IMG/VR virus record: IMGVR_UViG_3300025853_000146
Span: 1 to 48,580 of that record
Strand: one strand, 5' to 3'
DNA: 48,580 nucleotides
From: a virus
This document shows positions 1 to 48,580 of the stretch, piece after piece; positions within the stretch are counted from its first letter, which is position 1, and every line of letters starts with the position of its first letter. The translations under genes and the position numbers were made by a program. The notes below the pieces were generated by a model that saw nothing but the letters and a program-made list of their open reading frames with translations, made no database searches and was not told the origin of the DNA.

Positions 1-744
1 ATGAACGCTGCCGTAGCCGCTACAGCTGGCATGCCTCAAAACGGCTCCGTGGCTGGAGACTTTGATAATGACGGCATCGTTAGCACCAATGACTTGCTTA
101 TATTTTTAAGTAACGTAGGTGCGTCTCCCTCTGATGGAAATACTCAGATTGAGTTTACTAATAACAATGCCGCTACCTTTTCTATTTTTGACTCCAACTT
201 CACATTTGAAAACTACAATACTCAGACCAGTATTGTAACCAACAGCGCCCAGCAGGATATGCAGCAGTATGAGTTTAACACTCCTAGCGTTACGACTTCT
301 ATTGCTCCATATACCTGGCAGGTAAACACTGCTTCAGATAGTATAAAGCTGTACACTAGCAATAGCACTGAGTTTGGGGAGTGGTTTGAAAACGCAGTCA
401 TTGAGATTAAAGAACCGTCTTCTATATACCACAATATCGGCATTACGACGAATCCTGTTTCTTTTGCCGTTTACGTTGAGATAACCAGAGATTACCCTAC
501 AGCCTCAAACGAAACTGATGTTAAAATGATAGTAGATTACCCGTCAGCACCAGAGAATCTTAACCTTCTTATGACGCAAGACGGACCGATTTTTTTTGGC
601 GACGCCTTCAAAAAGGACAGCGGTAATACAGAAAGGCCAAAAGCCGTGACTTTGAAGTTTTATGCTGCTTTTGCAGAGGATGAGTTTGGACTTGTGCAAC
701 AAAGGTTCAACAACTTAAAACTTAAGGTTACTGGGTCAGTATAA
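1..744 (+). CDS. Structural/adhesion protein with dockerin-like calcium-binding repeat (5' end may be cut)
   Basis: The reading frame is open from the first base, so the true start may lie upstream; 247 aa are visible. Residues about 19-40 carry a dockerin/EF-hand-like loop (DFDNDG followed by NDLLIFLSNVG), the same pattern found twice in the metalloprotease at the other end of the late operon. The rest is rich in Asn, Thr, Ser and aromatic residues with alternating hydrophobic strands, as in beta-sandwich surface proteins. It is followed 5 nt later by the long tail-fibre gene, so a role in the adsorption apparatus is likely but inferred. No enzyme motif was seen. Confidence 0.6.
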   Translation: MNAAVAATAGMPQNGSVAGDFDNDGIVSTNDLLIFLSNVGASPSDGNTQIEFTNNNAATFSIFDSNFTFENYNTQTSIVTNSAQQDMQQYEFNTPSVTTSIAPYTWQVNTASDSIKLYTSNSTEFGEWFENAVIEIKEPSSIYHNIGITTNPVSFAVYVEITRDYPTASNETDVKMIVDYPSAPENLNLLMTQDGPIFFGDAFKKDSGNTERPKAVTLKFYAAFAEDEFGLVQQRFNNLKLKVTGSV

Positions 745-749
745 CAGCC

Positions 750-3746
750 ATGGGAAAGATTAGAATTTTTAACGGAAACAATTCCGTCTACATCAGCGAT
801 AGGGCTTATCAGCCAGGATCGCTAACAGCTTCAAACAGAGGTGATGATGTAACAATCGTAAAGAACACAAACAACAAAAGGATTGTTAATGAAATTAGTT
901 ATGACCTGATTGTAGATAAAGATGGAAACGCATGGGGAACCGACGGTCCGTCTACAGTAACGGCTTTAAACAACTATATAGGGGCTACAAACCCTGACGG
1001 TATCATCAAGTCCACTGACAAGATCACAAGCTTGTCGGGAGTCACGGCATCTGACTTTACGCAGAAGCCAGGTCGTATTGTTTTCGTGGGGGACACTGAC
1101 GGTTCGTTAAAAACTTCTGACGAACTCGTTTTATTAGAAGTCGGTGGTCTCAATGTAGGTAGTGGTCTCAATGTAGATGGTGGTCTTTATTTTGTGGGTG
1201 ATAAGACAATAGGGTCAACTGGAACATCAGGCACCATTACAATAGACCCAGCTACGGCAATCAACTTTTTTGGGGAGTACAGCTTCCCTACTACAGACGG
1301 TTCAAGCGGACAGGTACTTACCACTAACGGATCAGGTACGCTTTCGTTTACTACTGGTGGTGGAAGTTCCCCTTGGACAACCTCTGGTAGCGACATCTAC
1401 TACACTACAGGAAATGTAGGAGTGGGGACTACTACCCCTCAAGCGAAGTTAGATATTGACGGTGGCGCAAACGGCCATGTAATATTTCGAAACTCAGGTA
1501 CTGCTGGTGGCAACGGAATAAGACTTGTTAGGTCTTCAGCTAGCGACTGGTCTGGTGTTAACTGGTACGATAATTCTGGTATCACCTGGGCATTTGGCGA
1601 AAACAGTAGCGGTTTTGGCTTGTTTGAAGACGGAGCGGCTGCACAAACTCGGCTAATAGTAAAATCAGGCGGAAACGTAGGTATTGGGACTACTACCCCT
1701 GCTCAGCCGTTGGACGTTGTGGGCAATATACAATCCTCAGCGTATTTATATTTCGGAGGTAGCACTCACTCCTTGAAGATGGTTACCAACAACGGTATCC
1801 ACATAGGAAAATCTACTGGAACTAGTTTAGCCAGTGCGGGCGTAGTTATTGGAGACGGTGCTGGAAGGTTTAATAGTGGCACCGACAGTGTAGCGATTGG
1901 CTCCAACGCAGGATATAGGGGCTCGAATTCAAGCAATCAAATTGCTGTTGGTGAAAGTTCAAACAGCGGTGCTGCATCATACGTTAAGACTTATTCTATA
2001 GGAGTTGGCTCCAATTCTAACTATAACGGAGGTGTCTACACGACTTCGGTCGGAGGTAACACGGGAGCGAACAGCCCTTCATCTTACACTAACTCAGCCT
2101 TTTTTGGGTATCAAGCTGGTCACAGCGGGGGCAATAACAGTGTGTTCGTAGGGTATGAGGCGGGTAAGAGTGATGGAGTTCAGCTTGTAAACGACACAGT
2201 AGCAATAGGACATCAAGCATTAACAGCTTTAACTACAGGTGCTGGTAACACAGCAGTAGGTTATCAAGCCTCTGATGCTATGACTGTATCAGCCTACACT
2301 ACTTCTTTAGGTTATCAAGCATTGAGTTCTGTAAATGCTACGGGCACCACTGCTGATGGCTCTACTGCTGTTGGATATCAAGCATTAACTGCGCTGACTA
2401 CTGGGGAACAAAATACAGCAATTGGTTATCAGGCAGGAGACTCTATAACAACGGCATCTTACAACACGCTACTTGGTTATCAAGCAGGACGGGGACATAC
2501 TAATCTTTTTGGGCTAGTAGCTATTGGTTCTGCTGCTGGTAAAGGAGGGGCTTCATACTCTACGTTTGTAGGGCATATGGCTGGAGCGGGTACATCTGGA
2601 AATAATAATACAGCTATTGGCTTCCAAGCGTTAAACCTTACTACTGGAGGTGGCACAGGAAATGTCGCTGTTGGCAGAAAAGCTCTTGGGGGAACTGGAC
2701 AACTTACTCAAAACGTCGCCATTGGTGAACTTGCAGGTGCGGGGTATGGAAATAAATCTAACAATGTTTTTATAGGGTATTCTGCTGGCTCATCTTTAAC
2801 TACTGGTAGCAGCAATGTTCTAATCGGATATACGGCTGGAAACACCCTTACCACAGAATCCAACAAGCTCTACATAGAGAACAGCAACTCCACCACCCCA
2901 CTGATTTACGGTGAGTTCGATAATGATATCCTGAGAGTAAACGGTACGCTGCAAGTAAACGACCCGTCATCCACTGGTTACGCTTTCCCAACCGCTACAG
3001 GTACGCTTGGTCAAGTGCTTGAAGTTGATGCTAACGGAGACTTAATCTTCGCTACACCATCTCCAGGCGGTGGTACGCCTTTGGCATCTGCCGATCAAAC
3101 ATTAGCGGGTGACCGATTAATTGACACGAACGGGTACAATCTTGAAATTGAACTTGATCCTACAGGAACGGCAGACACGTTTACTATTCACGATGGTACA
3201 CACGACCTCTTCCAAGTAGATACAGGGACTACTGGAACTATCTTCAGTGTAAACGATGTGTCTGGATTACCTAAGCTTACTGTAGACGACTCTGACGGGG
3301 TTACTATCGACAAGTTCAAAGAGGTCAAGTACGAAAAACCATCGAATACAGACTTCTCTTACCAAGGGGATGTAGTATATTTCGGTGCTACTACGGGTAT
3401 GACTCAAGGCGATCTCTACTACTTTAACTCTTCAGGTAACTGGGCTCAAGCAGACGCAGATGCAGTCTCTAGCTCAGGGAGTGTGCTCCTCGCTATTGCG
3501 CTGGGGACAGCTTCAGACACGAACGGAATGCTGCTGAAGGGTACATTCACTATGGCTGCTGGAGCTATCGACGGTACAGAAGCTACGGGTGACGAGCTGT
3601 ACGTAAGCACTACGGCTGGACACGTAACAAGCGATGTGTCTGCATACACAACGGGAGACGTTGTGCGTGTAGTTGGCTACTGTTTAGACGGCACAAACGG
3701 GCAGATTTGGTTTAATCCTTCTAACGACTGGATAGAGCTCTCGTAA
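750..3746 (+). CDS. Long tail fibre / adhesin-like protein with GYQA repeats
   Basis: This 998-aa protein is low in Cys and rich in Gly, Thr and Ser. Residues about 370-720 hold many degenerate repeats of the type TTGxxNTAVGYQAL and NVFIGYSAG, resembling the left-handed beta-roll repeats of trimeric YadA-like adhesin heads and of many Bacteroidota and marine phage fibres. Earlier, two GNVGVGTTTP-type motifs (around residues 223 and 309) look like collar or knob repeats. The last 130 residues form a separate compact domain ending in FNPSNDWIELS, seen by eye as alternating strands. It is likely a receptor-binding fibre. The repeats are also visible as recurring DNA around ggttatcaagca. The stop codon overlaps the next start as TAATG. 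Confidence 0.8.
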   Translation: MGKIRIFNGNNSVYISDRAYQPGSLTASNRGDDVTIVKNTNNKRIVNEISYDLIVDKDGNAWGTDGPSTVTALNNYIGATNPDGIIKSTDKITSLSGVTASDFTQKPGRIVFVGDTDGSLKTSDELVLLEVGGLNVGSGLNVDGGLYFVGDKTIGSTGTSGTITIDPATAINFFGEYSFPTTDGSSGQVLTTNGSGTLSFTTGGGSSPWTTSGSDIYYTTGNVGVGTTTPQAKLDIDGGANGHVIFRNSGTAGGNGIRLVRSSASDWSGVNWYDNSGITWAFGENSSGFGLFEDGAAAQTRLIVKSGGNVGIGTTTPAQPLDVVGNIQSSAYLYFGGSTHSLKMVTNNGIHIGKSTGTSLASAGVVIGDGAGRFNSGTDSVAIGSNAGYRGSNSSNQIAVGESSNSGAASYVKTYSIGVGSNSNYNGGVYTTSVGGNTGANSPSSYTNSAFFGYQAGHSGGNNSVFVGYEAGKSDGVQLVNDTVAIGHQALTALTTGAGNTAVGYQASDAMTVSAYTTSLGYQALSSVNATGTTADGSTAVGYQALTALTTGEQNTAIGYQAGDSITTASYNTLLGYQAGRGHTNLFGLVAIGSAAGKGGASYSTFVGHMAGAGTSGNNNTAIGFQALNLTTGGGTGNVAVGRKALGGTGQLTQNVAIGELAGAGYGNKSNNVFIGYSAGSSLTTGSSNVLIGYTAGNTLTTESNKLYIENSNSTTPLIYGEFDNDILRVNGTLQVNDPSSTGYAFPTATGTLGQVLEVDANGDLIFATPSPGGGTPLASADQTLAGDRLIDTNGYNLEIELDPTGTADTFTIHDGTHDLFQVDTGTTGTIFSVNDVSGLPKLTVDDSDGVTIDKFKEVKYEKPSNTDFSYQGDVVYFGATTGMTQGDLYYFNSSGNWAQADADAVSSSGSVLLAIALGTASDTNGMLLKGTFTMAAGAIDGTEATGDELYVSTTAGHVTSDVSAYTTGDVVRVVGYCLDGTNGQIWFNPSNDWIELS

Positions 3747-4570
3747 TGGCTATTGATAAGGTAACGGGAACTTCTTGGGCTGATTTATCCAAGATAAGCG
3801 ATGTGGCAAAGGCAGACATTGCAAAAGTTGCTGGGCAAGATGCACCGTCTGGGTCTGGTATAGTCACTTCAAGTCTCATTCACCACTATGATGCTTCTTT
3901 GTCTGGTGGAGCAACATCTACACAACTTGTTGACCAAGGTTCAGGGGCTTACAACTTAACATATCGCAATGGCGTAGCACAACCAACGGGCGGTAGCGTG
4001 TGGGTTGCATTTGATGGAACGAACGACTACACAGGTACTGTAGATTCAACTCCCAGCACTATGGTTCCTGTTGACTTGTCTGATTCTTACACTTGGTCAG
4101 CATTCTATGACCACGATTCAAAAAATGGAACGCAGTGTCTTTTTGGGTCTTTTGAGCGATTTAACGATTACACATTTGTTGGTTTGTACATAAGTTACAG
4201 CACTACAAACTCTAACTACAGTATAACGGCTGCGGCACGTCACAATAACAGTCATGTTCAATACTGGAGGGCTAGCGGTTTGACAGCAAATCCAGCGCAA
4301 GCTACTTTTACTCATGATGGAAGCAGGACAGAGGCAGGTGGAACCATATACATCAATGGGGTAGCGCAGACCACTTCGTTAATCATCAATACAGGAAGTG
4401 GCAGTTCCGTAGTAGATTATTCTTTCTCAACTTTTGGTCAGGGAGCAGATGACAACCAGCTTTATTATTATGACGGCTTGATAGGTGAATGCCTTATGTA
4501 CGACGCAGAACTGACTGCTGCACAGGTTCTCCAAAACTACAACGCAAGTAAAACAAAACACGGATTATAA
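3746..4570 (+). CDS. LamG/concanavalin A-like lectin protein, fibre-associated
   Basis: A 274-aa protein with the usual features of a LamG (concanavalin A-like) jelly-roll domain: an N-terminal SSLIHHYDAS stretch, an FDGTNDY strand, an internal INGVAQTT hairpin, and a C-terminal YDGLIGECLMYD followed by LTAAQVLQNYNA. The last two are typical of the final strand and helix of this fold in Bacteroidota surface proteins. It lies in the fibre cluster with TAATG junctions on both sides, so translational coupling is likely. Role: probably glycan or receptor binding at the tail tip (inferred). Confidence 0.75.
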   Translation: MAIDKVTGTSWADLSKISDVAKADIAKVAGQDAPSGSGIVTSSLIHHYDASLSGGATSTQLVDQGSGAYNLTYRNGVAQPTGGSVWVAFDGTNDYTGTVDSTPSTMVPVDLSDSYTWSAFYDHDSKNGTQCLFGSFERFNDYTFVGLYISYSTTNSNYSITAAARHNNSHVQYWRASGLTANPAQATFTHDGSRTEAGGTIYINGVAQTTSLIINTGSGSSVVDYSFSTFGQGADDNQLYYYDGLIGECLMYDAELTAAQVLQNYNASKTKHGL

Positions 4571-4824
4571 TGCATTTCGAAAACAGACATTACGTAGTGT
4601 TCGACCTCACAGAGGTGGACACAATCGACTTCTCAGAGGTCATGGAAACATCGGCAGATACGCTGAGAAAGAACTTAGCTAACACGCAGAGCTTTGTGAA
4701 ATATGAAGGGGACCAACCACCTTCGGTAGTTGCTCTTGCAACAAAGTCACAAGAGTACTCTCACGCAGAGATTCTTGCGTTGCTCGCTGGGACTGAATGG
4801 ACTGACCCTGACGCAGAGATCTAA
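4570..4824 (+). CDS. Small protein between lectin genes, unknown function
   Basis: An 84-aa acidic protein (starts MHFENRHYVVFDL, ends WTDPDAEI). The start ATG overlaps the preceding stop as TAATG and its own stop lies directly before the next ATG, so it is part of the lectin operon. No motif was recognised. Its place between fibre and lectin genes makes a fibre-assembly or chaperone-like role possible, but nothing in the sequence shows this. Confidence 0.65.
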   Translation: MHFENRHYVVFDLTEVDTIDFSEVMETSADTLRKNLANTQSFVKYEGDQPPSVVALATKSQEYSHAEILALLAGTEWTDPDAEI

Positions 4825-5529
4825 ATGGGTGGGTTTGCAAATAACGCACCTATCGTAACTGATGGGTTAGTATTCTATGTAGACGCAGGGAACAGTAAAT
4901 CGTATCCTGGTAGTGGCGGTACGTGGAGTGATTTAGTGGGAGGTAATGATGGTACATTTTCTGCGACCCCCACCACAGGCTCTACTAATGGAGGTAGTAT
5001 TGTGTTTGATGGGGTAGATGATATGTGTACCTTCCCTGGAGCTGCGTCGCCTGTAACTAATGCCATTTCCGTCTGTTTGTGGTATAACGGACACCCAACA
5101 GTAAATAATCAAAGTTTTACTTTTAGGTCGGAACACAGTAGTGATAGTAATCATCGAGAATTCAGCGCTCACCTACCCTGGAATAATGGAAATATTTATT
5201 GGGACTGTGGAAATAATGGAGGCAATACCTATGACAGAATATTTAAAGAGTCCTCTAATGTACACAGAGGATGGAATTATTGGGTTTTCTGGAAAGATTG
5301 CACCTTGTCTTCTACCAATAGAATGAGAATTTATTTAAATGGGTCGCTTTGGCATCAAGGATTGGGAGGCGCTAGAACTATAGGAGCTGCTACGGCATTT
5401 ACAATAGGAGGGTGGAGTGGAGGTAATTATGATAACGGAACATTTTCTAATCTTTCTATTTACAACAGGGCGCTTACTGAAGACGAAATCCTCCAAAACT
5501 ACAACGCCCTTAAAAACAGATTCGTATGA
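4825..5529 (+). CDS. LamG-like lectin protein, copy A of a tandem pair
   Basis: A 234-aa LamG-type protein. Its N-terminal 55 residues (IVTDGLVFYVDAG, GGTWSDLVGGNDGTFSATPTT) and C-terminal 20 residues (LSIYNRALTEDEILQNYNAL) are nearly the same as in the next gene, while the central part differs strongly. This is a tandem duplication with a diverged ligand-binding face. The stop overlaps the next start as ATGA. Probably a receptor-recognition or adhesion subunit (inferred from fold and place). Confidence 0.75.
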   Translation: MGGFANNAPIVTDGLVFYVDAGNSKSYPGSGGTWSDLVGGNDGTFSATPTTGSTNGGSIVFDGVDDMCTFPGAASPVTNAISVCLWYNGHPTVNNQSFTFRSEHSSDSNHREFSAHLPWNNGNIYWDCGNNGGNTYDRIFKESSNVHRGWNYWVFWKDCTLSSTNRMRIYLNGSLWHQGLGGARTIGAATAFTIGGWSGGNYDNGTFSNLSIYNRALTEDEILQNYNALKNRFV

Positions 5530-6218
5530 GCTACAGCTACGGTAAAAGCATAGTGACGGATGGGTTGGTGTTCTACGTGGATGCAGCTAACGATAATAGC
5601 TATCCAGGGACGGGGACTACTTGGTCTGATTTGGTTGGGGGTAATGATGGGACATTTTCTGCAACCCCCACTACAGACTCTGCTAATGGGGGAAGTATTG
5701 TATTTGACGGAACTGACGATACTGTAAGCTTTACTGAATTTTCTACGTCAGGTCTTTCTAATTTTACGTTAGACGTTTGGGTTTATATTGATAATGATCC
5801 ATCAGACGGTACGGTTATAGGGCAGTGGGGTGGTTCAACCTCTAGGTCCTTTTTGATTTGGTGGGACGTTGGAGTTACCGCAAACTTTAGATTTGTTGTG
5901 CAAAATACATCCAGTCAAAACACAATTACCTCTGAGTCAAATGACAACGCAAACAATAACGATTGGAATCATGTGGTGGCAACATTTGACAGCGCTTCAG
6001 AAATTAAACTATATGTAAATAACGTGCTGACAGACACAGTGTCACACGCTTCTACGCCTTTCACATTAAAAACCACCAGCGGCTTCGAGATAGGGGATGA
6101 TTCTAGTAATTTTCGTTGGCTTGACGGAAAGGTGTCTTCCGCAAAGATTTATAACAGAGTACTTTCTGCCTCCGAAGTAACTCAAAACTACAACGCATTA
6201 AAGAATAGATTTATTTAA
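5526..6218 (+). CDS. LamG-like lectin protein, copy B of a tandem pair
   Basis: A 230-aa paralogue of the gene just upstream. The shared start reads IVTDGLVFYVDAAND, TWSDLVGGNDGTFSATPTT, GGSIVFDGTDD, and the shared end reads IYNRVLSASEVTQNYNALKNRFI. The middle (residues about 75-190) has its own sequence, including DWNHVVATFD and an IKLYVNNVLTD hairpin typical of LamG domains. The last codons run into a promoter-like TATCTTTG box. Function: likely carbohydrate or receptor binding in the tail apparatus. Confidence 0.75.
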   Translation: MSYSYGKSIVTDGLVFYVDAANDNSYPGTGTTWSDLVGGNDGTFSATPTTDSANGGSIVFDGTDDTVSFTEFSTSGLSNFTLDVWVYIDNDPSDGTVIGQWGGSTSRSFLIWWDVGVTANFRFVVQNTSSQNTITSESNDNANNNDWNHVVATFDSASEIKLYVNNVLTDTVSHASTPFTLKTTSGFEIGDDSSNFRWLDGKVSSAKIYNRVLSASEVTQNYNALKNRFI

Positions 6219-6219
6219 T

Positions 6220-6227
6220 TATCTTTG
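6220..6227 (+). promoter_or_regulatory. Bacteroidota-type -7 box (TATCTTTG)
   Basis: TATCTTTG fits the Bacteroidota primary sigma -7 consensus TAnnTTTG and lies 17 nt before the ATG at 6245. No TTTG -33 box sits 20 nt upstream, so recognition might need another factor. Confidence 0.45.
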
Positions 6228-6244
6228 CGCTAAACTTTTTAATT

Positions 6245-6520
6245 ATGGCATTTGCATTTGAATCTAAGTCCTGGAGTTTCACAGGAGAAAAAGAGTTTGA
6301 GAACGGTGGATTCACCCTCCTCAACCCAACAGTATCTGTACTCTCAGTGAGCGTACAAGGGTCTAACATCTACATCGCTATGAAAGCAGTAGAGAATAAC
6401 GGTGTGTACAACCACAACCTCAACATCCAGTACAATAACTCTGCTGGTGAGACTAACCTCGACACGATCGTAGACTCAGCGGTAGCTGCGGCTCTCCCAG
6501 ACTTTACACTCGACGCATAA
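6245..6520 (+). CDS. Small beta-rich protein of unknown function
   Basis: A 91-aa protein with alternating short strands (TVSVLSVSVQGSNIYIAMKAVENNGVYNHNLNIQY) and an acidic end. It has its own promoter-like box 17 nt upstream and a strong terminator 21 nt after its stop, so it may be a separate transcription unit between the fibre genes and the basic-protein block. It looks like a small virion accessory protein; the function is not known. Confidence 0.7.
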   Translation: MAFAFESKSWSFTGEKEFENGGFTLLNPTVSVLSVSVQGSNIYIAMKAVENNGVYNHNLNIQYNNSAGETNLDTIVDSAVAAALPDFTLDA

Positions 6521-6541
6521 GATCTCTTAGCGTGACAGAAG

Positions 6542-6565
6542 AAGGCCCCTCGTGGGCCTTTTTTT
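6542..6565 (+). terminator. Rho-independent terminator
   Basis: A 7-bp G+C-rich stem (AAGGCCC / GGGCCTT, loop 6549-6553) is followed by an uninterrupted run of T. It follows the 91-aa gene and precedes the next promoter box by 8 nt. Confidence 0.85.
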
Positions 6566-6573
6566 GTTTTTAT

Positions 6574-6581
6574 TATCTTTG
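6574..6581 (+). promoter_or_regulatory. -7 box 4 nt before a start codon (possible leaderless mRNA)
   Basis: TATCTTTG is followed by CCTT and then the ATG at 6586. If transcription starts about 5 nt after the box, the mRNA begins at the start codon. Two other late promoters (12651, 22039) have the same 4-nt spacing. Confidence 0.5.
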
Positions 6582-6585
6582 CCTT

Positions 6586-6900
6586 ATGGCTGAAGATGTA
6601 AAGAAGAAACTTAAGCGGTTTGGGCTCTCTGGACTCAACAAACCTAAGCGATCCCCTAAGGGGAAGAAGTCGCATATCGTAGCGGTACGAGACGGCGGTA
6701 AAGTAAAGATTATTCGCTTCGGAGAGAGAGGGGCTAGCACGGCTGGTAAGCCGAAGGCTGGGGAGAGCGCACGCATGAAAGCGAAGCGTAAGTCATTCAA
6801 GGCCAGACACAGGAAGAACATCGCCAAGGGTAAGACCAGCGCAGCGTGGTGGGCCAATAAAATCAAGTGGATCGTAATACTTATGCCATGCTTCTTTTAG
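6586..6900 (+). CDS. Small basic phage protein (C-terminus altered by the HNH gene)
   Basis: A 104-aa Lys/Arg-rich protein. The start at 6586 (MAEDVKKKLKRFG) was chosen because a promoter box lies 4 nt upstream; the longer frame from 6532 would begin inside the terminator. The core (KKSHIVAVRDGGKVKIIRFGERG, then SFKARHRKNIAKGKTSAAWWANKIKW) is of a kind common as small basic proteins in marine phages. After WANKIKW, where I would expect such a protein to end, ten extra residues (IVILMPCFF) run into the start of the HNH gene. This suggests the downstream gene arrived by insertion and changed the 3' end. Function unknown; possibly a virion or DNA-associated protein. Confidence 0.7.
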   Translation: MAEDVKKKLKRFGLSGLNKPKRSPKGKKSHIVAVRDGGKVKIIRFGERGASTAGKPKAGESARMKAKRKSFKARHRKNIAKGKTSAAWWANKIKWIVILMPCFF

Positions 6901-7400
6901 ATCTTCCAGAACAAGTTCATCTTGGTGAAGATGGAAGGTGGTATAAGCCTTGTTCTTCTTGCGGTGAAGAGCAATCTTATTTAAGAAGGAATTACGCCAT
7001 TTTTTCTTTTATGGAGGGTAAGCTTTGCAAAAAATGCAGCAATTCAACCCCAGAAAATTGCTCTCATAAGGGGTGGATTAAAGACGTACTTAGATACTCT
7101 TTTGCCAATAAGTTTAAGTCTAGCGCAAAATTAAGAAATATAGAGTGGGCTCTCAGCTTTGATTATTTGGCTGACCTTTTAGTTGATCAGGGTTTCAAAT
7201 GCGCTTTAACTGGATGGGACATAAAAGCAAAAGACGTGTCAAACAACACAGCATCATTAGACAGAATAGATTCATCATTAGGGTATGTAGAAGGCAATGT
7301 TCAGTGGGTTCACAAAATGGTAAATATGTGTAAGCAGGGATACAGTCAGGAGGAATTCTTATCTATGTGTAAGGCGGTGAATGAAAACATCAAACCATGA
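6888..7400 (+). CDS. HNH endonuclease, homing-type
   Basis: A 170-aa protein from ATG 6888 (a GTG at 6867 would add seven residues). Two CxxC zinc-binding pairs lie near the N-terminus (CSSCGEEQ and CKKCSNST). The C-terminal part holds the HNH signature of phage homing nucleases: CALTGWD, then ASLDRIDSSLGYVEGNVQWVH (the D-R-I-D and N-V-Q-W-V motifs), then KMVNMCKQG. The enzyme would cut DNA and promote its own spread. It overlaps the end of the preceding gene, is more A+T-rich than its neighbours, and shares a 4-nt ATGA with the next gene. It probably entered a pre-existing block of small basic genes. Confidence 0.85.
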   Translation: MLLLDLPEQVHLGEDGRWYKPCSSCGEEQSYLRRNYAIFSFMEGKLCKKCSNSTPENCSHKGWIKDVLRYSFANKFKSSAKLRNIEWALSFDYLADLLVDQGFKCALTGWDIKAKDVSNNTASLDRIDSSLGYVEGNVQWVHKMVNMCKQGYSQEEFLSMCKAVNENIKP

Positions 7401-7582
7401 ATGCCGTCAAGTACAATAAGGGCGGTAAGCTCAAAGTTAGCTCGGCCACAAAGTCTGTTCCTGCACCTTCTGGTTTTCACTGGATGGTGGATCGGGGTAG
7501 ATACTTCCTTATGAAAGGAGATTACAAACCACATCCTGGCGCTGTGAAGGAAGCTAAGTTCAAACTCGTCAGCCACTCATGA
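7397..7582 (+). CDS. Small basic protein of unknown function
   Basis: A 61-aa protein with a pattern of Lys and small residues (NKGGKLKVSS, PSGFHWMVDRGRYFLMKGDY, PHPGA). ATGA overlaps link it to the genes on both sides. Short GGK and HWM-type motifs of this kind are common in small marine phage virion proteins, but no function can be given. Confidence 0.7.
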   Translation: MNAVKYNKGGKLKVSSATKSVPAPSGFHWMVDRGRYFLMKGDYKPHPGAVKEAKFKLVSHS

Positions 7583-7770
7583 AAGCAAAGAAGAAATCAA
7601 AGTCTCGCGTAAACGAAGCTGGTAACTACACGAAGCCAGGACTGCGTAAGCGTATCTTCAACAGAATCAAGGCGGGCTCTAAAGGCGGGAAGCCTGGTCA
7701 GTGGTCTGCACGAAAGGCACAGATGCTTGCTGTAGCGTACAAGAAAGCGGGGGGAGGATACACAAGCTGA
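7579..7770 (+). CDS. Small, very basic protein of unknown function
   Basis: A 63-aa protein rich in Lys, Arg and Gly (VNEAGNYTKPGLRKR, then IKAGSKGGKPGQWSARKAQML, then YKKAGGGYTS). This arrangement is a recurrent small-protein family in phages of marine bacteria, usually annotated as a domain of unknown function. The charge suggests nucleic acid contact. It starts in an ATGA overlap and its stop shares one base with the next ATG (TGATG). Confidence 0.75.
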   Translation: MKAKKKSKSRVNEAGNYTKPGLRKRIFNRIKAGSKGGKPGQWSARKAQMLAVAYKKAGGGYTS

Positions 7771-8009
7771 TGGCGTTAGCTAAATCACAGAGAAGTCTCA
7801 AGAAGTGGACTAAGCAGAAGTGGAGAACCTCTGACGGTAAGCCGTCCAAGGGGAAGAAGCGCTATTTGCCAGACGCTGCATGGAAAGCCCTTTCTCCTTC
7901 AGAGAAGGCAGCCACGAATAGAGCGAAAGCCAAGGGTAACAAGAAGGGCAAGCAGTTTGTAAAGCAGCCTAAAGGCATTGCGAAGAAAGTCGCAAAGTAC
8001 AGGTCTTAA
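7770..8009 (+). CDS. Small, very basic protein of unknown function
   Basis: A 79-aa protein starting MALAKSQRSLKKWTKQKWRT at ATG 7770, which overlaps the preceding TGA; the longer frame from 7701 is mostly the neighbouring gene read in another phase. It contains GKPSKGKKRYLPDAAWKALSPSEK and a Lys-rich tail (KKVAKYRS). It looks like the same kind of short conserved DUF protein as its neighbour. Probably a DNA-associated or virion component. Confidence 0.75.
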   Translation: MALAKSQRSLKKWTKQKWRTSDGKPSKGKKRYLPDAAWKALSPSEKAATNRAKAKGNKKGKQFVKQPKGIAKKVAKYRS

Positions 8010-8017
8010 GACTAGCA

Positions 8018-8530
8018 ATGAGCAGATTAGATTTTATTAGGTCTTTACATGGCCGAGAGGCTCGCCCACCTAAAGTTATTATTGGAGAAAACACTAAGGT
8101 TTGCGATACAGCGAAAATAGGAAACGACGGGTTTGGATTTGAACCTGATGAAAAAGGAGAGCTAGTGTTTTTCCCTCACTTTGGTGATGTAATTGTAGGG
8201 GACAATGTTGTCATAGGCTCTCATGTTTGTATTGATCGAGGCAACTTGCATAACACCGTTATTGAAGATGGGGTTAAAATAGACAATCTAGTTCATATTG
8301 CTCACAACGCCCACATAGGCAAAAACACCTTGATAGTAGCTGGAAGTGTAATATGCGGCTCTGTTAAAATAGGAAGAAATTGCTTTATTGGGGCTAACTC
8401 TACTATAAAACAACATTTAAAAATAGGGGATAATTCTGTCGTTGGCATGGGTTCGGTGGTTACCAAGAATATTCCCAGCGGGGAAGTTTGGGCTGGAAAT
8501 CCAGCCAGATTCTTAAAATCAAACAAATGA
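8018..8530 (+). CDS. LpxD-like left-handed beta-helix acyltransferase
   Basis: A 170-aa hexapeptide-repeat enzyme. The order of motifs matches the catalytic core of LpxD, the UDP-3-O-acyl-glucosamine N-acyltransferase of lipid A synthesis: IGNDGFGFEPD, VVIGSHVCIDRGNL, KIDNLVHIAHNAHIG, KIGRNCFIGAN, then GSVVTKNIPSGEVWAGNPA. His96 in IAHN corresponds to the catalytic His of LpxD. The N-terminal uridine-binding domain and the C-terminal helices of full LpxD (about 340 aa) are missing, so a soluble sugar or sugar-nucleotide acceptor is more likely than lipid A itself; other sugar N- or O-acyltransferases share this fold. The gene overlaps the PIG-L-like gene by ATGA. Acyl transfer to an amino sugar freed by that deacetylase is an inference. 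Confidence 0.8.
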   Translation: MSRLDFIRSLHGREARPPKVIIGENTKVCDTAKIGNDGFGFEPDEKGELVFFPHFGDVIVGDNVVIGSHVCIDRGNLHNTVIEDGVKIDNLVHIAHNAHIGKNTLIVAGSVICGSVKIGRNCFIGANSTIKQHLKIGDNSVVGMGSVVTKNIPSGEVWAGNPARFLKSNK

Positions 8531-9165
8531 CTCTAGACAATTTTAAGACGGTTTTGGTGTTGGGTCCACATACCGACGATGGAGAGATAGGAGCTGGGGC
8601 TACTATTTCTAGGCTTTGTAGGGAAGGTAAAAAAGTTTACTATGTTGCTTTTTCTATTTGTGAGGAGTCTGTGCCTCCAGGATTTGATAAAACCGTATTG
8701 TCGAAAGAAATACTGAGGGCTGGATCCAGGTTGGGTATTCCTAAAGCCAACATTTCTACACTTAGATACAAAGTGAGAAAATTCACGTCAAGCAGGCAGG
8801 ATATTCTTGAGGATATGATTAAGATTAAAAACACTATCGATCCCGATCTGGTATTACTGCCCTGTTCTTATGATATCCATCAGGATCACAAAGTGATATT
8901 CGAAGAAGGCACTAGAGCCTTCAAAAAAACAAGCATACTGGGGTATGAAATCCCATGGAACAACCTGGAAATTAACAACAGGTGTTTTATTGAGGTTTTT
9001 CCTGAAGATTTAAAAAACAAAGTTGACTCTATTTTAGAGTACAAATCACAGTCTTTTAGAAACTACATAAACGAAGATTATATCAGGTCTTTACTCGTCA
9101 TTAGAGGCAAGCAAATCGACTTTGATTTAGCCGAATCATTTGAGGTCATCAGGTTGATATTTTGA
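8527..9165 (+). CDS. PIG-L/LmbE-family sugar N-deacetylase
   Basis: A 212-aa protein. The start at 8527 was chosen because it overlaps the preceding stop as ATGA; the longer frame from 8488 lies within the upstream gene. It has the two zinc motifs of the PIG-L superfamily: PHTDDGE at residues 14-20 and DIHQDHK at 117-123. Family members remove N-acetyl groups from GlcNAc-type sugars in GPI, mycothiol, bacillithiol and antibiotic synthesis. The pair of a deacetylase and an LpxD-like acyltransferase parallels the LpxC-LpxD step order with a different deacetylase fold. The target (host surface glycan, virion glycan or other) cannot be read from sequence. Both genes look more A+T-rich than the neighbouring capsid genes, which hints at transfer. 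Confidence 0.85.
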   Translation: MTLDNFKTVLVLGPHTDDGEIGAGATISRLCREGKKVYYVAFSICEESVPPGFDKTVLSKEILRAGSRLGIPKANISTLRYKVRKFTSSRQDILEDMIKIKNTIDPDLVLLPCSYDIHQDHKVIFEEGTRAFKKTSILGYEIPWNNLEINNRCFIEVFPEDLKNKVDSILEYKSQSFRNYINEDYIRSLLVIRGKQIDFDLAESFEVIRLIF

Positions 9166-9192
9166 TACAAGAAGCTCTAAATAAATACTTTA

Positions 9193-9200
9193 TATATTTG
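9193..9200 (+). promoter_or_regulatory. -7 box upstream of the head gene operon
   Basis: TATATTTG lies 18 nt before the scaffold start codon. No TTTG -33 box sits at 19-21 nt. It probably starts transcription of the scaffold and capsid genes. Confidence 0.45.
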
Positions 9201-9218
9201 CATTTAAATTAAATCCTA

Positions 9219-10313
9219 ATGGAAGAACAAAACACACAAACTATTGAGCAGCAGCCAGTGACTGAGGAAACAAACTCCCCTTCATTTAGCTTCGTTTCTG
9301 ACGAAGAGGTAGCTGCTATGCAACAACCTCAAGAGCCTGCCGCCCCAGCTGTGCAAGAACAGCCTACGGTGGAAGACACTCCAGAGGTACAACAAGAAAC
9401 TGTAACTGAGCCTCAGCCTGATCAGCCAGAAGCTCAGCCACAATACGCACCAGAACAAATCGAGGGTGCGGTGTTCGAATTCCTTAGCGAAAGGCTTGGG
9501 AGAAACATCGCTTCGTTTGATGACCTTCAGGCGCAACAGCAGGAGCAAAGAGAGCTCGACGAACGTATTTCTGTGATCGCGGATTTTGTCGAAAAGACTG
9601 GCCGCGACCCAAGAGATTGGTTTATCTATCAGTCCATGAACCCTTCCGAAATGGATGACGTGACTGCAATCAGAACCAAGATGGCTTCTGATTACCCAAA
9701 CCTCTCGCAAGAAGAAGTCGGTATGTTGGTCTCTAGCAAGTATAAGCTCGACCCAGATCTGCACTCAGAAGACGAGGTGAAGCTTTCGCAACTGCAAATG
9801 AAGATCGACGCGGAGAACGCACGTAAAGGTATCGACGAGCTGCGAACGCAGTATCAGGCACCACAACGTCAAGCATCCGATGAGTCGGAATCATTAATTG
9901 ATGACGCTTGGGTTTCGAACATGCGCAGAGAGCTAGACGCTATGGAAGGGATTGAATTCAATCTCGGAAATGAGAAGACGTTTACTTTCGGTATGGACAA
10001 CAACTACAAGAGTCAGCTCGCTGAGAAAAACACTCGCCTTGACGAGTTCTTCGATCCTTACGTGAACGAAGATGGGAGCTGGGATTATGACAAGCTGAAT
10101 ATGCACAGAGCCGTCATTGACAACGTAGAGAGCATCGTACAGTCTGTTTACAGACAGGGGCTTTCTGATGGTCAGCGTGGCGTAGTGGAGAAAGCAGCTA
10201 ACATTTCTCCTCAGTCTCCAAATCAAGGAAACCAAACAAACGGACCTGACCCGCTTGTTCAGCAATTAAAAGAAGCGCTTGGACAAAGCGGAGGGGGGTT
10301 CGGATTTATCTAA
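9219..10313 (+). CDS. Putative capsid scaffolding protein
   Basis: A 364-aa acidic protein. The first 85 residues are Gln/Glu/Pro-rich and disordered-looking (QQPQEPAAPAVQEQ, PQPDQPEAQPQ). The middle is predicted helical (QAQQQEQRELDERISVIADF, LQMKIDAENARKGIDELRTQ) and the end is a short helix plus Gly-rich tail (LKEALGQSGGGFGFI). This composition, the size, and the position 21 nt before the major capsid gene match scaffolding proteins of podoviruses (T7 gp9-like place). It would guide procapsid assembly and leave or be cleaved on maturation. No protease or enzyme motif is seen. Confidence 0.75.
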   Translation: MEEQNTQTIEQQPVTEETNSPSFSFVSDEEVAAMQQPQEPAAPAVQEQPTVEDTPEVQQETVTEPQPDQPEAQPQYAPEQIEGAVFEFLSERLGRNIASFDDLQAQQQEQRELDERISVIADFVEKTGRDPRDWFIYQSMNPSEMDDVTAIRTKMASDYPNLSQEEVGMLVSSKYKLDPDLHSEDEVKLSQLQMKIDAENARKGIDELRTQYQAPQRQASDESESLIDDAWVSNMRRELDAMEGIEFNLGNEKTFTFGMDNNYKSQLAEKNTRLDEFFDPYVNEDGSWDYDKLNMHRAVIDNVESIVQSVYRQGLSDGQRGVVEKAANISPQSPNQGNQTNGPDPLVQQLKEALGQSGGGFGFI

Positions 10314-10334
10314 ACTTTTAAAAAATAAGAAATT

Positions 10335-11741
10335 ATGGCATTTGGAACGCCTAGCAATGTAGCAGACGCAGCTGTAACAGGCGGTGGTTTGCAGGCAACG
10401 CCACAGAACTATATTTCTCTGGCAACTTTGATTGATCCTACGAAGCCCGACGTAAGAGATCTTTATGTACAAACTTATGGTGATCAGGGCATCACTGGCT
10501 TCTTGGAACTTACTGGCGCCAAGAAGAATGCAGGTACCTCTGACAAAGTTGAGTGGTACGAAGAAGGCCGTCTGCACAAGACTGTTGTTGGTCAGTATGA
10601 CGAAGGCGACGACAAGATTTATCTCCACGCTTCTGACGTAGAAGGAGGTGCTCCTACGGCTCGTGTAAATGACGTTCTTTTGTCTCCAGCTGGTCATAGA
10701 CTTTTGGTTACTGCTGTTTCGACTGATGGTGACGGAGCTACGACGACAGAGCGAACTGCACTGACCGTTACCGACCTCGGCAAAACTGACTCTTCTGCTG
10801 ATGAAGGCACTCCTGGTACAACTGGAACCTTCGGCACTGTTACTTTTGCTATCATTGGTAATATGCATGCTCAAGGCACAGAGCAGCCAACAGCTTTCTA
10901 CCAGACTGGCTTGATCAAGCGATCCAACCCATACATCATCGTTAAGGAGATGTACGAAGTAAGCGGCTCTCAAGCTACTAACATCGGCTGGTTGAATGTG
11001 AACGGTCAGTACATGTGGTACTTGAAGAACGAGATGGACGCTCGTAAGCGCTTCATGAACGAAAGAGAGATGATGTTGTTGTACTCTGAGGCTAACGACG
11101 GTAATGCCGTTACTGTAGGTTCTGACAAAATCGTTCCTTCTGAGGGTTACTTCGAGGCTGTTGAGAAGAGAGGTATCACTGTCGCTGGGTCTCCAGCGGG
11201 ATTTGATGGTGATTTCGATAACATCATCCTTGAGCTCGACAAAGAAGGTGCTCCTAACGAGTACGCTATGTACTTGAACAGAGCTCAGTCTTTGAAGATT
11301 GACGACTTGTTGGCTAGAGGCCCAGTAGCAGGTGGAAACTCTATTACTGCAGGTCTTGCTTCTCAGTTTGGTGCGTTTAACAACTCTCAGGACTTGGCTG
11401 TTAGCCTCGGATTTAAGTCGTTTACTCGTGGTGGCTACACTTTCCACAAGCACGACTGGAAGTTGTTGAATGACCCAACACTGGGTGGTATCGGCGGACC
11501 TACTGGAGCTATGATTCCAATGTCTCAGGTTGCTGACGCTAACACAGGTGTTAAGTCTCCTGCTTTGGAGATGAACTACAAGGCTGCTGGCAACTACTCT
11601 CGCGAGATGGAGCACTGGGTAGAAGGTGGTGGTGTCCTCGGACACGTAACTAGCGGTAAGGATACCGTTAAGTTCAACTACCGCTCTGAGTGCAACCTCG
11701 TAACTCGTGCTGCTAATCAGCACGTATTGTTGCAGGGATAA
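10335..11741 (+). CDS. Major capsid protein
   Basis: A 468-aa protein directly after the scaffold gene and followed by a strong terminator, as expected for the most highly expressed structural gene. The codon choice is even and biased (many GCT, GGT, AAC, GAC), unlike the looser use in nearby accessory genes. The N-terminus (MAFGTPSNVADAAVTGGGL) is short and Gly-rich. Stretches such as VEWYEEGRLHKTVVGQYDEG and ANQHVLLQG at the C-terminus fit a HK97-type capsid shell protein. The identification rests mainly on position, size and composition. A long antisense frame across it is a by-product of the codon bias. Confidence 0.85.
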   Translation: MAFGTPSNVADAAVTGGGLQATPQNYISLATLIDPTKPDVRDLYVQTYGDQGITGFLELTGAKKNAGTSDKVEWYEEGRLHKTVVGQYDEGDDKIYLHASDVEGGAPTARVNDVLLSPAGHRLLVTAVSTDGDGATTTERTALTVTDLGKTDSSADEGTPGTTGTFGTVTFAIIGNMHAQGTEQPTAFYQTGLIKRSNPYIIVKEMYEVSGSQATNIGWLNVNGQYMWYLKNEMDARKRFMNEREMMLLYSEANDGNAVTVGSDKIVPSEGYFEAVEKRGITVAGSPAGFDGDFDNIILELDKEGAPNEYAMYLNRAQSLKIDDLLARGPVAGGNSITAGLASQFGAFNNSQDLAVSLGFKSFTRGGYTFHKHDWKLLNDPTLGGIGGPTGAMIPMSQVADANTGVKSPALEMNYKAAGNYSREMEHWVEGGGVLGHVTSGKDTVKFNYRSECNLVTRAANQHVLLQG

Positions 11742-11756
11742 TACATATAGGTAATC

Positions 11757-11784
11757 GAGAGGGGGAATACGCCCCCTCTCTTTT
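11757..11784 (+). terminator. Strong rho-independent terminator after the capsid gene
   Basis: A perfect 9-bp stem (GAGAGGGGG / CCCCCTCTC, loop AATACG at 11766-11771) is followed by TTTT. It probably separates capsid from downstream gene dosage. Confidence 0.9.
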
Positions 11785-11814
11785 ACTTCTCTTGAATTTC
11801 AATTTTATTTTACT

Positions 11815-12597
11815 ATGACTACAAGCACAAAGCGGGCTCCTGGGCGCCCCAAAAAAACCCAGCAAAAGCAGAAAATTCGCAGATCTGAAAAAAACAACGG
11901 CATTTATCAGTTTAAGGCTGTTCGGTCTAAGGCTGTTTTAATGTTGATGCAAAGCGGAATCACAGTCTTTGATAAGGACTCTGGAAAGGTTAGAGAAATC
12001 AGATACTGTGAAAACGAGAACTCTATCTTTAGGGATGAGCAAGCTGAACACTCAGTAAAGAGTCCAGTCATATTCACTATGGGTAACCTCTTGGTTGGTC
12101 CAGAAAAGCCAAACCTTCTTGCTTATTTGAATGCGCATCCAGAAAACAAGGCGAATGGAGGTGGGACTTTCTACCTGGTAGACACTGCCAAGAAAGTTGA
12201 GAACGATCTAGATACAGAGTTCTTGGTAAACGACGCGATTAACATGCTCCGAACAAAGGAGCTCGACGAGCTCTTGGCTGTAGCTCTGGCATACGGAATG
12301 GATGTGGACCGACCTATTGCAGAGGTAAAGCATGACTTGCTTCTAAAGGCCAAGAAGTCTCCTAAGACATTCATTGAGTCGTTTGACAACCCTGTCGTAA
12401 CCATGAAGTCTAAGATTCGCCAAGCAATCTCTTATCAGATTATTAAGGCAGAGCGAGACGCTATCAAGTGGTTCGACACCAACAAGCATATTATATCAGT
12501 CCCAGTGGGACAGAACCCAGTTGACGTATTCGTGCGTTACTGCATGACAGAAGCGGCTGCCCCCGTCGTCGCTGAGATTGAGCGTCAGCTGGACTAA
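11815..12597 (+). CDS. Conserved virion-cluster protein with AT-hook-like N-terminus
   Basis: A 260-aa protein that begins with a basic stretch holding an AT-hook-like core (APGRPKK, then QKQKIRRSEKN). The rest is mixed alpha/beta (VIFTMGNLLVGPEKPNLLAYLNAHP, then helical LVNDAINMLRTKELDELLAVALAYG). It lies alone between two terminators in the head region. The basic N-terminus suggests DNA contact, for instance in the capsid or connector, but this is inferred. No enzymatic motif was recognised. Confidence 0.75.
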   Translation: MTTSTKRAPGRPKKTQQKQKIRRSEKNNGIYQFKAVRSKAVLMLMQSGITVFDKDSGKVREIRYCENENSIFRDEQAEHSVKSPVIFTMGNLLVGPEKPNLLAYLNAHPENKANGGGTFYLVDTAKKVENDLDTEFLVNDAINMLRTKELDELLAVALAYGMDVDRPIAEVKHDLLLKAKKSPKTFIESFDNPVVTMKSKIRQAISYQIIKAERDAIKWFDTNKHIISVPVGQNPVDVFVRYCMTEAAAPVVAEIERQLD

Positions 12598-12618
12598 TTC
12601 TACATATATACTGCTGAG

Positions 12619-12648
12619 AAGGCCTCCGAAAGGGGGCTTTTTCTTTTT
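12619..12648 (+). terminator. Rho-independent terminator
   Basis: Stem 12619-12627 / 12632-12640 (core GCCTCC / GGGGGC with one G-T pair, GAAA loop 12628-12631), then a T-rich tail. It ends the AT-hook protein unit just before the next promoter box. Confidence 0.85.
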
Positions 12649-12650
12649 CG

Positions 12651-12658
12651 TATATTTG
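12651..12658 (+). promoter_or_regulatory. -7 box 4 nt before a start codon (possible leaderless mRNA)
   Basis: TATATTTG, then CTTC, then the ATG at 12663. Same spacing as at 6574 and 22039. It would start transcription of the connector and nozzle genes. Confidence 0.5.
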
Positions 12659-12662
12659 CTTC

Positions 12663-13394
12663 ATGTTTGCTAACATTCGCAGCGTATACAACACTTTAAA
12701 GAATCTGGCTAATAAGGATCAGCGGGGTTTTGTTACGCCACAAATATTCAATCAGTTTGCTTACCAGGCTCAGCTAAACATCTACAACTCTTTGTTTAGG
12801 GAGTTGGAGCAGGCTCGACGGTCAAGCAGACAGGGGATCTCTGCTAAAAGAGATAAGTCTAGAATCAAGCAGGTCGAAGAGGATTTGTCTGTATTTGCAA
12901 AGAGAGGCAATATCAATAAGTCTAATGGCGTGTTTGCTAAGCCAGTGGACCTTTCTAGAATCATCAGCATGACCACCTTCGGAAGCGTTTTGCTGGGACA
13001 GTCTACCAGAACGGTGATTGACGTATGTTATGACGAAGATAAGATTGAACGCATCCTGTTGAGCGACATCTCTGCTCCTTCTGAATCTTCTCCAGTAGCT
13101 TTGGTTTCTTCAGACATTGAGGTATTCCCAAGTCAAATCAACAAGATCTCGGTTAGGTATTACAAGATTCCAGAGTCGAGAAATGATGATGCCACATATA
13201 GCGCCAGCACAGCAAGACCCTCGCTCGATGAAAGCCCTGGTACTGGAGTTCCAGAAGATCAGCACTTCGAGCTGCCAGCTCACTACGAAGCTGAGCTAGC
13301 TATGGAGATTGCAAAGATGATTGGGTTGAACTTGAGAGACGCTGATATCGTGAATTACTCCATGAAAGAGGAGCTACCAAAAGTTAAGAAGTAA
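12663..13394 (+). CDS. Putative head-tail connector/adaptor protein
   Basis: A 243-aa protein, helical in its N-terminal half (YNTLKNLANKDQRGFVTPQIFNQFAYQAQLNIYN is the typical opening of connector-type proteins in Bacteroidota podoviruses). The second half is beta-rich (INKISVRYYKIPES) and ends in a helical segment (YEAELAMEIAKMIGLNLRDADIV). Its place after the capsid and before the nozzle, and its size, match the adaptor or gatekeeper ring that joins portal to tail. The stop overlaps the next start as TAATG. Confidence 0.7.
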   Translation: MFANIRSVYNTLKNLANKDQRGFVTPQIFNQFAYQAQLNIYNSLFRELEQARRSSRQGISAKRDKSRIKQVEEDLSVFAKRGNINKSNGVFAKPVDLSRIISMTTFGSVLLGQSTRTVIDVCYDEDKIERILLSDISAPSESSPVALVSSDIEVFPSQINKISVRYYKIPESRNDDATYSASTARPSLDESPGTGVPEDQHFELPAHYEAELAMEIAKMIGLNLRDADIVNYSMKEELPKVKK

Positions 13395-14167
13395 TGGCTA
13401 GGAATACAGTATCAGTAAATCAAGTAGTAAACGACTTCGTTATCACGCTGGGCCATGACGACTACGTGAATGACGTAGAAGACACTGTGTTGCGAGCTTT
13501 TGCGTTGAGGGGCATTCGTGAGATGGGGTTCGACCTCTTGAACAGAATAAAGTCCATCAAGCTTCCTGTTGACTCAACAAACAACACCGTTGCTCTTCCT
13601 TCTGATTTCGTCAAGGCTGTTAAGATTGGTGTGATCGGTACAGACAACCTTATCTATGTATTCGGAGAAAACAAGAATATCAACTACTCCATGAAGGAGG
13701 ATAGTAATGGTAATCTCGTGGACTCCAAGACCAGTAATGCTGACATCGGCGGAAATGTAGATGACGGCTTAAACAGCTATGTGTTCAGAAACTATACGTT
13801 TGCAGGCAACGACGGACAGCTTTACGGCTATGGCGGTGGACGCTACGCTGGTCAGTACAGACTTAACCTCGACCAGAACAGAATCGAAGTAGACTCAAGG
13901 TACAGTGAAGTGGTGCTTGAGTATGTAGCCGACGAAGCCAGGTCTACTAATCCGTCTATCGATATTCAGGCCGAAGAAGCGCTTAGATCGTACATCTACC
14001 ACAAGCTAGTGGAGCGCAAGTCTTCTGTGCCTGCCAACGAAAAGGCTCGTGCAAGACGAGAGTACTACAACGAACTCAGAAAGGCCAACGCAAGACTGAA
14101 ATCATTCTCTAAAGAAGAAGCTCTTAAGACTATTCGTAAGAATTACAAGCAAAGCCCTAAAGGATAA
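13394..14167 (+). CDS. Putative tail adaptor / tubular protein A-like
   Basis: A 257-aa protein with features of the gp4/gp11-like adaptor group: an N-terminal helix bundle (VNDVEDTVLRAFALRGIREMGFDLLNRIKSIKL), a strand with the LPSDFVKAVKIGV motif, a Gly/Tyr-rich loop region (GNDGQLYGYGGGRYAGQY), and a basic C-terminal helix (RARREYYNELRKANARLKSF). It would form a ring between the portal-proximal connector and the nozzle. The upstream and downstream junctions are both TAATG, so the three genes are probably co-translated. Confidence 0.75.
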   Translation: MARNTVSVNQVVNDFVITLGHDDYVNDVEDTVLRAFALRGIREMGFDLLNRIKSIKLPVDSTNNTVALPSDFVKAVKIGVIGTDNLIYVFGENKNINYSMKEDSNGNLVDSKTSNADIGGNVDDGLNSYVFRNYTFAGNDGQLYGYGGGRYAGQYRLNLDQNRIEVDSRYSEVVLEYVADEARSTNPSIDIQAEEALRSYIYHKLVERKSSVPANEKARARREYYNELRKANARLKSFSKEEALKTIRKNYKQSPKG

Positions 14168-17100
14168 TGGCGATAGACAAGATTATACCATTTACCCTGA
14201 ACAAATCTTCGGATGAAAGAGCTGTAAAATCAACTGAGATGACCGACGCATTGAATGTGACGGTATCTACAGATGAAGACGGCAATGGGTTTGTTCTTAA
14301 GACGGCGAAAGGCAATGTACCTATTAGCGGTACTCTTCCCGCCGCACACAGGCAACGAAAAGTAATAGGGAGCGTAACTGATTTAGATACAGACTACGTT
14401 TACTTTTTCGTGGCTCATCCAGGTACTGGCGGAAGCGCAATTCTGCGATGTAACTACAATAGAGAGTCACCCGAATATGAAGAAGTATACAGCGAGGTGA
14501 CTAACATACTTGACCTGCAAGTAGACAGTTATGTAGACGCAGACATCTTAAGGGTTGATACCAATCAAGCAGGAACCGTTCAGACGATTATCTACTTTAC
14601 TGACGGGGTAAATGAGCCTCGAAAGATTAACGTAGATAGGGCTTTGAGCGGAATCTTAGACAGCTACTCGAATGACGACATAAGAGAATTCTTTAGCGTT
14701 TGTAAGACAGCCCCAAGAGAAGAGATAGTTGTTTACAGCGCTACAGATGACCACACAGACAAAAACAGCATATACGGGAAAAGCTTTTCTTTCGCTTATC
14801 AGTATGTTTACAAGGACGGCGAGGAAAGTGCTTTATCAAACCACTCTAATCCAGTGGTTCCAGACTATCTGTTAAATACAGTTTACGACGACGGGAAACC
14901 TATCCATTCAGAAAACGTAATCAAAGTTGAAGTCCCTCATGGCGGACAAGAGGTAGATAGCGTAAACATCATCTTCAGAGATTTAGAGTCTGGGGTGTTT
15001 TACAAAGCTGGGAACTTCTCTTTTTCTAGCAACAAACCTGCATCTCAGGTTGATGGTAGAGATTTCTGGGATTATGACGAAGGGGGAACTTCTCCAGCCG
15101 TAGGTGTATTTCATTTTTACAACTCACAGGCTTATCCAGCAATGGCTGAGATCGACGCTTTTAAGATGTTCGACAACGTACCACAAAAGTCAAACGCTCA
15201 AACCATATCTAACGGTAGGCTGTTCTATGGTGGTTACGAAGAAGGTTATCCTAATCATTCTACAAACGCTAACTTTTTAGTAGAGTATAGTGATGTAAAG
15301 ACTCTTGATTACAGGATTAACGTAACTAATAAAAACCTTTCCGCCCCTGGGGATTATGATATTATTTTAGACTTTTCTAACTGTCCTCAAACGTTATACA
15401 AGGGTGAGTCACTTAGCCTTGATTTCTCTATAGATACTAACGGGCAATGGTCCGTCTACCTTGACGATCCAATTGTGGGTACTGCCACACCGCAACCCAT
15501 AGACTATCTTCTTAATTTAATAGGCGGTTCTGATCCAGACTTAGACCTAGGCGGCACTTCAGATACGGCGTTGAGATTCAACTCGAAGGTATTCAAAATA
15601 AAGACCTCTTACGAGGTTACCCAGTCAAGTATAAGCACACCGCAGGCTGTTGTGTCTATGTTGAATAACATTAGGTTTAATTCGGGGCAACAAAGTTACG
15701 GACTGCGATTCGATTACAACGACTCCAATCCGCCAGTTTCTGGAGATGAAACACCTGCTGTTTCTCCAGTTTCTGACTCAATTAAAATTAAAAAAGCTAC
15801 TATTTCATTAGGGTTTACAGTAGGTAGTTATCACACTCCGTCTTCATCTATTCCGATTAGGCCATATGTGACAAATGTAGTAGTCGGACAAGACCTTGGT
15901 GATGTTCTGTGGTATAAATCGAGCCTGGGCCAATACGTAGATTACGATTTAGCCTCTCAATCGTACAACCTTAACAACTCTGGAGGGGTTGACGACACTA
16001 TGGCTGATTACGTCGATACTATATCTAACTCAAATGACGATTACGAATTAGGCAACTCAAATAAAAGTCTTTTCTCTGGCGACTTAGAGAGAAGTAAAAC
16101 GTGGAAGGCTGGGGTAAATCATGATTTTGGTATTGTCTACTATGACGAAAGAGGTAGAAACGGATTTGTAAACGAACTCGGTTCTGTTTACGTCAAGCAT
16201 ATCAGCGAGCGAGAGAAGAGGGGCAGGGCAGAGATTAAGCTCAATTTGAAAGGCTTAACACACCCTAGTTGGGCTACAGACTTTGGTATTGTTTACGGAG
16301 GAAATCAAGACATCCTTGACTTTAAACAATACTCTGTTGCGGACGGTTTCTCTTCTTACTATTATGACGCTAGCTACAGCGAAACACAAGGAGAGGAGCA
16401 CGACAACAGAATATACGTCTCCTTAAAATCGTGGTCTGGATCCCGTGTCTCATACGTAGGCGACAAAGGGGTTGACTACAACTACAAGTTTAAGCAAGGC
16501 GACGTACTCAGAATTCTTAAGTACAAGGATGATTCTGGAAACTATGTTTACCCAGACAATCTTGAATTTAAGGTTGTTGACTTTAGGCATTTGAGGGAGG
16601 ACATTGCAGATGAGACCGCTGAGTCCTTGAGGGCGGAAATCAGAGAAATTGAAGAGGGCGAAAGGTCGGGGTTTGGTGATTTTGTTATGAATGCTTTAAA
16701 CAGGATAACAGGAGGGGAAGAAGATCCTAATTCGTTTATAGGGGGGTCAGAGGATCAATCAGAAGCAATTAACGAGCTCATTGAAGAACTTAGGATTAAC
16801 GAATATAAACGGCTTAGAACGCATCCTATCTCCCTTAGAAACCCGTTGATTAGGGGTAACTACGCACCGTGTAAGGGTCACTTCTTGGTGCTAGAAGACC
16901 CAGGTCACGCTGGGTGGGGGGCTGCGGACAGAGCTACAAACAGCAATGGCGGTGTAGCCCACGTTGTTCCTGGGGATGAATATGACTCTGGTTCGTCTCC
17001 AGGCCACACTGCGGATAGTGCGCACTTCCACCCAATTATCAACTGGTCTAGACACGTAGTTGTAGAGATATACACCCCTAAAATAAAGGCACCATCGAAA

Positions 17101-18828
17101 AAGGTATATAGAGAGATCAACAAGACATTTTCAGTTGATGAAATCCCAACCAGCGGAAATAGTATAGTAAACCTTGGGGGTGGAGACGTGTGGTACAAAA
17201 ACACACCGATAAGAGTTTCGGAGTATGATGCAACTCATATCATTGATGACACCCACAGCAACCTGGACATAGATGCTAGATTTAAAGCCAGGTTCCTAAA
17301 TGGCTACGACTATGAAAATCAATTCATAGAAAGCCAAGACGCCTCTCATTACTACAGCTCTCCAGCTAATTTCTTTGGCAGAAGCATAGCGGTAAACAAA
17401 GATGCAGCAACCAACAAGAGAAGACACTCTATTACATATAGCGACAGATTTAATAGTGATTCGCCTGTTCTTAGGCTGTCTGATTTTAACCTCAGTCTTG
17501 CAAACTACATGGATTTGTCGTTTAGGTATGGGCTAATTGACAAACTTATTGATGGAGGAGGACATATATTCTGCCTTCAGGATTCTAAGGTTTGCAAAAT
17601 ACCCATTGGTAAGAATGTGGTGAACTATACCGACGGTAGTCAAAACGTGACCATTTCTAAAAACGTAATGGGAGAGCCTGGATACTACATGGGGGATTAC
17701 GGTTCTTCTGGCAATAAAGGGTCTGTGGTTAGCGCTGAAGGAAAGGTATTCTTCTTGGATGTCAATGCAAGAAAGGTGTTTAGGCTGTCGAACGACGGGC
17801 TTACAGACATCTCCTCCAAGACAATAGACAGCTTCTTGGTTGGGGAGCTGGACAAGGTTCAGAGGTCTTTGTATGACGCTGGTGGTACAGCTCCAGACGG
17901 CGTGTTTCCAAGAATTGTTGGGGGCTGGGACCCTGACTACGGGCAATATCTCTTGACGGTGGGTGATTATTCTTATTACTCAGATAAGGCTTCAGGCTTA
18001 ATAAATGTTGATGGCTTTACCTTGGCTTATCAGGACTCCCTTAAGTCATGGGTATCTCAGTACAGCTTTGTTCCAGATTGCTATGGTAGAGTAGGAGATA
18101 ACTTGATTTCGGCAAAGCATGCCGTCAATACAAGTGACATTCTTTGGGCGCATGCTGATGAACTAATCAGGGAGGGAGTTATCATAGACACGATTCAGAG
18201 AGCTAACTATTACGGTACTCAAGAAGACAGCATAATCGAAGTAGTTGCTAACAAAGAACCATCAATGGTTAAGGTATTCGAGGCCATAGGTCTTGAAACT
18301 ACTTCTGACAACTTCGACGTTAGCTTCAGCACAAGCGATCAATCCTCCTCTCTGACTAAAGACGACTTTAACGAGAAGGAAAGAGGTAAGTACGCTGAGA
18401 TACCTAGGGACACAACTGTGAGTGCTGACAATGCAAATCAGATTGTTCTCGGTAAGGTCTTGTCTAACAGTGCTGGTGATGAAATCACGTTTGCGTCCAA
18501 CATCAACTTCCAGCCTATACCGAAAGGGGCTTCTGTGTATGTCAATGGGACCAACACATCAAAGACTGTAAACAAGGTCTCTGGTAGGAATAAGCTAAAG
18601 CTGAGTGCTGCCCACACGGTTGCCGCTAACGACGTTGTAAAAATTGTTCTAGATGCCGCCACGAATGGAGACCCACTTCGTGATTACTTTTGTAAGGTCA
18701 AGCTTACCAATCAGAATGATGCGGACACTAATGGCAAGTGGGAGCTTTACGGCATTAATTTAAACACGCAGAGGTCGAATCTCGGTCAGGAGGTTAGATT
18801 ACCTAAAAAAGTCAATAAGAAGAAATAA
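14167..18828 (+). CDS. Tail nozzle / stabilisation protein (very large)
   Basis: A 1553-aa, beta-rich protein rich in Asp, Asn, Ser and Tyr with no coiled coil, as in podovirus nozzle (tubular protein B / P22 gp10-like) proteins but about twice the usual length. Recognisable segments are the opening IIPFTLNKSSDERAVKSTEM, TIIYFTDGVNEPRKINVDRA near residue 140, RLFYGGYEEGYPN near 355, FGIVYYDERGRNGFVNELGSVYV near 655, and a late KSWVSQYSFVPDCYGRVG near 1295. The last two resemble beta-propeller-type blades common in these proteins. Residues about 810-880 hold a charged helical insert (ETAESLRAEIREIEEGERSG). It probably forms the tail tube end and fibre platform. Confidence 0.75.
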   Translation: MAIDKIIPFTLNKSSDERAVKSTEMTDALNVTVSTDEDGNGFVLKTAKGNVPISGTLPAAHRQRKVIGSVTDLDTDYVYFFVAHPGTGGSAILRCNYNRESPEYEEVYSEVTNILDLQVDSYVDADILRVDTNQAGTVQTIIYFTDGVNEPRKINVDRALSGILDSYSNDDIREFFSVCKTAPREEIVVYSATDDHTDKNSIYGKSFSFAYQYVYKDGEESALSNHSNPVVPDYLLNTVYDDGKPIHSENVIKVEVPHGGQEVDSVNIIFRDLESGVFYKAGNFSFSSNKPASQVDGRDFWDYDEGGTSPAVGVFHFYNSQAYPAMAEIDAFKMFDNVPQKSNAQTISNGRLFYGGYEEGYPNHSTNANFLVEYSDVKTLDYRINVTNKNLSAPGDYDIILDFSNCPQTLYKGESLSLDFSIDTNGQWSVYLDDPIVGTATPQPIDYLLNLIGGSDPDLDLGGTSDTALRFNSKVFKIKTSYEVTQSSISTPQAVVSMLNNIRFNSGQQSYGLRFDYNDSNPPVSGDETPAVSPVSDSIKIKKATISLGFTVGSYHTPSSSIPIRPYVTNVVVGQDLGDVLWYKSSLGQYVDYDLASQSYNLNNSGGVDDTMADYVDTISNSNDDYELGNSNKSLFSGDLERSKTWKAGVNHDFGIVYYDERGRNGFVNELGSVYVKHISEREKRGRAEIKLNLKGLTHPSWATDFGIVYGGNQDILDFKQYSVADGFSSYYYDASYSETQGEEHDNRIYVSLKSWSGSRVSYVGDKGVDYNYKFKQGDVLRILKYKDDSGNYVYPDNLEFKVVDFRHLREDIADETAESLRAEIREIEEGERSGFGDFVMNALNRITGGEEDPNSFIGGSEDQSEAINELIEELRINEYKRLRTHPISLRNPLIRGNYAPCKGHFLVLEDPGHAGWGAADRATNSNGGVAHVVPGDEYDSGSSPGHTADSAHFHPIINWSRHVVVEIYTPKIKAPSKKVYREINKTFSVDEIPTSGNSIVNLGGGDVWYKNTPIRVSEYDATHIIDDTHSNLDIDARFKARFLNGYDYENQFIESQDASHYYSSPANFFGRSIAVNKDAATNKRRHSITYSDRFNSDSPVLRLSDFNLSLANYMDLSFRYGLIDKLIDGGGHIFCLQDSKVCKIPIGKNVVNYTDGSQNVTISKNVMGEPGYYMGDYGSSGNKGSVVSAEGKVFFLDVNARKVFRLSNDGLTDISSKTIDSFLVGELDKVQRSLYDAGGTAPDGVFPRIVGGWDPDYGQYLLTVGDYSYYSDKASGLINVDGFTLAYQDSLKSWVSQYSFVPDCYGRVGDNLISAKHAVNTSDILWAHADELIREGVIIDTIQRANYYGTQEDSIIEVVANKEPSMVKVFEAIGLETTSDNFDVSFSTSDQSSSLTKDDFNEKERGKYAEIPRDTTVSADNANQIVLGKVLSNSAGDEITFASNINFQPIPKGASVYVNGTNTSKTVNKVSGRNKLKLSAAHTVAANDVVKIVLDAATNGDPLRDYFCKVKLTNQNDADTNGKWELYGINLNTQRSNLGQEVRLPKKVNKKK

Positions 18829-20006
18829 TGGATCCACTAACAATAGCTTATTTAGCAAAGACTGGTATTGACTTGGGGAGGGCTGTGTTCGGTGCCTCGC
18901 AAGCCAGAAAGGCCAGCGACCAACTCGAAGAAATTGAAAGAAAGGGTTTACCGCGCTTCCAAACCGCTCAAGAGTATTTTGACATGTATCAGAACGCTCA
19001 AAGAGACAGAGCTATGGAGGCTGAAATCAGCGAGTCTAGAGAAACCCTAGCTGCAAACCTAACAGCCCTGGAGAGAGCTGGTTCAAGGGCTTTGCTTGGT
19101 GGTACTCAAGCTCAGGCCGAGATTCAGAGAGAGACCGTAGCTCAAGCAGCGCAGAGGGGCTTCCAGAGAGAGCAAGCAGCTCTCGGTAAACTTGCGGCTG
19201 CACAGCAGAGAACCATGGATGCTAACATTACAGCAGAGCAAGCAGAGAGAACTAGAAAGCTGTTGGAAGCTCAGATGGGTTATCAGGCGGGCATGGAAAC
19301 AGCGATATCTGGATTACAAGGGGCTGCCGCTGCGGGTATCGGAGCTGCGGATGGACTTGGAGGTTCACCTGGAACCAAGTCAGCTGTTGAAGCCACCACT
19401 CAAGGCCCCGATATTGCTGGGATGACCCTTGATGATTCTGCGATCGTAGATATAGATCAGCCTGAAGATATTACAGTCGAAGACGTTATAGACGCTAGGG
19501 GTGTAAACTTTTCTGAAGCTTCAGCTTTTGGGGCTGATATAACTGGTAGGTCTTTGGGCTCCAGTGTAGCTGGATTTGGTCAAAACCCACTTGCTGTAGG
19601 TATGAGCCCTGAATACCTCAGAGATTTTAGAAACCCTGCTGACCTTGAAGCCATGGCGCTAGAAAACGATTTAAATGCGTTTAGTGCATTTACAACAAAG
19701 CCAGGGCTAAACGCACCTATCGTTCTTCCCTACACGCCTGAAACAGATTTTAGGTTGTTTCAAGGCGTATACAGGGAGCAGGGCGGCTCTGTAAAGCTAA
19801 AGGGTGAGTTTGATCACAGCACAAACCCTAAGTACGTATACGACAAGAACGGAAACGTAGAGGCAGAGATGACTGGTGATGAGACACTCGTGTTCAACCC
19901 TAAACAACGACGATTCCTCAAGAAGGTTTTGAAGGACCTCATGAGTAAAGGAAAAGCAACAGCAAACAAAGCTGAAGCCAACAAGACTTTTAAAGCATTT
20001 AAGTAA
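18828..20006 (+). CDS. Internal virion protein B-like (gp14-like) protein
   Basis: A 392-aa protein. Residues about 25-170 form long Ala/Gln/Glu-rich helices (RAMEAEISESRETLAANLTALERAGS, ETVAQAAQRGFQREQAALGKLAAAQQ), then a Gly/Ala-rich turn (GLQGAAAAGIGAADGLGG), then a less ordered part with EQGGSVKLKGEFDHSTNPKYV and a basic C-terminus. This build and position after the nozzle match the first ejection protein of T7-like and crAss-like podoviruses, which leaves the capsid and forms part of the trans-envelope channel. The start overlaps the upstream stop as TAATG. Confidence 0.7.
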   Translation: MDPLTIAYLAKTGIDLGRAVFGASQARKASDQLEEIERKGLPRFQTAQEYFDMYQNAQRDRAMEAEISESRETLAANLTALERAGSRALLGGTQAQAEIQRETVAQAAQRGFQREQAALGKLAAAQQRTMDANITAEQAERTRKLLEAQMGYQAGMETAISGLQGAAAAGIGAADGLGGSPGTKSAVEATTQGPDIAGMTLDDSAIVDIDQPEDITVEDVIDARGVNFSEASAFGADITGRSLGSSVAGFGQNPLAVGMSPEYLRDFRNPADLEAMALENDLNAFSAFTTKPGLNAPIVLPYTPETDFRLFQGVYREQGGSVKLKGEFDHSTNPKYVYDKNGNVEAEMTGDETLVFNPKQRRFLKKVLKDLMSKGKATANKAEANKTFKAFK

Positions 20007-22018
20007 TGGCATTATTAAGATCGGGAATAGGAGCAACTACAGCTGATCCGCTGGGCGGAGTCATTACCAAGCTTGAGACAGAGAAGAAGGCTAACGAAGC
20101 CCAGCAAGACCTGTTCGCTACAAATGCCAACAAGATGGCGGCTAGCGCAGCGGGTCTGGACGACAGGTCAAGACAGGTGGCCCAGACATATGCTGAGGCC
20201 GTGGAAGGCATGATGGACCAGTATGCCCAGAACCCTAGTTCGGACCTCAAGAGGAAGATTGACAACACTATGCAGATGGCTAATCAGTACATTACTGCCG
20301 CCTCAGCAAAAAATACAGCTTACCTTGATGCTGCCAGGAAGGTTTCAGAGAATCCATTGGATTACGATATAACTGGCGATGAAGCCATGGCTAAGTACAA
20401 CGAGTACACCTCTGCTTATTCGAATACATACTTCGACCCAAGCTCTATGCAGGTTATGGTCATGGGCGCAGAAGGCCAGTATATGCCAGCCTTCCAGGAC
20501 CCAACATTTTCTGGGGAAAACCCTCTATTCTTTCGAAAGAAAGGGCAGATGGAGAAGATTAAAGGTCTTGACGACTGGGCTACAGCCAATGAAGCTATCT
20601 TTGATTTACAGTCGCCAGACCTCGAAAAGCAAGTAAAAGACTCTGTTATCGCTGGTACGCGAGGAGATGCAGTGTGGGAGCAGACGATTGCTATGCACTG
20701 GCTCCAGGACAAAGGGGAGAAGCTCGCCACGTTCTCGGAAACAGCCTTGACAGCAAGGGTAGCACAAGTCATCAACAGTCCAGAGGAATTCCAAGAGGCT
20801 GTTAATTGGTTTGCCGATCAGCAGGTATCTCAAGTGAGAAGCTCAAAAGAAAGAAAGGTTGCTGCTTCTTTAGCCGCCGCTGAGAAAGCAGAAAGAGATG
20901 CGCTATCTAAGGCTTTTGCTGGTGTGTTTACCCCAGAGGATATGCCTTCAGGCATCAGAGTGGATAAAGCAGCCCCAGGAGTCGAAGAACAGACTCTCGG
21001 CATGGCGGTGTCCTTTGAGGATAGAGCTAACTTAGTTGGTCCTGCTGGAGCTGTAGACGACTTGCTGGGCAATCTAGAAGAGTTTTCAAAGTACTACGGA
21101 GAAGAACGAGCCAGAAAAGAAATGGGCCTTGAGCCTGGCGAACCGAATGAAAAACTTAACATTCTCAAAGAAGAGGCTTTGAACTCTACACTTGGGTTTA
21201 GGTCGCTGATGAGGTTGAAGGACGACGTTGTATTTGGGGAGAACGATGAGCTTGCTATCACAGCGGTAAATATCGGGAGTGACGGAAAGCTTTACGCCTC
21301 TGTAGAAGAGCTCGACGAAGAAGAAGAGACAATCAGTCGAACTACTCGTATCTACGAGGCTAATTCTGACGAATACGAGACTTTAAGGATGCAACTGGGG
21401 GATGAGGTCATGTCCGCCCTTGCAAAGCGTTCATTCGCCTCTAGTGAAGAGTCTAGAGCCAGAGCAGTCAAAACTCGATGGGAGAGAGCTAGAGCAAAGG
21501 AGTCTGGACAGCAAGTCGTCGAAGAAGATAACAAGCAACAAGACGGAGTAAAGCCCATACCCAAGAAAAATGAAGAGGGAGAGACCATTAAGTCCAAGGA
21601 GGAAAGAGACTATCTAGAGTATCTGCAAGGACTAGGAACTTCTGGAGTTATAAATATAGGTAGAGTTCAGGTTCCTCGGCCAGGGTTCTTGAAAGACGAT
21701 ATGCAATCATTTGCTGACAACCTAATGAAGGTGGATGATCTCCAGGAGCAGTATAGACTTATCAATAAAGAGATTGTTAGGGCCACAAGGGAAAGAATGG
21801 AGGAGCAGAATCAACCAAGTTATAAGGTCAATCAGAACAGGCTAAAAAGCCTTAACTCCTATGAAGACAAACTGAGAGAGCTCAGAGAAAGAATACTCTT
21901 GGTTGAGGGCGTAGAAGAAACGTTTGTTGAGGGTTTGCCCCCAGGGGTTCAGGAGGCACAAAGGCAAGGCAGGGAGGTATCACTCGACGAAGAAGGCAAC
22001 GTGAATATAGGGACCTGA
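20006..22018 (+). CDS. Internal virion protein C-like (gp15-like) protein
   Basis: A 670-aa, mostly helical, charged protein (KLETEKKANEAQQDLF, NEEGETIKSKEERDYLEYLQGLG, EQYRLINKEIVRATRERMEEQ). There is no signal peptide or membrane helix. Its place as the second of three large genes after the nozzle suggests an ejection protein that travels into the host with the DNA. The assignment rests on gene order and size, not on a specific motif. Starts in TAATG; followed by its neighbour's promoter box 20 nt later. Confidence 0.65.
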   Translation: MALLRSGIGATTADPLGGVITKLETEKKANEAQQDLFATNANKMAASAAGLDDRSRQVAQTYAEAVEGMMDQYAQNPSSDLKRKIDNTMQMANQYITAASAKNTAYLDAARKVSENPLDYDITGDEAMAKYNEYTSAYSNTYFDPSSMQVMVMGAEGQYMPAFQDPTFSGENPLFFRKKGQMEKIKGLDDWATANEAIFDLQSPDLEKQVKDSVIAGTRGDAVWEQTIAMHWLQDKGEKLATFSETALTARVAQVINSPEEFQEAVNWFADQQVSQVRSSKERKVAASLAAAEKAERDALSKAFAGVFTPEDMPSGIRVDKAAPGVEEQTLGMAVSFEDRANLVGPAGAVDDLLGNLEEFSKYYGEERARKEMGLEPGEPNEKLNILKEEALNSTLGFRSLMRLKDDVVFGENDELAITAVNIGSDGKLYASVEELDEEEETISRTTRIYEANSDEYETLRMQLGDEVMSALAKRSFASSEESRARAVKTRWERARAKESGQQVVEEDNKQQDGVKPIPKKNEEGETIKSKEERDYLEYLQGLGTSGVINIGRVQVPRPGFLKDDMQSFADNLMKVDDLQEQYRLINKEIVRATRERMEEQNQPSYKVNQNRLKSLNSYEDKLRELRERILLVEGVEETFVEGLPPGVQEAQRQGREVSLDEEGNVNIGT

Positions 22019-22038
22019 CCCTTCAGTAGCGAATTGAT

Positions 22039-22046
22039 TATATTTG
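22039..22046 (+). promoter_or_regulatory. -7 box 4 nt before a start codon (possible leaderless mRNA)
   Basis: TATATTTG, then CTTT, then the ATG at 22051. The spacing is identical to 6574 and 12651. It would allow separate transcription of the giant virion gene and the lysis module. Confidence 0.5.
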
Positions 22047-22050
22047 CTTT

Positions 22051-25000
22051 ATGAATGGAAAGGATTCAAACTACTACGCTAGATACGCTCAACAAAGGGG
22101 TTTAAACGCTAGTCAAGCCTCAAACTTGTTTAATCTGTTGGGATTAGACAAGGAGACATCAACGAAAGCGTTGATGACGATTAATGACAGTGGGTTTGAA
22201 GCCGTTGTTACTCAGGACCAGGCTGCTGCTCCAGCTGAGCCAGAAAAGGAGAAGACGCTTTTAGATTATGGTGAAGAAATCAATAATCTAATAGGCGATG
22301 AGAGGTTCGGGAAGATATTCGACGATACCAACAGGGCGGCACTCAACAACCTGCTGATCGAAAACGATGTAAATCCTCGTGATTTTTTCGCGGCAGACCC
22401 CGAAGCTGATCTTCTCAGCGCCATGGAAGCCACTAACTTCCTTGGGTATTCAGACAAGCTAAAGCTGTACAAAGACCCCTCTACGTTTTCTCTTGAGGAG
22501 AATAAAAATAAAGCGATAGATGATCTGAACAAAGAGTACACGAACAGATTTAACAACGCATACTTCTATCCAGACCTAGGCGGAGAGCTAAATCAGATAG
22601 TTCCTGATTATATCAAGAACGACCCTGAAAAAATGGCTCAATTTGAAGAGGCTTTCTATCTCGACCGTGGTTTAAGATTTGACTTTGATGAAAGCGGAGG
22701 TATTGGAGACGTGTACACCGACAACCCCTTGGCTAATGCTGGGAGATACCTCGGTAGAAAGGGGGCAAACCTCGCGGTCGCCGTCATGGATGACTTTGTT
22801 TTCAGCCTGTCAAACACGATTTATGACCTTGCTGGAGGCAATTTAGCAGAGGAGGATGAACAGTTCATCGAAGACCAAAAAGAAGACAGGGTAAGGACGG
22901 CAACTGAGGCGGCTGCTGGCATATCTCCAGAAAATGAGAAAGAGCTATTTTGGGCTGCATTTACTAGCCCAGAGGCAAGGAGAGAGTGGGTGAGAGCGCA
23001 AAAAAACGTCAGCAATATAGACATGCAGGCGATGCTTGATCGTAGCGCTCTAAACAATGATCTGCCCGCAGTTCTGAATACCAGCCTTGATATGCTGATT
23101 GACTCAGCCCCTTTGTTGCTGGACTTGGCTATCGGCTCTAAAGGCGGTGCATTCTTAGCTAAAACCGCAGGAATTAAAGCGGCAGGCAAGTACGGAGTGA
23201 GAGCAAAGAGATTTATTGACCCTAAAACCAACAAGTTCATATCTACCGCAGAGGTTTTGAAGATGAAGAAGAACGCTCAGGCGGCGAACTTCTGGATTAA
23301 AAACACTGGAACGCTTGCTTTTGCCGATGTGTTGGTTGCTGGTCAGATGCACTCAGACAACGTAGGGCAAGACTGGTACGATAACCTTTCAGCAACGGAA
23401 AGGGCCTGGTATCTTTCACAACAGTCTACCGCTGAATTGTTGCCAGCCATGGTTCTTGGTCGGATACTTGGAAGAGGCGCGAAAGCCTCTGACATGACTC
23501 ATGGTATATTTAAACTTCAGAAAAACGCTGTAGAGGAATGGTCTAAGCACACTTTAAAATCAACGTTTTTAGGGATTACGGAGGAGGCTGCCACAGAGGG
23601 TGTTACGGGCGCTTTACAGTACTGGAGTGAGATTCAGGCAAGACAAGCTGGCGGTGACGATACAGCTGTGTTTGATCAGAACGAAATGCTCAGAAGGGCA
23701 TACGAAGGATTTAAGGCTGGTGTTGCACTTGGTGGTTTCTCTGGTCTTACTTCTGGCGCCCTTGGTGGTGGAGTTCAAGCTGCTCTTGCTGTAAACAGCA
23801 GAAACGTAGTAGCTCAAAAGAAAAAAGTCGCTGAGCTTGCTAAGCAAGTCCAAGAAGCTAAAACAAAACAGGAAAAAGAAAACCTTCTCGCAAGGCTAGA
23901 AGAAGAAGTAAAGAAGACTTCTGGGGCTAACTCAGCTATAGCCAGAGTGTACAACGCTATCGCTCAAGCCGATCCAGAGGCATTTGATGAGATTGCAAGG
24001 ACCCAAGGTCTTATCAACTTGAGGGTAATGCAGCACAAGACCTCAAATGATCCAGAGTTTCAGGGGTCTATTTTTGAAGAGATTAAAACCCTTGTAGACA
24101 AGAAGATTCAACTTGAAGATCAAGCTGCAAAAGCAGCAGGGTTTGATTCATTCGAGGGGGCTTACGGTGCTGAGGTAGAAGCTATCGCTAAGGCTAGAAA
24201 TGAAAAGGCTGCTGTATGGAAAGATAAGAGAGATACAGACCCAGAGGTGGTTGCTCAGAAAGAACTGGAAGGTAAACTTAGAGCCCAAAAAGCCTCTCTT
24301 GAGGCGGCTGAAGCTGTTAACTCGCCTGAACAGAACAAAGACGATGATGCACAGGATCAACAAGGAGAGGTTGAAGGGGATGTGCAAGCACGAAGAGAAG
24401 CTGCTGAAGACAACAGCCTTGAGGGAGATGCAGACAATCAGTTCGCTCCATCTATCGACGAGGATGCAGATGTAGACGACAGAGTAAAGAGCAAGTACAG
24501 AGATGTAATTGGCACCGTAAACAACCTGATGAGAGGCTTCAAAAGGTTTGGGATCAAGGTTGTGCTTCACAAGACATCTGACAGCTATTTGAAGGCTACT
24601 GGGAAGACAGGAAGAGGCGTATTCTTTAGAGATAAGTCAACCAAGACCATTCATATGGATCTTGAAAAGATGGCTACTGGGGCAGAAGCTGAGGACCTGG
24701 AGGGTGTTTACGATACGCCTACTCACGAGTTTCTGCACCTGGCGTTTACCACTGCTGACGTAGCCACTTTGAAGCGCTACAAGGCTGAGCTGCTTGGACT
24801 GGCTAGAAGGGTTGGGCTAGAAACAGAGGCTAAAAAGATATTTGCTGCTGTAGAGGCAACTTACGAAGGAAAGCCTGAAGGCGACATGATAAACGAACAG
24901 CTTACCAACGCCCTTGAGCGCCTGATCAACGCCTTGCCCGAAGCTAAAAAACCAGGTTTTATAGAGGGGGCTTTGAGAGCCTTCCTCCGCGTGTTTGGTT

Positions 25001-28000
25001 TGGAGAAGGCCATCATGGGTGAGCAGATTACACCTACCGATTTCCTCAACTTCATCAAAGAGTTTAAGCAGGCTAGAGATGAGGGGGCCGAGTTTAAGAG
25101 AGAGGAAATACCAGTGGAGGGAGCGGCAGAAACAGAATCTAGAGACCTTGGCATGCGCAAGCCATCTAGAGCATACCCAGACCTCATCAACAAGGTGGTT
25201 AACTACAGGGTTTACTACTTGGATAAGATGGGGGGACAACAGTCTTATCAGACCAACGGTTTGCGTTTCAATGACTACTGGCATTTCAGAAACTGGTACC
25301 TGAAAGAGACGGGTAACGGCAAGATGGCTAACAACATCGGTCAATTCACGTATACGGGTGATGACGGTACTATCAAGAAGATTAATCCACCGAAGCCAAA
25401 GCGCGACAGAGAAACAGGTGAGATCATTGATATGGAGCCACGTCTGAGAACTCCTCAGCAGAGAAAGATGGATAAGGCCGAAGCCTCTATGGACCGTAGG
25501 AAGAGGTATCTCAGGTATGTAGACATAAGAAAGAACGCAGGTGCCGCTTTGAAGTTTGCTGTGGGCAAGATTCGCAAAATTGAAAAAACAGGGGAGCTTG
25601 CATTCTACAACGAGAATATGCTTTTGGAGCAAGACTCGCAGTCTGAATTACCTGTAGTTTATAGCGAGACATTCTTCACTGATGGCTTGAATGTGGATGA
25701 GCTCGATCAGTTAGGGAGAGACTTCGGGGACAACCTTGAGTTCTTGATTCCAACAACTCAAGAAGCTGACTTAGCTTTCACCGTGAGGAACAATGGTGAC
25801 GGTACGGTTACTATTGATGCACACTCAGACGTAGCTACCGACGCTCAAACAGACACTGTTCAGTCGGTAGAGGTTCCCTCTGACACACAATCTTTGGAGA
25901 GCGTGGATCTTGAGTCAGATGATTTAATCTTTGATGCTAGCGCTTTCGCCAAAAGAGAGCTGCCAACCATCAGACTTATTGATATGATCGGTAAGTTTTT
26001 GTCTGTTGTGGGGTATGACGGGACAAACTATGAGGGGGAGTCTGGTATTTATCAAGACACGCCTCTTGGCTACTTGCTTAGTTTCTCCACAGAAGAAAAA
26101 GCTGAACAGGGGCTTGATGAGCTCAGACAGAGAGCTATTGATGACTACAACAAAAGAAGAAAGGAAGGAGACGATTCATTGAAGGGAACCATCTTCGTAG
26201 CCCCTGTTGTTATGGGAGAGGACTCAATGTTGAGTAACAAAAGAGTTTGCCAGGAGGTTATTAAGCTGATAGAGGAAAGCGACCTTACAGATAGTGAAGT
26301 TGTTGAGATTTTTAACTCTTTATTGAAAGATCCCAAAAAGCAACCAAGACTAAAAACATTGTTGATTGCCGCACAGCTAAAAGGTCTTGGTGTAAAACGA
26401 CCTGAAGGGTTTAAAAACGTTACAATAGGTGTGAAGTCAGGCAGAGTAGCCAATAGATTTGCGGTGCCTCAAACTAAGGCTGCATTTATAGAAACGCTTA
26501 AAAGAGCCAATAACACCGAGTCCATGACCACCCGAAACAGTGTGTTTAGTTTTGTTACAGGCACTGCATTCGGTTCGAAAAGCATAAATCAACTTAATTC
26601 AATAAGGGACCTTAAGCAATCAGACCTTGCAAAAGAAGGGTTGGTAGGCACAATGCCTTTGATTAAGGAGTACTCATACGAACTAGTAATACTAGATGGG
26701 GACTTAGAGCTTGATGGAGTTGATATTGAAGTCCTTCCCTCTAGGAAAGATTTGGCTTTCCCCGCTGGACTTAAAGTAAAGGAGGGCTCTATAAAGGAAT
26801 TTCAGCCAGAAAAAAGACTGACCTGGCTTGATTTGCTGAGCGCTTTTAAAAGGAAGGGGGCGAAAAAAGGCAAAAACATTGGGCAGGAGGTTTCAGCAGC
26901 TGAAAAAGCTTTACAAAAAGCAAGGGACGCTGTTAAGAGTGCAAGAATAAGTGATTCATCTAGGCAAAAAGTTGAAGCTTTGTATTCTTCTATTTTGGAA
27001 AACAGAAAAGGAAACCTTTTAACAGAAAGAGATGAAGTGCAACTCATTAATAATGAGAATCTAAACAAATCAGAAGAAGCCTATTTAAAGAGGTTAACAA
27101 AAAGAGACGCTGCAAAGAAAGAAAGAGACAGCATTAGGAGCGCCGTGAAAGCTTCTGAAAGAAGTTTGCTGGGGGCTGAAGTAACCAGAAACGTAGGTAC
27201 TCAAGAGTCAATAGACCTCGCGTTACCTAAAGACCCTTCTACGGACCTTCCGTTTGAACCAAATAACCTGAACGCTTTCCAAGCATTCATGGCCCGTGTA
27301 GACCAGTTGTTCGCTAACAAGTACGCCAACGTATTCAGTTTGCAAAGAGCTATCGAGGGGGCGAAGAAAGCTGTTGTAGATATCTCTCAGGACTTCATCA
27401 ATGCAGAGACGTTGATGTACGGTAAGACGGCTAACGACCTTGAGAAGCTGGACGAGAAGGTGAAGGTCATCTCTCAGGAGATGAAGGATGCTGGCCTGAT
27501 CGGTGAGGATGTATCGCAGTTCTTGATTGCTCGACACGCAGAAGAACGTAACGCCTTGATTGCAGAGCGTACCGATGGGGAGACCTTGAGTGGTAGTGGT
27601 ATGAGCAACGAGAGAGCCCAGGAAGTAATGGACAGCTTTAGTCCAGAGAAGAAAGCTGCTCTCGAATCTATCGCTAAGAAGGTAGATGCCATCACCAAGG
27701 ACACCCGACAGACTATGGTCAAGTTCGGACTGGAGAGTCAAGAGACTATCGACGCATTCGAAGCGATGTTCGATAACTACGTCCCTCTTGGAGGTCTGTC
27801 AGCTGACGAGATGAGCGCGGACACGTCGCTATACCCAACGGGTGGAGCAGGCATGAGCATCTACGGTGACACTACACGTAGAGCTAGAGGTCGTGCCAGT
27901 GAAGCCAATAACGTGCTGGCTCAGGCTATCGCACAGAACGCAGCGGTTCACGCCAAGGCACGTAAGAACGAAGCACTATCATCACTTTATAATCTCGTCG

Positions 28001-29883
28001 AATCCAATCCAAACACTAAGGTGTGGAAGATTTCTAGCGAGGTTCCGTTTGATGCGCAGAGCGCTGTCGGTGTACGTGTGAACGGTGACCAGAAGTTCAT
28101 CGTCTTCACCAATGCCGATCACGCGAAGGCTTTGAAGAACATGGGGGTTGAGAAGCTCGACCTCTTCAGCAAGGTGATGCGGTCATTCTCTGGGTTCCTG
28201 AGACGTTCGTTCACTACGGCTAACCCTGAATTTATCATTTCCAACTTCGCAAGGGATATCCAGTCAGCGCTGTTCAACGCCATGGCAGAAGCAGACATCC
28301 CAGGAGGTCAGATTCAATCTAAGTACATCGCTACGAAGATTATCCAGACTGTAAAGAAGACACTGCCAGCACTGTTGAAAGATGCTGTTGGTAAAGACAT
28401 GGACCCAGAGATGGCTGCGTACTTCGAGGAATTCAAAGAAGATGGAGGACAGACAGGATGGGGATTCGTAAAGGACGTAGGCACTATCGCCGCTGAGATC
28501 GAAGCAGAAGTAAACGAAAAGAACAAGGCTCAGAAGGCGCGAGAGTGGATGATGAAAAACAGCATTGACGTTGTAGAGAATGTGAACGATGCGTTCGAGA
28601 ACTCTATCCGTCTCGCTGCATACATGGAGGCACGTAAGGCTGGTGCTAGCAGAGAGAAAGCTGCTGAGCTTGCTAAGAACATCACAGTAAACTTCAACCG
28701 CTCAGGTGAACTAGGTGCTGTAGCTAACGCATGGTACATGTTCTTCAACGCTTCGGTACAGGGCACTGTAAGACTCGCTCGCTCCCTCGGCACCCTGAAG
28801 GATATACGCAAGCCTAACGGTGAGCTGGAATCATGGCACAACCGCCTCAACGCCGCACAGAAGATGGCGTTCGGTTTGTCACTGACTACGGGTATGCTCA
28901 CGGCTCTCAACCTCGCTATGAGCGACGAAGACGAGGATGGTGTGTTGTTCTACAACAAAATCCCTGACTACGAGAAGGAGCGCAACCTCATCATCATGTA
29001 TGATGGTCAGAACTACTTGAAGATCCCGCTCCCATACGGCTTCAATGTATTCGCTAACATGGGTAGCGCTATGGCTGAGGTAGCGGGCGGACAGAGAGAC
29101 ATGACGGATGCTGGTATGTTCTTACTGAACTCAGCGTTCAGTTCATTCTCACCAATCAGTTTTGGTCAGTCCAAGGATGCGGCCAAGTACCTAGCTAAGG
29201 GTGCCACTCCTACCATCTTCAAGCCGCTTGTAGACATCGCTGTCAACGAGAGCTACTTCGGCAGCTCGGTTTACAAAGAGCAGTTCCCTGTAGGTGCACC
29301 TAAGCCAGAAGCGGAGATGTCGTTCCGATCACCTGAGGGTGTACGTAAGTTCTTCCAATGGATGAATGAAGCTACAGGCGGTAGCGAATTTGTCCCAGGC
29401 AAGGTTGACTTCAACCCAGATAAGTTCTGGTATGGGTTCGAATATTACATCGGTGGTGCTGGTCAGTTCGTTACACGGACAGTAGGGACGAGCAAAGACC
29501 TTTACGAAACCATCAAGGAGGGAGAGAAGGTGCAGATGAAAGCAAATGACTTCCCATTCTTAAGAAAAGTATACGGTGAGTTCTCAAAGTACTATGACTC
29601 AGACGTTTACGTAGAGAATGCAAACACAGTTTCTCAGCTGTACAAAGAAAGAAAAGCGTCAGACAACAAGTCTGATGATCGATACAAAGGAATCGTGAAG
29701 CTGGAGTCTGCTCGTAAAAAAACAGAGAAGCAAATAAAGCGCCTCAGAGAGCTTAGAAAAGAGGCTAGGGACATAGAGAACTATGTAGAGCGACAAAACA
29801 GAATATATGAGCTCTATGAGAAGGAGAGAAGCCTTTTGATGAAGTTTAACAAGCAATACGAACAACTGCGTGGACAAGATTAA
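22051..29883 (+). CDS. Giant internal virion / polyvalent protein with protease-like HEFLH motif
   Basis: A 2610-aa protein in the gp16-like place of the ejection genes. Residues about 560-640 form a coiled coil (VAQKKKVAELAKQVQEAKTKQEKE). Around residue 840 starts a domain (KSKYRDVIGTVNNLMRGFKRFGIKVVLHKTSDSY) that leads to YDTPTHEFLHLAF with H892, E893 and H896, a zinc-protease-like HExxH often found in phage polyvalent proteins. The C-terminal 850 residues hold FTTANPEFIISNFARDIQS, VNFNRSGELGAVANAWYMFFNASVQG and KIPLPYGFNVFANMG, which match the large polyvalent protein-associated (LPD38-type) region of podovirus ejection proteins. About residues 1290-1710 are more A+T-rich than the flanks. 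The last 60 residues are a basic coiled coil. It is probably ejected into the host. No RNA polymerase motif was recognised. Confidence 0.8.
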   Translation: MNGKDSNYYARYAQQRGLNASQASNLFNLLGLDKETSTKALMTINDSGFEAVVTQDQAAAPAEPEKEKTLLDYGEEINNLIGDERFGKIFDDTNRAALNNLLIENDVNPRDFFAADPEADLLSAMEATNFLGYSDKLKLYKDPSTFSLEENKNKAIDDLNKEYTNRFNNAYFYPDLGGELNQIVPDYIKNDPEKMAQFEEAFYLDRGLRFDFDESGGIGDVYTDNPLANAGRYLGRKGANLAVAVMDDFVFSLSNTIYDLAGGNLAEEDEQFIEDQKEDRVRTATEAAAGISPENEKELFWAAFTSPEARREWVRAQKNVSNIDMQAMLDRSALNNDLPAVLNTSLDMLIDSAPLLLDLAIGSKGGAFLAKTAGIKAAGKYGVRAKRFIDPKTNKFISTAEVLKMKKNAQAANFWIKNTGTLAFADVLVAGQMHSDNVGQDWYDNLSATERAWYLSQQSTAELLPAMVLGRILGRGAKASDMTHGIFKLQKNAVEEWSKHTLKSTFLGITEEAATEGVTGALQYWSEIQARQAGGDDTAVFDQNEMLRRAYEGFKAGVALGGFSGLTSGALGGGVQAALAVNSRNVVAQKKKVAELAKQVQEAKTKQEKENLLARLEEEVKKTSGANSAIARVYNAIAQADPEAFDEIARTQGLINLRVMQHKTSNDPEFQGSIFEEIKTLVDKKIQLEDQAAKAAGFDSFEGAYGAEVEAIAKARNEKAAVWKDKRDTDPEVVAQKELEGKLRAQKASLEAAEAVNSPEQNKDDDAQDQQGEVEGDVQARREAAEDNSLEGDADNQFAPSIDEDADVDDRVKSKYRDVIGTVNNLMRGFKRFGIKVVLHKTSDSYLKATGKTGRGVFFRDKSTKTIHMDLEKMATGAEAEDLEGVYDTPTHEFLHLAFTTADVATLKRYKAELLGLARRVGLETEAKKIFAAVEATYEGKPEGDMINEQLTNALERLINALPEAKKPGFIEGALRAFLRVFGLEKAIMGEQITPTDFLNFIKEFKQARDEGAEFKREEIPVEGAAETESRDLGMRKPSRAYPDLINKVVNYRVYYLDKMGGQQSYQTNGLRFNDYWHFRNWYLKETGNGKMANNIGQFTYTGDDGTIKKINPPKPKRDRETGEIIDMEPRLRTPQQRKMDKAEASMDRRKRYLRYVDIRKNAGAALKFAVGKIRKIEKTGELAFYNENMLLEQDSQSELPVVYSETFFTDGLNVDELDQLGRDFGDNLEFLIPTTQEADLAFTVRNNGDGTVTIDAHSDVATDAQTDTVQSVEVPSDTQSLESVDLESDDLIFDASAFAKRELPTIRLIDMIGKFLSVVGYDGTNYEGESGIYQDTPLGYLLSFSTEEKAEQGLDELRQRAIDDYNKRRKEGDDSLKGTIFVAPVVMGEDSMLSNKRVCQEVIKLIEESDLTDSEVVEIFNSLLKDPKKQPRLKTLLIAAQLKGLGVKRPEGFKNVTIGVKSGRVANRFAVPQTKAAFIETLKRANNTESMTTRNSVFSFVTGTAFGSKSINQLNSIRDLKQSDLAKEGLVGTMPLIKEYSYELVILDGDLELDGVDIEVLPSRKDLAFPAGLKVKEGSIKEFQPEKRLTWLDLLSAFKRKGAKKGKNIGQEVSAAEKALQKARDAVKSARISDSSRQKVEALYSSILENRKGNLLTERDEVQLINNENLNKSEEAYLKRLTKRDAAKKERDSIRSAVKASERSLLGAEVTRNVGTQESIDLALPKDPSTDLPFEPNNLNAFQAFMARVDQLFANKYANVFSLQRAIEGAKKAVVDISQDFINAETLMYGKTANDLEKLDEKVKVISQEMKDAGLIGEDVSQFLIARHAEERNALIAERTDGETLSGSGMSNERAQEVMDSFSPEKKAALESIAKKVDAITKDTRQTMVKFGLESQETIDAFEAMFDNYVPLGGLSADEMSADTSLYPTGGAGMSIYGDTTRRARGRASEANNVLAQAIAQNAAVHAKARKNEALSSLYNLVESNPNTKVWKISSEVPFDAQSAVGVRVNGDQKFIVFTNADHAKALKNMGVEKLDLFSKVMRSFSGFLRRSFTTANPEFIISNFARDIQSALFNAMAEADIPGGQIQSKYIATKIIQTVKKTLPALLKDAVGKDMDPEMAAYFEEFKEDGGQTGWGFVKDVGTIAAEIEAEVNEKNKAQKAREWMMKNSIDVVENVNDAFENSIRLAAYMEARKAGASREKAAELAKNITVNFNRSGELGAVANAWYMFFNASVQGTVRLARSLGTLKDIRKPNGELESWHNRLNAAQKMAFGLSLTTGMLTALNLAMSDEDEDGVLFYNKIPDYEKERNLIIMYDGQNYLKIPLPYGFNVFANMGSAMAEVAGGQRDMTDAGMFLLNSAFSSFSPISFGQSKDAAKYLAKGATPTIFKPLVDIAVNESYFGSSVYKEQFPVGAPKPEAEMSFRSPEGVRKFFQWMNEATGGSEFVPGKVDFNPDKFWYGFEYYIGGAGQFVTRTVGTSKDLYETIKEGEKVQMKANDFPFLRKVYGEFSKYYDSDVYVENANTVSQLYKERKASDNKSDDRYKGIVKLESARKKTEKQIKRLRELRKEARDIENYVERQNRIYELYEKERSLLMKFNKQYEQLRGQD

Positions 29884-30301
29884 AGACACTAAGTTAGGTG
29901 GGTGGCTCAAAGAGAAAGCCCCTAACGTATTCGATACTGTCGGTGACCTCCTCCCAGACAAGGGGGGTCTCGGCATCGTAAAGAATCTCTTGAAGAAAGA
30001 GCCAGGAATCGACCCAGCCGAAGCCAAGGCTAAGATCGACGCTGAAGTTCAGTTTCAGAAAAACGTGACAGAACGTTGGCAGGCGGATATGAGCAGCGAC
30101 ATCAAGCTCGCGAAGCTGATAAGACCCGTCATGCTAATAGTATTGATAACCGTTTTTGTTGTTACAATGTTTCTGGACAGCCTTGATAATCAGCCATTTA
30201 ACGTAAAAGATAGTTACGTATCTTTGTTGGAAATATTAATGCTAACTGTGTTCGGCGCATATTTCGCTGGTCGTACTGTAGAGAAGACTAGAAAGCCATG
30301 A
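29870..30301 (+). CDS. Holin of the 3TM / gene-transfer-release type
   Basis: A 143-aa protein starting at GTG 29870 and overlapping the end of the giant gene by 14 nt. The N-terminal half is amphipathic and ends in RWQADMSSDIKLAKLIRP. Membrane segments follow at about residues 84-102 (PVMLIVLITVFVVTMFLD) and 117-133, with the closing motif FGAYFAGRTVEKTRKP. This order (RWxADM, S-D, RP, YxAGRTxEK) is typical of the GTA_holin_3TM family. It would permeabilise the inner membrane at lysis. It is the first gene of a three-gene ATGA-coupled lysis-position module. Confidence 0.85.
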   Translation: MDKIKDTKLGGWLKEKAPNVFDTVGDLLPDKGGLGIVKNLLKKEPGIDPAEAKAKIDAEVQFQKNVTERWQADMSSDIKLAKLIRPVMLIVLITVFVVTMFLDSLDNQPFNVKDSYVSLLEILMLTVFGAYFAGRTVEKTRKP

Positions 30302-30507
30302 TGGACAACCTGAGTCACTTCGAGTTTTTAATGCTGGCGATTACGCTCGTAGGTGGCTGGGTAAAGTTTCACGCGGATTACAATAAGCTCTCTGCTAGGG
30401 TAGACGCCCTAGAGAACGACAACACAGAGTTCAAAGAGGATGTCAAGCAGTTGCTTAAGGACATCCAGGAGATCAAGCTGCTCTTAGCGAAGAATCAAAT
30501 GGCATGA
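30298..30507 (+). CDS. Small membrane protein with coiled coil, lysis module
   Basis: A 69-aa protein with one membrane helix near the N-terminus (FLMLAITLVGGWVKFH, residues 9-24) followed by a coiled coil (LSARVDALENDNTEFKEDVKQLLKDIQEIKLLL). A membrane anchor plus coiled coil is the build of i-spanin-like or holin-partner proteins. It lies between the holin and protease genes with 4-nt overlaps on both sides. Role in lysis is inferred from place and build. Confidence 0.75.
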   Translation: MMDNLSHFEFLMLAITLVGGWVKFHADYNKLSARVDALENDNTEFKEDVKQLLKDIQEIKLLLAKNQMA

Positions 30508-31634
30508 GGTTTGCCGCTCTAGCACTATGCCTGCTGTCACAGATTATGGTTGCGGGCCAGGATAGCTGTGCAGTCTTCGATGTACCTACCCCAGCGGTAA
30601 GAATGATGGGGTACAATCCAGACCCCCCATCTTGGAAGAACGTAAACTACGTAGTACACGTACACTACACAGACAGCTTTCCTTATGAGTATAGCCTATT
30701 GGGCGATGCTATCATATGGGACGCACACGAGCACCTGAACGAGGAGTTCGAGGAGGCAATGTTCACTTTCGACCTAGTTGCTATAGAGTACCACAACCTA
30801 GATGAGGTAGAAGGTATGGAGCCAACCCTTGAGCTTTACAATACCTGTGTTCCTTACAGCTACTACGGATGGAGTACAACCGAAGACTACCTAGAGAATA
30901 TCGTATGGGACAGAGACCTATACATGAACGTCCATGTATTTCCTCAGTTCTGTGCTGGCATCCTGGGCTTTGCTTGGACCGCACAGGCTACTACTCCATT
31001 TGACGGGGTGTGGGTTAGGACTAATGTATTCGGGCGTATTGGTGACCACCTTTGGCAAGACAGAGACGAGAACAAGACGTTGATTCACGAGGTGGGCCAC
31101 TATCTTAGCTTGCATCACGTATTTAGAAACGTAGACTACTGTGGTGAAGACCTAGGTCCGTGCGAAGAGACAGGCGATTATGTATGCGACACCCCACCAA
31201 CCAAGACCAACTGGAGCTGCGAGAACCCTATATGCCCTCCTGGATTGTATGACTACACGCCTAACAACCATATGGACTACTACGTAGATTCATGCAGAAC
31301 AAATTTCACTGAGGGGCAGATAGAGCGTATGCATGCTGTGCTTCCTATTACTCGGCCAGGCATTGGTGCTGGCACGTATTGTGCTGGGGACCTTGACGGA
31401 GACTTAGTGGTTGGATTGGAAGACTTGCTCATAATGCTTTCACACATGCAAGAGCTGGACTGGCAGGAAGGTGACCTCAATGGCGATGGAATCTTCAACA
31501 TCTATGACCTACAGATGGTTTTAGCTAACTGGGGTAACGAATGCTTCGGGGCTGAGTTAGACCCGTTTTATAGAGAAGAACAGCTTACCTTACCCAAAAA
31601 AGAAAGGGGCCGAAGCCCCTTCCCGTTTAGGTAG
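30504..31634 (+). CDS. Secreted M43-type (cytophagalysin-like) metalloprotease with dockerin-like repeats
   Basis: A 376-aa protein with a clear signal peptide (MRFAALALCLLSQIMVAGQ). The catalytic site HEVGHYLSLHHVF has H195, E196, H199 and H205; Ser202 replaces the usual Gly of the metzincin motif HExxHxxGxxH. Downstream Cys-rich segments (CGEDLGPCEETGDYVCDTPP) are typical of the M43 family. Near the C-terminus are two EF-hand/dockerin-like repeats (GDLDGDLVVGLEDLLIMLSHM and GDLNGDGIFNIYDLQMVLANW), like those next to sorting signals in Flavobacteriia secreted enzymes. It lies where an endolysin would be expected, ATGA-coupled to the membrane protein. It may attack envelope or surface proteins at release. 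A leftward terminator lies inside its last codons. Confidence 0.85.
   Translation: MRFAALALCLLSQIMVAGQDSCAVFDVPTPAVRMMGYNPDPPSWKNVNYVVHVHYTDSFPYEYSLLGDAIIWDAHEHLNEEFEEAMFTFDLVAIEYHNLDEVEGMEPTLELYNTCVPYSYYGWSTTEDYLENIVWDRDLYMNVHVFPQFCAGILGFAWTAQATTPFDGVWVRTNVFGRIGDHLWQDRDENKTLIHEVGHYLSLHHVFRNVDYCGEDLGPCEETGDYVCDTPPTKTNWSCENPICPPGLYDYTPNNHMDYYVDSCRTNFTEGQIERMHAVLPITRPGIGAGTYCAGDLDGDLVVGLEDLLIMLSHMQELDWQEGDLNGDGIFNIYDLQMVLANWGNECFGAELDPFYREEQLTLPKKERGRSPFPFR
31595..31621 (-). terminator. Terminator of the leftward replication operon, inside the protease gene
   Basis: On the - strand a 7-bp stem AAGGGGC / GCCCCTT with a TTCG tetraloop (31611-31614) is followed by TTTCTTTTTT. The T-run lies on the - strand only, so it stops leftward transcription. 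It overlaps the final codons of the + strand protease gene, so the two transcription units converge here. Confidence 0.85.
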
Positions 31635-31714
31635 CGCTACTCCGAGCACGTCTCGGTGTAACATCGCTAAGATAATACAGCTGGGATATCCAGCATTGAT
31701 CTATACGCTTCATA

Positions 31715-31867
31715 TCAGAAGTTATATAGATGACACTCACAGTGCTTCCTGCCACACTTGTAGCACCTGCCTTGTCGGTCCATCTGTCTCATGTATCGCT
31801 TCCATCCAAACTTGTCCATGTACCAGTCGTGGATGTCTTCGATGAGTAGCTTTATCTTACTGGACAT
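31715..31867 (-). CDS. Small zinc-knuckle-like protein
   Basis: A 50-aa frame whose ATG lies 16 nt inside the end of the ribonucleotide reductase gene, preceded by GGAGGAG, the only strong Shine-Dalgarno-like stretch I saw in the early region. The protein starts MSSKIKLLIEDIHDW and ends with a cysteine cluster, CYKCGRKHCEC, that could bind one zinc ion. It is the last gene of the replication operon. Function unknown; a small nucleic-acid-binding or regulator protein is plausible. Homology search of the 50 residues would test it. Confidence 0.6.
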   Translation of the reverse strand: MSSKIKLLIEDIHDWYMDKFGWKRYMRQMDRQGRCYKCGRKHCECHLYNF

Positions 31868-33744
31868 GCTCCTCCTTCGCAATCGTCAATCTCCACCTCG
31901 TCCATGTCAATCTGTTCGAGACTTGTGATCGGGGTTACACCTTTGCGCATCTCCAAGTAAGTGCCTTCGTCAATCTCTTCGAGAGGAGCTTGCTTGAATC
32001 CGTGCTCATTGTGAAGTAAGAACGAAACAGACTTGACTTGCTTGTAGTTAAGCGCCAGCCATTCTTTGATTGCATCCAGCTCCTCCTTGCGGTAGTAGAT
32101 GGTCACGGACACAGCGTTGTCTGACCACTCGGCCTGCAAGCGCTTGATGACTTCGAGTTGGTCGATAGCCGTCATGTCCTGAGCAAACGTCGTGCCCTTT
32201 GGGAACTTACAAGGGAAGCTCACTACGATGGTAGACTTGTCTTCTGTGCCGTCAAAGTTCAGCACGTACTCCACAGGGTACCCGTGCTTCCTGGCGGCAT
32301 GTGCCAAACTGCTATCAGCTGACATGCGGATTCGTCTAATGTAGTATTCGCTGTATCCTGGGTGAGCTCCTGGTGTAACGCCAGCAAGTAGACTAAGCGT
32401 TCCAGAAGGCTTGACTGTTGTAAGTTTAATGGATGCTGGAAATCCTGCCAGTCTAGAGTATTCTTTGTCATAGTTTCGAATGTAGTTGTAACAACCGTCT
32501 AACCAGCTACGCTGCTCTTCGGTAGCCTGAAGATAACCCGTAACTCCGATACCCATACGCATGTTCTTGTGAACGATGTCCTCAGTCTCCTTGATCGCAC
32601 ACTTGATGGCAAGGCTGTGCTTGTTGATGCGATACAAGTAGCGAGCTACTTTAAGCAGTTCGTCGTAGCTCTCGATGTTCGGGAGGTAAATCTCTGCAAG
32701 GCAGCACGTCTCGAAGTTGGCAAGCGACTGCTCAGCACAAGGGTTGAATCCCTGTACGTCAGGGTCAGGGTACTCCACCTCGAAGGTACGACCCATGCGG
32801 CGTGATGCATCCAAGTTAATCAGTCCGTATGGCTCGCCGTTACCGTTATACCCTTCCCAGAATTCGTCAGGCAACTCAGAGACATCAGAACAGATTACAG
32901 AATTGTTGGACATAGCCCTCCAGTTAGGGATACCACCGAGGTCCCAACGCTTGGCTCGCAAGTACTCGATATCGTCGCAGTCACCGAGTGCAATCTGCGC
33001 TGATCGGCGGACGTTACCAGCGACAACAATCTTGCCAATGATATTCATAATGTCCAGACAATCAATAGGTTGAAGGCGTTTACCTGAAGCTTTATTTAGG
33101 ATACTGTTGATCTCTCCCATACCCCATACGAGGTCTTCGGGACCAGAGGCTGTTCCGCCAAAACCCTTGATGGCTGAGCCTTTGGAGCGGATGAGGTGAG
33201 CAGCGTAAGTGAAGTCCTCACCCGTAACGAACGAAGCTTCCAGCACACGGCGAAGCAGCTCTACCCAACCCTCGCGGCTATCAGGCACGATGAAGTCTGC
33301 ATCGTTAGCGTCTACACGCTCAATCTTTACTCGGCTCTTTACCTTCGGGAGCTGGTATACGTTCTCCCGCTGGATGTTAAAGCCTACGCCCGATCCAAGC
33401 ATCAGCATCTCGAATGCCCAAGTGAATGGACGGATAGGGTCATCGACCACCACGAAGGCGCAGTTTTGAAGTGACGGCAGACCCAAACGGTCTACGGTCT
33501 TGGTACCTAGTTGCCAGAGAAATCTCCCAGCAACAGTACCTTTCAGTCCCATCATAATCTCTTTGAGCTCAGCCTCTTCGTGCTTCTCAAACCCAACGTT
33601 TAGTTGCTCTCGGCAAGAGTCGATTACGCGGTCAACTGTGTCTTCCCACTCTTCGGTCTTACCGTTTTCTAGTTCTCTGGAATAGGTACGCTTATAGACA
33701 GCATACCCTACCTCGCCCCAAGGGACAAGTGAAGGATCGTACAT
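31852..33744 (-). CDS. nrdJ: Adenosylcobalamin-dependent (class II) ribonucleotide reductase
   Basis: A 630-aa protein that converts ribonucleotides to deoxyribonucleotides with a B12-derived radical. Key residues can be placed: Cys95 in LQNCAF and Cys347 are the redox pair, Cys336 in FNPCAEQ is the radical site with Asn334 and Glu338, VKPSGTLSLLAG is the phosphate loop, and Cys622/Cys627 form the C-terminal shuttle (CEGGAC). The pattern fits the monomeric triphosphate reductase type (Lactobacillus leichmannii, about 740 aa). No NrdB-like partner is needed or present. It supplies dNTPs for phage replication; host cells must provide cobalamin. A TTTAACCTTTAAA element lies 10 nt upstream of the start codon. 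Confidence 0.9.
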   Translation of the reverse strand: MYDPSLVPWGEVGYAVYKRTYSRELENGKTEEWEDTVDRVIDSCREQLNVGFEKHEEAELKEIMMGLKGTVAGRFLWQLGTKTVDRLGLPSLQNCAFVVVDDPIRPFTWAFEMLMLGSGVGFNIQRENVYQLPKVKSRVKIERVDANDADFIVPDSREGWVELLRRVLEASFVTGEDFTYAAHLIRSKGSAIKGFGGTASGPEDLVWGMGEINSILNKASGKRLQPIDCLDIMNIIGKIVVAGNVRRSAQIALGDCDDIEYLRAKRWDLGGIPNWRAMSNNSVICSDVSELPDEFWEGYNGNGEPYGLINLDASRRMGRTFEVEYPDPDVQGFNPCAEQSLANFETCCLAEIYLPNIESYDELLKVARYLYRINKHSLAIKCAIKETEDIVHKNMRMGIGVTGYLQATEEQRSWLDGCYNYIRNYDKEYSRLAGFPASIKLTTVKPSGTLSLLAGVTPGAHPGYSEYYIRRIRMSADSSLAHAARKHGYPVEYVLNFDGTEDKSTIVVSFPCKFPKGTTFAQDMTAIDQLEVIKRLQAEWSDNAVSVTIYYRKEELDAIKEWLALNYKQVKSVSFLLHNEHGFKQAPLEEIDEGTYLEMRKGVTPITSLEQIDMDEVEIDDCEGGACPVR

Positions 33745-33787
33745 GTTTTAAATGTTTAAAGGTTAAAAAAAGGGATGGCTAAGATAG

Positions 33788-34285
33788 TTAAAACTCCTTA
33801 GAATATTCCCATACTCTGTATGAATCTAACAGCCTGATATCCAATAAGTTCAGTCTGGTTATCACATCTGCTCGATCTTTGCGAGTGTACTTTTTCTTGT
33901 ATGCGTCCTTCTTGTTTGAGACGAACACATCCTCGACAGTTTTCTCGCAATAATCTTTGAGCTCCTCACGTTGTACAACGCTGAACCCACCCTCCTCTGG
34001 CATGTCAAAAGCGATTATCTCAGCGCCTCCGTACATCCATCCTGGATTGCCCGCTACGTTTTTGAACTCGCACCATATCTCGTCAGGGAGATTGTTGCCC
34101 TTGACGTCTACACCCCAGGTACTGTCTCCGCTGTGCGCAAGCCAGTAGTCGATGTGCAAGTGCATGTCATCCTTCCTGGTGCCTTTCGTTACCTGGAAGC
34201 CTAGTTGTTCTGCTGCTCGAATGAATCGAACTTCAGCTACCCTCCCCGTCGCCGAAGAGTATTTCCGCCTGTTCTGACTGATCAT
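33788..34285 (-). CDS. PD-(D/E)XK-type nuclease-like protein
   Basis: A 165-aa protein. After an N-terminal helix with Glu18 (GRVAEVRFIRAAEQLGF) comes HIDYWLAHSGDSTWGVDVKGN, where Asp46 and Asp60-x-Lys62 match the PD-(D/E)XK core order; WCEFKN follows. The fold is shared by resolvases, restriction enzymes and phage exonucleases, so the exact cut is unclear. It overlaps the upstream gene by 53 nt, and no later start codon would keep the first helix. Place in the operon next to the endonuclease I-like gene suggests a part in DNA processing. Confidence 0.6.
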   Translation of the reverse strand: MISQNRRKYSSATGRVAEVRFIRAAEQLGFQVTKGTRKDDMHLHIDYWLAHSGDSTWGVDVKGNNLPDEIWCEFKNVAGNPGWMYGGAEIIAFDMPEEGGFSVVQREELKDYCEKTVEDVFVSNKKDAYKKKYTRKDRADVITRLNLLDIRLLDSYRVWEYSKEF

Positions 34286-34514
34286 AGTTGGCCTCGAAGT
34301 GTTGATACGAAGCCTCCTTGATAAAGTCGAGTTCGTGGTTAATGATTACTCTCGCTACTGTAATCATGTTGGCCACGATTCCAGGGTTAATGCATGCACC
34401 CCCATCAACGTCATGCAAATCCTCGTAAAACTCAGTGATGTAGTCATGCAAGCGCAAACACGCTATGCTGTAGCTATCACTTAGTTGCTCTCTTGTTAGA
34501 TCTTTTTTTGCCAT
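34233..34514 (-). CDS. Hypothetical acidic protein
   Basis: A 93-aa acidic, mostly helical protein (LTREQLSDSYSIACLRLHDYITEFYEDL, then GIVANMITVARVIINHELDFI). It lies between two nuclease genes and overlaps both. I recognise no family. Co-location suggests a role in DNA replication or repair, without further evidence. Confidence 0.65.
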   Translation of the reverse strand: MAKKDLTREQLSDSYSIACLRLHDYITEFYEDLHDVDGGACINPGIVANMITVARVIINHELDFIKEASYQHFEANYDQSEQAEILFGDGEGS

Positions 34515-34962
34515 ATCCTAGTTCTTTTAGTATCGCTATTGCTTGCTCCACCTGCTGTTTGTTTTTGCAGATGAAGAGAGCTGGGACTGGTTCTCCTGAG
34601 TCTATCAAGTGACGAAGGAACAACTTCCACCGCATCGGGAAATCATGATGCGATGGAGTGTACCCTTTGGTTTCTATCACCCATTCTCCGTTTGGTCCTA
34701 CGAAGTCTGGAGTGTATTTAATGGGAAGGACCGTCGAGTCTGTTCGATTCGACAGGTCTTTCCGCTTGGTAGTCATCTTCCAGTATATACCAGGGTATTT
34801 GAATTTATCTACGAGCATGTATTCATGTGTCTCGTAGGTAAAACTTAGCCCCGATTCAGCTAAAAGATCAGCGCAGGTTTTTTCTAACCCGCTTTTATAC
34901 TTCCCCAAAGACCGCTTCTTGGCTGTTTTTCTCCTCGGTGTCCCGTTTTTGTTTCGCTTCAC
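34477..34962 (-). CDS. T7 endonuclease I-like Holliday junction resolvase
   Basis: A 161-aa basic protein with the endonuclease I arrangement: SGLEK (Glu27) in the first helix, YTPDF (Asp86), WVIETKG (Glu97 and Lys99), then a positively charged helix (MRWKLFLRHL). These match the catalytic E, D, ExK set of the T7 gp3 family (149 aa). The enzyme cuts branched DNA and cruciforms and helps degrade host DNA and resolve phage concatemers. Start is GTG 34962, placed 5 nt after a TACCTTTG box. Its presence is notable because the right end of this window is filled with potential cruciforms. Confidence 0.8.
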   Translation of the reverse strand: MKRNKNGTPRRKTAKKRSLGKYKSGLEKTCADLLAESGLSFTYETHEYMLVDKFKYPGIYWKMTTKRKDLSNRTDSTVLPIKYTPDFVGPNGEWVIETKGYTPSHHDFPMRWKLFLRHLIDSGEPVPALFICKNKQQVEQAIAILKELGYGKKRSNKRATK

Positions 34963-34967
34963 TAAGG

Positions 34968-34975
34968 CAAAGGTA
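34968..34975 (-). promoter_or_regulatory. -7-like box 5 nt before a GTG start
   Basis: TACCTTTG on the - strand, then CCTTA and the GTG at 34962. No -33 TTTG was seen. It could start an internal transcript for the resolvase and nuclease genes. Confidence 0.35.
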
Positions 34976-34979
34976 CAGC

Positions 34980-36809
34980 CTATTGCATTAAAAACGACGT
35001 ATTAACAGGAAAATTTATTACATCTTGCTCACCACCCTCCAGTTCAACAGCATCAAAGAGCAAATTTTGCTTGGGCCAAACCCTAAATCCTGTGCGAGAT
35101 GTATTCATTTCGAGTCGGATAGGGTCATCAAGGCCAGTAGGCTGTCCGCCTGTCTCTACGTCTCGCACCTTACGGACGTGAAACTCGGTGATTCTGCGTT
35201 GCGAATGGTCTGGATGCTGAACCTTTCGGTGAATAGTGATGAAGCAGTCGGCACGGTTTACAAACTTGCCTCCACCCTCGGTGTCTTCTGCATACGGAGC
35301 CGTGGGTAATCCGTCGTCTCCTTTGCGTCGTTGCGCCTCGCTGAATGCATGCATGTTTAACCAAACGGCTACGTTGTTAGCCGTAGAGAAGGTAAGAAAC
35401 TCAGAAGCTGCTTCGTAGTGGTATTCGTGACTGCTCTTGTTTGTAGTTCCCATATCAAGCTTTAAGCTGTTGTAGGGATCAACGAAAACAGCATCCACTT
35501 CTTGTTGGCGAAGGATCTTCTCAAGGAATACGATGATATCTCCGTAGCTGTACACTTGCTTATTGCTGATGACCGTGAAGTGCTTTCCTACCCACTCATA
35601 AGCTCGCTTCCTCTCCATGTGATTCATAGAAGTTACGTTCTTGTTCATAGCAAACTGAATAAGCGTTTTCTTCAGGGCTGCTGTGCGGTTCTCAGAGGAG
35701 TACACCACCCACTTCCATCCATGACGGATAGCAGCGTTGACCATGAGGTAAAGCACCATAGTAGTTTTACCCACGTTGCTGTGACCATTGATGATAGTGA
35801 ATTCTTTCTTGTAGCGGAAGAACTCGTCCATACTGGTGTCGCCTGTGTCCAGACCTACCTCGATGTTACCGTTAGCGTAGTCATCAATCCATCGGAAGTC
35901 CTCATCGTCCGAGGATATGAATGACATGTCACCATCGTTAATAGCCATCTCACGGCGCATCTTGTTCTCCTCGTCCATGGTCTCATGGATAGGACGCAGC
36001 TTGCCCGCTTCTATGCCGTCGCGGATAGTACGTAGTGCTAATTGCTCGTCGTCTACTTCGCGCTTCATAATCTCTCGCGTGAGAACACGAATGACCTCAT
36101 CTTCTTCTGCGCGTCCAGCCGCTATCAAACCGCCGCAGAATCGGGAAGCACGTAACAGAGTACTGTGTTTCTCTCCGTCCTCGCAGAGACGAATCAAACG
36201 AGACGCGATGTTAATCTTCTGGTAGTCTGTGTATACCCCCGCTTTGGATACAGCTACCTGAGATTCAGACTTCTCTGAAGATAGCCCACCATACACAGCT
36301 GATTCCTCGTTGATTACAATCTCAGGGTCGTATGACTCGAAGCAAGCTCGGGATTCGTTAATTCCAGATTCGTCTACCTCTAGGTCATAGGTCTTCTCGA
36401 AGTATGTGCGAAGCGAACGGAAGTGGTCGCGGTGCCGCTCAGGGTTGCTTACCTTAACGAGCGCCTTAAGTCCGTCGCCACTCGGAGAAACCCAACAGCC
36501 ATAGACATAAGGATCCGTGGATAGAAGCGCCTTGGATGCCGTAACATCAATGTGATCGAAGTCGAGTACAATGAATTGGCTATGACGCGCAAGCGCATTG
36601 TCATTACGTGTTTCAAATTCCCCTGAGAAGAGGACGACAGGTAGGGACTTCTTAAAATCTTTAGCTTGTTCTCCTCCATTGCGTATTGTTTCAATCTTCG
36701 TTGCAGAATCGCCCTCCTTGATTCGCTTCAGGGCTTTGGCTATCGGCATGTGGTAAGCCTTCTTCGAGTACAGGGTCTCGAACATCGTTACTCTCATAGT
36801 GGTATTCAA
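34980..36809 (-). CDS. Primase-helicase fusion (BT4734-like primase domain + DnaB/RecA-like helicase)
   Basis: A 609-aa protein. The N-terminal 170 residues match the BT4734/VirE-N type domain of Bacteroidota mobile elements, related to archaeo-eukaryotic primases: LPVVLFSGEF, the metal motif FIVLDFDHID (Asp83, Asp85) and SPSGDGLKALV (108-118). A helical linker (residues 190-300) is followed by a RecA-fold helicase with Walker A GHSNVGKT (342-349), Walker B DAVFVDPYNS, and a DnaB-like NVAVWLNMHAF / GGGKFVNRADCFITI end. It would unwind the phage fork and lay primers, as T7 gp4 does with a different primase fold. The first 119 nt overlap the upstream gene; conservation of the start (VTMFETLYSKK) supports the long form. 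Confidence 0.85.
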   Translation of the reverse strand: MNTTMRVTMFETLYSKKAYHMPIAKALKRIKEGDSATKIETIRNGGEQAKDFKKSLPVVLFSGEFETRNDNALARHSQFIVLDFDHIDVTASKALLSTDPYVYGCWVSPSGDGLKALVKVSNPERHRDHFRSLRTYFEKTYDLEVDESGINESRACFESYDPEIVINEESAVYGGLSSEKSESQVAVSKAGVYTDYQKINIASRLIRLCEDGEKHSTLLRASRFCGGLIAAGRAEEDEVIRVLTREIMKREVDDEQLALRTIRDGIEAGKLRPIHETMDEENKMRREMAINDGDMSFISSDDEDFRWIDDYANGNIEVGLDTGDTSMDEFFRYKKEFTIINGHSNVGKTTMVLYLMVNAAIRHGWKWVVYSSENRTAALKKTLIQFAMNKNVTSMNHMERKRAYEWVGKHFTVISNKQVYSYGDIIVFLEKILRQQEVDAVFVDPYNSLKLDMGTTNKSSHEYHYEAASEFLTFSTANNVAVWLNMHAFSEAQRRKGDDGLPTAPYAEDTEGGGKFVNRADCFITIHRKVQHPDHSQRRITEFHVRKVRDVETGGQPTGLDDPIRLEMNTSRTGFRVWPKQNLLFDAVELEGGEQDVINFPVNTSFLMQ

Positions 36810-37002
36810 TTAGTAAGTTCAGGTAATGGATTGCTTTTAGAACGTCCTCCTTCCCATTCTTGTGGGCGTGTCTGCACACGTATTTGATTACGTTCCCTTC
36901 GATGAACGGTATGTCATTAGCAGCTATGAATTCAGTTGGCTGAATTTTCATGTGCTTGTAATGGCCTCCGCCTATCTGTTTATCGCTGTGTTTCTTTGAC
37001 AT
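36691..37002 (-). CDS. DUF3310-family protein (phage nucleotide kinase-like)
   Basis: A 103-aa protein with the DUF3310 signature: HYKHMKIQPTEFIAANDIPF, EGNVIKYVCRHAHKNGKEDV, LKAIHYLNLLIEYH. Such proteins are common in phages and are often called nucleotide-kinase-like, but the activity is not established. The domain ends near residue 69; the remaining 34 residues are encoded in the overlap with the primase-helicase start and look low in conservation. The gene overlaps the previous one by 23 nt. Confidence 0.85.
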   Translation of the reverse strand: MSKKHSDKQIGGGHYKHMKIQPTEFIAANDIPFIEGNVIKYVCRHAHKNGKEDVLKAIHYLNLLIEYHYESNDVRDPVLEEGLPHADSQSPEANQGGRFCNED

Positions 37003-37234
37003 CTACAGTGGTTCCTATTTGCTTAATGTTATCGACCCTATCAATTATGATAGCTCGTTGCTTAGCCTTTGGGGTAAGCAGCTCCTGATCGAGCCTGTAC
37101 ATAGTGTGTTTGTCATGCTTCATAATATCCCTGGGGTTATCATATTTGCTTACAATCCACACGTTTCTTTTCTGGGGGTGCTTGTTCTTAATGAACGTAG
37201 CCCTCCCAGTCATGTAATAGATTGGTTGACCCAT
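36980..37234 (-). CDS. Hypothetical basic protein
   Basis: An 84-aa basic protein (MGQPIYYMTGRATFIKNKHPQKRNVWIVSKYDNP, then PKAKQRAIIIDRVDNIKQIG). The ATG lies exactly 4 nt after a TATCTTTA box and just downstream of a terminator, so it starts a new transcription unit for DUF3310, primase-helicase and later genes. No family recognised. Confidence 0.65.
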   Translation of the reverse strand: MGQPIYYMTGRATFIKNKHPQKRNVWIVSKYDNPRDIMKHDKHTMYRLDQELLTPKAKQRAIIIDRVDNIKQIGTTVDVKETQR

Positions 37235-37238
37235 GGCG

Positions 37239-37246
37239 TAAAGATA
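37239..37246 (-). promoter_or_regulatory. -7-like box 4 nt before a start codon
   Basis: TATCTTTA on the - strand, then CGCC and the ATG at 37234. Last base differs from the TAnnTTTG consensus, and no -33 box was seen. It follows a terminator, which supports a promoter here. Confidence 0.4.
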
Positions 37247-37250
37247 AGAG

Positions 37251-37285
37251 GAAAGAAAGGGGGTGAGACTTTCGCCTGCACCCCC
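37251..37285 (-). terminator. Rho-independent terminator (leftward)
   Basis: On the - strand GGGGGTG (37285-37279) pairs with CACCCCC (37265-37259) across a 13-nt loop and is followed by TTTCTTTCC. It lies 25 nt after the SSB-like gene. Confidence 0.75.
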
Positions 37286-37309
37286 CTGCTAACCTGAAAA
37301 CCACTATGC

Positions 37310-37615
37310 TTAGAACGGGATAGTCTCGGTATCCTCTGTTTTAGCCGTATTGTTTCGACGCTCTTGCGCCGCTTCGCTGTTCGGGTCCCACACGCTGAGG
37401 CATGCTTTGCCGTTCTTCGACATGAAGAGACGGAATCGAACGTTACCGCCTTGACCGCTAGCATCACGCTTGGTGGTGTATTGGTCAATGCAGTCCTTTA
37501 GCTCGTTGTCCTTGAGGCGGAAAGACCACCCCATCAACTCGCCGTTGTCATTGTAGCTAGGCTCGTCTGCCCAGCCTACGAGAACACTCTCGTACTTCTT
37601 GCTCTGATCACTCAT
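37310..37615 (-). CDS. Putative single-stranded DNA-binding protein
   Basis: A 101-aa protein with strand-rich body (SVLVGWADEP, GWSFRLKDNELKDCIDQY, NVRFRLFMSKNGKACLSVWDP) and an acidic tail ending TEDTETIPF. An acidic end closed by an aromatic residue (IPF) is typical of bacterial and phage SSBs, where it recruits partner proteins. Its place between the exonuclease and the primase-helicase fits. The OB fold itself is not certain from sequence. Confidence 0.55.
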   Translation of the reverse strand: MSDQSKKYESVLVGWADEPSYNDNGELMGWSFRLKDNELKDCIDQYTTKRDASGQGGNVRFRLFMSKNGKACLSVWDPNSEAAQERRNNTAKTEDTETIPF

Positions 37616-37701
37616 TTGTAAAGAAAGTTAGTAAATAAGACATGAAAGATAATGGCTGCTGAAACAAACAGCAACCGTTTGATTGGTTTTTTATACTTCA
37701 T
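37612..37701 (-). CDS. Micro-protein with one membrane helix (29 aa)
   Basis: A 29-aa frame, basic start (MKYKKPIKR) followed by a hydrophobic segment (LLFVSAAIIFHVLFTNFLY). Its ATG lies inside the end of the exonuclease gene and its TGA overlaps the SSB-like start as ATGA, so translational coupling is likely on both sides. Gene context, not homology, supports it. Possibly a membrane-acting early peptide. Confidence 0.5.
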   Translation of the reverse strand: MKYKKPIKRLLFVSAAIIFHVLFTNFLYK

Positions 37702-38473
37702 ACTGCAAATAATCTTTTACGGGGTCATAATCTTCTCGCATGAAATGCCTGATACGATTGATTGCATCGTTGAATTTCATTTCCCCAGTGAATAATGTTT
37801 CATCCGTACACTTGACCAATGCTGGCAGGTAAGGATATGTTTTTTCTTGCACCACCCAGTAGAAATCTTTGATTCCAAAGACCTTCGTGTAGATGTATGC
37901 TTGGATGTCGTAACAGAAGTCGCGCACTGCATAGCGGAACTTCTCCGCACTACGCGCTGACTTGCTGTCGCTGATGAATCCGTCACCCAGGCAGTCGAGG
38001 AATCCCTTGACCTGAACACCGTTCAGTTCCTCAAGGAATCCCACCTGGTAGTCTCCCGCCAGGTATGTATCTAGTAAGCCGCAAGTGGCGAGACGGTCGA
38101 TCATATCGTTCGCCATTTGCCAGTCATCACTAGAGACAATCGTCTTGCCTTCTTCGAGAGCCTCCGTCTTCATGGATGCAACAACAGCCTTGTACTCAGA
38201 GGTCATCGATGGTTTCTTCGAGTTTCGTGCCTTATCTGAAAGCCTAGCCATTACTTGGCTGTCAGACATCACGATGTATTTCTCGAATGCTTGCTCACGT
38301 TCGAACAGCAGCATATCGTATAATGTACCGAAGTCTAACGCATCGGACTTGTACTTCAGCTCTCCCTTCATGTAGCGGTCGAACTGCGCCATGTCACCCA
38401 GCGCTTGCTTCAGCGAGGAGTACGACAGGTGTGACTTGCCGTACCGTTCTTGTAGTTGTTCAGATAAATTCAT
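37691..38473 (-). CDS. PD-(D/E)XK exonuclease (RecE/lambda-exo-like)
   Basis: A 260-aa protein (start at ATG 38473, MNLSEQLQERYGKSHLSYSSL; the longer frame runs into the upstream gene). It has the phage exonuclease build: an N-terminal LSYSSLKQAL segment, DFGTLYDMLLF, then the catalytic core LNGVQVKGFLDCLGDGFISDSKSA with Asp and D-S-K, followed by FCYDIQAYIYTKVFG (the QxxxY motif). Such enzymes resect duplex ends for annealing. It is two genes from the ERF-like annealing protein, so the two form a recombination pair. Confidence 0.8.
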   Translation of the reverse strand: MNLSEQLQERYGKSHLSYSSLKQALGDMAQFDRYMKGELKYKSDALDFGTLYDMLLFEREQAFEKYIVMSDSQVMARLSDKARNSKKPSMTSEYKAVVASMKTEALEEGKTIVSSDDWQMANDMIDRLATCGLLDTYLAGDYQVGFLEELNGVQVKGFLDCLGDGFISDSKSARSAEKFRYAVRDFCYDIQAYIYTKVFGIKDFYWVVQEKTYPYLPALVKCTDETLFTGEMKFNDAINRIRHFMREDYDPVKDYLQYEV

Positions 38474-38798
38474 CGTATACTGGTGTTCCGTCTTCGTAAG
38501 TGTATTCGTAAGTCTCAATCTCTGCCCACTCAGTAGGCGGTGAGGGTAGTAGCCAGAATCGCTTGCCCTTTCGGTTGATGAAGAACTCAGCGATGTTAAA
38601 CTCCGCAGGGAATTCCTTCTGCTTGACGAAGAACAACCCCGAAAAATCAGGGTTGCCCTCCTTCTCTACGTCCACCCAGTGTTTGGGCATCTTCGATTTC
38701 AAGCATTGTTCACGGAATCGCTCATAAAGCTTTTCATTGGTGCGTGTCTGATCGAGTGGCATGTACCACGTCTGACCGTTCCATCGCTCCTTCCTCAT
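38460..38798 (-). CDS. Hypothetical protein between annealing protein and exonuclease
   Basis: A 112-aa protein rich in Trp, Lys, Glu and Phe (RWNGQTWYMPLDQTRTN, LFFVKQKEFPAEFNIAEFFINRKGKRFWLLP). It overlaps the annealing-protein gene at its start (ATGA) and the exonuclease gene at its end. No family recognised. Its place inside the recombination cassette suggests an accessory role. Confidence 0.65.
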   Translation of the reverse strand: MRKERWNGQTWYMPLDQTRTNEKLYERFREQCLKSKMPKHWVDVEKEGNPDFSGLFFVKQKEFPAEFNIAEFFINRKGKRFWLLPSPPTEWAEIETYEYTYEDGTPVYDEFI

Positions 38799-39349
38799 CG
38801 CACAAACTTTTGGAGGCCAGCAATCTGTCCAGCAGTCAGCGAGTCTTCGTACTTGTCCATGATAGACTGGAAAGCTTTCTTCTTGTCGGTCTGCGACTTG
38901 ATGTAAGCAACAGCCTTGTCCATGATGTTTACAGGTGGTTCGGTGTCGAACTTCTCTTGTACCTGCTTGACCTTCTTGGACGTCGTGCTTTCTTGCTTGG
39001 CGATTGCGTCATTGACTTCATTAGCTGACGCAATAGAAGTGTCGATTCCGATTCCAAGCATAGCAAGGGCTCGTCCAACAGCTGAGGTTTCGCAGTTCTC
39101 AACGTAGCTGGTCTTGTTGATGTTAGATGCACCTTGCACTTCGTGTGCATGTCCAGTGGCAATAACACGTCCAGTAGCATCTGCGATGGTTGTCTTACAT
39201 ACGCAATCCTCTGGGGTAAGGACGGTGAACTCGGACATGATCGTCCAATCCTTGTATCGGTCTTCTTGACGAAAGAACTTGATACGCTCGTTGACTTCGA
39301 CGTACTGCTTACCACGGATGTTGGTTGTTTTGAATTTGTAATTAGACAT
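38795..39349 (-). CDS. ERF-like single-strand annealing protein
   Basis: A 184-aa protein. The core reads YVEVNERIKFFRQE, DWTIMSEFTVL, then GRVIATGHAHEVQGASNINK, SYVENCETSAVGRALAMLGIGI; the last segment is a hallmark of the ERF/Rad52-like annealing proteins of phages. The C-terminal part is a charged linker (TSKKVKQVQEKFDTEPP) and helices. It would coat single strands produced by the exonuclease and anneal them. The stop overlaps the next start (ATGA). Confidence 0.8.
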   Translation of the reverse strand: MSNYKFKTTNIRGKQYVEVNERIKFFRQEDRYKDWTIMSEFTVLTPEDCVCKTTIADATGRVIATGHAHEVQGASNINKTSYVENCETSAVGRALAMLGIGIDTSIASANEVNDAIAKQESTTSKKVKQVQEKFDTEPPVNIMDKAVAYIKSQTDKKKAFQSIMDKYEDSLTAGQIAGLQKFVR

Positions 39350-39734
39350 TTGTAATCTGTTTTGATTGAATTGTTTCTTCTAGTTTTCGTTGCATGCTTT
39401 GTAGTCGGGCGATGCTTGCCTTCACAGAATGAAGCTTGGATTGCCAAGCCTTGTACTTCAACGTCTCTCCACACAGTCGCACAGCAGCTATGTAGTTTTT
39501 CTCATAGCCAGGCCATGTAGCCATGTTAGCGTCGTGCTTCCTGGTGTGGTGAACCACAGTGCTGTGGTCAGAGTCGAAAAGTTTTGCTATTGATGTCGTC
39601 GTCAGGTCGTTCTGACGCATGGCGGTCATCATCGCCGCTCTTGCTTTTACTTGTTCTTGCTTTCTTGATTTATCACGTTTGATTCCAAGTACATGGTAGT
39701 ACTCTTTCAGTATTTGTCTTCCTTCTTCGTACAT
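39342..39734 (-). CDS. DnaA domain IV-like DNA-binding protein
   Basis: A 130-aa basic protein. Residues 13-68 line up with the DNA-binding domain IV of the replication initiator DnaA: YHVLGIKRDKSRKQEQVKARA (domain start) and TTTSIAKLFDSDHSTVVHHTRKHD, the equivalent of IGxxFxxRDHSTVxHAxxK. The AAA+ domains of DnaA are absent. The C-terminal third is a charged helix (KASIARLQSMQRKLEETI). It may bind phage or host DnaA-box-like sites, acting as initiator or competitor. A full -33/-7 promoter lies directly upstream. No clear TTATCCACA box was noticed nearby. Confidence 0.8.
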   Translation of the reverse strand: MYEEGRQILKEYYHVLGIKRDKSRKQEQVKARAAMMTAMRQNDLTTTSIAKLFDSDHSTVVHHTRKHDANMATWPGYEKNYIAAVRLCGETLKYKAWQSKLHSVKASIARLQSMQRKLEETIQSKQITNV

Positions 39735-39735
39735 T

Positions 39736-39767
39736 CAAATATAGGTTTTAAGTGTTAATAATCCAAA
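39736..39767 (-). promoter_or_regulatory. Complete Bacteroidota-type promoter
   Basis: On the - strand TTTG (39767-39764), 20 nt, then TATATTTG (39743-39736). Only one base separates the -7 box from the ATG at 39734, so the true transcript start or start codon may differ. Confidence 0.6.
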
Positions 39768-39848
39768 TAAGAGAGGGACTTTGTTTCTCAGAGTTCTCTA
39801 ACAAACTCGTTACGGGATCTCCCCGCACACCATGCGCCCCTCTCCCTG

Positions 39849-40163
39849 TCAGCGTTCTGACAGTGCTTCGTTGTATGAGGTTAGAATCTCATAGAACTTG
39901 ACGTAGTAGTACATTGACTGCGACACATTGCACAGTCCGTCAGCTAGTTTGTCCATGCTGATACCCTCTTTGATGACGTCATCGGCTAGTTCTCTTGCTA
40001 CGTCGGGGAACTGAGCGAGGTATTGCGACACGTCGGTGTCAAGCCATACATCAATGTCTGCATCGAGGATGTCATCCATGGCGTACATGGCGGCCAGTCG
40101 CTCTGGCTCATTAGCTTCTTGTGCTTTTTCTTGAATCAATTGAATTGCGTTTTCGTTTGTCAT
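39849..40163 (-). CDS. Hypothetical acidic protein
   Basis: A 104-aa acidic, helical protein (MTNENAIQLIQEKAQEANEP, ILDADIDVWLDTDVSQYLAQFPDVARELADDV). The start at 40163 is preferred because the upstream part of the longer frame (to 40262) looks non-coding and begins in a structured region. Its end forms a CTGTCAG / CTGACAG hairpin at 39846-39863. No family recognised. Confidence 0.65.
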   Translation of the reverse strand: MTNENAIQLIQEKAQEANEPERLAAMYAMDDILDADIDVWLDTDVSQYLAQFPDVARELADDVIKEGISMDKLADGLCNVSQSMYYYVKFYEILTSYNEALSER

Positions 40164-40479
40164 ATATCTGTATGTAATTTGTTTCTTGTTTTTGCTAAGC
40201 AAAGAAGCGCGGCTATATAGATGATCGTCGGTAGGCACCCTGCAAGCTAGGTGTCTCATCACCGCGCCTCTTTACTCACCAAAAGGTTGGCCTGTCTTTC
40301 CAAGCTGTCAGTCTTTAACACCCATGGCCGCATGATGGGGGCTTACGTATGACGCGCGGCTTTGCCCTAACTGTGTGTAAAATCTTCACAAAAACACACA
40401 GCGTTTGAAATTCGGGTGGGTGCTCGGTAACTCCTCCGACAAGAGCTGAGGTTCCGATGCGTCATACACCCCTGATGCG
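40164..40479 (-). ncRNA. Gene-free 316-nt region with candidate structured RNA
   Basis: No coding frame is convincing here. A 9-bp perfect closing stem (GTATGACGC 40347-40355 / GCGTCATAC 40459-40467) encloses about 100 nt that include an 8-bp hairpin (CTGTGTGT 40371-40378 / ACACACAG 40394-40401). A further small stem (CCCAT 40321-40325 / ATGGG 40335-40339) lies beside it. It could be a 5' leader regulator of the acidic protein, a small RNA or an origin. No known riboswitch signature was recognised. Confidence 0.35.
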
Positions 40480-40908
40480 TTAGAATGGAGGGGAATCAAC
40501 GGGGTCTTCTTCCTCCTGGCATTCATGATTTCCAGTCAAGACGAAGATGCTGCGGTCATCAGTCACAAGGACGTCGAACTTCTCATCGTTCATGATGTTG
40601 CTGTACCTGTCCGTCCAGTTGGGGTTGTGGCGTGGGTTGAAGCGTACATAGAAGTCGTTCTCGCATGGCTTGATGAGGTCAGCTTGACCTAGCACTTGCA
40701 ATTCGTCACACTCCACCCAAGCACACACAGTTTTGCATGCACCTTCATGGATTTTCTTTGATGTACCGAGCTGCACCTTGAGCTTGGCGTTGAACATAGC
40801 AAGCTGTCGTTGCTCTGGTCGGTAGTACTCGACTGTACCGTCAGGGCATTTTACCTGCCACTTCATGAAGTTGTCTCCTCGTCCGAGGTGGAATCTAATT
40901 TTGTACAT
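40480..40908 (-). CDS. Hypothetical protein with SSB-like acidic tail
   Basis: A 142-aa protein. The first part (RFHLGRGDNFMKWQVKCPDGTVEYYRPE) resembles a short conserved opening in marine phage hypothetical proteins. The middle contains a cluster of Cys and Trp (ACKTVCAWVECDEL), and the end is acidic and closes in PPF (EEEDPVDSPPF), like the partner-binding tail of SSBs. An alternative start at 40866 would fit an ATGA overlap with the 50-aa frame upstream; the longer start is kept because of the conserved-looking opening. Function not known. Confidence 0.65.
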   Translation of the reverse strand: MYKIRFHLGRGDNFMKWQVKCPDGTVEYYRPEQRQLAMFNAKLKVQLGTSKKIHEGACKTVCAWVECDELQVLGQADLIKPCENDFYVRFNPRHNPNWTDRYSNIMNDEKFDVLVTDDRSIFVLTGNHECQEEEDPVDSPPF

Positions 40909-41015
40909 GAGAGTTTTGATTGGTAGTTAATTTTTACTTGGTGGTATACGTGTTGCATCCACTCGTTGAAGTCCTTCGCGGGATCTTCGTTCGCGCTTGA
41001 CCGTATGCATATCAT
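40863..41015 (-). CDS. Possible small protein (50 aa) coupled to upstream gene
   Basis: ATG 41015 overlaps the preceding stop as ATGA, and the frame (MICIRSSANEDPAKDFNEWMQHVYHQVKINYQ) runs 50 aa to 40863, where its TGA overlaps an internal ATG of the next gene. It overlaps the next gene by 46 nt if that gene starts at 40908. Context supports it, but no homology is known. Confidence 0.4.
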   Translation of the reverse strand: MICIRSSANEDPAKDFNEWMQHVYHQVKINYQSKLSCTKLDSTSDEETTS

Positions 41016-41572
41016 AGCAGAGATTCGAGGTACTTGATTCGTTTTTGCTCGTTCTTTATTTCGGTTCTTAATCGCGTCATCTCTGAATCGAAGTAAACCT
41101 TGAAGGTGCTTGGCTCTTCACACCGTTTGTTTAATTCCCATCGCTTCTTGTATTCCTTGAAGCTTTCATTTTCTTTACGCTCATCATACGCTAGACTTTC
41201 AAGGCATTCCTCTTCGTATTCCTTGGTTTTTTCTACCATCGCTTCATGAAACAGCTTTTTGATTATGTTCCAATCTAATTCCTGTCCAGGGAACAGAGTA
41301 TCCAAGTCTTCCATCTCGAAGTAGTAAAGCTCATTGGATATTTGCTTAAGGAAATCAGCGGACGTTACAATTGGTTCGTTTACAACAATCATTTCTGCTG
41401 GTGTGCATTCCATTGTGCCTTCGGCTAGATTTTCTATCAGTCTGTCCATAAATGTCTTCAGCTTCATCTGCTCTGCAACTTCTTCATTCCTGCATGATTT
41501 AATTTCTTCCTTCATAGCTTCAGACCACTCCACCATAGGGGTGTGGATGAATGTTTCTGTTTTTCCGTTCAT
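41012..41572 (-). CDS. Hypothetical charged, helical protein
   Basis: A 186-aa protein starting MNGKTETFIHTPMVEW at 41572; the longer frame begins inside the upstream gene. It is rich in Glu and Lys with predicted helices (AMKEEIKSCRNEEVAEQMKLKTFMDRLIENL) and a C-terminal coiled coil (EMTRLRTEIKNEQKRIKYLESLL). No family recognised. It follows the HTH protein by 11 nt, so the two are probably co-transcribed. Confidence 0.7.
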   Translation of the reverse strand: MNGKTETFIHTPMVEWSEAMKEEIKSCRNEEVAEQMKLKTFMDRLIENLAEGTMECTPAEMIVVNEPIVTSADFLKQISNELYYFEMEDLDTLFPGQELDWNIIKKLFHEAMVEKTKEYEEECLESLAYDERKENESFKEYKKRWELNKRCEEPSTFKVYFDSEMTRLRTEIKNEQKRIKYLESLL

Positions 41573-41583
41573 GATGCAATCGT

Positions 41584-41991
41584 TTAAACTTTTTCTTTTA
41601 CAATTTCCAAAGCCCCCCAAAACAAGCTGAACTTTGATTTAATGCCTGAGCTTTTGGGCTTTACTTGTTTTGCGATGGCGGGCTTAACTTCCTTCGTTGA
41701 AGTCTTGGTGCTTCGCTTAGTATTATTGATGATGCGGCTGACAGACGACAGGCTAACACCCGTTATTCTCTCGATTTCCCTGTGTGTGACGCCTTGCTTT
41801 TTGAGTTTAATCACTTTGTTTTTCTGTGCTTGAGTAAGCTTTCTGGTGTTGTTTGGCATGTCGTTTATTTTTAAAATTGATTTCACTTTTGATTCGGATA
41901 AAGAGTAAAGCTCTGCTATTTCGGTGATCGTGTTACCACGCTCATGAAGCCGTCGCATAGCTACCTCTGGGGTTACTTTTTTACTTTCCAT
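41584..41991 (-). CDS. Putative transcription regulator with two helix-turn-helix motifs
   Basis: A 135-aa basic protein. Residues about 20-41 (NTITEIAELYSLSESKVKSILK) and 68-89 (GVTHREIERITGVSLSSVSRII) are two resolvase/sigma-type helix-turn-helix segments. The C-terminal part is Lys/Ser/Thr-rich and ends in a hydrophobic helix (FSLFWGALEIVKEKV). It probably regulates early transcription or acts on DNA; two HTH units suggest binding to a paired site. No catalytic domain is present. Confidence 0.7.
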   Translation of the reverse strand: MESKKVTPEVAMRRLHERGNTITEIAELYSLSESKVKSILKINDMPNNTRKLTQAQKNKVIKLKKQGVTHREIERITGVSLSSVSRIINNTKRSTKTSTKEVKPAIAKQVKPKSSGIKSKFSLFWGALEIVKEKV

Positions 41992-41992
41992 G

Positions 41993-42145
41993 TTATTTCA
42001 TTTCATCGAACACAACCATGCTGTCCTCTTCGGACGGTGTGTTGCGTACAATAGTCTGTGCTTGTTCTCGTGTGAGTCCATCCATAAGGACTTTGGGTCG
42101 CTTGTTCCAGTCGCGGAAGATGCGGTATACTGCGTAGTTAGTCAT
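41993..42145 (-). CDS. Small hypothetical protein (50 aa)
   Basis: A 50-aa frame: MTNYAVYRIFRDWNKRPKVL, then MDGLTREQAQTIVRNTPSEED and a closing MVVFDEMK. It overlaps the preceding gene's stop by 8 nt and ends one base before the HTH gene. The composition is protein-like (mixed strand-helix-strand). No family recognised. Confidence 0.6.
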   Translation of the reverse strand: MTNYAVYRIFRDWNKRPKVLMDGLTREQAQTIVRNTPSEEDSMVVFDEMK

Positions 42146-42281
42146 TTGCTTTAGTGTTTTGTTTTTCTTGAATTCGTTTTAACCTCCGTCTTTTTTGTCT
42201 TGCAGATTCAAAGCGCTCCTTGGTTACCCCAAGGTGTATCGCTGCGAGATGTGTTGTAACGCCTGCTCGTTTACTATTCAT
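42138..42281 (-). CDS. Small basic protein (47 aa)
   Basis: A 47-aa basic protein from ATG 42281 (MNSKRAGVTTHLAAIHLGVTKERF, then a Lys/Arg/Gln-rich helix). The longer frame runs into the upstream gene. It overlaps the preceding stop by 8 nt, as its own stop does with the next gene. The THLAAIHLGVTKERF stretch could be a short HTH, but this is not certain. Confidence 0.55.
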   Translation of the reverse strand: MNSKRAGVTTHLAAIHLGVTKERFESARQKRRRLKRIQEKQNTKAND

Positions 42282-42486
42282 TGATGTCAGGGTTTTGCTC
42301 GATGAAAGCATCGAAGATGATACGTGCCTTGCCTCTTGCATAGGCATCTTGTTGTGAGAGAGTACCAGCCGTCTGCGGTGTAGGCAGGTCGTCGATACGG
42401 AAGTTGTCAGTTACGTAGCCCGATGCGCCTGTCTTGATGCAGAAGGCAATGTTGCGGATATGCTCCTCTTTGCGTTGTGTTGTCAT
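42274..42486 (-). CDS. Hypothetical protein (70 aa)
   Basis: A 70-aa protein (MTTQRKEEHIRNIAFCIKTG, DNFRIDDLPTPQTAGTLSQQDAYARGKARIIFDAFIE). It follows the 51-aa gene by 3 nt. Possibly a small regulator; no family recognised. Confidence 0.65.
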   Translation of the reverse strand: MTTQRKEEHIRNIAFCIKTGASGYVTDNFRIDDLPTPQTAGTLSQQDAYARGKARIIFDAFIEQNPDINE

Positions 42487-42489
42487 GAT

Positions 42490-42645
42490 TTAGAAATTTT
42501 TGTGCAGGTAGCCTGAAAGCATTAGCTGCTGGTTTACGTCTGATGTTGGTGTCTTGAGGATTTTACGTACACCCTCGTCCTCGGATGCAATCACGGGATC
42601 GATATTGTACTCCTCACACAGGAAGATGAAGTCGTTTACTTTCAT
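42490..42645 (-). CDS. Small hypothetical protein (51 aa)
   Basis: A 51-aa frame (MKVNDFIFLCEEYNIDPVIA, SEDEGVRKILKTPTSDVNQQ, LMLSGYLHKNF) that fills the gap between the 166-aa and 70-aa genes with 2-3 nt spacing on each side. Tight packing and balanced composition support it. Confidence 0.6.
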   Translation of the reverse strand: MKVNDFIFLCEEYNIDPVIASEDEGVRKILKTPTSDVNQQLMLSGYLHKNF

Positions 42646-42647
42646 GA

Positions 42648-43148
42648 TTAATCTATAAGCTTAGGCAGTTTGAAGTAGTAGATGCAGATGTCGTCGGCAT
42701 CGAACATAGCGGCACCTCCGTACCATAGGTCGTTGACAAACTCGTGGAATACCTCGACGTCGAAGGTGTCAGCAACAGCCTCTTGTCGTTCGCACAAGTC
42801 CTTGATGACAGCCATGTCAGTCGGTAGGTAGTCACCATCGTATGGGGCTTCGCAATTCATTTGGTCCCACACGAGGTACTCTCGGACGTCTTTGTTCTCA
42901 GGCCACGTAGGTTTGAGTTCAATGATTTTGACAATCTCGTGTTCGCTGTTGTCATCATCAATGATAATAATGTCCTGCATACCGTCTGTGCTGCTTACGA
43001 TTTCTTCATGGTCGGTTTCCATAAGACGTGCAAGGGACTTCTGTTTGGCATCCATAGCCTTGTCCAGGTCGTTGAACCATCGGACTGTGGTGTCGGAGTA
43101 ACCTTCGGCTAGTCCACATACACCGTGTAATAATGCATAGTATTTCAT
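42648..43148 (-). CDS. Hypothetical acidic protein, first gene after a promoter
   Basis: A 166-aa acidic protein (MKYYALLHGVCGLAEGYSDT, SSTDGMQDIIIIDDDNSEHEIV, ending ICIYYFKLPKLID). The alternating strands with acidic loops and the early promoter upstream are typical of small host-takeover proteins, but no family is recognised. The leader AAAACTCTAACACATG resembles that of other early genes in this region. Confidence 0.7.
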   Translation of the reverse strand: MKYYALLHGVCGLAEGYSDTTVRWFNDLDKAMDAKQKSLARLMETDHEEIVSSTDGMQDIIIIDDDNSEHEIVKIIELKPTWPENKDVREYLVWDQMNCEAPYDGDYLPTDMAVIKDLCERQEAVADTFDVEVFHEFVNDLWYGGAAMFDADDICIYYFKLPKLID

Positions 43149-43172
43149 GTGTTAGAGTTTTGAATTGTTCGA

Positions 43173-43204
43173 CAAAGATACGATGAGGAATCCGTTATTC
43201 CAAA
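43173..43204 (-). promoter_or_regulatory. Complete early promoter with shared 15-mer
   Basis: On the - strand TTTG (43204-43201), 20 nt, TATCTTTG (43180-43173). The -33 box lies in a 15-mer (ttccaaatttatttt on the + strand, 43198-43212) also found at 45184 and 46782. It includes the stop codon of the upstream gene. Confidence 0.8.
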
Positions 43205-43205
43205 T

Positions 43206-43607
43206 TTATTTTGTAACTAACTGATTATCAATCTTTAAGATGATGTGGTCAATGTAGTCATCAATCAAGCTAGACAGCCCGTAATCCTTGTCGTACTGTA
43301 CGTACTCTATGATCTTGCGCTTGAGCCTGTCTACATCCAGTCCTGTGTAGTCGCATAGTTCTTCGAAGAATTCATCCCACCACCGCTCGACTTCGTACAG
43401 CGTATACCATTCTCCGTCGTCATCCACCTCCATGCTTTCGTTCACGATGTTACCTGCGCCGTTGTTGAAGACGTCGTGGTTGATGCGAGCGATAGCACGG
43501 AGTGCGTTACCTGCATCGGTGTCCGCCCGCCCGCTTTCGGGTACGAGGGCTTTCCAATATTTGTCAAACAGGTCTTGATATTGACCTTCTCCGTTCCAGT
43601 ATTTCAT
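43206..43607 (-). CDS. Hypothetical acidic protein
   Basis: A 133-aa acidic protein rich in Asp, Tyr and Trp (MKYWNGEGQYQDLFDKYWKAL, DDGEWYTLYEVERWWDEFFEELCDYTG, KDYGLSSLIDDYIDHIIL). It overlaps the upstream gene by ATGA. Its TAA is part of the next promoter's -33 region. No family recognised. The high negative charge is common in phage inhibitors of host enzymes or defence, but this is only a hint. Confidence 0.7.
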   Translation of the reverse strand: MKYWNGEGQYQDLFDKYWKALVPESGRADTDAGNALRAIARINHDVFNNGAGNIVNESMEVDDDGEWYTLYEVERWWDEFFEELCDYTGLDVDRLKRKIIEYVQYDKDYGLSSLIDDYIDHIILKIDNQLVTK

Positions 43608-43861
43608 TGTTCTTCAGCTTTTAGTTGTCCTTCTTCAATCATGTATACGATGGTGTCCCCAATCGCTTCGTCGATGGTTTCCATCAATCGATAGTTGTCT
43701 TGAAACGCAGCAATGAGTATGCGCTCCACGTCCTCCTTCGAGGTGGTGGTTGCCCTGCCGAATCGTTCGAGTACATTCCGCACGTCATCCATACCCCACA
43801 TGAGTTCGCTCCCTGCATAGAAGCCGTCTTCGTTAATCAGTTTTTTATTCTTGTCCAGCAT
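43604..43861 (-). CDS. Hypothetical protein (85 aa)
   Basis: An 85-aa helical protein (GSELMWGMDDVRNVLERFG, EDVERILIAAFQDNYRLMETIDEAIGDTIVYMIEEG). It overlaps both neighbours by short stretches in an ATGA-linked chain. No family recognised. Confidence 0.7.
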   Translation of the reverse strand: MLDKNKKLINEDGFYAGSELMWGMDDVRNVLERFGRATTTSKEDVERILIAAFQDNYRLMETIDEAIGDTIVYMIEEGQLKAEEQ

Positions 43862-44171
43862 CGTCTTGTTCTTTTAGTCGTCCGATAAGTTCTGAGTGGA
43901 TGGCGTTGATAGCATCGGCTACCTTCTGCTTGCCACCCTTGAGTCCGAAGTATGCCTTCACATCTCCAATCTTCCACCCACGGTGGGGTTTGAGTCCATG
44001 TAGGTACAGGTTCACATCACGCTTGGTTACCATCAGGTTGTACAAGCATCGGGGTACGGTGTTACCTTGGATTTGCATCGTCGGTGCATCTTCGTCGTGG
44101 AGTTCCTGCCAGAACTGGGCAGAACTGTCTACCTTCTGCATGAAGGCTTGGGCTTCTTTGTCTGTCATCAT
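43845..44171 (-). CDS. Hypothetical protein (108 aa)
   Basis: A 108-aa protein with HDEDAPTMQIQGNTVPRCLYNLMVTKRD and HRGWKIGDVKAYFGLKGGKQKVADAINAIHSEL; the second stretch could be a DNA-binding winged helix. It starts in an ATGA overlap. No family recognised. Confidence 0.7.
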   Translation of the reverse strand: MMTDKEAQAFMQKVDSSAQFWQELHDEDAPTMQIQGNTVPRCLYNLMVTKRDVNLYLHGLKPHRGWKIGDVKAYFGLKGGKQKVADAINAIHSELIGRLKEQDDAGQE

Positions 44172-44350
44172 CGTTCGTCAATTATTTCGTTTACTTCTTG
44201 TACAATAAAGGCTTCGAGTCGGTCAACCAACTCCTCCACCTCCTGGGGTGCGAGTATGCCAGTACGTGTGGATAGGGTAGTCATCAACTCCTTGTACGCA
44301 CCAGTATCATTGAATGCGTTACTGATTTCGAGTGTGAGTTCTTCGTTCAT
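44168..44350 (-). CDS. Small acidic protein (60 aa)
   Basis: A 60-aa acidic, helical protein (MNEELTLEISNAFNDTGAYKEL, then LAPQEVEELVDRLEAFIVQEVNEIIDE). Linked by ATGA overlaps on both sides. No family recognised. Confidence 0.65.
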   Translation of the reverse strand: MNEELTLEISNAFNDTGAYKELMTTLSTRTGILAPQEVEELVDRLEAFIVQEVNEIIDER

Positions 44351-44502
44351 AGTCGGGGTAAAAAGTGTTCGTCATTAGCCAAGATTCCTGCAATGTCATG
44401 CACGAGATCGATGGCACGGATGTTTGTGTCAGTGTCGTTCGCTGTGTTTGCCACGCGGTCTGCCCACTGACGGAGCAGTTCAAATTGTTCGTATGTCATC
44501 AT
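44347..44502 (-). CDS. Small hypothetical protein (51 aa)
   Basis: A 51-aa frame (MMTYEQFELLRQWADRVANT, then TDTNIRAIDLVHDIAGILAN) whose TGA overlaps the next ATG and whose start follows the 48-aa gene by 3 nt. A typical compact helical early protein; function unknown. Confidence 0.6.
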   Translation of the reverse strand: MMTYEQFELLRQWADRVANTANDTDTNIRAIDLVHDIAGILANDEHFLPRL

Positions 44503-44505
44503 TCG

Positions 44506-44652
44506 TTAGAGTTTTTCAGAGTTCTCCCAGTCACGCAGGATGGTGAGCGGTACGTGGTAGTAGTCACCAGTCACAGGGTCTTTCCACGTTTCCATTTCAC
44601 CTGCATAGGTCTCCTCGACGTATTCGAGGCGGTCAATAATTGCTTTGTCCAT
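44506..44652 (-). CDS. Small acidic hypothetical protein (48 aa)
   Basis: A 48-aa frame (MDKAIIDRLEYVEETYAGEM, WKDPVTGDYYHVPLTILRDW) lying between the tRNA-like element and the 51-aa gene. Leader CTCAAAATTCTAACACATG resembles those of other early genes. No family recognised. Confidence 0.6.
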   Translation of the reverse strand: MDKAIIDRLEYVEETYAGEMETWKDPVTGDYYHVPLTILRDWENSEKL

Positions 44653-44672
44653 GTGTTAGAATTTTGAGTTAG

Positions 44673-44754
44673 TGACTTACCGAGGACTCGAACCTCGTGA
44701 GCATCCCCCCTGCCATTACATACGTCTATGCAATGTGGTATGCGGATGTAAGCC
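44673..44754 (-). tRNA. Degenerate tRNA-like element
   Basis: An 82-nt element on the - strand. The 5' GGCTTAC pairs with the 3' GTAAGTC over 7 positions (one G-T), followed by a discriminator A, and the T-arm is canonical (CGAGG TTCGAGT CCTCG). The middle does not form a normal D-arm and a 7-nt anticodon loop; it instead folds into an 8-9-bp hairpin with a 4-nt GACG loop (CATTGCATA / TATGTAATG) and a CATCC / GGATG pair. So it is either a decayed tRNA or a tRNA-mimic. No anticodon can be assigned. Confidence 0.4.
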
Positions 44755-44762
44755 ATGTGTAG

Positions 44763-45122
44763 CTATGATGCCAGTATCATATCGATGCCGTCTGACAAAT
44801 CTCGTCGTCGTCGCGCATCCAGTTCCATCGCGCCCGCCATCTTCTTGGCAAACCATTGATGAAACTGCTTCTCCTCATCCCCGAAGCATCCATACGCCTG
44901 ATTACGCAGGGTGATTCGGTTGCCGTTTGAATCCGTAGCCACGAGGTACGCAACTGTGGATGTTTCTCCATTGTGTGCGTTGATTTGGTGACGGTATTCG
45001 ATAGCCACCGTCGTGCCGTTCGGGGCAACAGTCATCACTGAGTCGTTACGCTCAGGAGTCATGCCAGTGACGATGAGTTTATCCCAAGAAGTCAGGAAGT
45101 CGGTAAGTGTGGGTAATGCCAT
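44763..45122 (-). CDS. Hypothetical protein (119 aa), early operon
   Basis: A 119-aa protein of mixed strands and helices (VMTVAPNGTTVAIEYRHQ, TSTVAYLVATDSNGNRITLRNQAYG, EEKQFHQWFAKKMAGAMELDARRRRDL). It is the first gene after a complete early promoter and ends 9 nt before the tRNA-like element. No family recognised. Confidence 0.7.
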   Translation of the reverse strand: MALPTLTDFLTSWDKLIVTGMTPERNDSVMTVAPNGTTVAIEYRHQINAHNGETSTVAYLVATDSNGNRITLRNQAYGCFGDEEKQFHQWFAKKMAGAMELDARRRRDLSDGIDMILAS

Positions 45123-45158
45123 GTGTTAAAGATTTAGATGATGTCGTTGTTGACACTG

Positions 45159-45190
45159 CAAAGATAAGACAGAGTTTTCGTTTTTCCAAA
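45159..45190 (-). promoter_or_regulatory. Complete early promoter with shared 15-mer
   Basis: On the - strand TTTG (45190-45187), 20 nt, TATCTTTG (45166-45159). The shared 15-mer covers 45184-45198 and includes the stop codon of the upstream gene, as at 43.2 kb. Confidence 0.8.
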
Positions 45191-45191
45191 T

Positions 45192-45458
45192 TTATTTTGC
45201 AACTGACTGGTTTTCAGTAGGTTGGACAAGGCCATCAACTTGGTAAGAGTAGCACCAATGACCGTTGTTCAGGGTGAGTACATAGTGGTCGTCCAGTGTG
45301 ACTGCATCCACCTCATCCCCGTACTTCTCGTTCGGGCCTTGCGTCTGCTCGATTGCGATTACCTCTGCGATTTTCTGGGCGTCGCGCCCCCATGACCCAC
45401 GGTATAGCACCTTTGAGCCTTTACGAATGATTCGTGTGTTGAAGATAGATGTTTTCAT
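45192..45458 (-). CDS. Hypothetical protein (88 aa)
   Basis: An 88-aa basic, strand-rich protein (TSIFNTRIIRKGSKVLYRGSWGRD, VDAVTLDDHYVLTLNNGHWCYSYQVDG). The build is like a small SH3-type barrel. It starts in ATGA with the 44-aa gene. No family recognised. Confidence 0.7.
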   Translation of the reverse strand: MKTSIFNTRIIRKGSKVLYRGSWGRDAQKIAEVIAIEQTQGPNEKYGDEVDAVTLDDHYVLTLNNGHWCYSYQVDGLVQPTENQSVAK

Positions 45459-45589
45459 TGTTGTTCGTTAAAAATTTCACTTACGTATTCCAGTTCCTCG
45501 ATGGTCATTTCGTAGACCTGTTCGCGAGTCATGTCCAGTTGCTCGCCGTACTTCTCGTACATATAATCCCATACTGTGTTCCTGCTCAT
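45455..45589 (-). CDS. Small acidic protein (44 aa)
   Basis: A 44-aa acidic frame (MSRNTVWDYMYEKYGEQLDM, then TREQVYEMTIEELEYVSEI) with ATGA overlaps at both ends. Too short for a family call; translational coupling is the main support. Confidence 0.6.
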   Translation of the reverse strand: MSRNTVWDYMYEKYGEQLDMTREQVYEMTIEELEYVSEIFNEQQ

Positions 45590-45768
45590 TGTTCGTCAAT
45601 GTAAAGTTCAAGTAATGGCATACCCGTCTTGCGCTCGATGTATGCGATAAAGTTTTCCATGTGGGCTTCGTCGTTGAAGACCTTGCTCACCACCCATCCC
45701 CGTGAAGGCATGGGCCTGCGCCAGTCACCTCGGTAACCGTTGTCGAATTGTAGTGTTGCTTTTATCAT
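45586..45768 (-). CDS. Small hypothetical protein (60 aa)
   Basis: A 60-aa protein (MIKATLQFDNGYRGDWRRPM, WVVSKVFNDEAHMENFIAYIERKTGMPLLELYI). The strand-helix pattern is compact, and 4-nt overlaps link it to both neighbours. No family recognised. Confidence 0.65.
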   Translation of the reverse strand: MIKATLQFDNGYRGDWRRPMPSRGWVVSKVFNDEAHMENFIAYIERKTGMPLLELYIDEQ

Positions 45769-46079
45769 TCGTCCCCAAAGTTGTAGGTACTGGACGAGGC
45801 GGAAATCAAGTACTCATTGATGATTTGAAATGCTGTTTTGTCATCGTTCAGGTACTCATCTCGCTCCCCTGACCAGTACGCTGCGGCACGTAGCACCTCC
45901 ACGCCGTGGTTGTACTTGGGCTTTGGAGTCAGGTCAAATCGTGTACCCTTGAACGCATCCTCCAACAGCTTGGCGTTTCCACCATCGGCCTTCATGTATG
46001 CGTCGATCAACGCGGACTCGAATCCGCCCGCTGTCTTGCGCCGTTCGTACAGCGCATCAATGTGTTGTTGTGTTTTCAT
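45765..46079 (-). CDS. Hypothetical protein (104 aa)
   Basis: A 104-aa protein (MKTQQHIDALYERRKTAGGF, DGGNAKLLEDAFKGTRFDLTPKP, AFQIINEYLISASSSTYNFGDE). ATGA overlaps at both ends. No family recognised. Confidence 0.7.
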   Translation of the reverse strand: MKTQQHIDALYERRKTAGGFESALIDAYMKADGGNAKLLEDAFKGTRFDLTPKPKYNHGVEVLRAAAYWSGERDEYLNDDKTAFQIINEYLISASSSTYNFGDE

Positions 46080-46465
46080 TTTACAAAGATTTCTTTTTCA
46101 TTCTCAAGGTCGTAGATAGCCCGCTCCCCGCGCTTCGCAGCGAGTGCAAGTGCTTCCTGCTCGTCATCGAGGACGTTGCACAAATCGAAGACAATCTTGC
46201 CGTCTTCGACCCATGTGCCTATGACCACCGCAGACTCGCGCTCCAGAGCCAACTCAGCTTGATAGAAGAAGCGGTTATACGTCTGCGTGAAAGCCATTTC
46301 GTTGTCCATATCGCAGGACTTTTCGGGTACGATTCCGCCCACTACATACCCATACTTAGGTACATAGAACTCGCGGTTGTCCATGATTCCGATTGAAGAG
46401 CCACCAGTCAGCATCGTGCTGCCGTATGCGAAGCACATAGCTTCGTCGAAAGAAAAGTTTTTCAT
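46076..46465 (-). CDS. Hypothetical protein (129 aa)
   Basis: A 129-aa protein (MKNFSFDEAMCFAYGSTMLTGG, ELALERESAVVIGTWVEDGKIVFDLCNVLDDEQEALALA). Its start follows the leader CTCTAAATCTCTTTTCTATG, which resembles the leader of the 54-aa gene nearby. It ends in an ATGA overlap. No family recognised. Confidence 0.7.
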   Translation of the reverse strand: MKNFSFDEAMCFAYGSTMLTGGSSIGIMDNREFYVPKYGYVVGGIVPEKSCDMDNEMAFTQTYNRFFYQAELALERESAVVIGTWVEDGKIVFDLCNVLDDEQEALALAAKRGERAIYDLENEKEIFVK

Positions 46466-46476
46466 AGAAAAGAGAT

Positions 46477-46557
46477 TTAGAGTTTGAACGATTCGTCAGC
46501 AACGTAGGTCACGCCCACCACGAAGGCAAGCAGGACAGCGTACACCACCCACATCAT
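46477..46557 (-). CDS. Membrane micro-protein (26 aa)
   Basis: A 26-aa frame, almost entirely one membrane helix (MMWVVYAVLLAFVVGVTYVA) with a short charged tail (DESFKL). Its ATGATG start overlaps the stop of the upstream 54-aa gene, which supports translation. It may act on the host membrane early in infection, for instance as an exclusion or inhibitor peptide (inferred). Confidence 0.5.
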   Translation of the reverse strand: MMWVVYAVLLAFVVGVTYVADESFKL

Positions 46558-46718
46558 TGGGCAGTTCCGATTAAGTCCTCCAGCTTCATCTGCTCATCGC
46601 ACGGGAGTGCATCCCAGCCCGCTGTGCAGGTGATGGTAGAACCAAGGAGTTGAACATCGTTGAACAAGGCCGAAGCCATCTGCGCTTTCTTGCGCTCTGT
46701 GTTTGTGCTGTGTAGCAT
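46554..46718 (-). CDS. Small hypothetical protein (54 aa)
   Basis: A 54-aa protein from ATG 46718 (MLHSTNTERKKAQMASALFN, then CTAGWDALPCDEQMKLEDLI). The longer frame to 46787 crosses the promoter, so this start is preferred. It is the first gene after a complete early promoter. No family recognised. Confidence 0.6.
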   Translation of the reverse strand: MLHSTNTERKKAQMASALFNDVQLLGSTITCTAGWDALPCDEQMKLEDLIGTAQ

Positions 46719-46755
46719 CTGAGAGAGATTTAGAGTTTGGCTGAATTGCCGACTG

Positions 46756-46788
46756 CAAAGATAAGGCAAAGAACCCTTAACTTCCAAA
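46756..46788 (-). promoter_or_regulatory. Complete early promoter with shared 15-mer
   Basis: On the - strand TTTG (46788-46785), 21 nt, TATCTTTG (46763-46756). The shared 15-mer covers 46782-46796. A TACCCT / AGGGTA hairpin (46798-46811) lies just upstream. Confidence 0.75.
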
Positions 46789-46812
46789 TTTATTTTTTAC
46801 CCTTTAGGGTAG

Positions 46813-47070
46813 TTAGTCGATGACATCGTACATCTCCCATGTGGGAGCGTCATCATGCCAGCACACCACCGTGTGTGACTCACACGCTGGCTCGAACACG
46901 TAGTCCGCGCTCTCTACTTCTTTGAAGTAGCAGCAATCATCCCCCTCTTTGAGGATGATATCGACAGCCCAGTTCGCGGCGCTCTCTGCGTCTGCGAAGT
47001 TGCGCTTGCAGCGGAACTCTCCGCCGTGTTCCCCGAAGGGGAAAACAAAAGCAAAAATTGGTTGACTCAT
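46813..47070 (-). CDS. Hypothetical acidic protein, paralogue A
   Basis: An 85-aa acidic protein (MSQPIFAFVFPFGEHGGEFR, NFADAESAANWAVDIILKEGDDCCYFKEVE, ending WEMYDVID). It is a paralogue of the 81-aa protein encoded just upstream: both share an F-x-x-P-x-G-G start, an AxxAAxxW helix, an acidic DD-x-x-Y-F turn and a Trp-rich acidic end. A hairpin (47070-47086) ends on the first base of the start codon. Function unknown; the acidic character would fit a DNA-mimic or inhibitor, without proof. Confidence 0.7.
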   Translation of the reverse strand: MSQPIFAFVFPFGEHGGEFRCKRNFADAESAANWAVDIILKEGDDCCYFKEVESADYVFEPACESHTVVCWHDDAPTWEMYDVID

Positions 47071-47086
47071 AAAATCGTAGATTTTA
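47070..47086 (-). promoter_or_regulatory. Hairpin ending at the start codon of paralogue A
   Basis: A 7-bp stem TAAAATC / GATTTTA with 3-nt loop; on the - strand its last base is the A of the ATG. A TTTAACCTTTAAA-like element overlaps it. The same arrangement occurs at 47365. It may control ribosome entry. Confidence 0.6.
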
Positions 47087-47119
47087 AAGGTTAGAAAAAA
47101 CAGAATAAGTTATTGACTT

Positions 47120-47365
47120 TCAGTCAATTTCACGAGCGAAGTGGTGGTGGTGAAATACCGAATCCCACCAATCCCACTCGACCGCCCAGTATCCACCTAC
47201 GTGCTTACGATCGAGCGCACTCTGGCCCTCGTATGCAAGCTGGAAGTAGATGAGGTCGTCATCGGACTCGACCATGAAGTCCTCCACCCACTCGGTGGCC
47301 GCGTCTATGCTCTCGAAAGAGCGCACGACTCCCCCTTCGGGGAGTTGAAAAAAGTATGCTTTCAT
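47120..47365 (-). CDS. Hypothetical acidic protein, paralogue B
   Basis: An 81-aa acidic protein from ATG 47365 (MKAYFFQLPEGGVVRSFESI, DAATEWVEDFMVESDDDLIYFQ, WAVEWDWWDSVFHHHHF). The longer frame to 47446 lies in the neighbouring gene's 3' end. Paralogue of the next gene downstream. Unusual features are a run of four His near the C-terminus and a Trp-rich acidic stretch. Its own end and interior contain hairpins (47112, 47328). Function unknown. Confidence 0.7.
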   Translation of the reverse strand: MKAYFFQLPEGGVVRSFESIDAATEWVEDFMVESDDDLIYFQLAYEGQSALDRKHVGGYWAVEWDWWDSVFHHHHFAREID

Positions 47366-47381
47366 AAAATCAAAGATTTTA
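47365..47381 (-). promoter_or_regulatory. Hairpin ending at the start codon of paralogue B
   Basis: TAAAATC / GATTTTA around a 3-nt loop; stem arms are identical to those at 47070 and the loop differs. The A of the ATG is the last paired base. TTTAACCTTTAAA lies at 47378-47390. Confidence 0.6.
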
Positions 47382-47396
47382 AAGGTTAAACTTCGT

Positions 47397-48137
47397 TTAA
47401 ACAGCAGGGGCAAAAGATGGCTCCAACATCGGATTGCTTTCAGCAATCAACGCAAGTGCCTCCAGTCGCTCTCGCTCCAGCACTGCCGAGCGGTGCCGAG
47501 CCATAGCCTCCTCTGGAGACTCTCCTGGAAGGAGAGTCAGCTTCATTTGTTCCTTCTTTCGAACCTTCGGTTCGACTACTTGAACCTCTTTACGAGGTTC
47601 AAACGGTTGAGCATCACCTTCGGTGATGGCATGAACAACTTTGGTCTTCACTGCTCTGCCAACTTTGTTGGCAGTAGCAGTCTTAGCTTGAGTTAACTCA
47701 AGCCCAGCAGTTGACGACCCTTTGGGTCGTCGAACAGTCTTCTTCGAAGACTTCTTAGCTTTCTTCGAAAGCTTTCTAGCAGCAGCTCTCTCCTCTTGGA
47801 GGAGAGCATGAAGCTCCTTGTTCAGAACGGAACGTTCTGCTTTCTTGAGCTTCTTACCAGAGGTAAGAATAGCCTCAATCTCAGCCTTACGGCTGGTCTT
47901 TGAAGCCGACTTCGAAGCCTTTGGCTTCGCTTTAGAAGCCTTTGGCTTCTTCTTTGACTTCGAAGCCTTCGGCTTCGGTTGCTCCTTCGGAGCCTCAATG
48001 GCTTCGATGAAGTTCGACAACGAAGCTAAAGCTTCGAGAGTAGCCTCCTTCTTAGAAGGAGTAGGGTTGAAAACAAAGCTGTTTACAGCTTTCTTAGCTG
48101 CCTTCAGCAGCTCTGAGTGGGAAATGGTGTTTGCCAT
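47397..48137 (-). CDS. Lysine-rich, histone-H1-like protein encoded by hairpin-filled DNA
   Basis: A 246-aa protein. Residues 1-50 are helical (HSELLKAAKKAVNSFVFNP). Residues about 51-85 are low-complexity Lys/Ala/Ser/Pro with KPKAS units, resembling bacterial H1-like proteins. Residues 110-140 are again Lys/Ala-rich, and the end is a Glu/Arg/Leu-rich helix (SPEEAMARHRSAVLERERLEALALIAE). The gene contains about 22 perfect hairpins, and the KPKAS units themselves are coded by palindromes of the type CGAAGCC-NNN-GGCTTCG. The reading frame is open across all of them, which argues against random insertion or assembly error. It is the first gene of the early region seen here. Possible nucleoid or DNA-structure-binding protein (inferred). 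Confidence 0.75.
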   Translation of the reverse strand: MANTISHSELLKAAKKAVNSFVFNPTPSKKEATLEALASLSNFIEAIEAPKEQPKPKASKSKKKPKASKAKPKASKSASKTSRKAEIEAILTSGKKLKKAERSVLNKELHALLQEERAAARKLSKKAKKSSKKTVRRPKGSSTAGLELTQAKTATANKVGRAVKTKVVHAITEGDAQPFEPRKEVQVVEPKVRKKEQMKLTLLPGESPEEAMARHRSAVLERERLEALALIAESNPMLEPSFAPAV

Positions 48138-48580
48138 AACTGTTAGATATTAAGATTAAAAGAAGAATTCACAGAATTCATTCTTCTTATAATCTATATC
48201 TACTTCCTCCAAACTCTTTCGGTATCAGCTTGCTGATACTCCTGCGGTTTGGTAGCCAAACATATGAGCATCGAAGATGCTTCAGCGCGTTTGGACAAAC
48301 GGCCTCAGTTTCAACCAGTTAGTAGCAGTTTCTTAAACTGCTAGTTAGCCTTCAGTAATGAAGGCTTGTAGTTCGACCATAGGTCGAGGAGGGGGATTGT
48401 CCTGCCCTTCTCCTCAGCAGTTTTACTGCTGTCACTTCCAGCGGTTGATGAATCAACCGAGGGCAATCCTCTTAGTATCAGGCTGTTAGCCTGCTACTAA
48501 AAGCTGAAAAGTATAGCAGAATCTCAAGAGATTCTGAGGTACGGGGTCTGCCAAATCGATTTTGGAACGTAGTTCCAAGC
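48138..48580. other. 443-nt gene-free region filled with hairpins
   Basis: No frame longer than a few dozen codons is convincing here. About 16 hairpins occupy most of the sequence (coordinates in the array entry), including 9-bp arms at 48323-48343 and 48517-48536 and an extended pair (TTAGTA / TACTAA) around 48479-48493. No Bacteroidota-type promoter, tRNA or terminator T-run was seen. It could be an origin, packaging or regulatory region; the window ends within it. Confidence 0.85.
48144..48202. repeat. Large imperfect hairpin upstream of the H1-like gene
   Basis: Three stacked stems of 7, 6 and 9 bp (TAGATAT 48144 / ATATCTA 48196; AGATTA 48153 / TAATCT 48190; AAGAAGAAT 48160 / ATTCTTCTT 48180), 22 bp in all with small bulges, around an 11-nt loop holding parts of two GAATTC sites. 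It ends 6 nt before the start codon of the H1-like gene on the - strand. Confidence 0.85.

Follow-up and report, generated by a model that had tools for sequence, protein, structure and literature searches.

The window analysed here, a 48,580-base virus record from a marine phage with flavobacterial-phage kinship, contains two overlapping genes for an LpxD-type N-acyltransferase and a PIG-L-family de-N-acetylase. We propose that the pair constitutes a two-step N-acyl exchange module, made late in infection, that alters a surface glycan of the infected cell; we assign this reading a probability of roughly 55%. The two genes represent a single recent insertion between the end of one gene and the promoter element of the next, and relatives of both recur side by side in other phages and in bacterial surface-sugar clusters.

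The gene pair and its insertion site

The coordinates of the pair, its active-site motifs and its flanks are listed in Table 1. Both reading frames are intact, as the initial annotation had claimed for positions 8018–9165. The longest open reading frame of the deacetylase starts with a TTG codon at position 8488, upstream of the ATG start. The stop/start overlap of the two genes is identical in three viruses, namely the window phage and the viral contigs L002 and L006.

Table 1. Features of the gene pair and its surroundings in the window
Feature	Position	Strand	Evidence or remark
Small basic protein gene	7770–8009	+	Directly upstream of the pair, left flank of the insertion; kept in relatives
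Insertion holding the pair, ~1.17 kb	8010–9178	.	Versus empty-site relatives L066, L069, L072, L089 and L106
LpxD-type left-handed beta-helix (hexapeptide) N-acyltransferase, 170 aa	8018–8530	+	Profiles, LpxD structures; without N-terminal uridine-binding domain and C-terminal ACP helix
Catalytic segment D89...H96, within IDNLVHIAHN	8282–8305	+	Equivalent to Asp232 and His239 of E. coli/Salmonella LpxD
C-terminal GNPAR motif	8495–8509	+	Replaces the ACP-binding helix of LpxD
ATGA stop/start overlap, 4 bp, acyltransferase/PIG-L	8527–8530	+	Translational coupling; same 4-bp overlap in L002 and L006
PIG-L/LmbE-family Zn-dependent de-N-acetylase, 212 aa from ATG 8527	8527–9165	+	Profile, fold, motifs
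PIG-L motif 1, H15-T-D17-D18	8569–8580	+	Zinc ligands and catalytic Asp; invariant in 36 sequences
PIG-L motif 2, H118-Q-D120-H121	8878–8889	+	Invariant in 36 sequences
TATATTTG, Bacteroidota-type -7 promoter-like element (TAnnTTTG) of the scaffold-like gene	9193–9200	+	Retained 3' of the insertion
Scaffold-like gene	9219–10313	+	Right flank of the insertion; precedes the major capsid gene

In the five empty-site relatives, the gene for the small basic protein is followed by the scaffold-like gene after 37–67 bp. At the sequence level, the stop codon of the basic gene adjoins the TATATTTG promoter-like element in L066 and L106. Elements of this type are found in 17 of 67 relatives, compared with a background of 3% per 90 nt. 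No promoter dedicated to the pair was identified in the ~1.17 kb insert. The position among structural genes suggests that the pair would be expressed late.

The GC content of the two genes is 0.38–0.40, versus 0.49 for the flanking genes. Their codon usage shows a distance of 1.15 against 0.90 ± 0.18 for the null, a difference that is not significant, and the foreign origin of the pair therefore rests on GC content, the empty sites and the tree described below. By its capsid gene, the virus lies close to Flavobacterium elemo, Cellulophaga and Maribacter phages, the hosts of these capsid relatives being Flavobacterium, Cellulophaga and Maribacter. Among the 80 best MCP-related viral loci retrieved, 79 lack the pair, and the single carrier is an identical virus.

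The initial annotation had named absence from all close relatives combined with degradation as grounds for abandoning its reading. The absence is borne out by the empty sites, yet the genes are not degraded. Comparison of the window with its homologues gives dN values of 0.10–0.26 with saturated dS for both genes, which are therefore constrained by purifying selection. A neutral or selfish passenger of no benefit to the phage would be in line with the absence of the pair from the other retrieved relatives and with an HNH endonuclease gene lying ~620 bp upstream, which is lacking in several of them; intact reading frames, strong purifying selection and the conserved overlap make such a passenger very improbable. 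The upstream gene itself (HNH/endonuclease VII-like, 6867–7400) is missing from this place in L066 and other relatives, and it is possibly a vehicle for insertions at the cassette site.

Other regions of the window hold further cargo. Three tandem Laminin_G_3 (lectin-like) proteins (3746–6218) follow a tail-spike-like protein of 998 residues, and two of their genes have a common 161-bp stretch of 76% identity, which suggests duplication of receptor-binding parts. A virion protein of 1553 residues (14167–18828) has a crAss-like muzzle C-terminal domain; the phage itself is related to flavobacterial podophages. At 30504–31634, the predicted product is an M43 (pappalysin-type) zinc metalloprotease, unusual for a phage, in which a signal peptide is apparent and the tail weakly resembles a dockerin; it adjoins small membrane-protein-like ORFs, which could be lysis genes.

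Active sites and missing domains

The deacetylase matches the PIG-L family (PF02585) with 55.2 bits, above the cut-off of 28.2. Its fold is predicted with a pLDDT of 94.7, and the model matches PIG-L deacetylases with E values of about 1e-14, among them diacetylchitobiose deacetylases, BshB and other PIG-L enzymes, with a TM score of 0.82 to 4xm2. Residues His15, Asp17, Asp18, His118, Asp120 and His121, which include the zinc ligands, are unchanged across 36 homologues. As judged from these motifs, the protein is probably an active deacetylase.

The best NCBIfam match of this protein is BshB1, which might place it in a bacillithiol-type low-molecular-weight thiol pathway or another small-molecule pathway, with the adjacent LpxD-like gene incidental. 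This is the least probable of the readings considered here: the match scores 46.3 bits and fails the equivalog cut-off of 182.5, the homologues have sugar genes rather than bshA or bshC as neighbours, and the pairing is recurrent.

The acyltransferase matches the Hexapep family (PF00132) with 86.6 bits. Its best NCBIfam match is LpxD (PRK00892, 181 bits), covering positions 167–314 of the 345 in the profile, i.e. the C-terminal helix half, and it aligns with PDB chains of LpxD at E values of 1e-35 to 1e-32. Chance matches are excluded for both gene assignments, and the two families named in the initial annotation hold. The protein scores below both LpxD equivalog cut-offs (181 versus 207 for PRK00892 and 174.6 versus 242.5 for TIGR01853) and is for this reason not filed as LpxD, although it is expected to work like an LpxD core. 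The catalytic histidine is kept, as had been claimed, with His96 corresponding to His239 of LpxD. A second LpxD histidine, His276, is matched by His133, a position that is variable among relatives.

The outer domains of LpxD are missing, again in agreement with the initial annotation. The protein begins at about residue 145 of LpxD and has no match to PF04613, so the uridine-binding domain is absent. Most phage and bacterial-cluster relatives of the protein share its GNPAR/K tail. Tails of this type are typical of CoA-dependent hexapeptide acyltransferases, which is no proof of CoA use. Because the nucleotide-binding domain and the ACP helix are missing and the GNPAR tail is present, the sequence makes a short acyl-CoA a likelier donor than acyl-ACP, and a surface glycan a likelier target than lipid A.

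Structure prediction, which the initial annotation had proposed as a check, upheld the PIG-L fold of the deacetylase and not the LpxD-like fold of its partner. An AlphaFold model of the acyltransferase (17-row alignment, pLDDT 78) was discarded: a PDB search with it returned no match at E ≤ 0.001, and LpxD chains appeared only near E = 2. The LpxD assignment consequently rests on sequence.

Relatives of the pair and exchange of partners

The pair is not confined to the window phage. A search for it elsewhere, suggested in the initial annotation, shows PIG-L and LpxD-like neighbours recurring in flavobacterial T4-like phage contigs, other viral contigs and surface-sugar clusters of Burkholderiales. 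Close homologues of both genes are found in L002 and L006 in the same order and in L004 in swapped order; L003 has a PIG-L homologue without an LpxD-like gene. The acyltransferase orthologues in L002, L004 and L006 are 72–84% identical to the window protein, and the PIG-L orthologues in all four contigs 71–83%. These contigs have a GC content of 0.28–0.33. L004 encodes a T4-type clamp loader, and L006 a protein that is 50% identical to one from a Flavobacterium myophage. Contigs of this type carry sugar genes for GT2 and GT4 glycosyltransferases, Gfo/Idh proteins, a DegT aminotransferase, a hexapeptide transferase, a nucleotide-sugar dehydrogenase and a methyltransferase.

The glycan islands of the T4-like relatives are complete, with several glycosyltransferases that could decorate virion proteins, and the target of the window pair might by analogy be a glycan attached to the virion or made by the phage. 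This is unlikely, as the ORFs scanned in the window include none that is recognisable as a glycosyltransferase or sugar-nucleotide gene. For the same reason, the target is presumably made by the host, which must supply the substrate.

In the Burkholderiales loci (L029, L030, L039, L040, L043 and L045), the PIG-L gene is directly followed by one for a longer LpxD-like protein of ~290 residues or more. The WbuX amidotransferase and AglZ/HisF2 score over their cut-offs in L030, as does WbuX in L043, which identifies these clusters as being of the acetamidino-sugar type; HisH is also among their genes. All three pair-bearing Burkholderiales genomes tested have a separate LpxD-like match beside an LpxA-like one, compatible with a canonical lipid A locus, and the cluster copy is therefore a paralogue.

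That bacterial carriers of the pair retain this separate locus bears on lipid A remodelling, in which LpxC would be replaced by the PIG-L protein and LpxD by the acyltransferase. The strong LpxD sequence match and the conserved equivalents of His239 and Asp232 favour such a role. Considering also the missing uridine-binding domain and ACP-binding helix, the GNPAR tail and the scores under both LpxD cut-offs, we regard it as quite improbable.

In one case an LpxD-like protein occurs without PIG-L. In the phage sugar cluster of L063 (7995–8987), a protein of 330 residues, encoded beside a Gfo/Idh gene, is a fusion of an LpxD-like domain and a second hexapeptide domain, which is WbpD-like. The gene upstream of it appeared polysaccharide-deacetylase-like by eye and was dropped as it matched no Pfam family. 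The two enzymes might serve one diamino-sugar pathway at different positions, the LpxD-like protein acylating a 3- or 4-amino group and the PIG-L protein deacetylating a 2-acetamido group or another residue, with no sequential swap. In agreement with this, L063 has no PIG-L gene, and the neighbours in L002, L003, L006, L063 and the Burkholderiales clusters, which comprise Gfo/Idh, DegT aminotransferase and WbpD-like hexapeptide genes, point to 3-amino-sugar chemistry; the best NCBIfam match of the Gfo/Idh protein is UDP-GlcNAc 3-dehydrogenase, under the cut-off. We consider this possible and less probable than an exchange on one amine, because the window virus has no amino-sugar genes beside the pair, and because the partner exchange described next, with formyl- and sulfotransferases, is better suited to action on a freed amine.

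An LpxD-like gene is the immediate neighbour of the PIG-L clade in 13 loci, in both gene orders. In other loci its place is taken by different enzymes. A formyltransferase adjoins PIG-L in L003, WbqC in L048, L053, L060 and Vibrio phage PG28, and an ATP-grasp protein in L051, L058 and a Halobaculum plasmid; a GNAT gene lies nearby in Parabacteroides. A sulfotransferase is adjacent in L031, L033, L036, L038 and L049, and by sequence resemblance in L035. The first five of these loci come from Calditrichota, Cloacimonadota and Neomarinimicrobiota MAGs and a viral contig, and they are possibly a bacterial analogue of the heparan N-deacetylase/N-sulfotransferase.

In the PIG-L tree, the window and L002 form a group (98/94) within a clade of five members (100/99). 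The formyltransferase-bearing L003 belongs to the same clade, as sister to L006 (100/97). At least five changes are needed to explain the LpxD pairing on this tree, of which only two are forced by well-supported branches.

Several of the partner enzyme types modify free amines; WbqC is not established as one of them. Since the exchanged partners are mostly enzymes able to modify a free amine, the parsimonious shared logic of the PIG-L clade is to de-N-acetylate and then re-cap the amine. This exchange strengthens the LpxC/LpxD-like logic with an unrelated deacetylase that the initial annotation had proposed.

Among annotated phage records, a close homologue was found of neither gene, and some of the best acyltransferase matches in them are ordinary bacterial lpxD loci, from records that are mislabelled or contain a prophage. 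A genome scan returned no Bacteroidota locus; its pattern was too narrow to prove absence, as a 51% identical PIG-L homologue exists on a Parabacteroides plasmid record.

Proposed function and known systems

In the exchange that we favour, the PIG-L enzyme would remove the acetyl group from a 2-acetamido sugar in a host-made, lipid- or nucleotide-linked precursor of a surface polysaccharide or LPS. The LpxD-type enzyme would then add a different acyl group, probably a short one from acyl-CoA, to the freed amine or a neighbouring one. Inserted without a promoter at the 3' end of the structural-gene operon, the pair would be produced late. The surface glycan of the infected cell would be altered, most plausibly in an epitope recognised by the window phage or by competing phages, and the advantage may lie in blocking readsorption or superinfection.

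The conserved catalytic residues of both enzymes and the low dN/dS support this exchange, as do the glycan islands of the phage donors, with their GT2/GT4, Gfo/Idh, DegT and nucleotide-sugar dehydrogenase genes. So does the nature of the pair as an intact accessory insertion, with unbroken reading frames under purifying selection and empty sites in five relatives. Against it, an amine-modifying neighbour is not obvious for some PIG-L homologues, use of the freed amine is unproven for the WbqC, sulfotransferase and ATP-grasp partners, and the LpxD-like protein of L063 occurs without PIG-L.

A wider model can be put forward tentatively, at somewhat less than even odds. The PIG-L clade would free a surface-sugar amine, which interchangeable partners (LpxD-like, formyltransferase, sulfotransferase, WbqC, ATP-grasp ligase or GNAT) would cap differently. 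Bacteroidota phages would trade the two-gene version to re-label host glycans within one infection, the minimal LpxD core being fitted to a CoA donor and to a glycan that is not nucleotide-linked but lipid-linked or polymeric.

If the exchange holds, phages swap existing N-acyl groups of host surface polysaccharides beyond merely adding groups, and achieve a subtle change in receptor chemistry with only two genes, neither of which encodes a glycosyltransferase. From the PIG-L clade and its interchangeable partners, a genomic rule could then be drawn by which N-formyl, N-acyl, N-sulfo or aminoacyl substituents of bacterial surface sugars are predicted. The clade would also offer candidates, open to testing, for acyl-exchange steps that have been proposed for LPS cores but are still missing, as with DnpA.

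The pair resembles LpxC and LpxD of lipid A synthesis in the order of de-N-acetylation and N-acylation and in the LpxD catalytic core. In contrast, its deacetylase comes from an unrelated family, its acyltransferase lacks the uridine-binding domain and ACP helix, and the lipid A genes are not linked. Diacetylchitobiose deacetylase, BshB and MshB have the same PIG-L superfamily fold and active-site motifs, but are 13–24% identical to the phage protein in structural alignments, and the phage genomic contexts indicate a different substrate. In phage O-antigen conversion, Oac acetylases and Gtr operons add O-acetyl or glucosyl groups. These genes likewise change the host surface polysaccharide from a phage genome, whereas the present pair would exchange an existing N-acyl group.

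Phage-encoded surface-sugar modification, PIG-L in a phage sugar cluster and the idea of deacetylating and then acylating are already known. The initial annotation knew of no phage system with this exact pair; the literature searched contained no paper on it, but its components have precedents. In the Stenotrophomonas phages DLP3 and DLP5, PIG-L is likewise part of a sugar-gene cluster, with WcaG, WecE, methyltransferase and glycosyltransferase genes (PMC7326821). Unlike the window phage, DLP3 and DLP5 bring their own sugar pathway, and the published gene table has no adjacent LpxD-like gene. For Pseudomonas DnpA, deacetylation followed by acylation of the LPS core has been proposed with LpxC/LpxD as the stated parallel (PMC10579960), and the gene of this PIG-L protein (PA5002) lies beside the GNAT gene PA5003 in an LPS core cluster (PMC8005017). 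Like the phage pair, this system places PIG-L next to an acyltransferase, with re-acylation proposed to follow deacetylation. The Pseudomonas genes are chromosomal, with a GNAT partner and a role that is a proposal only, whereas in the phage the partner is LpxD-like and the two genes form a mobile unit.
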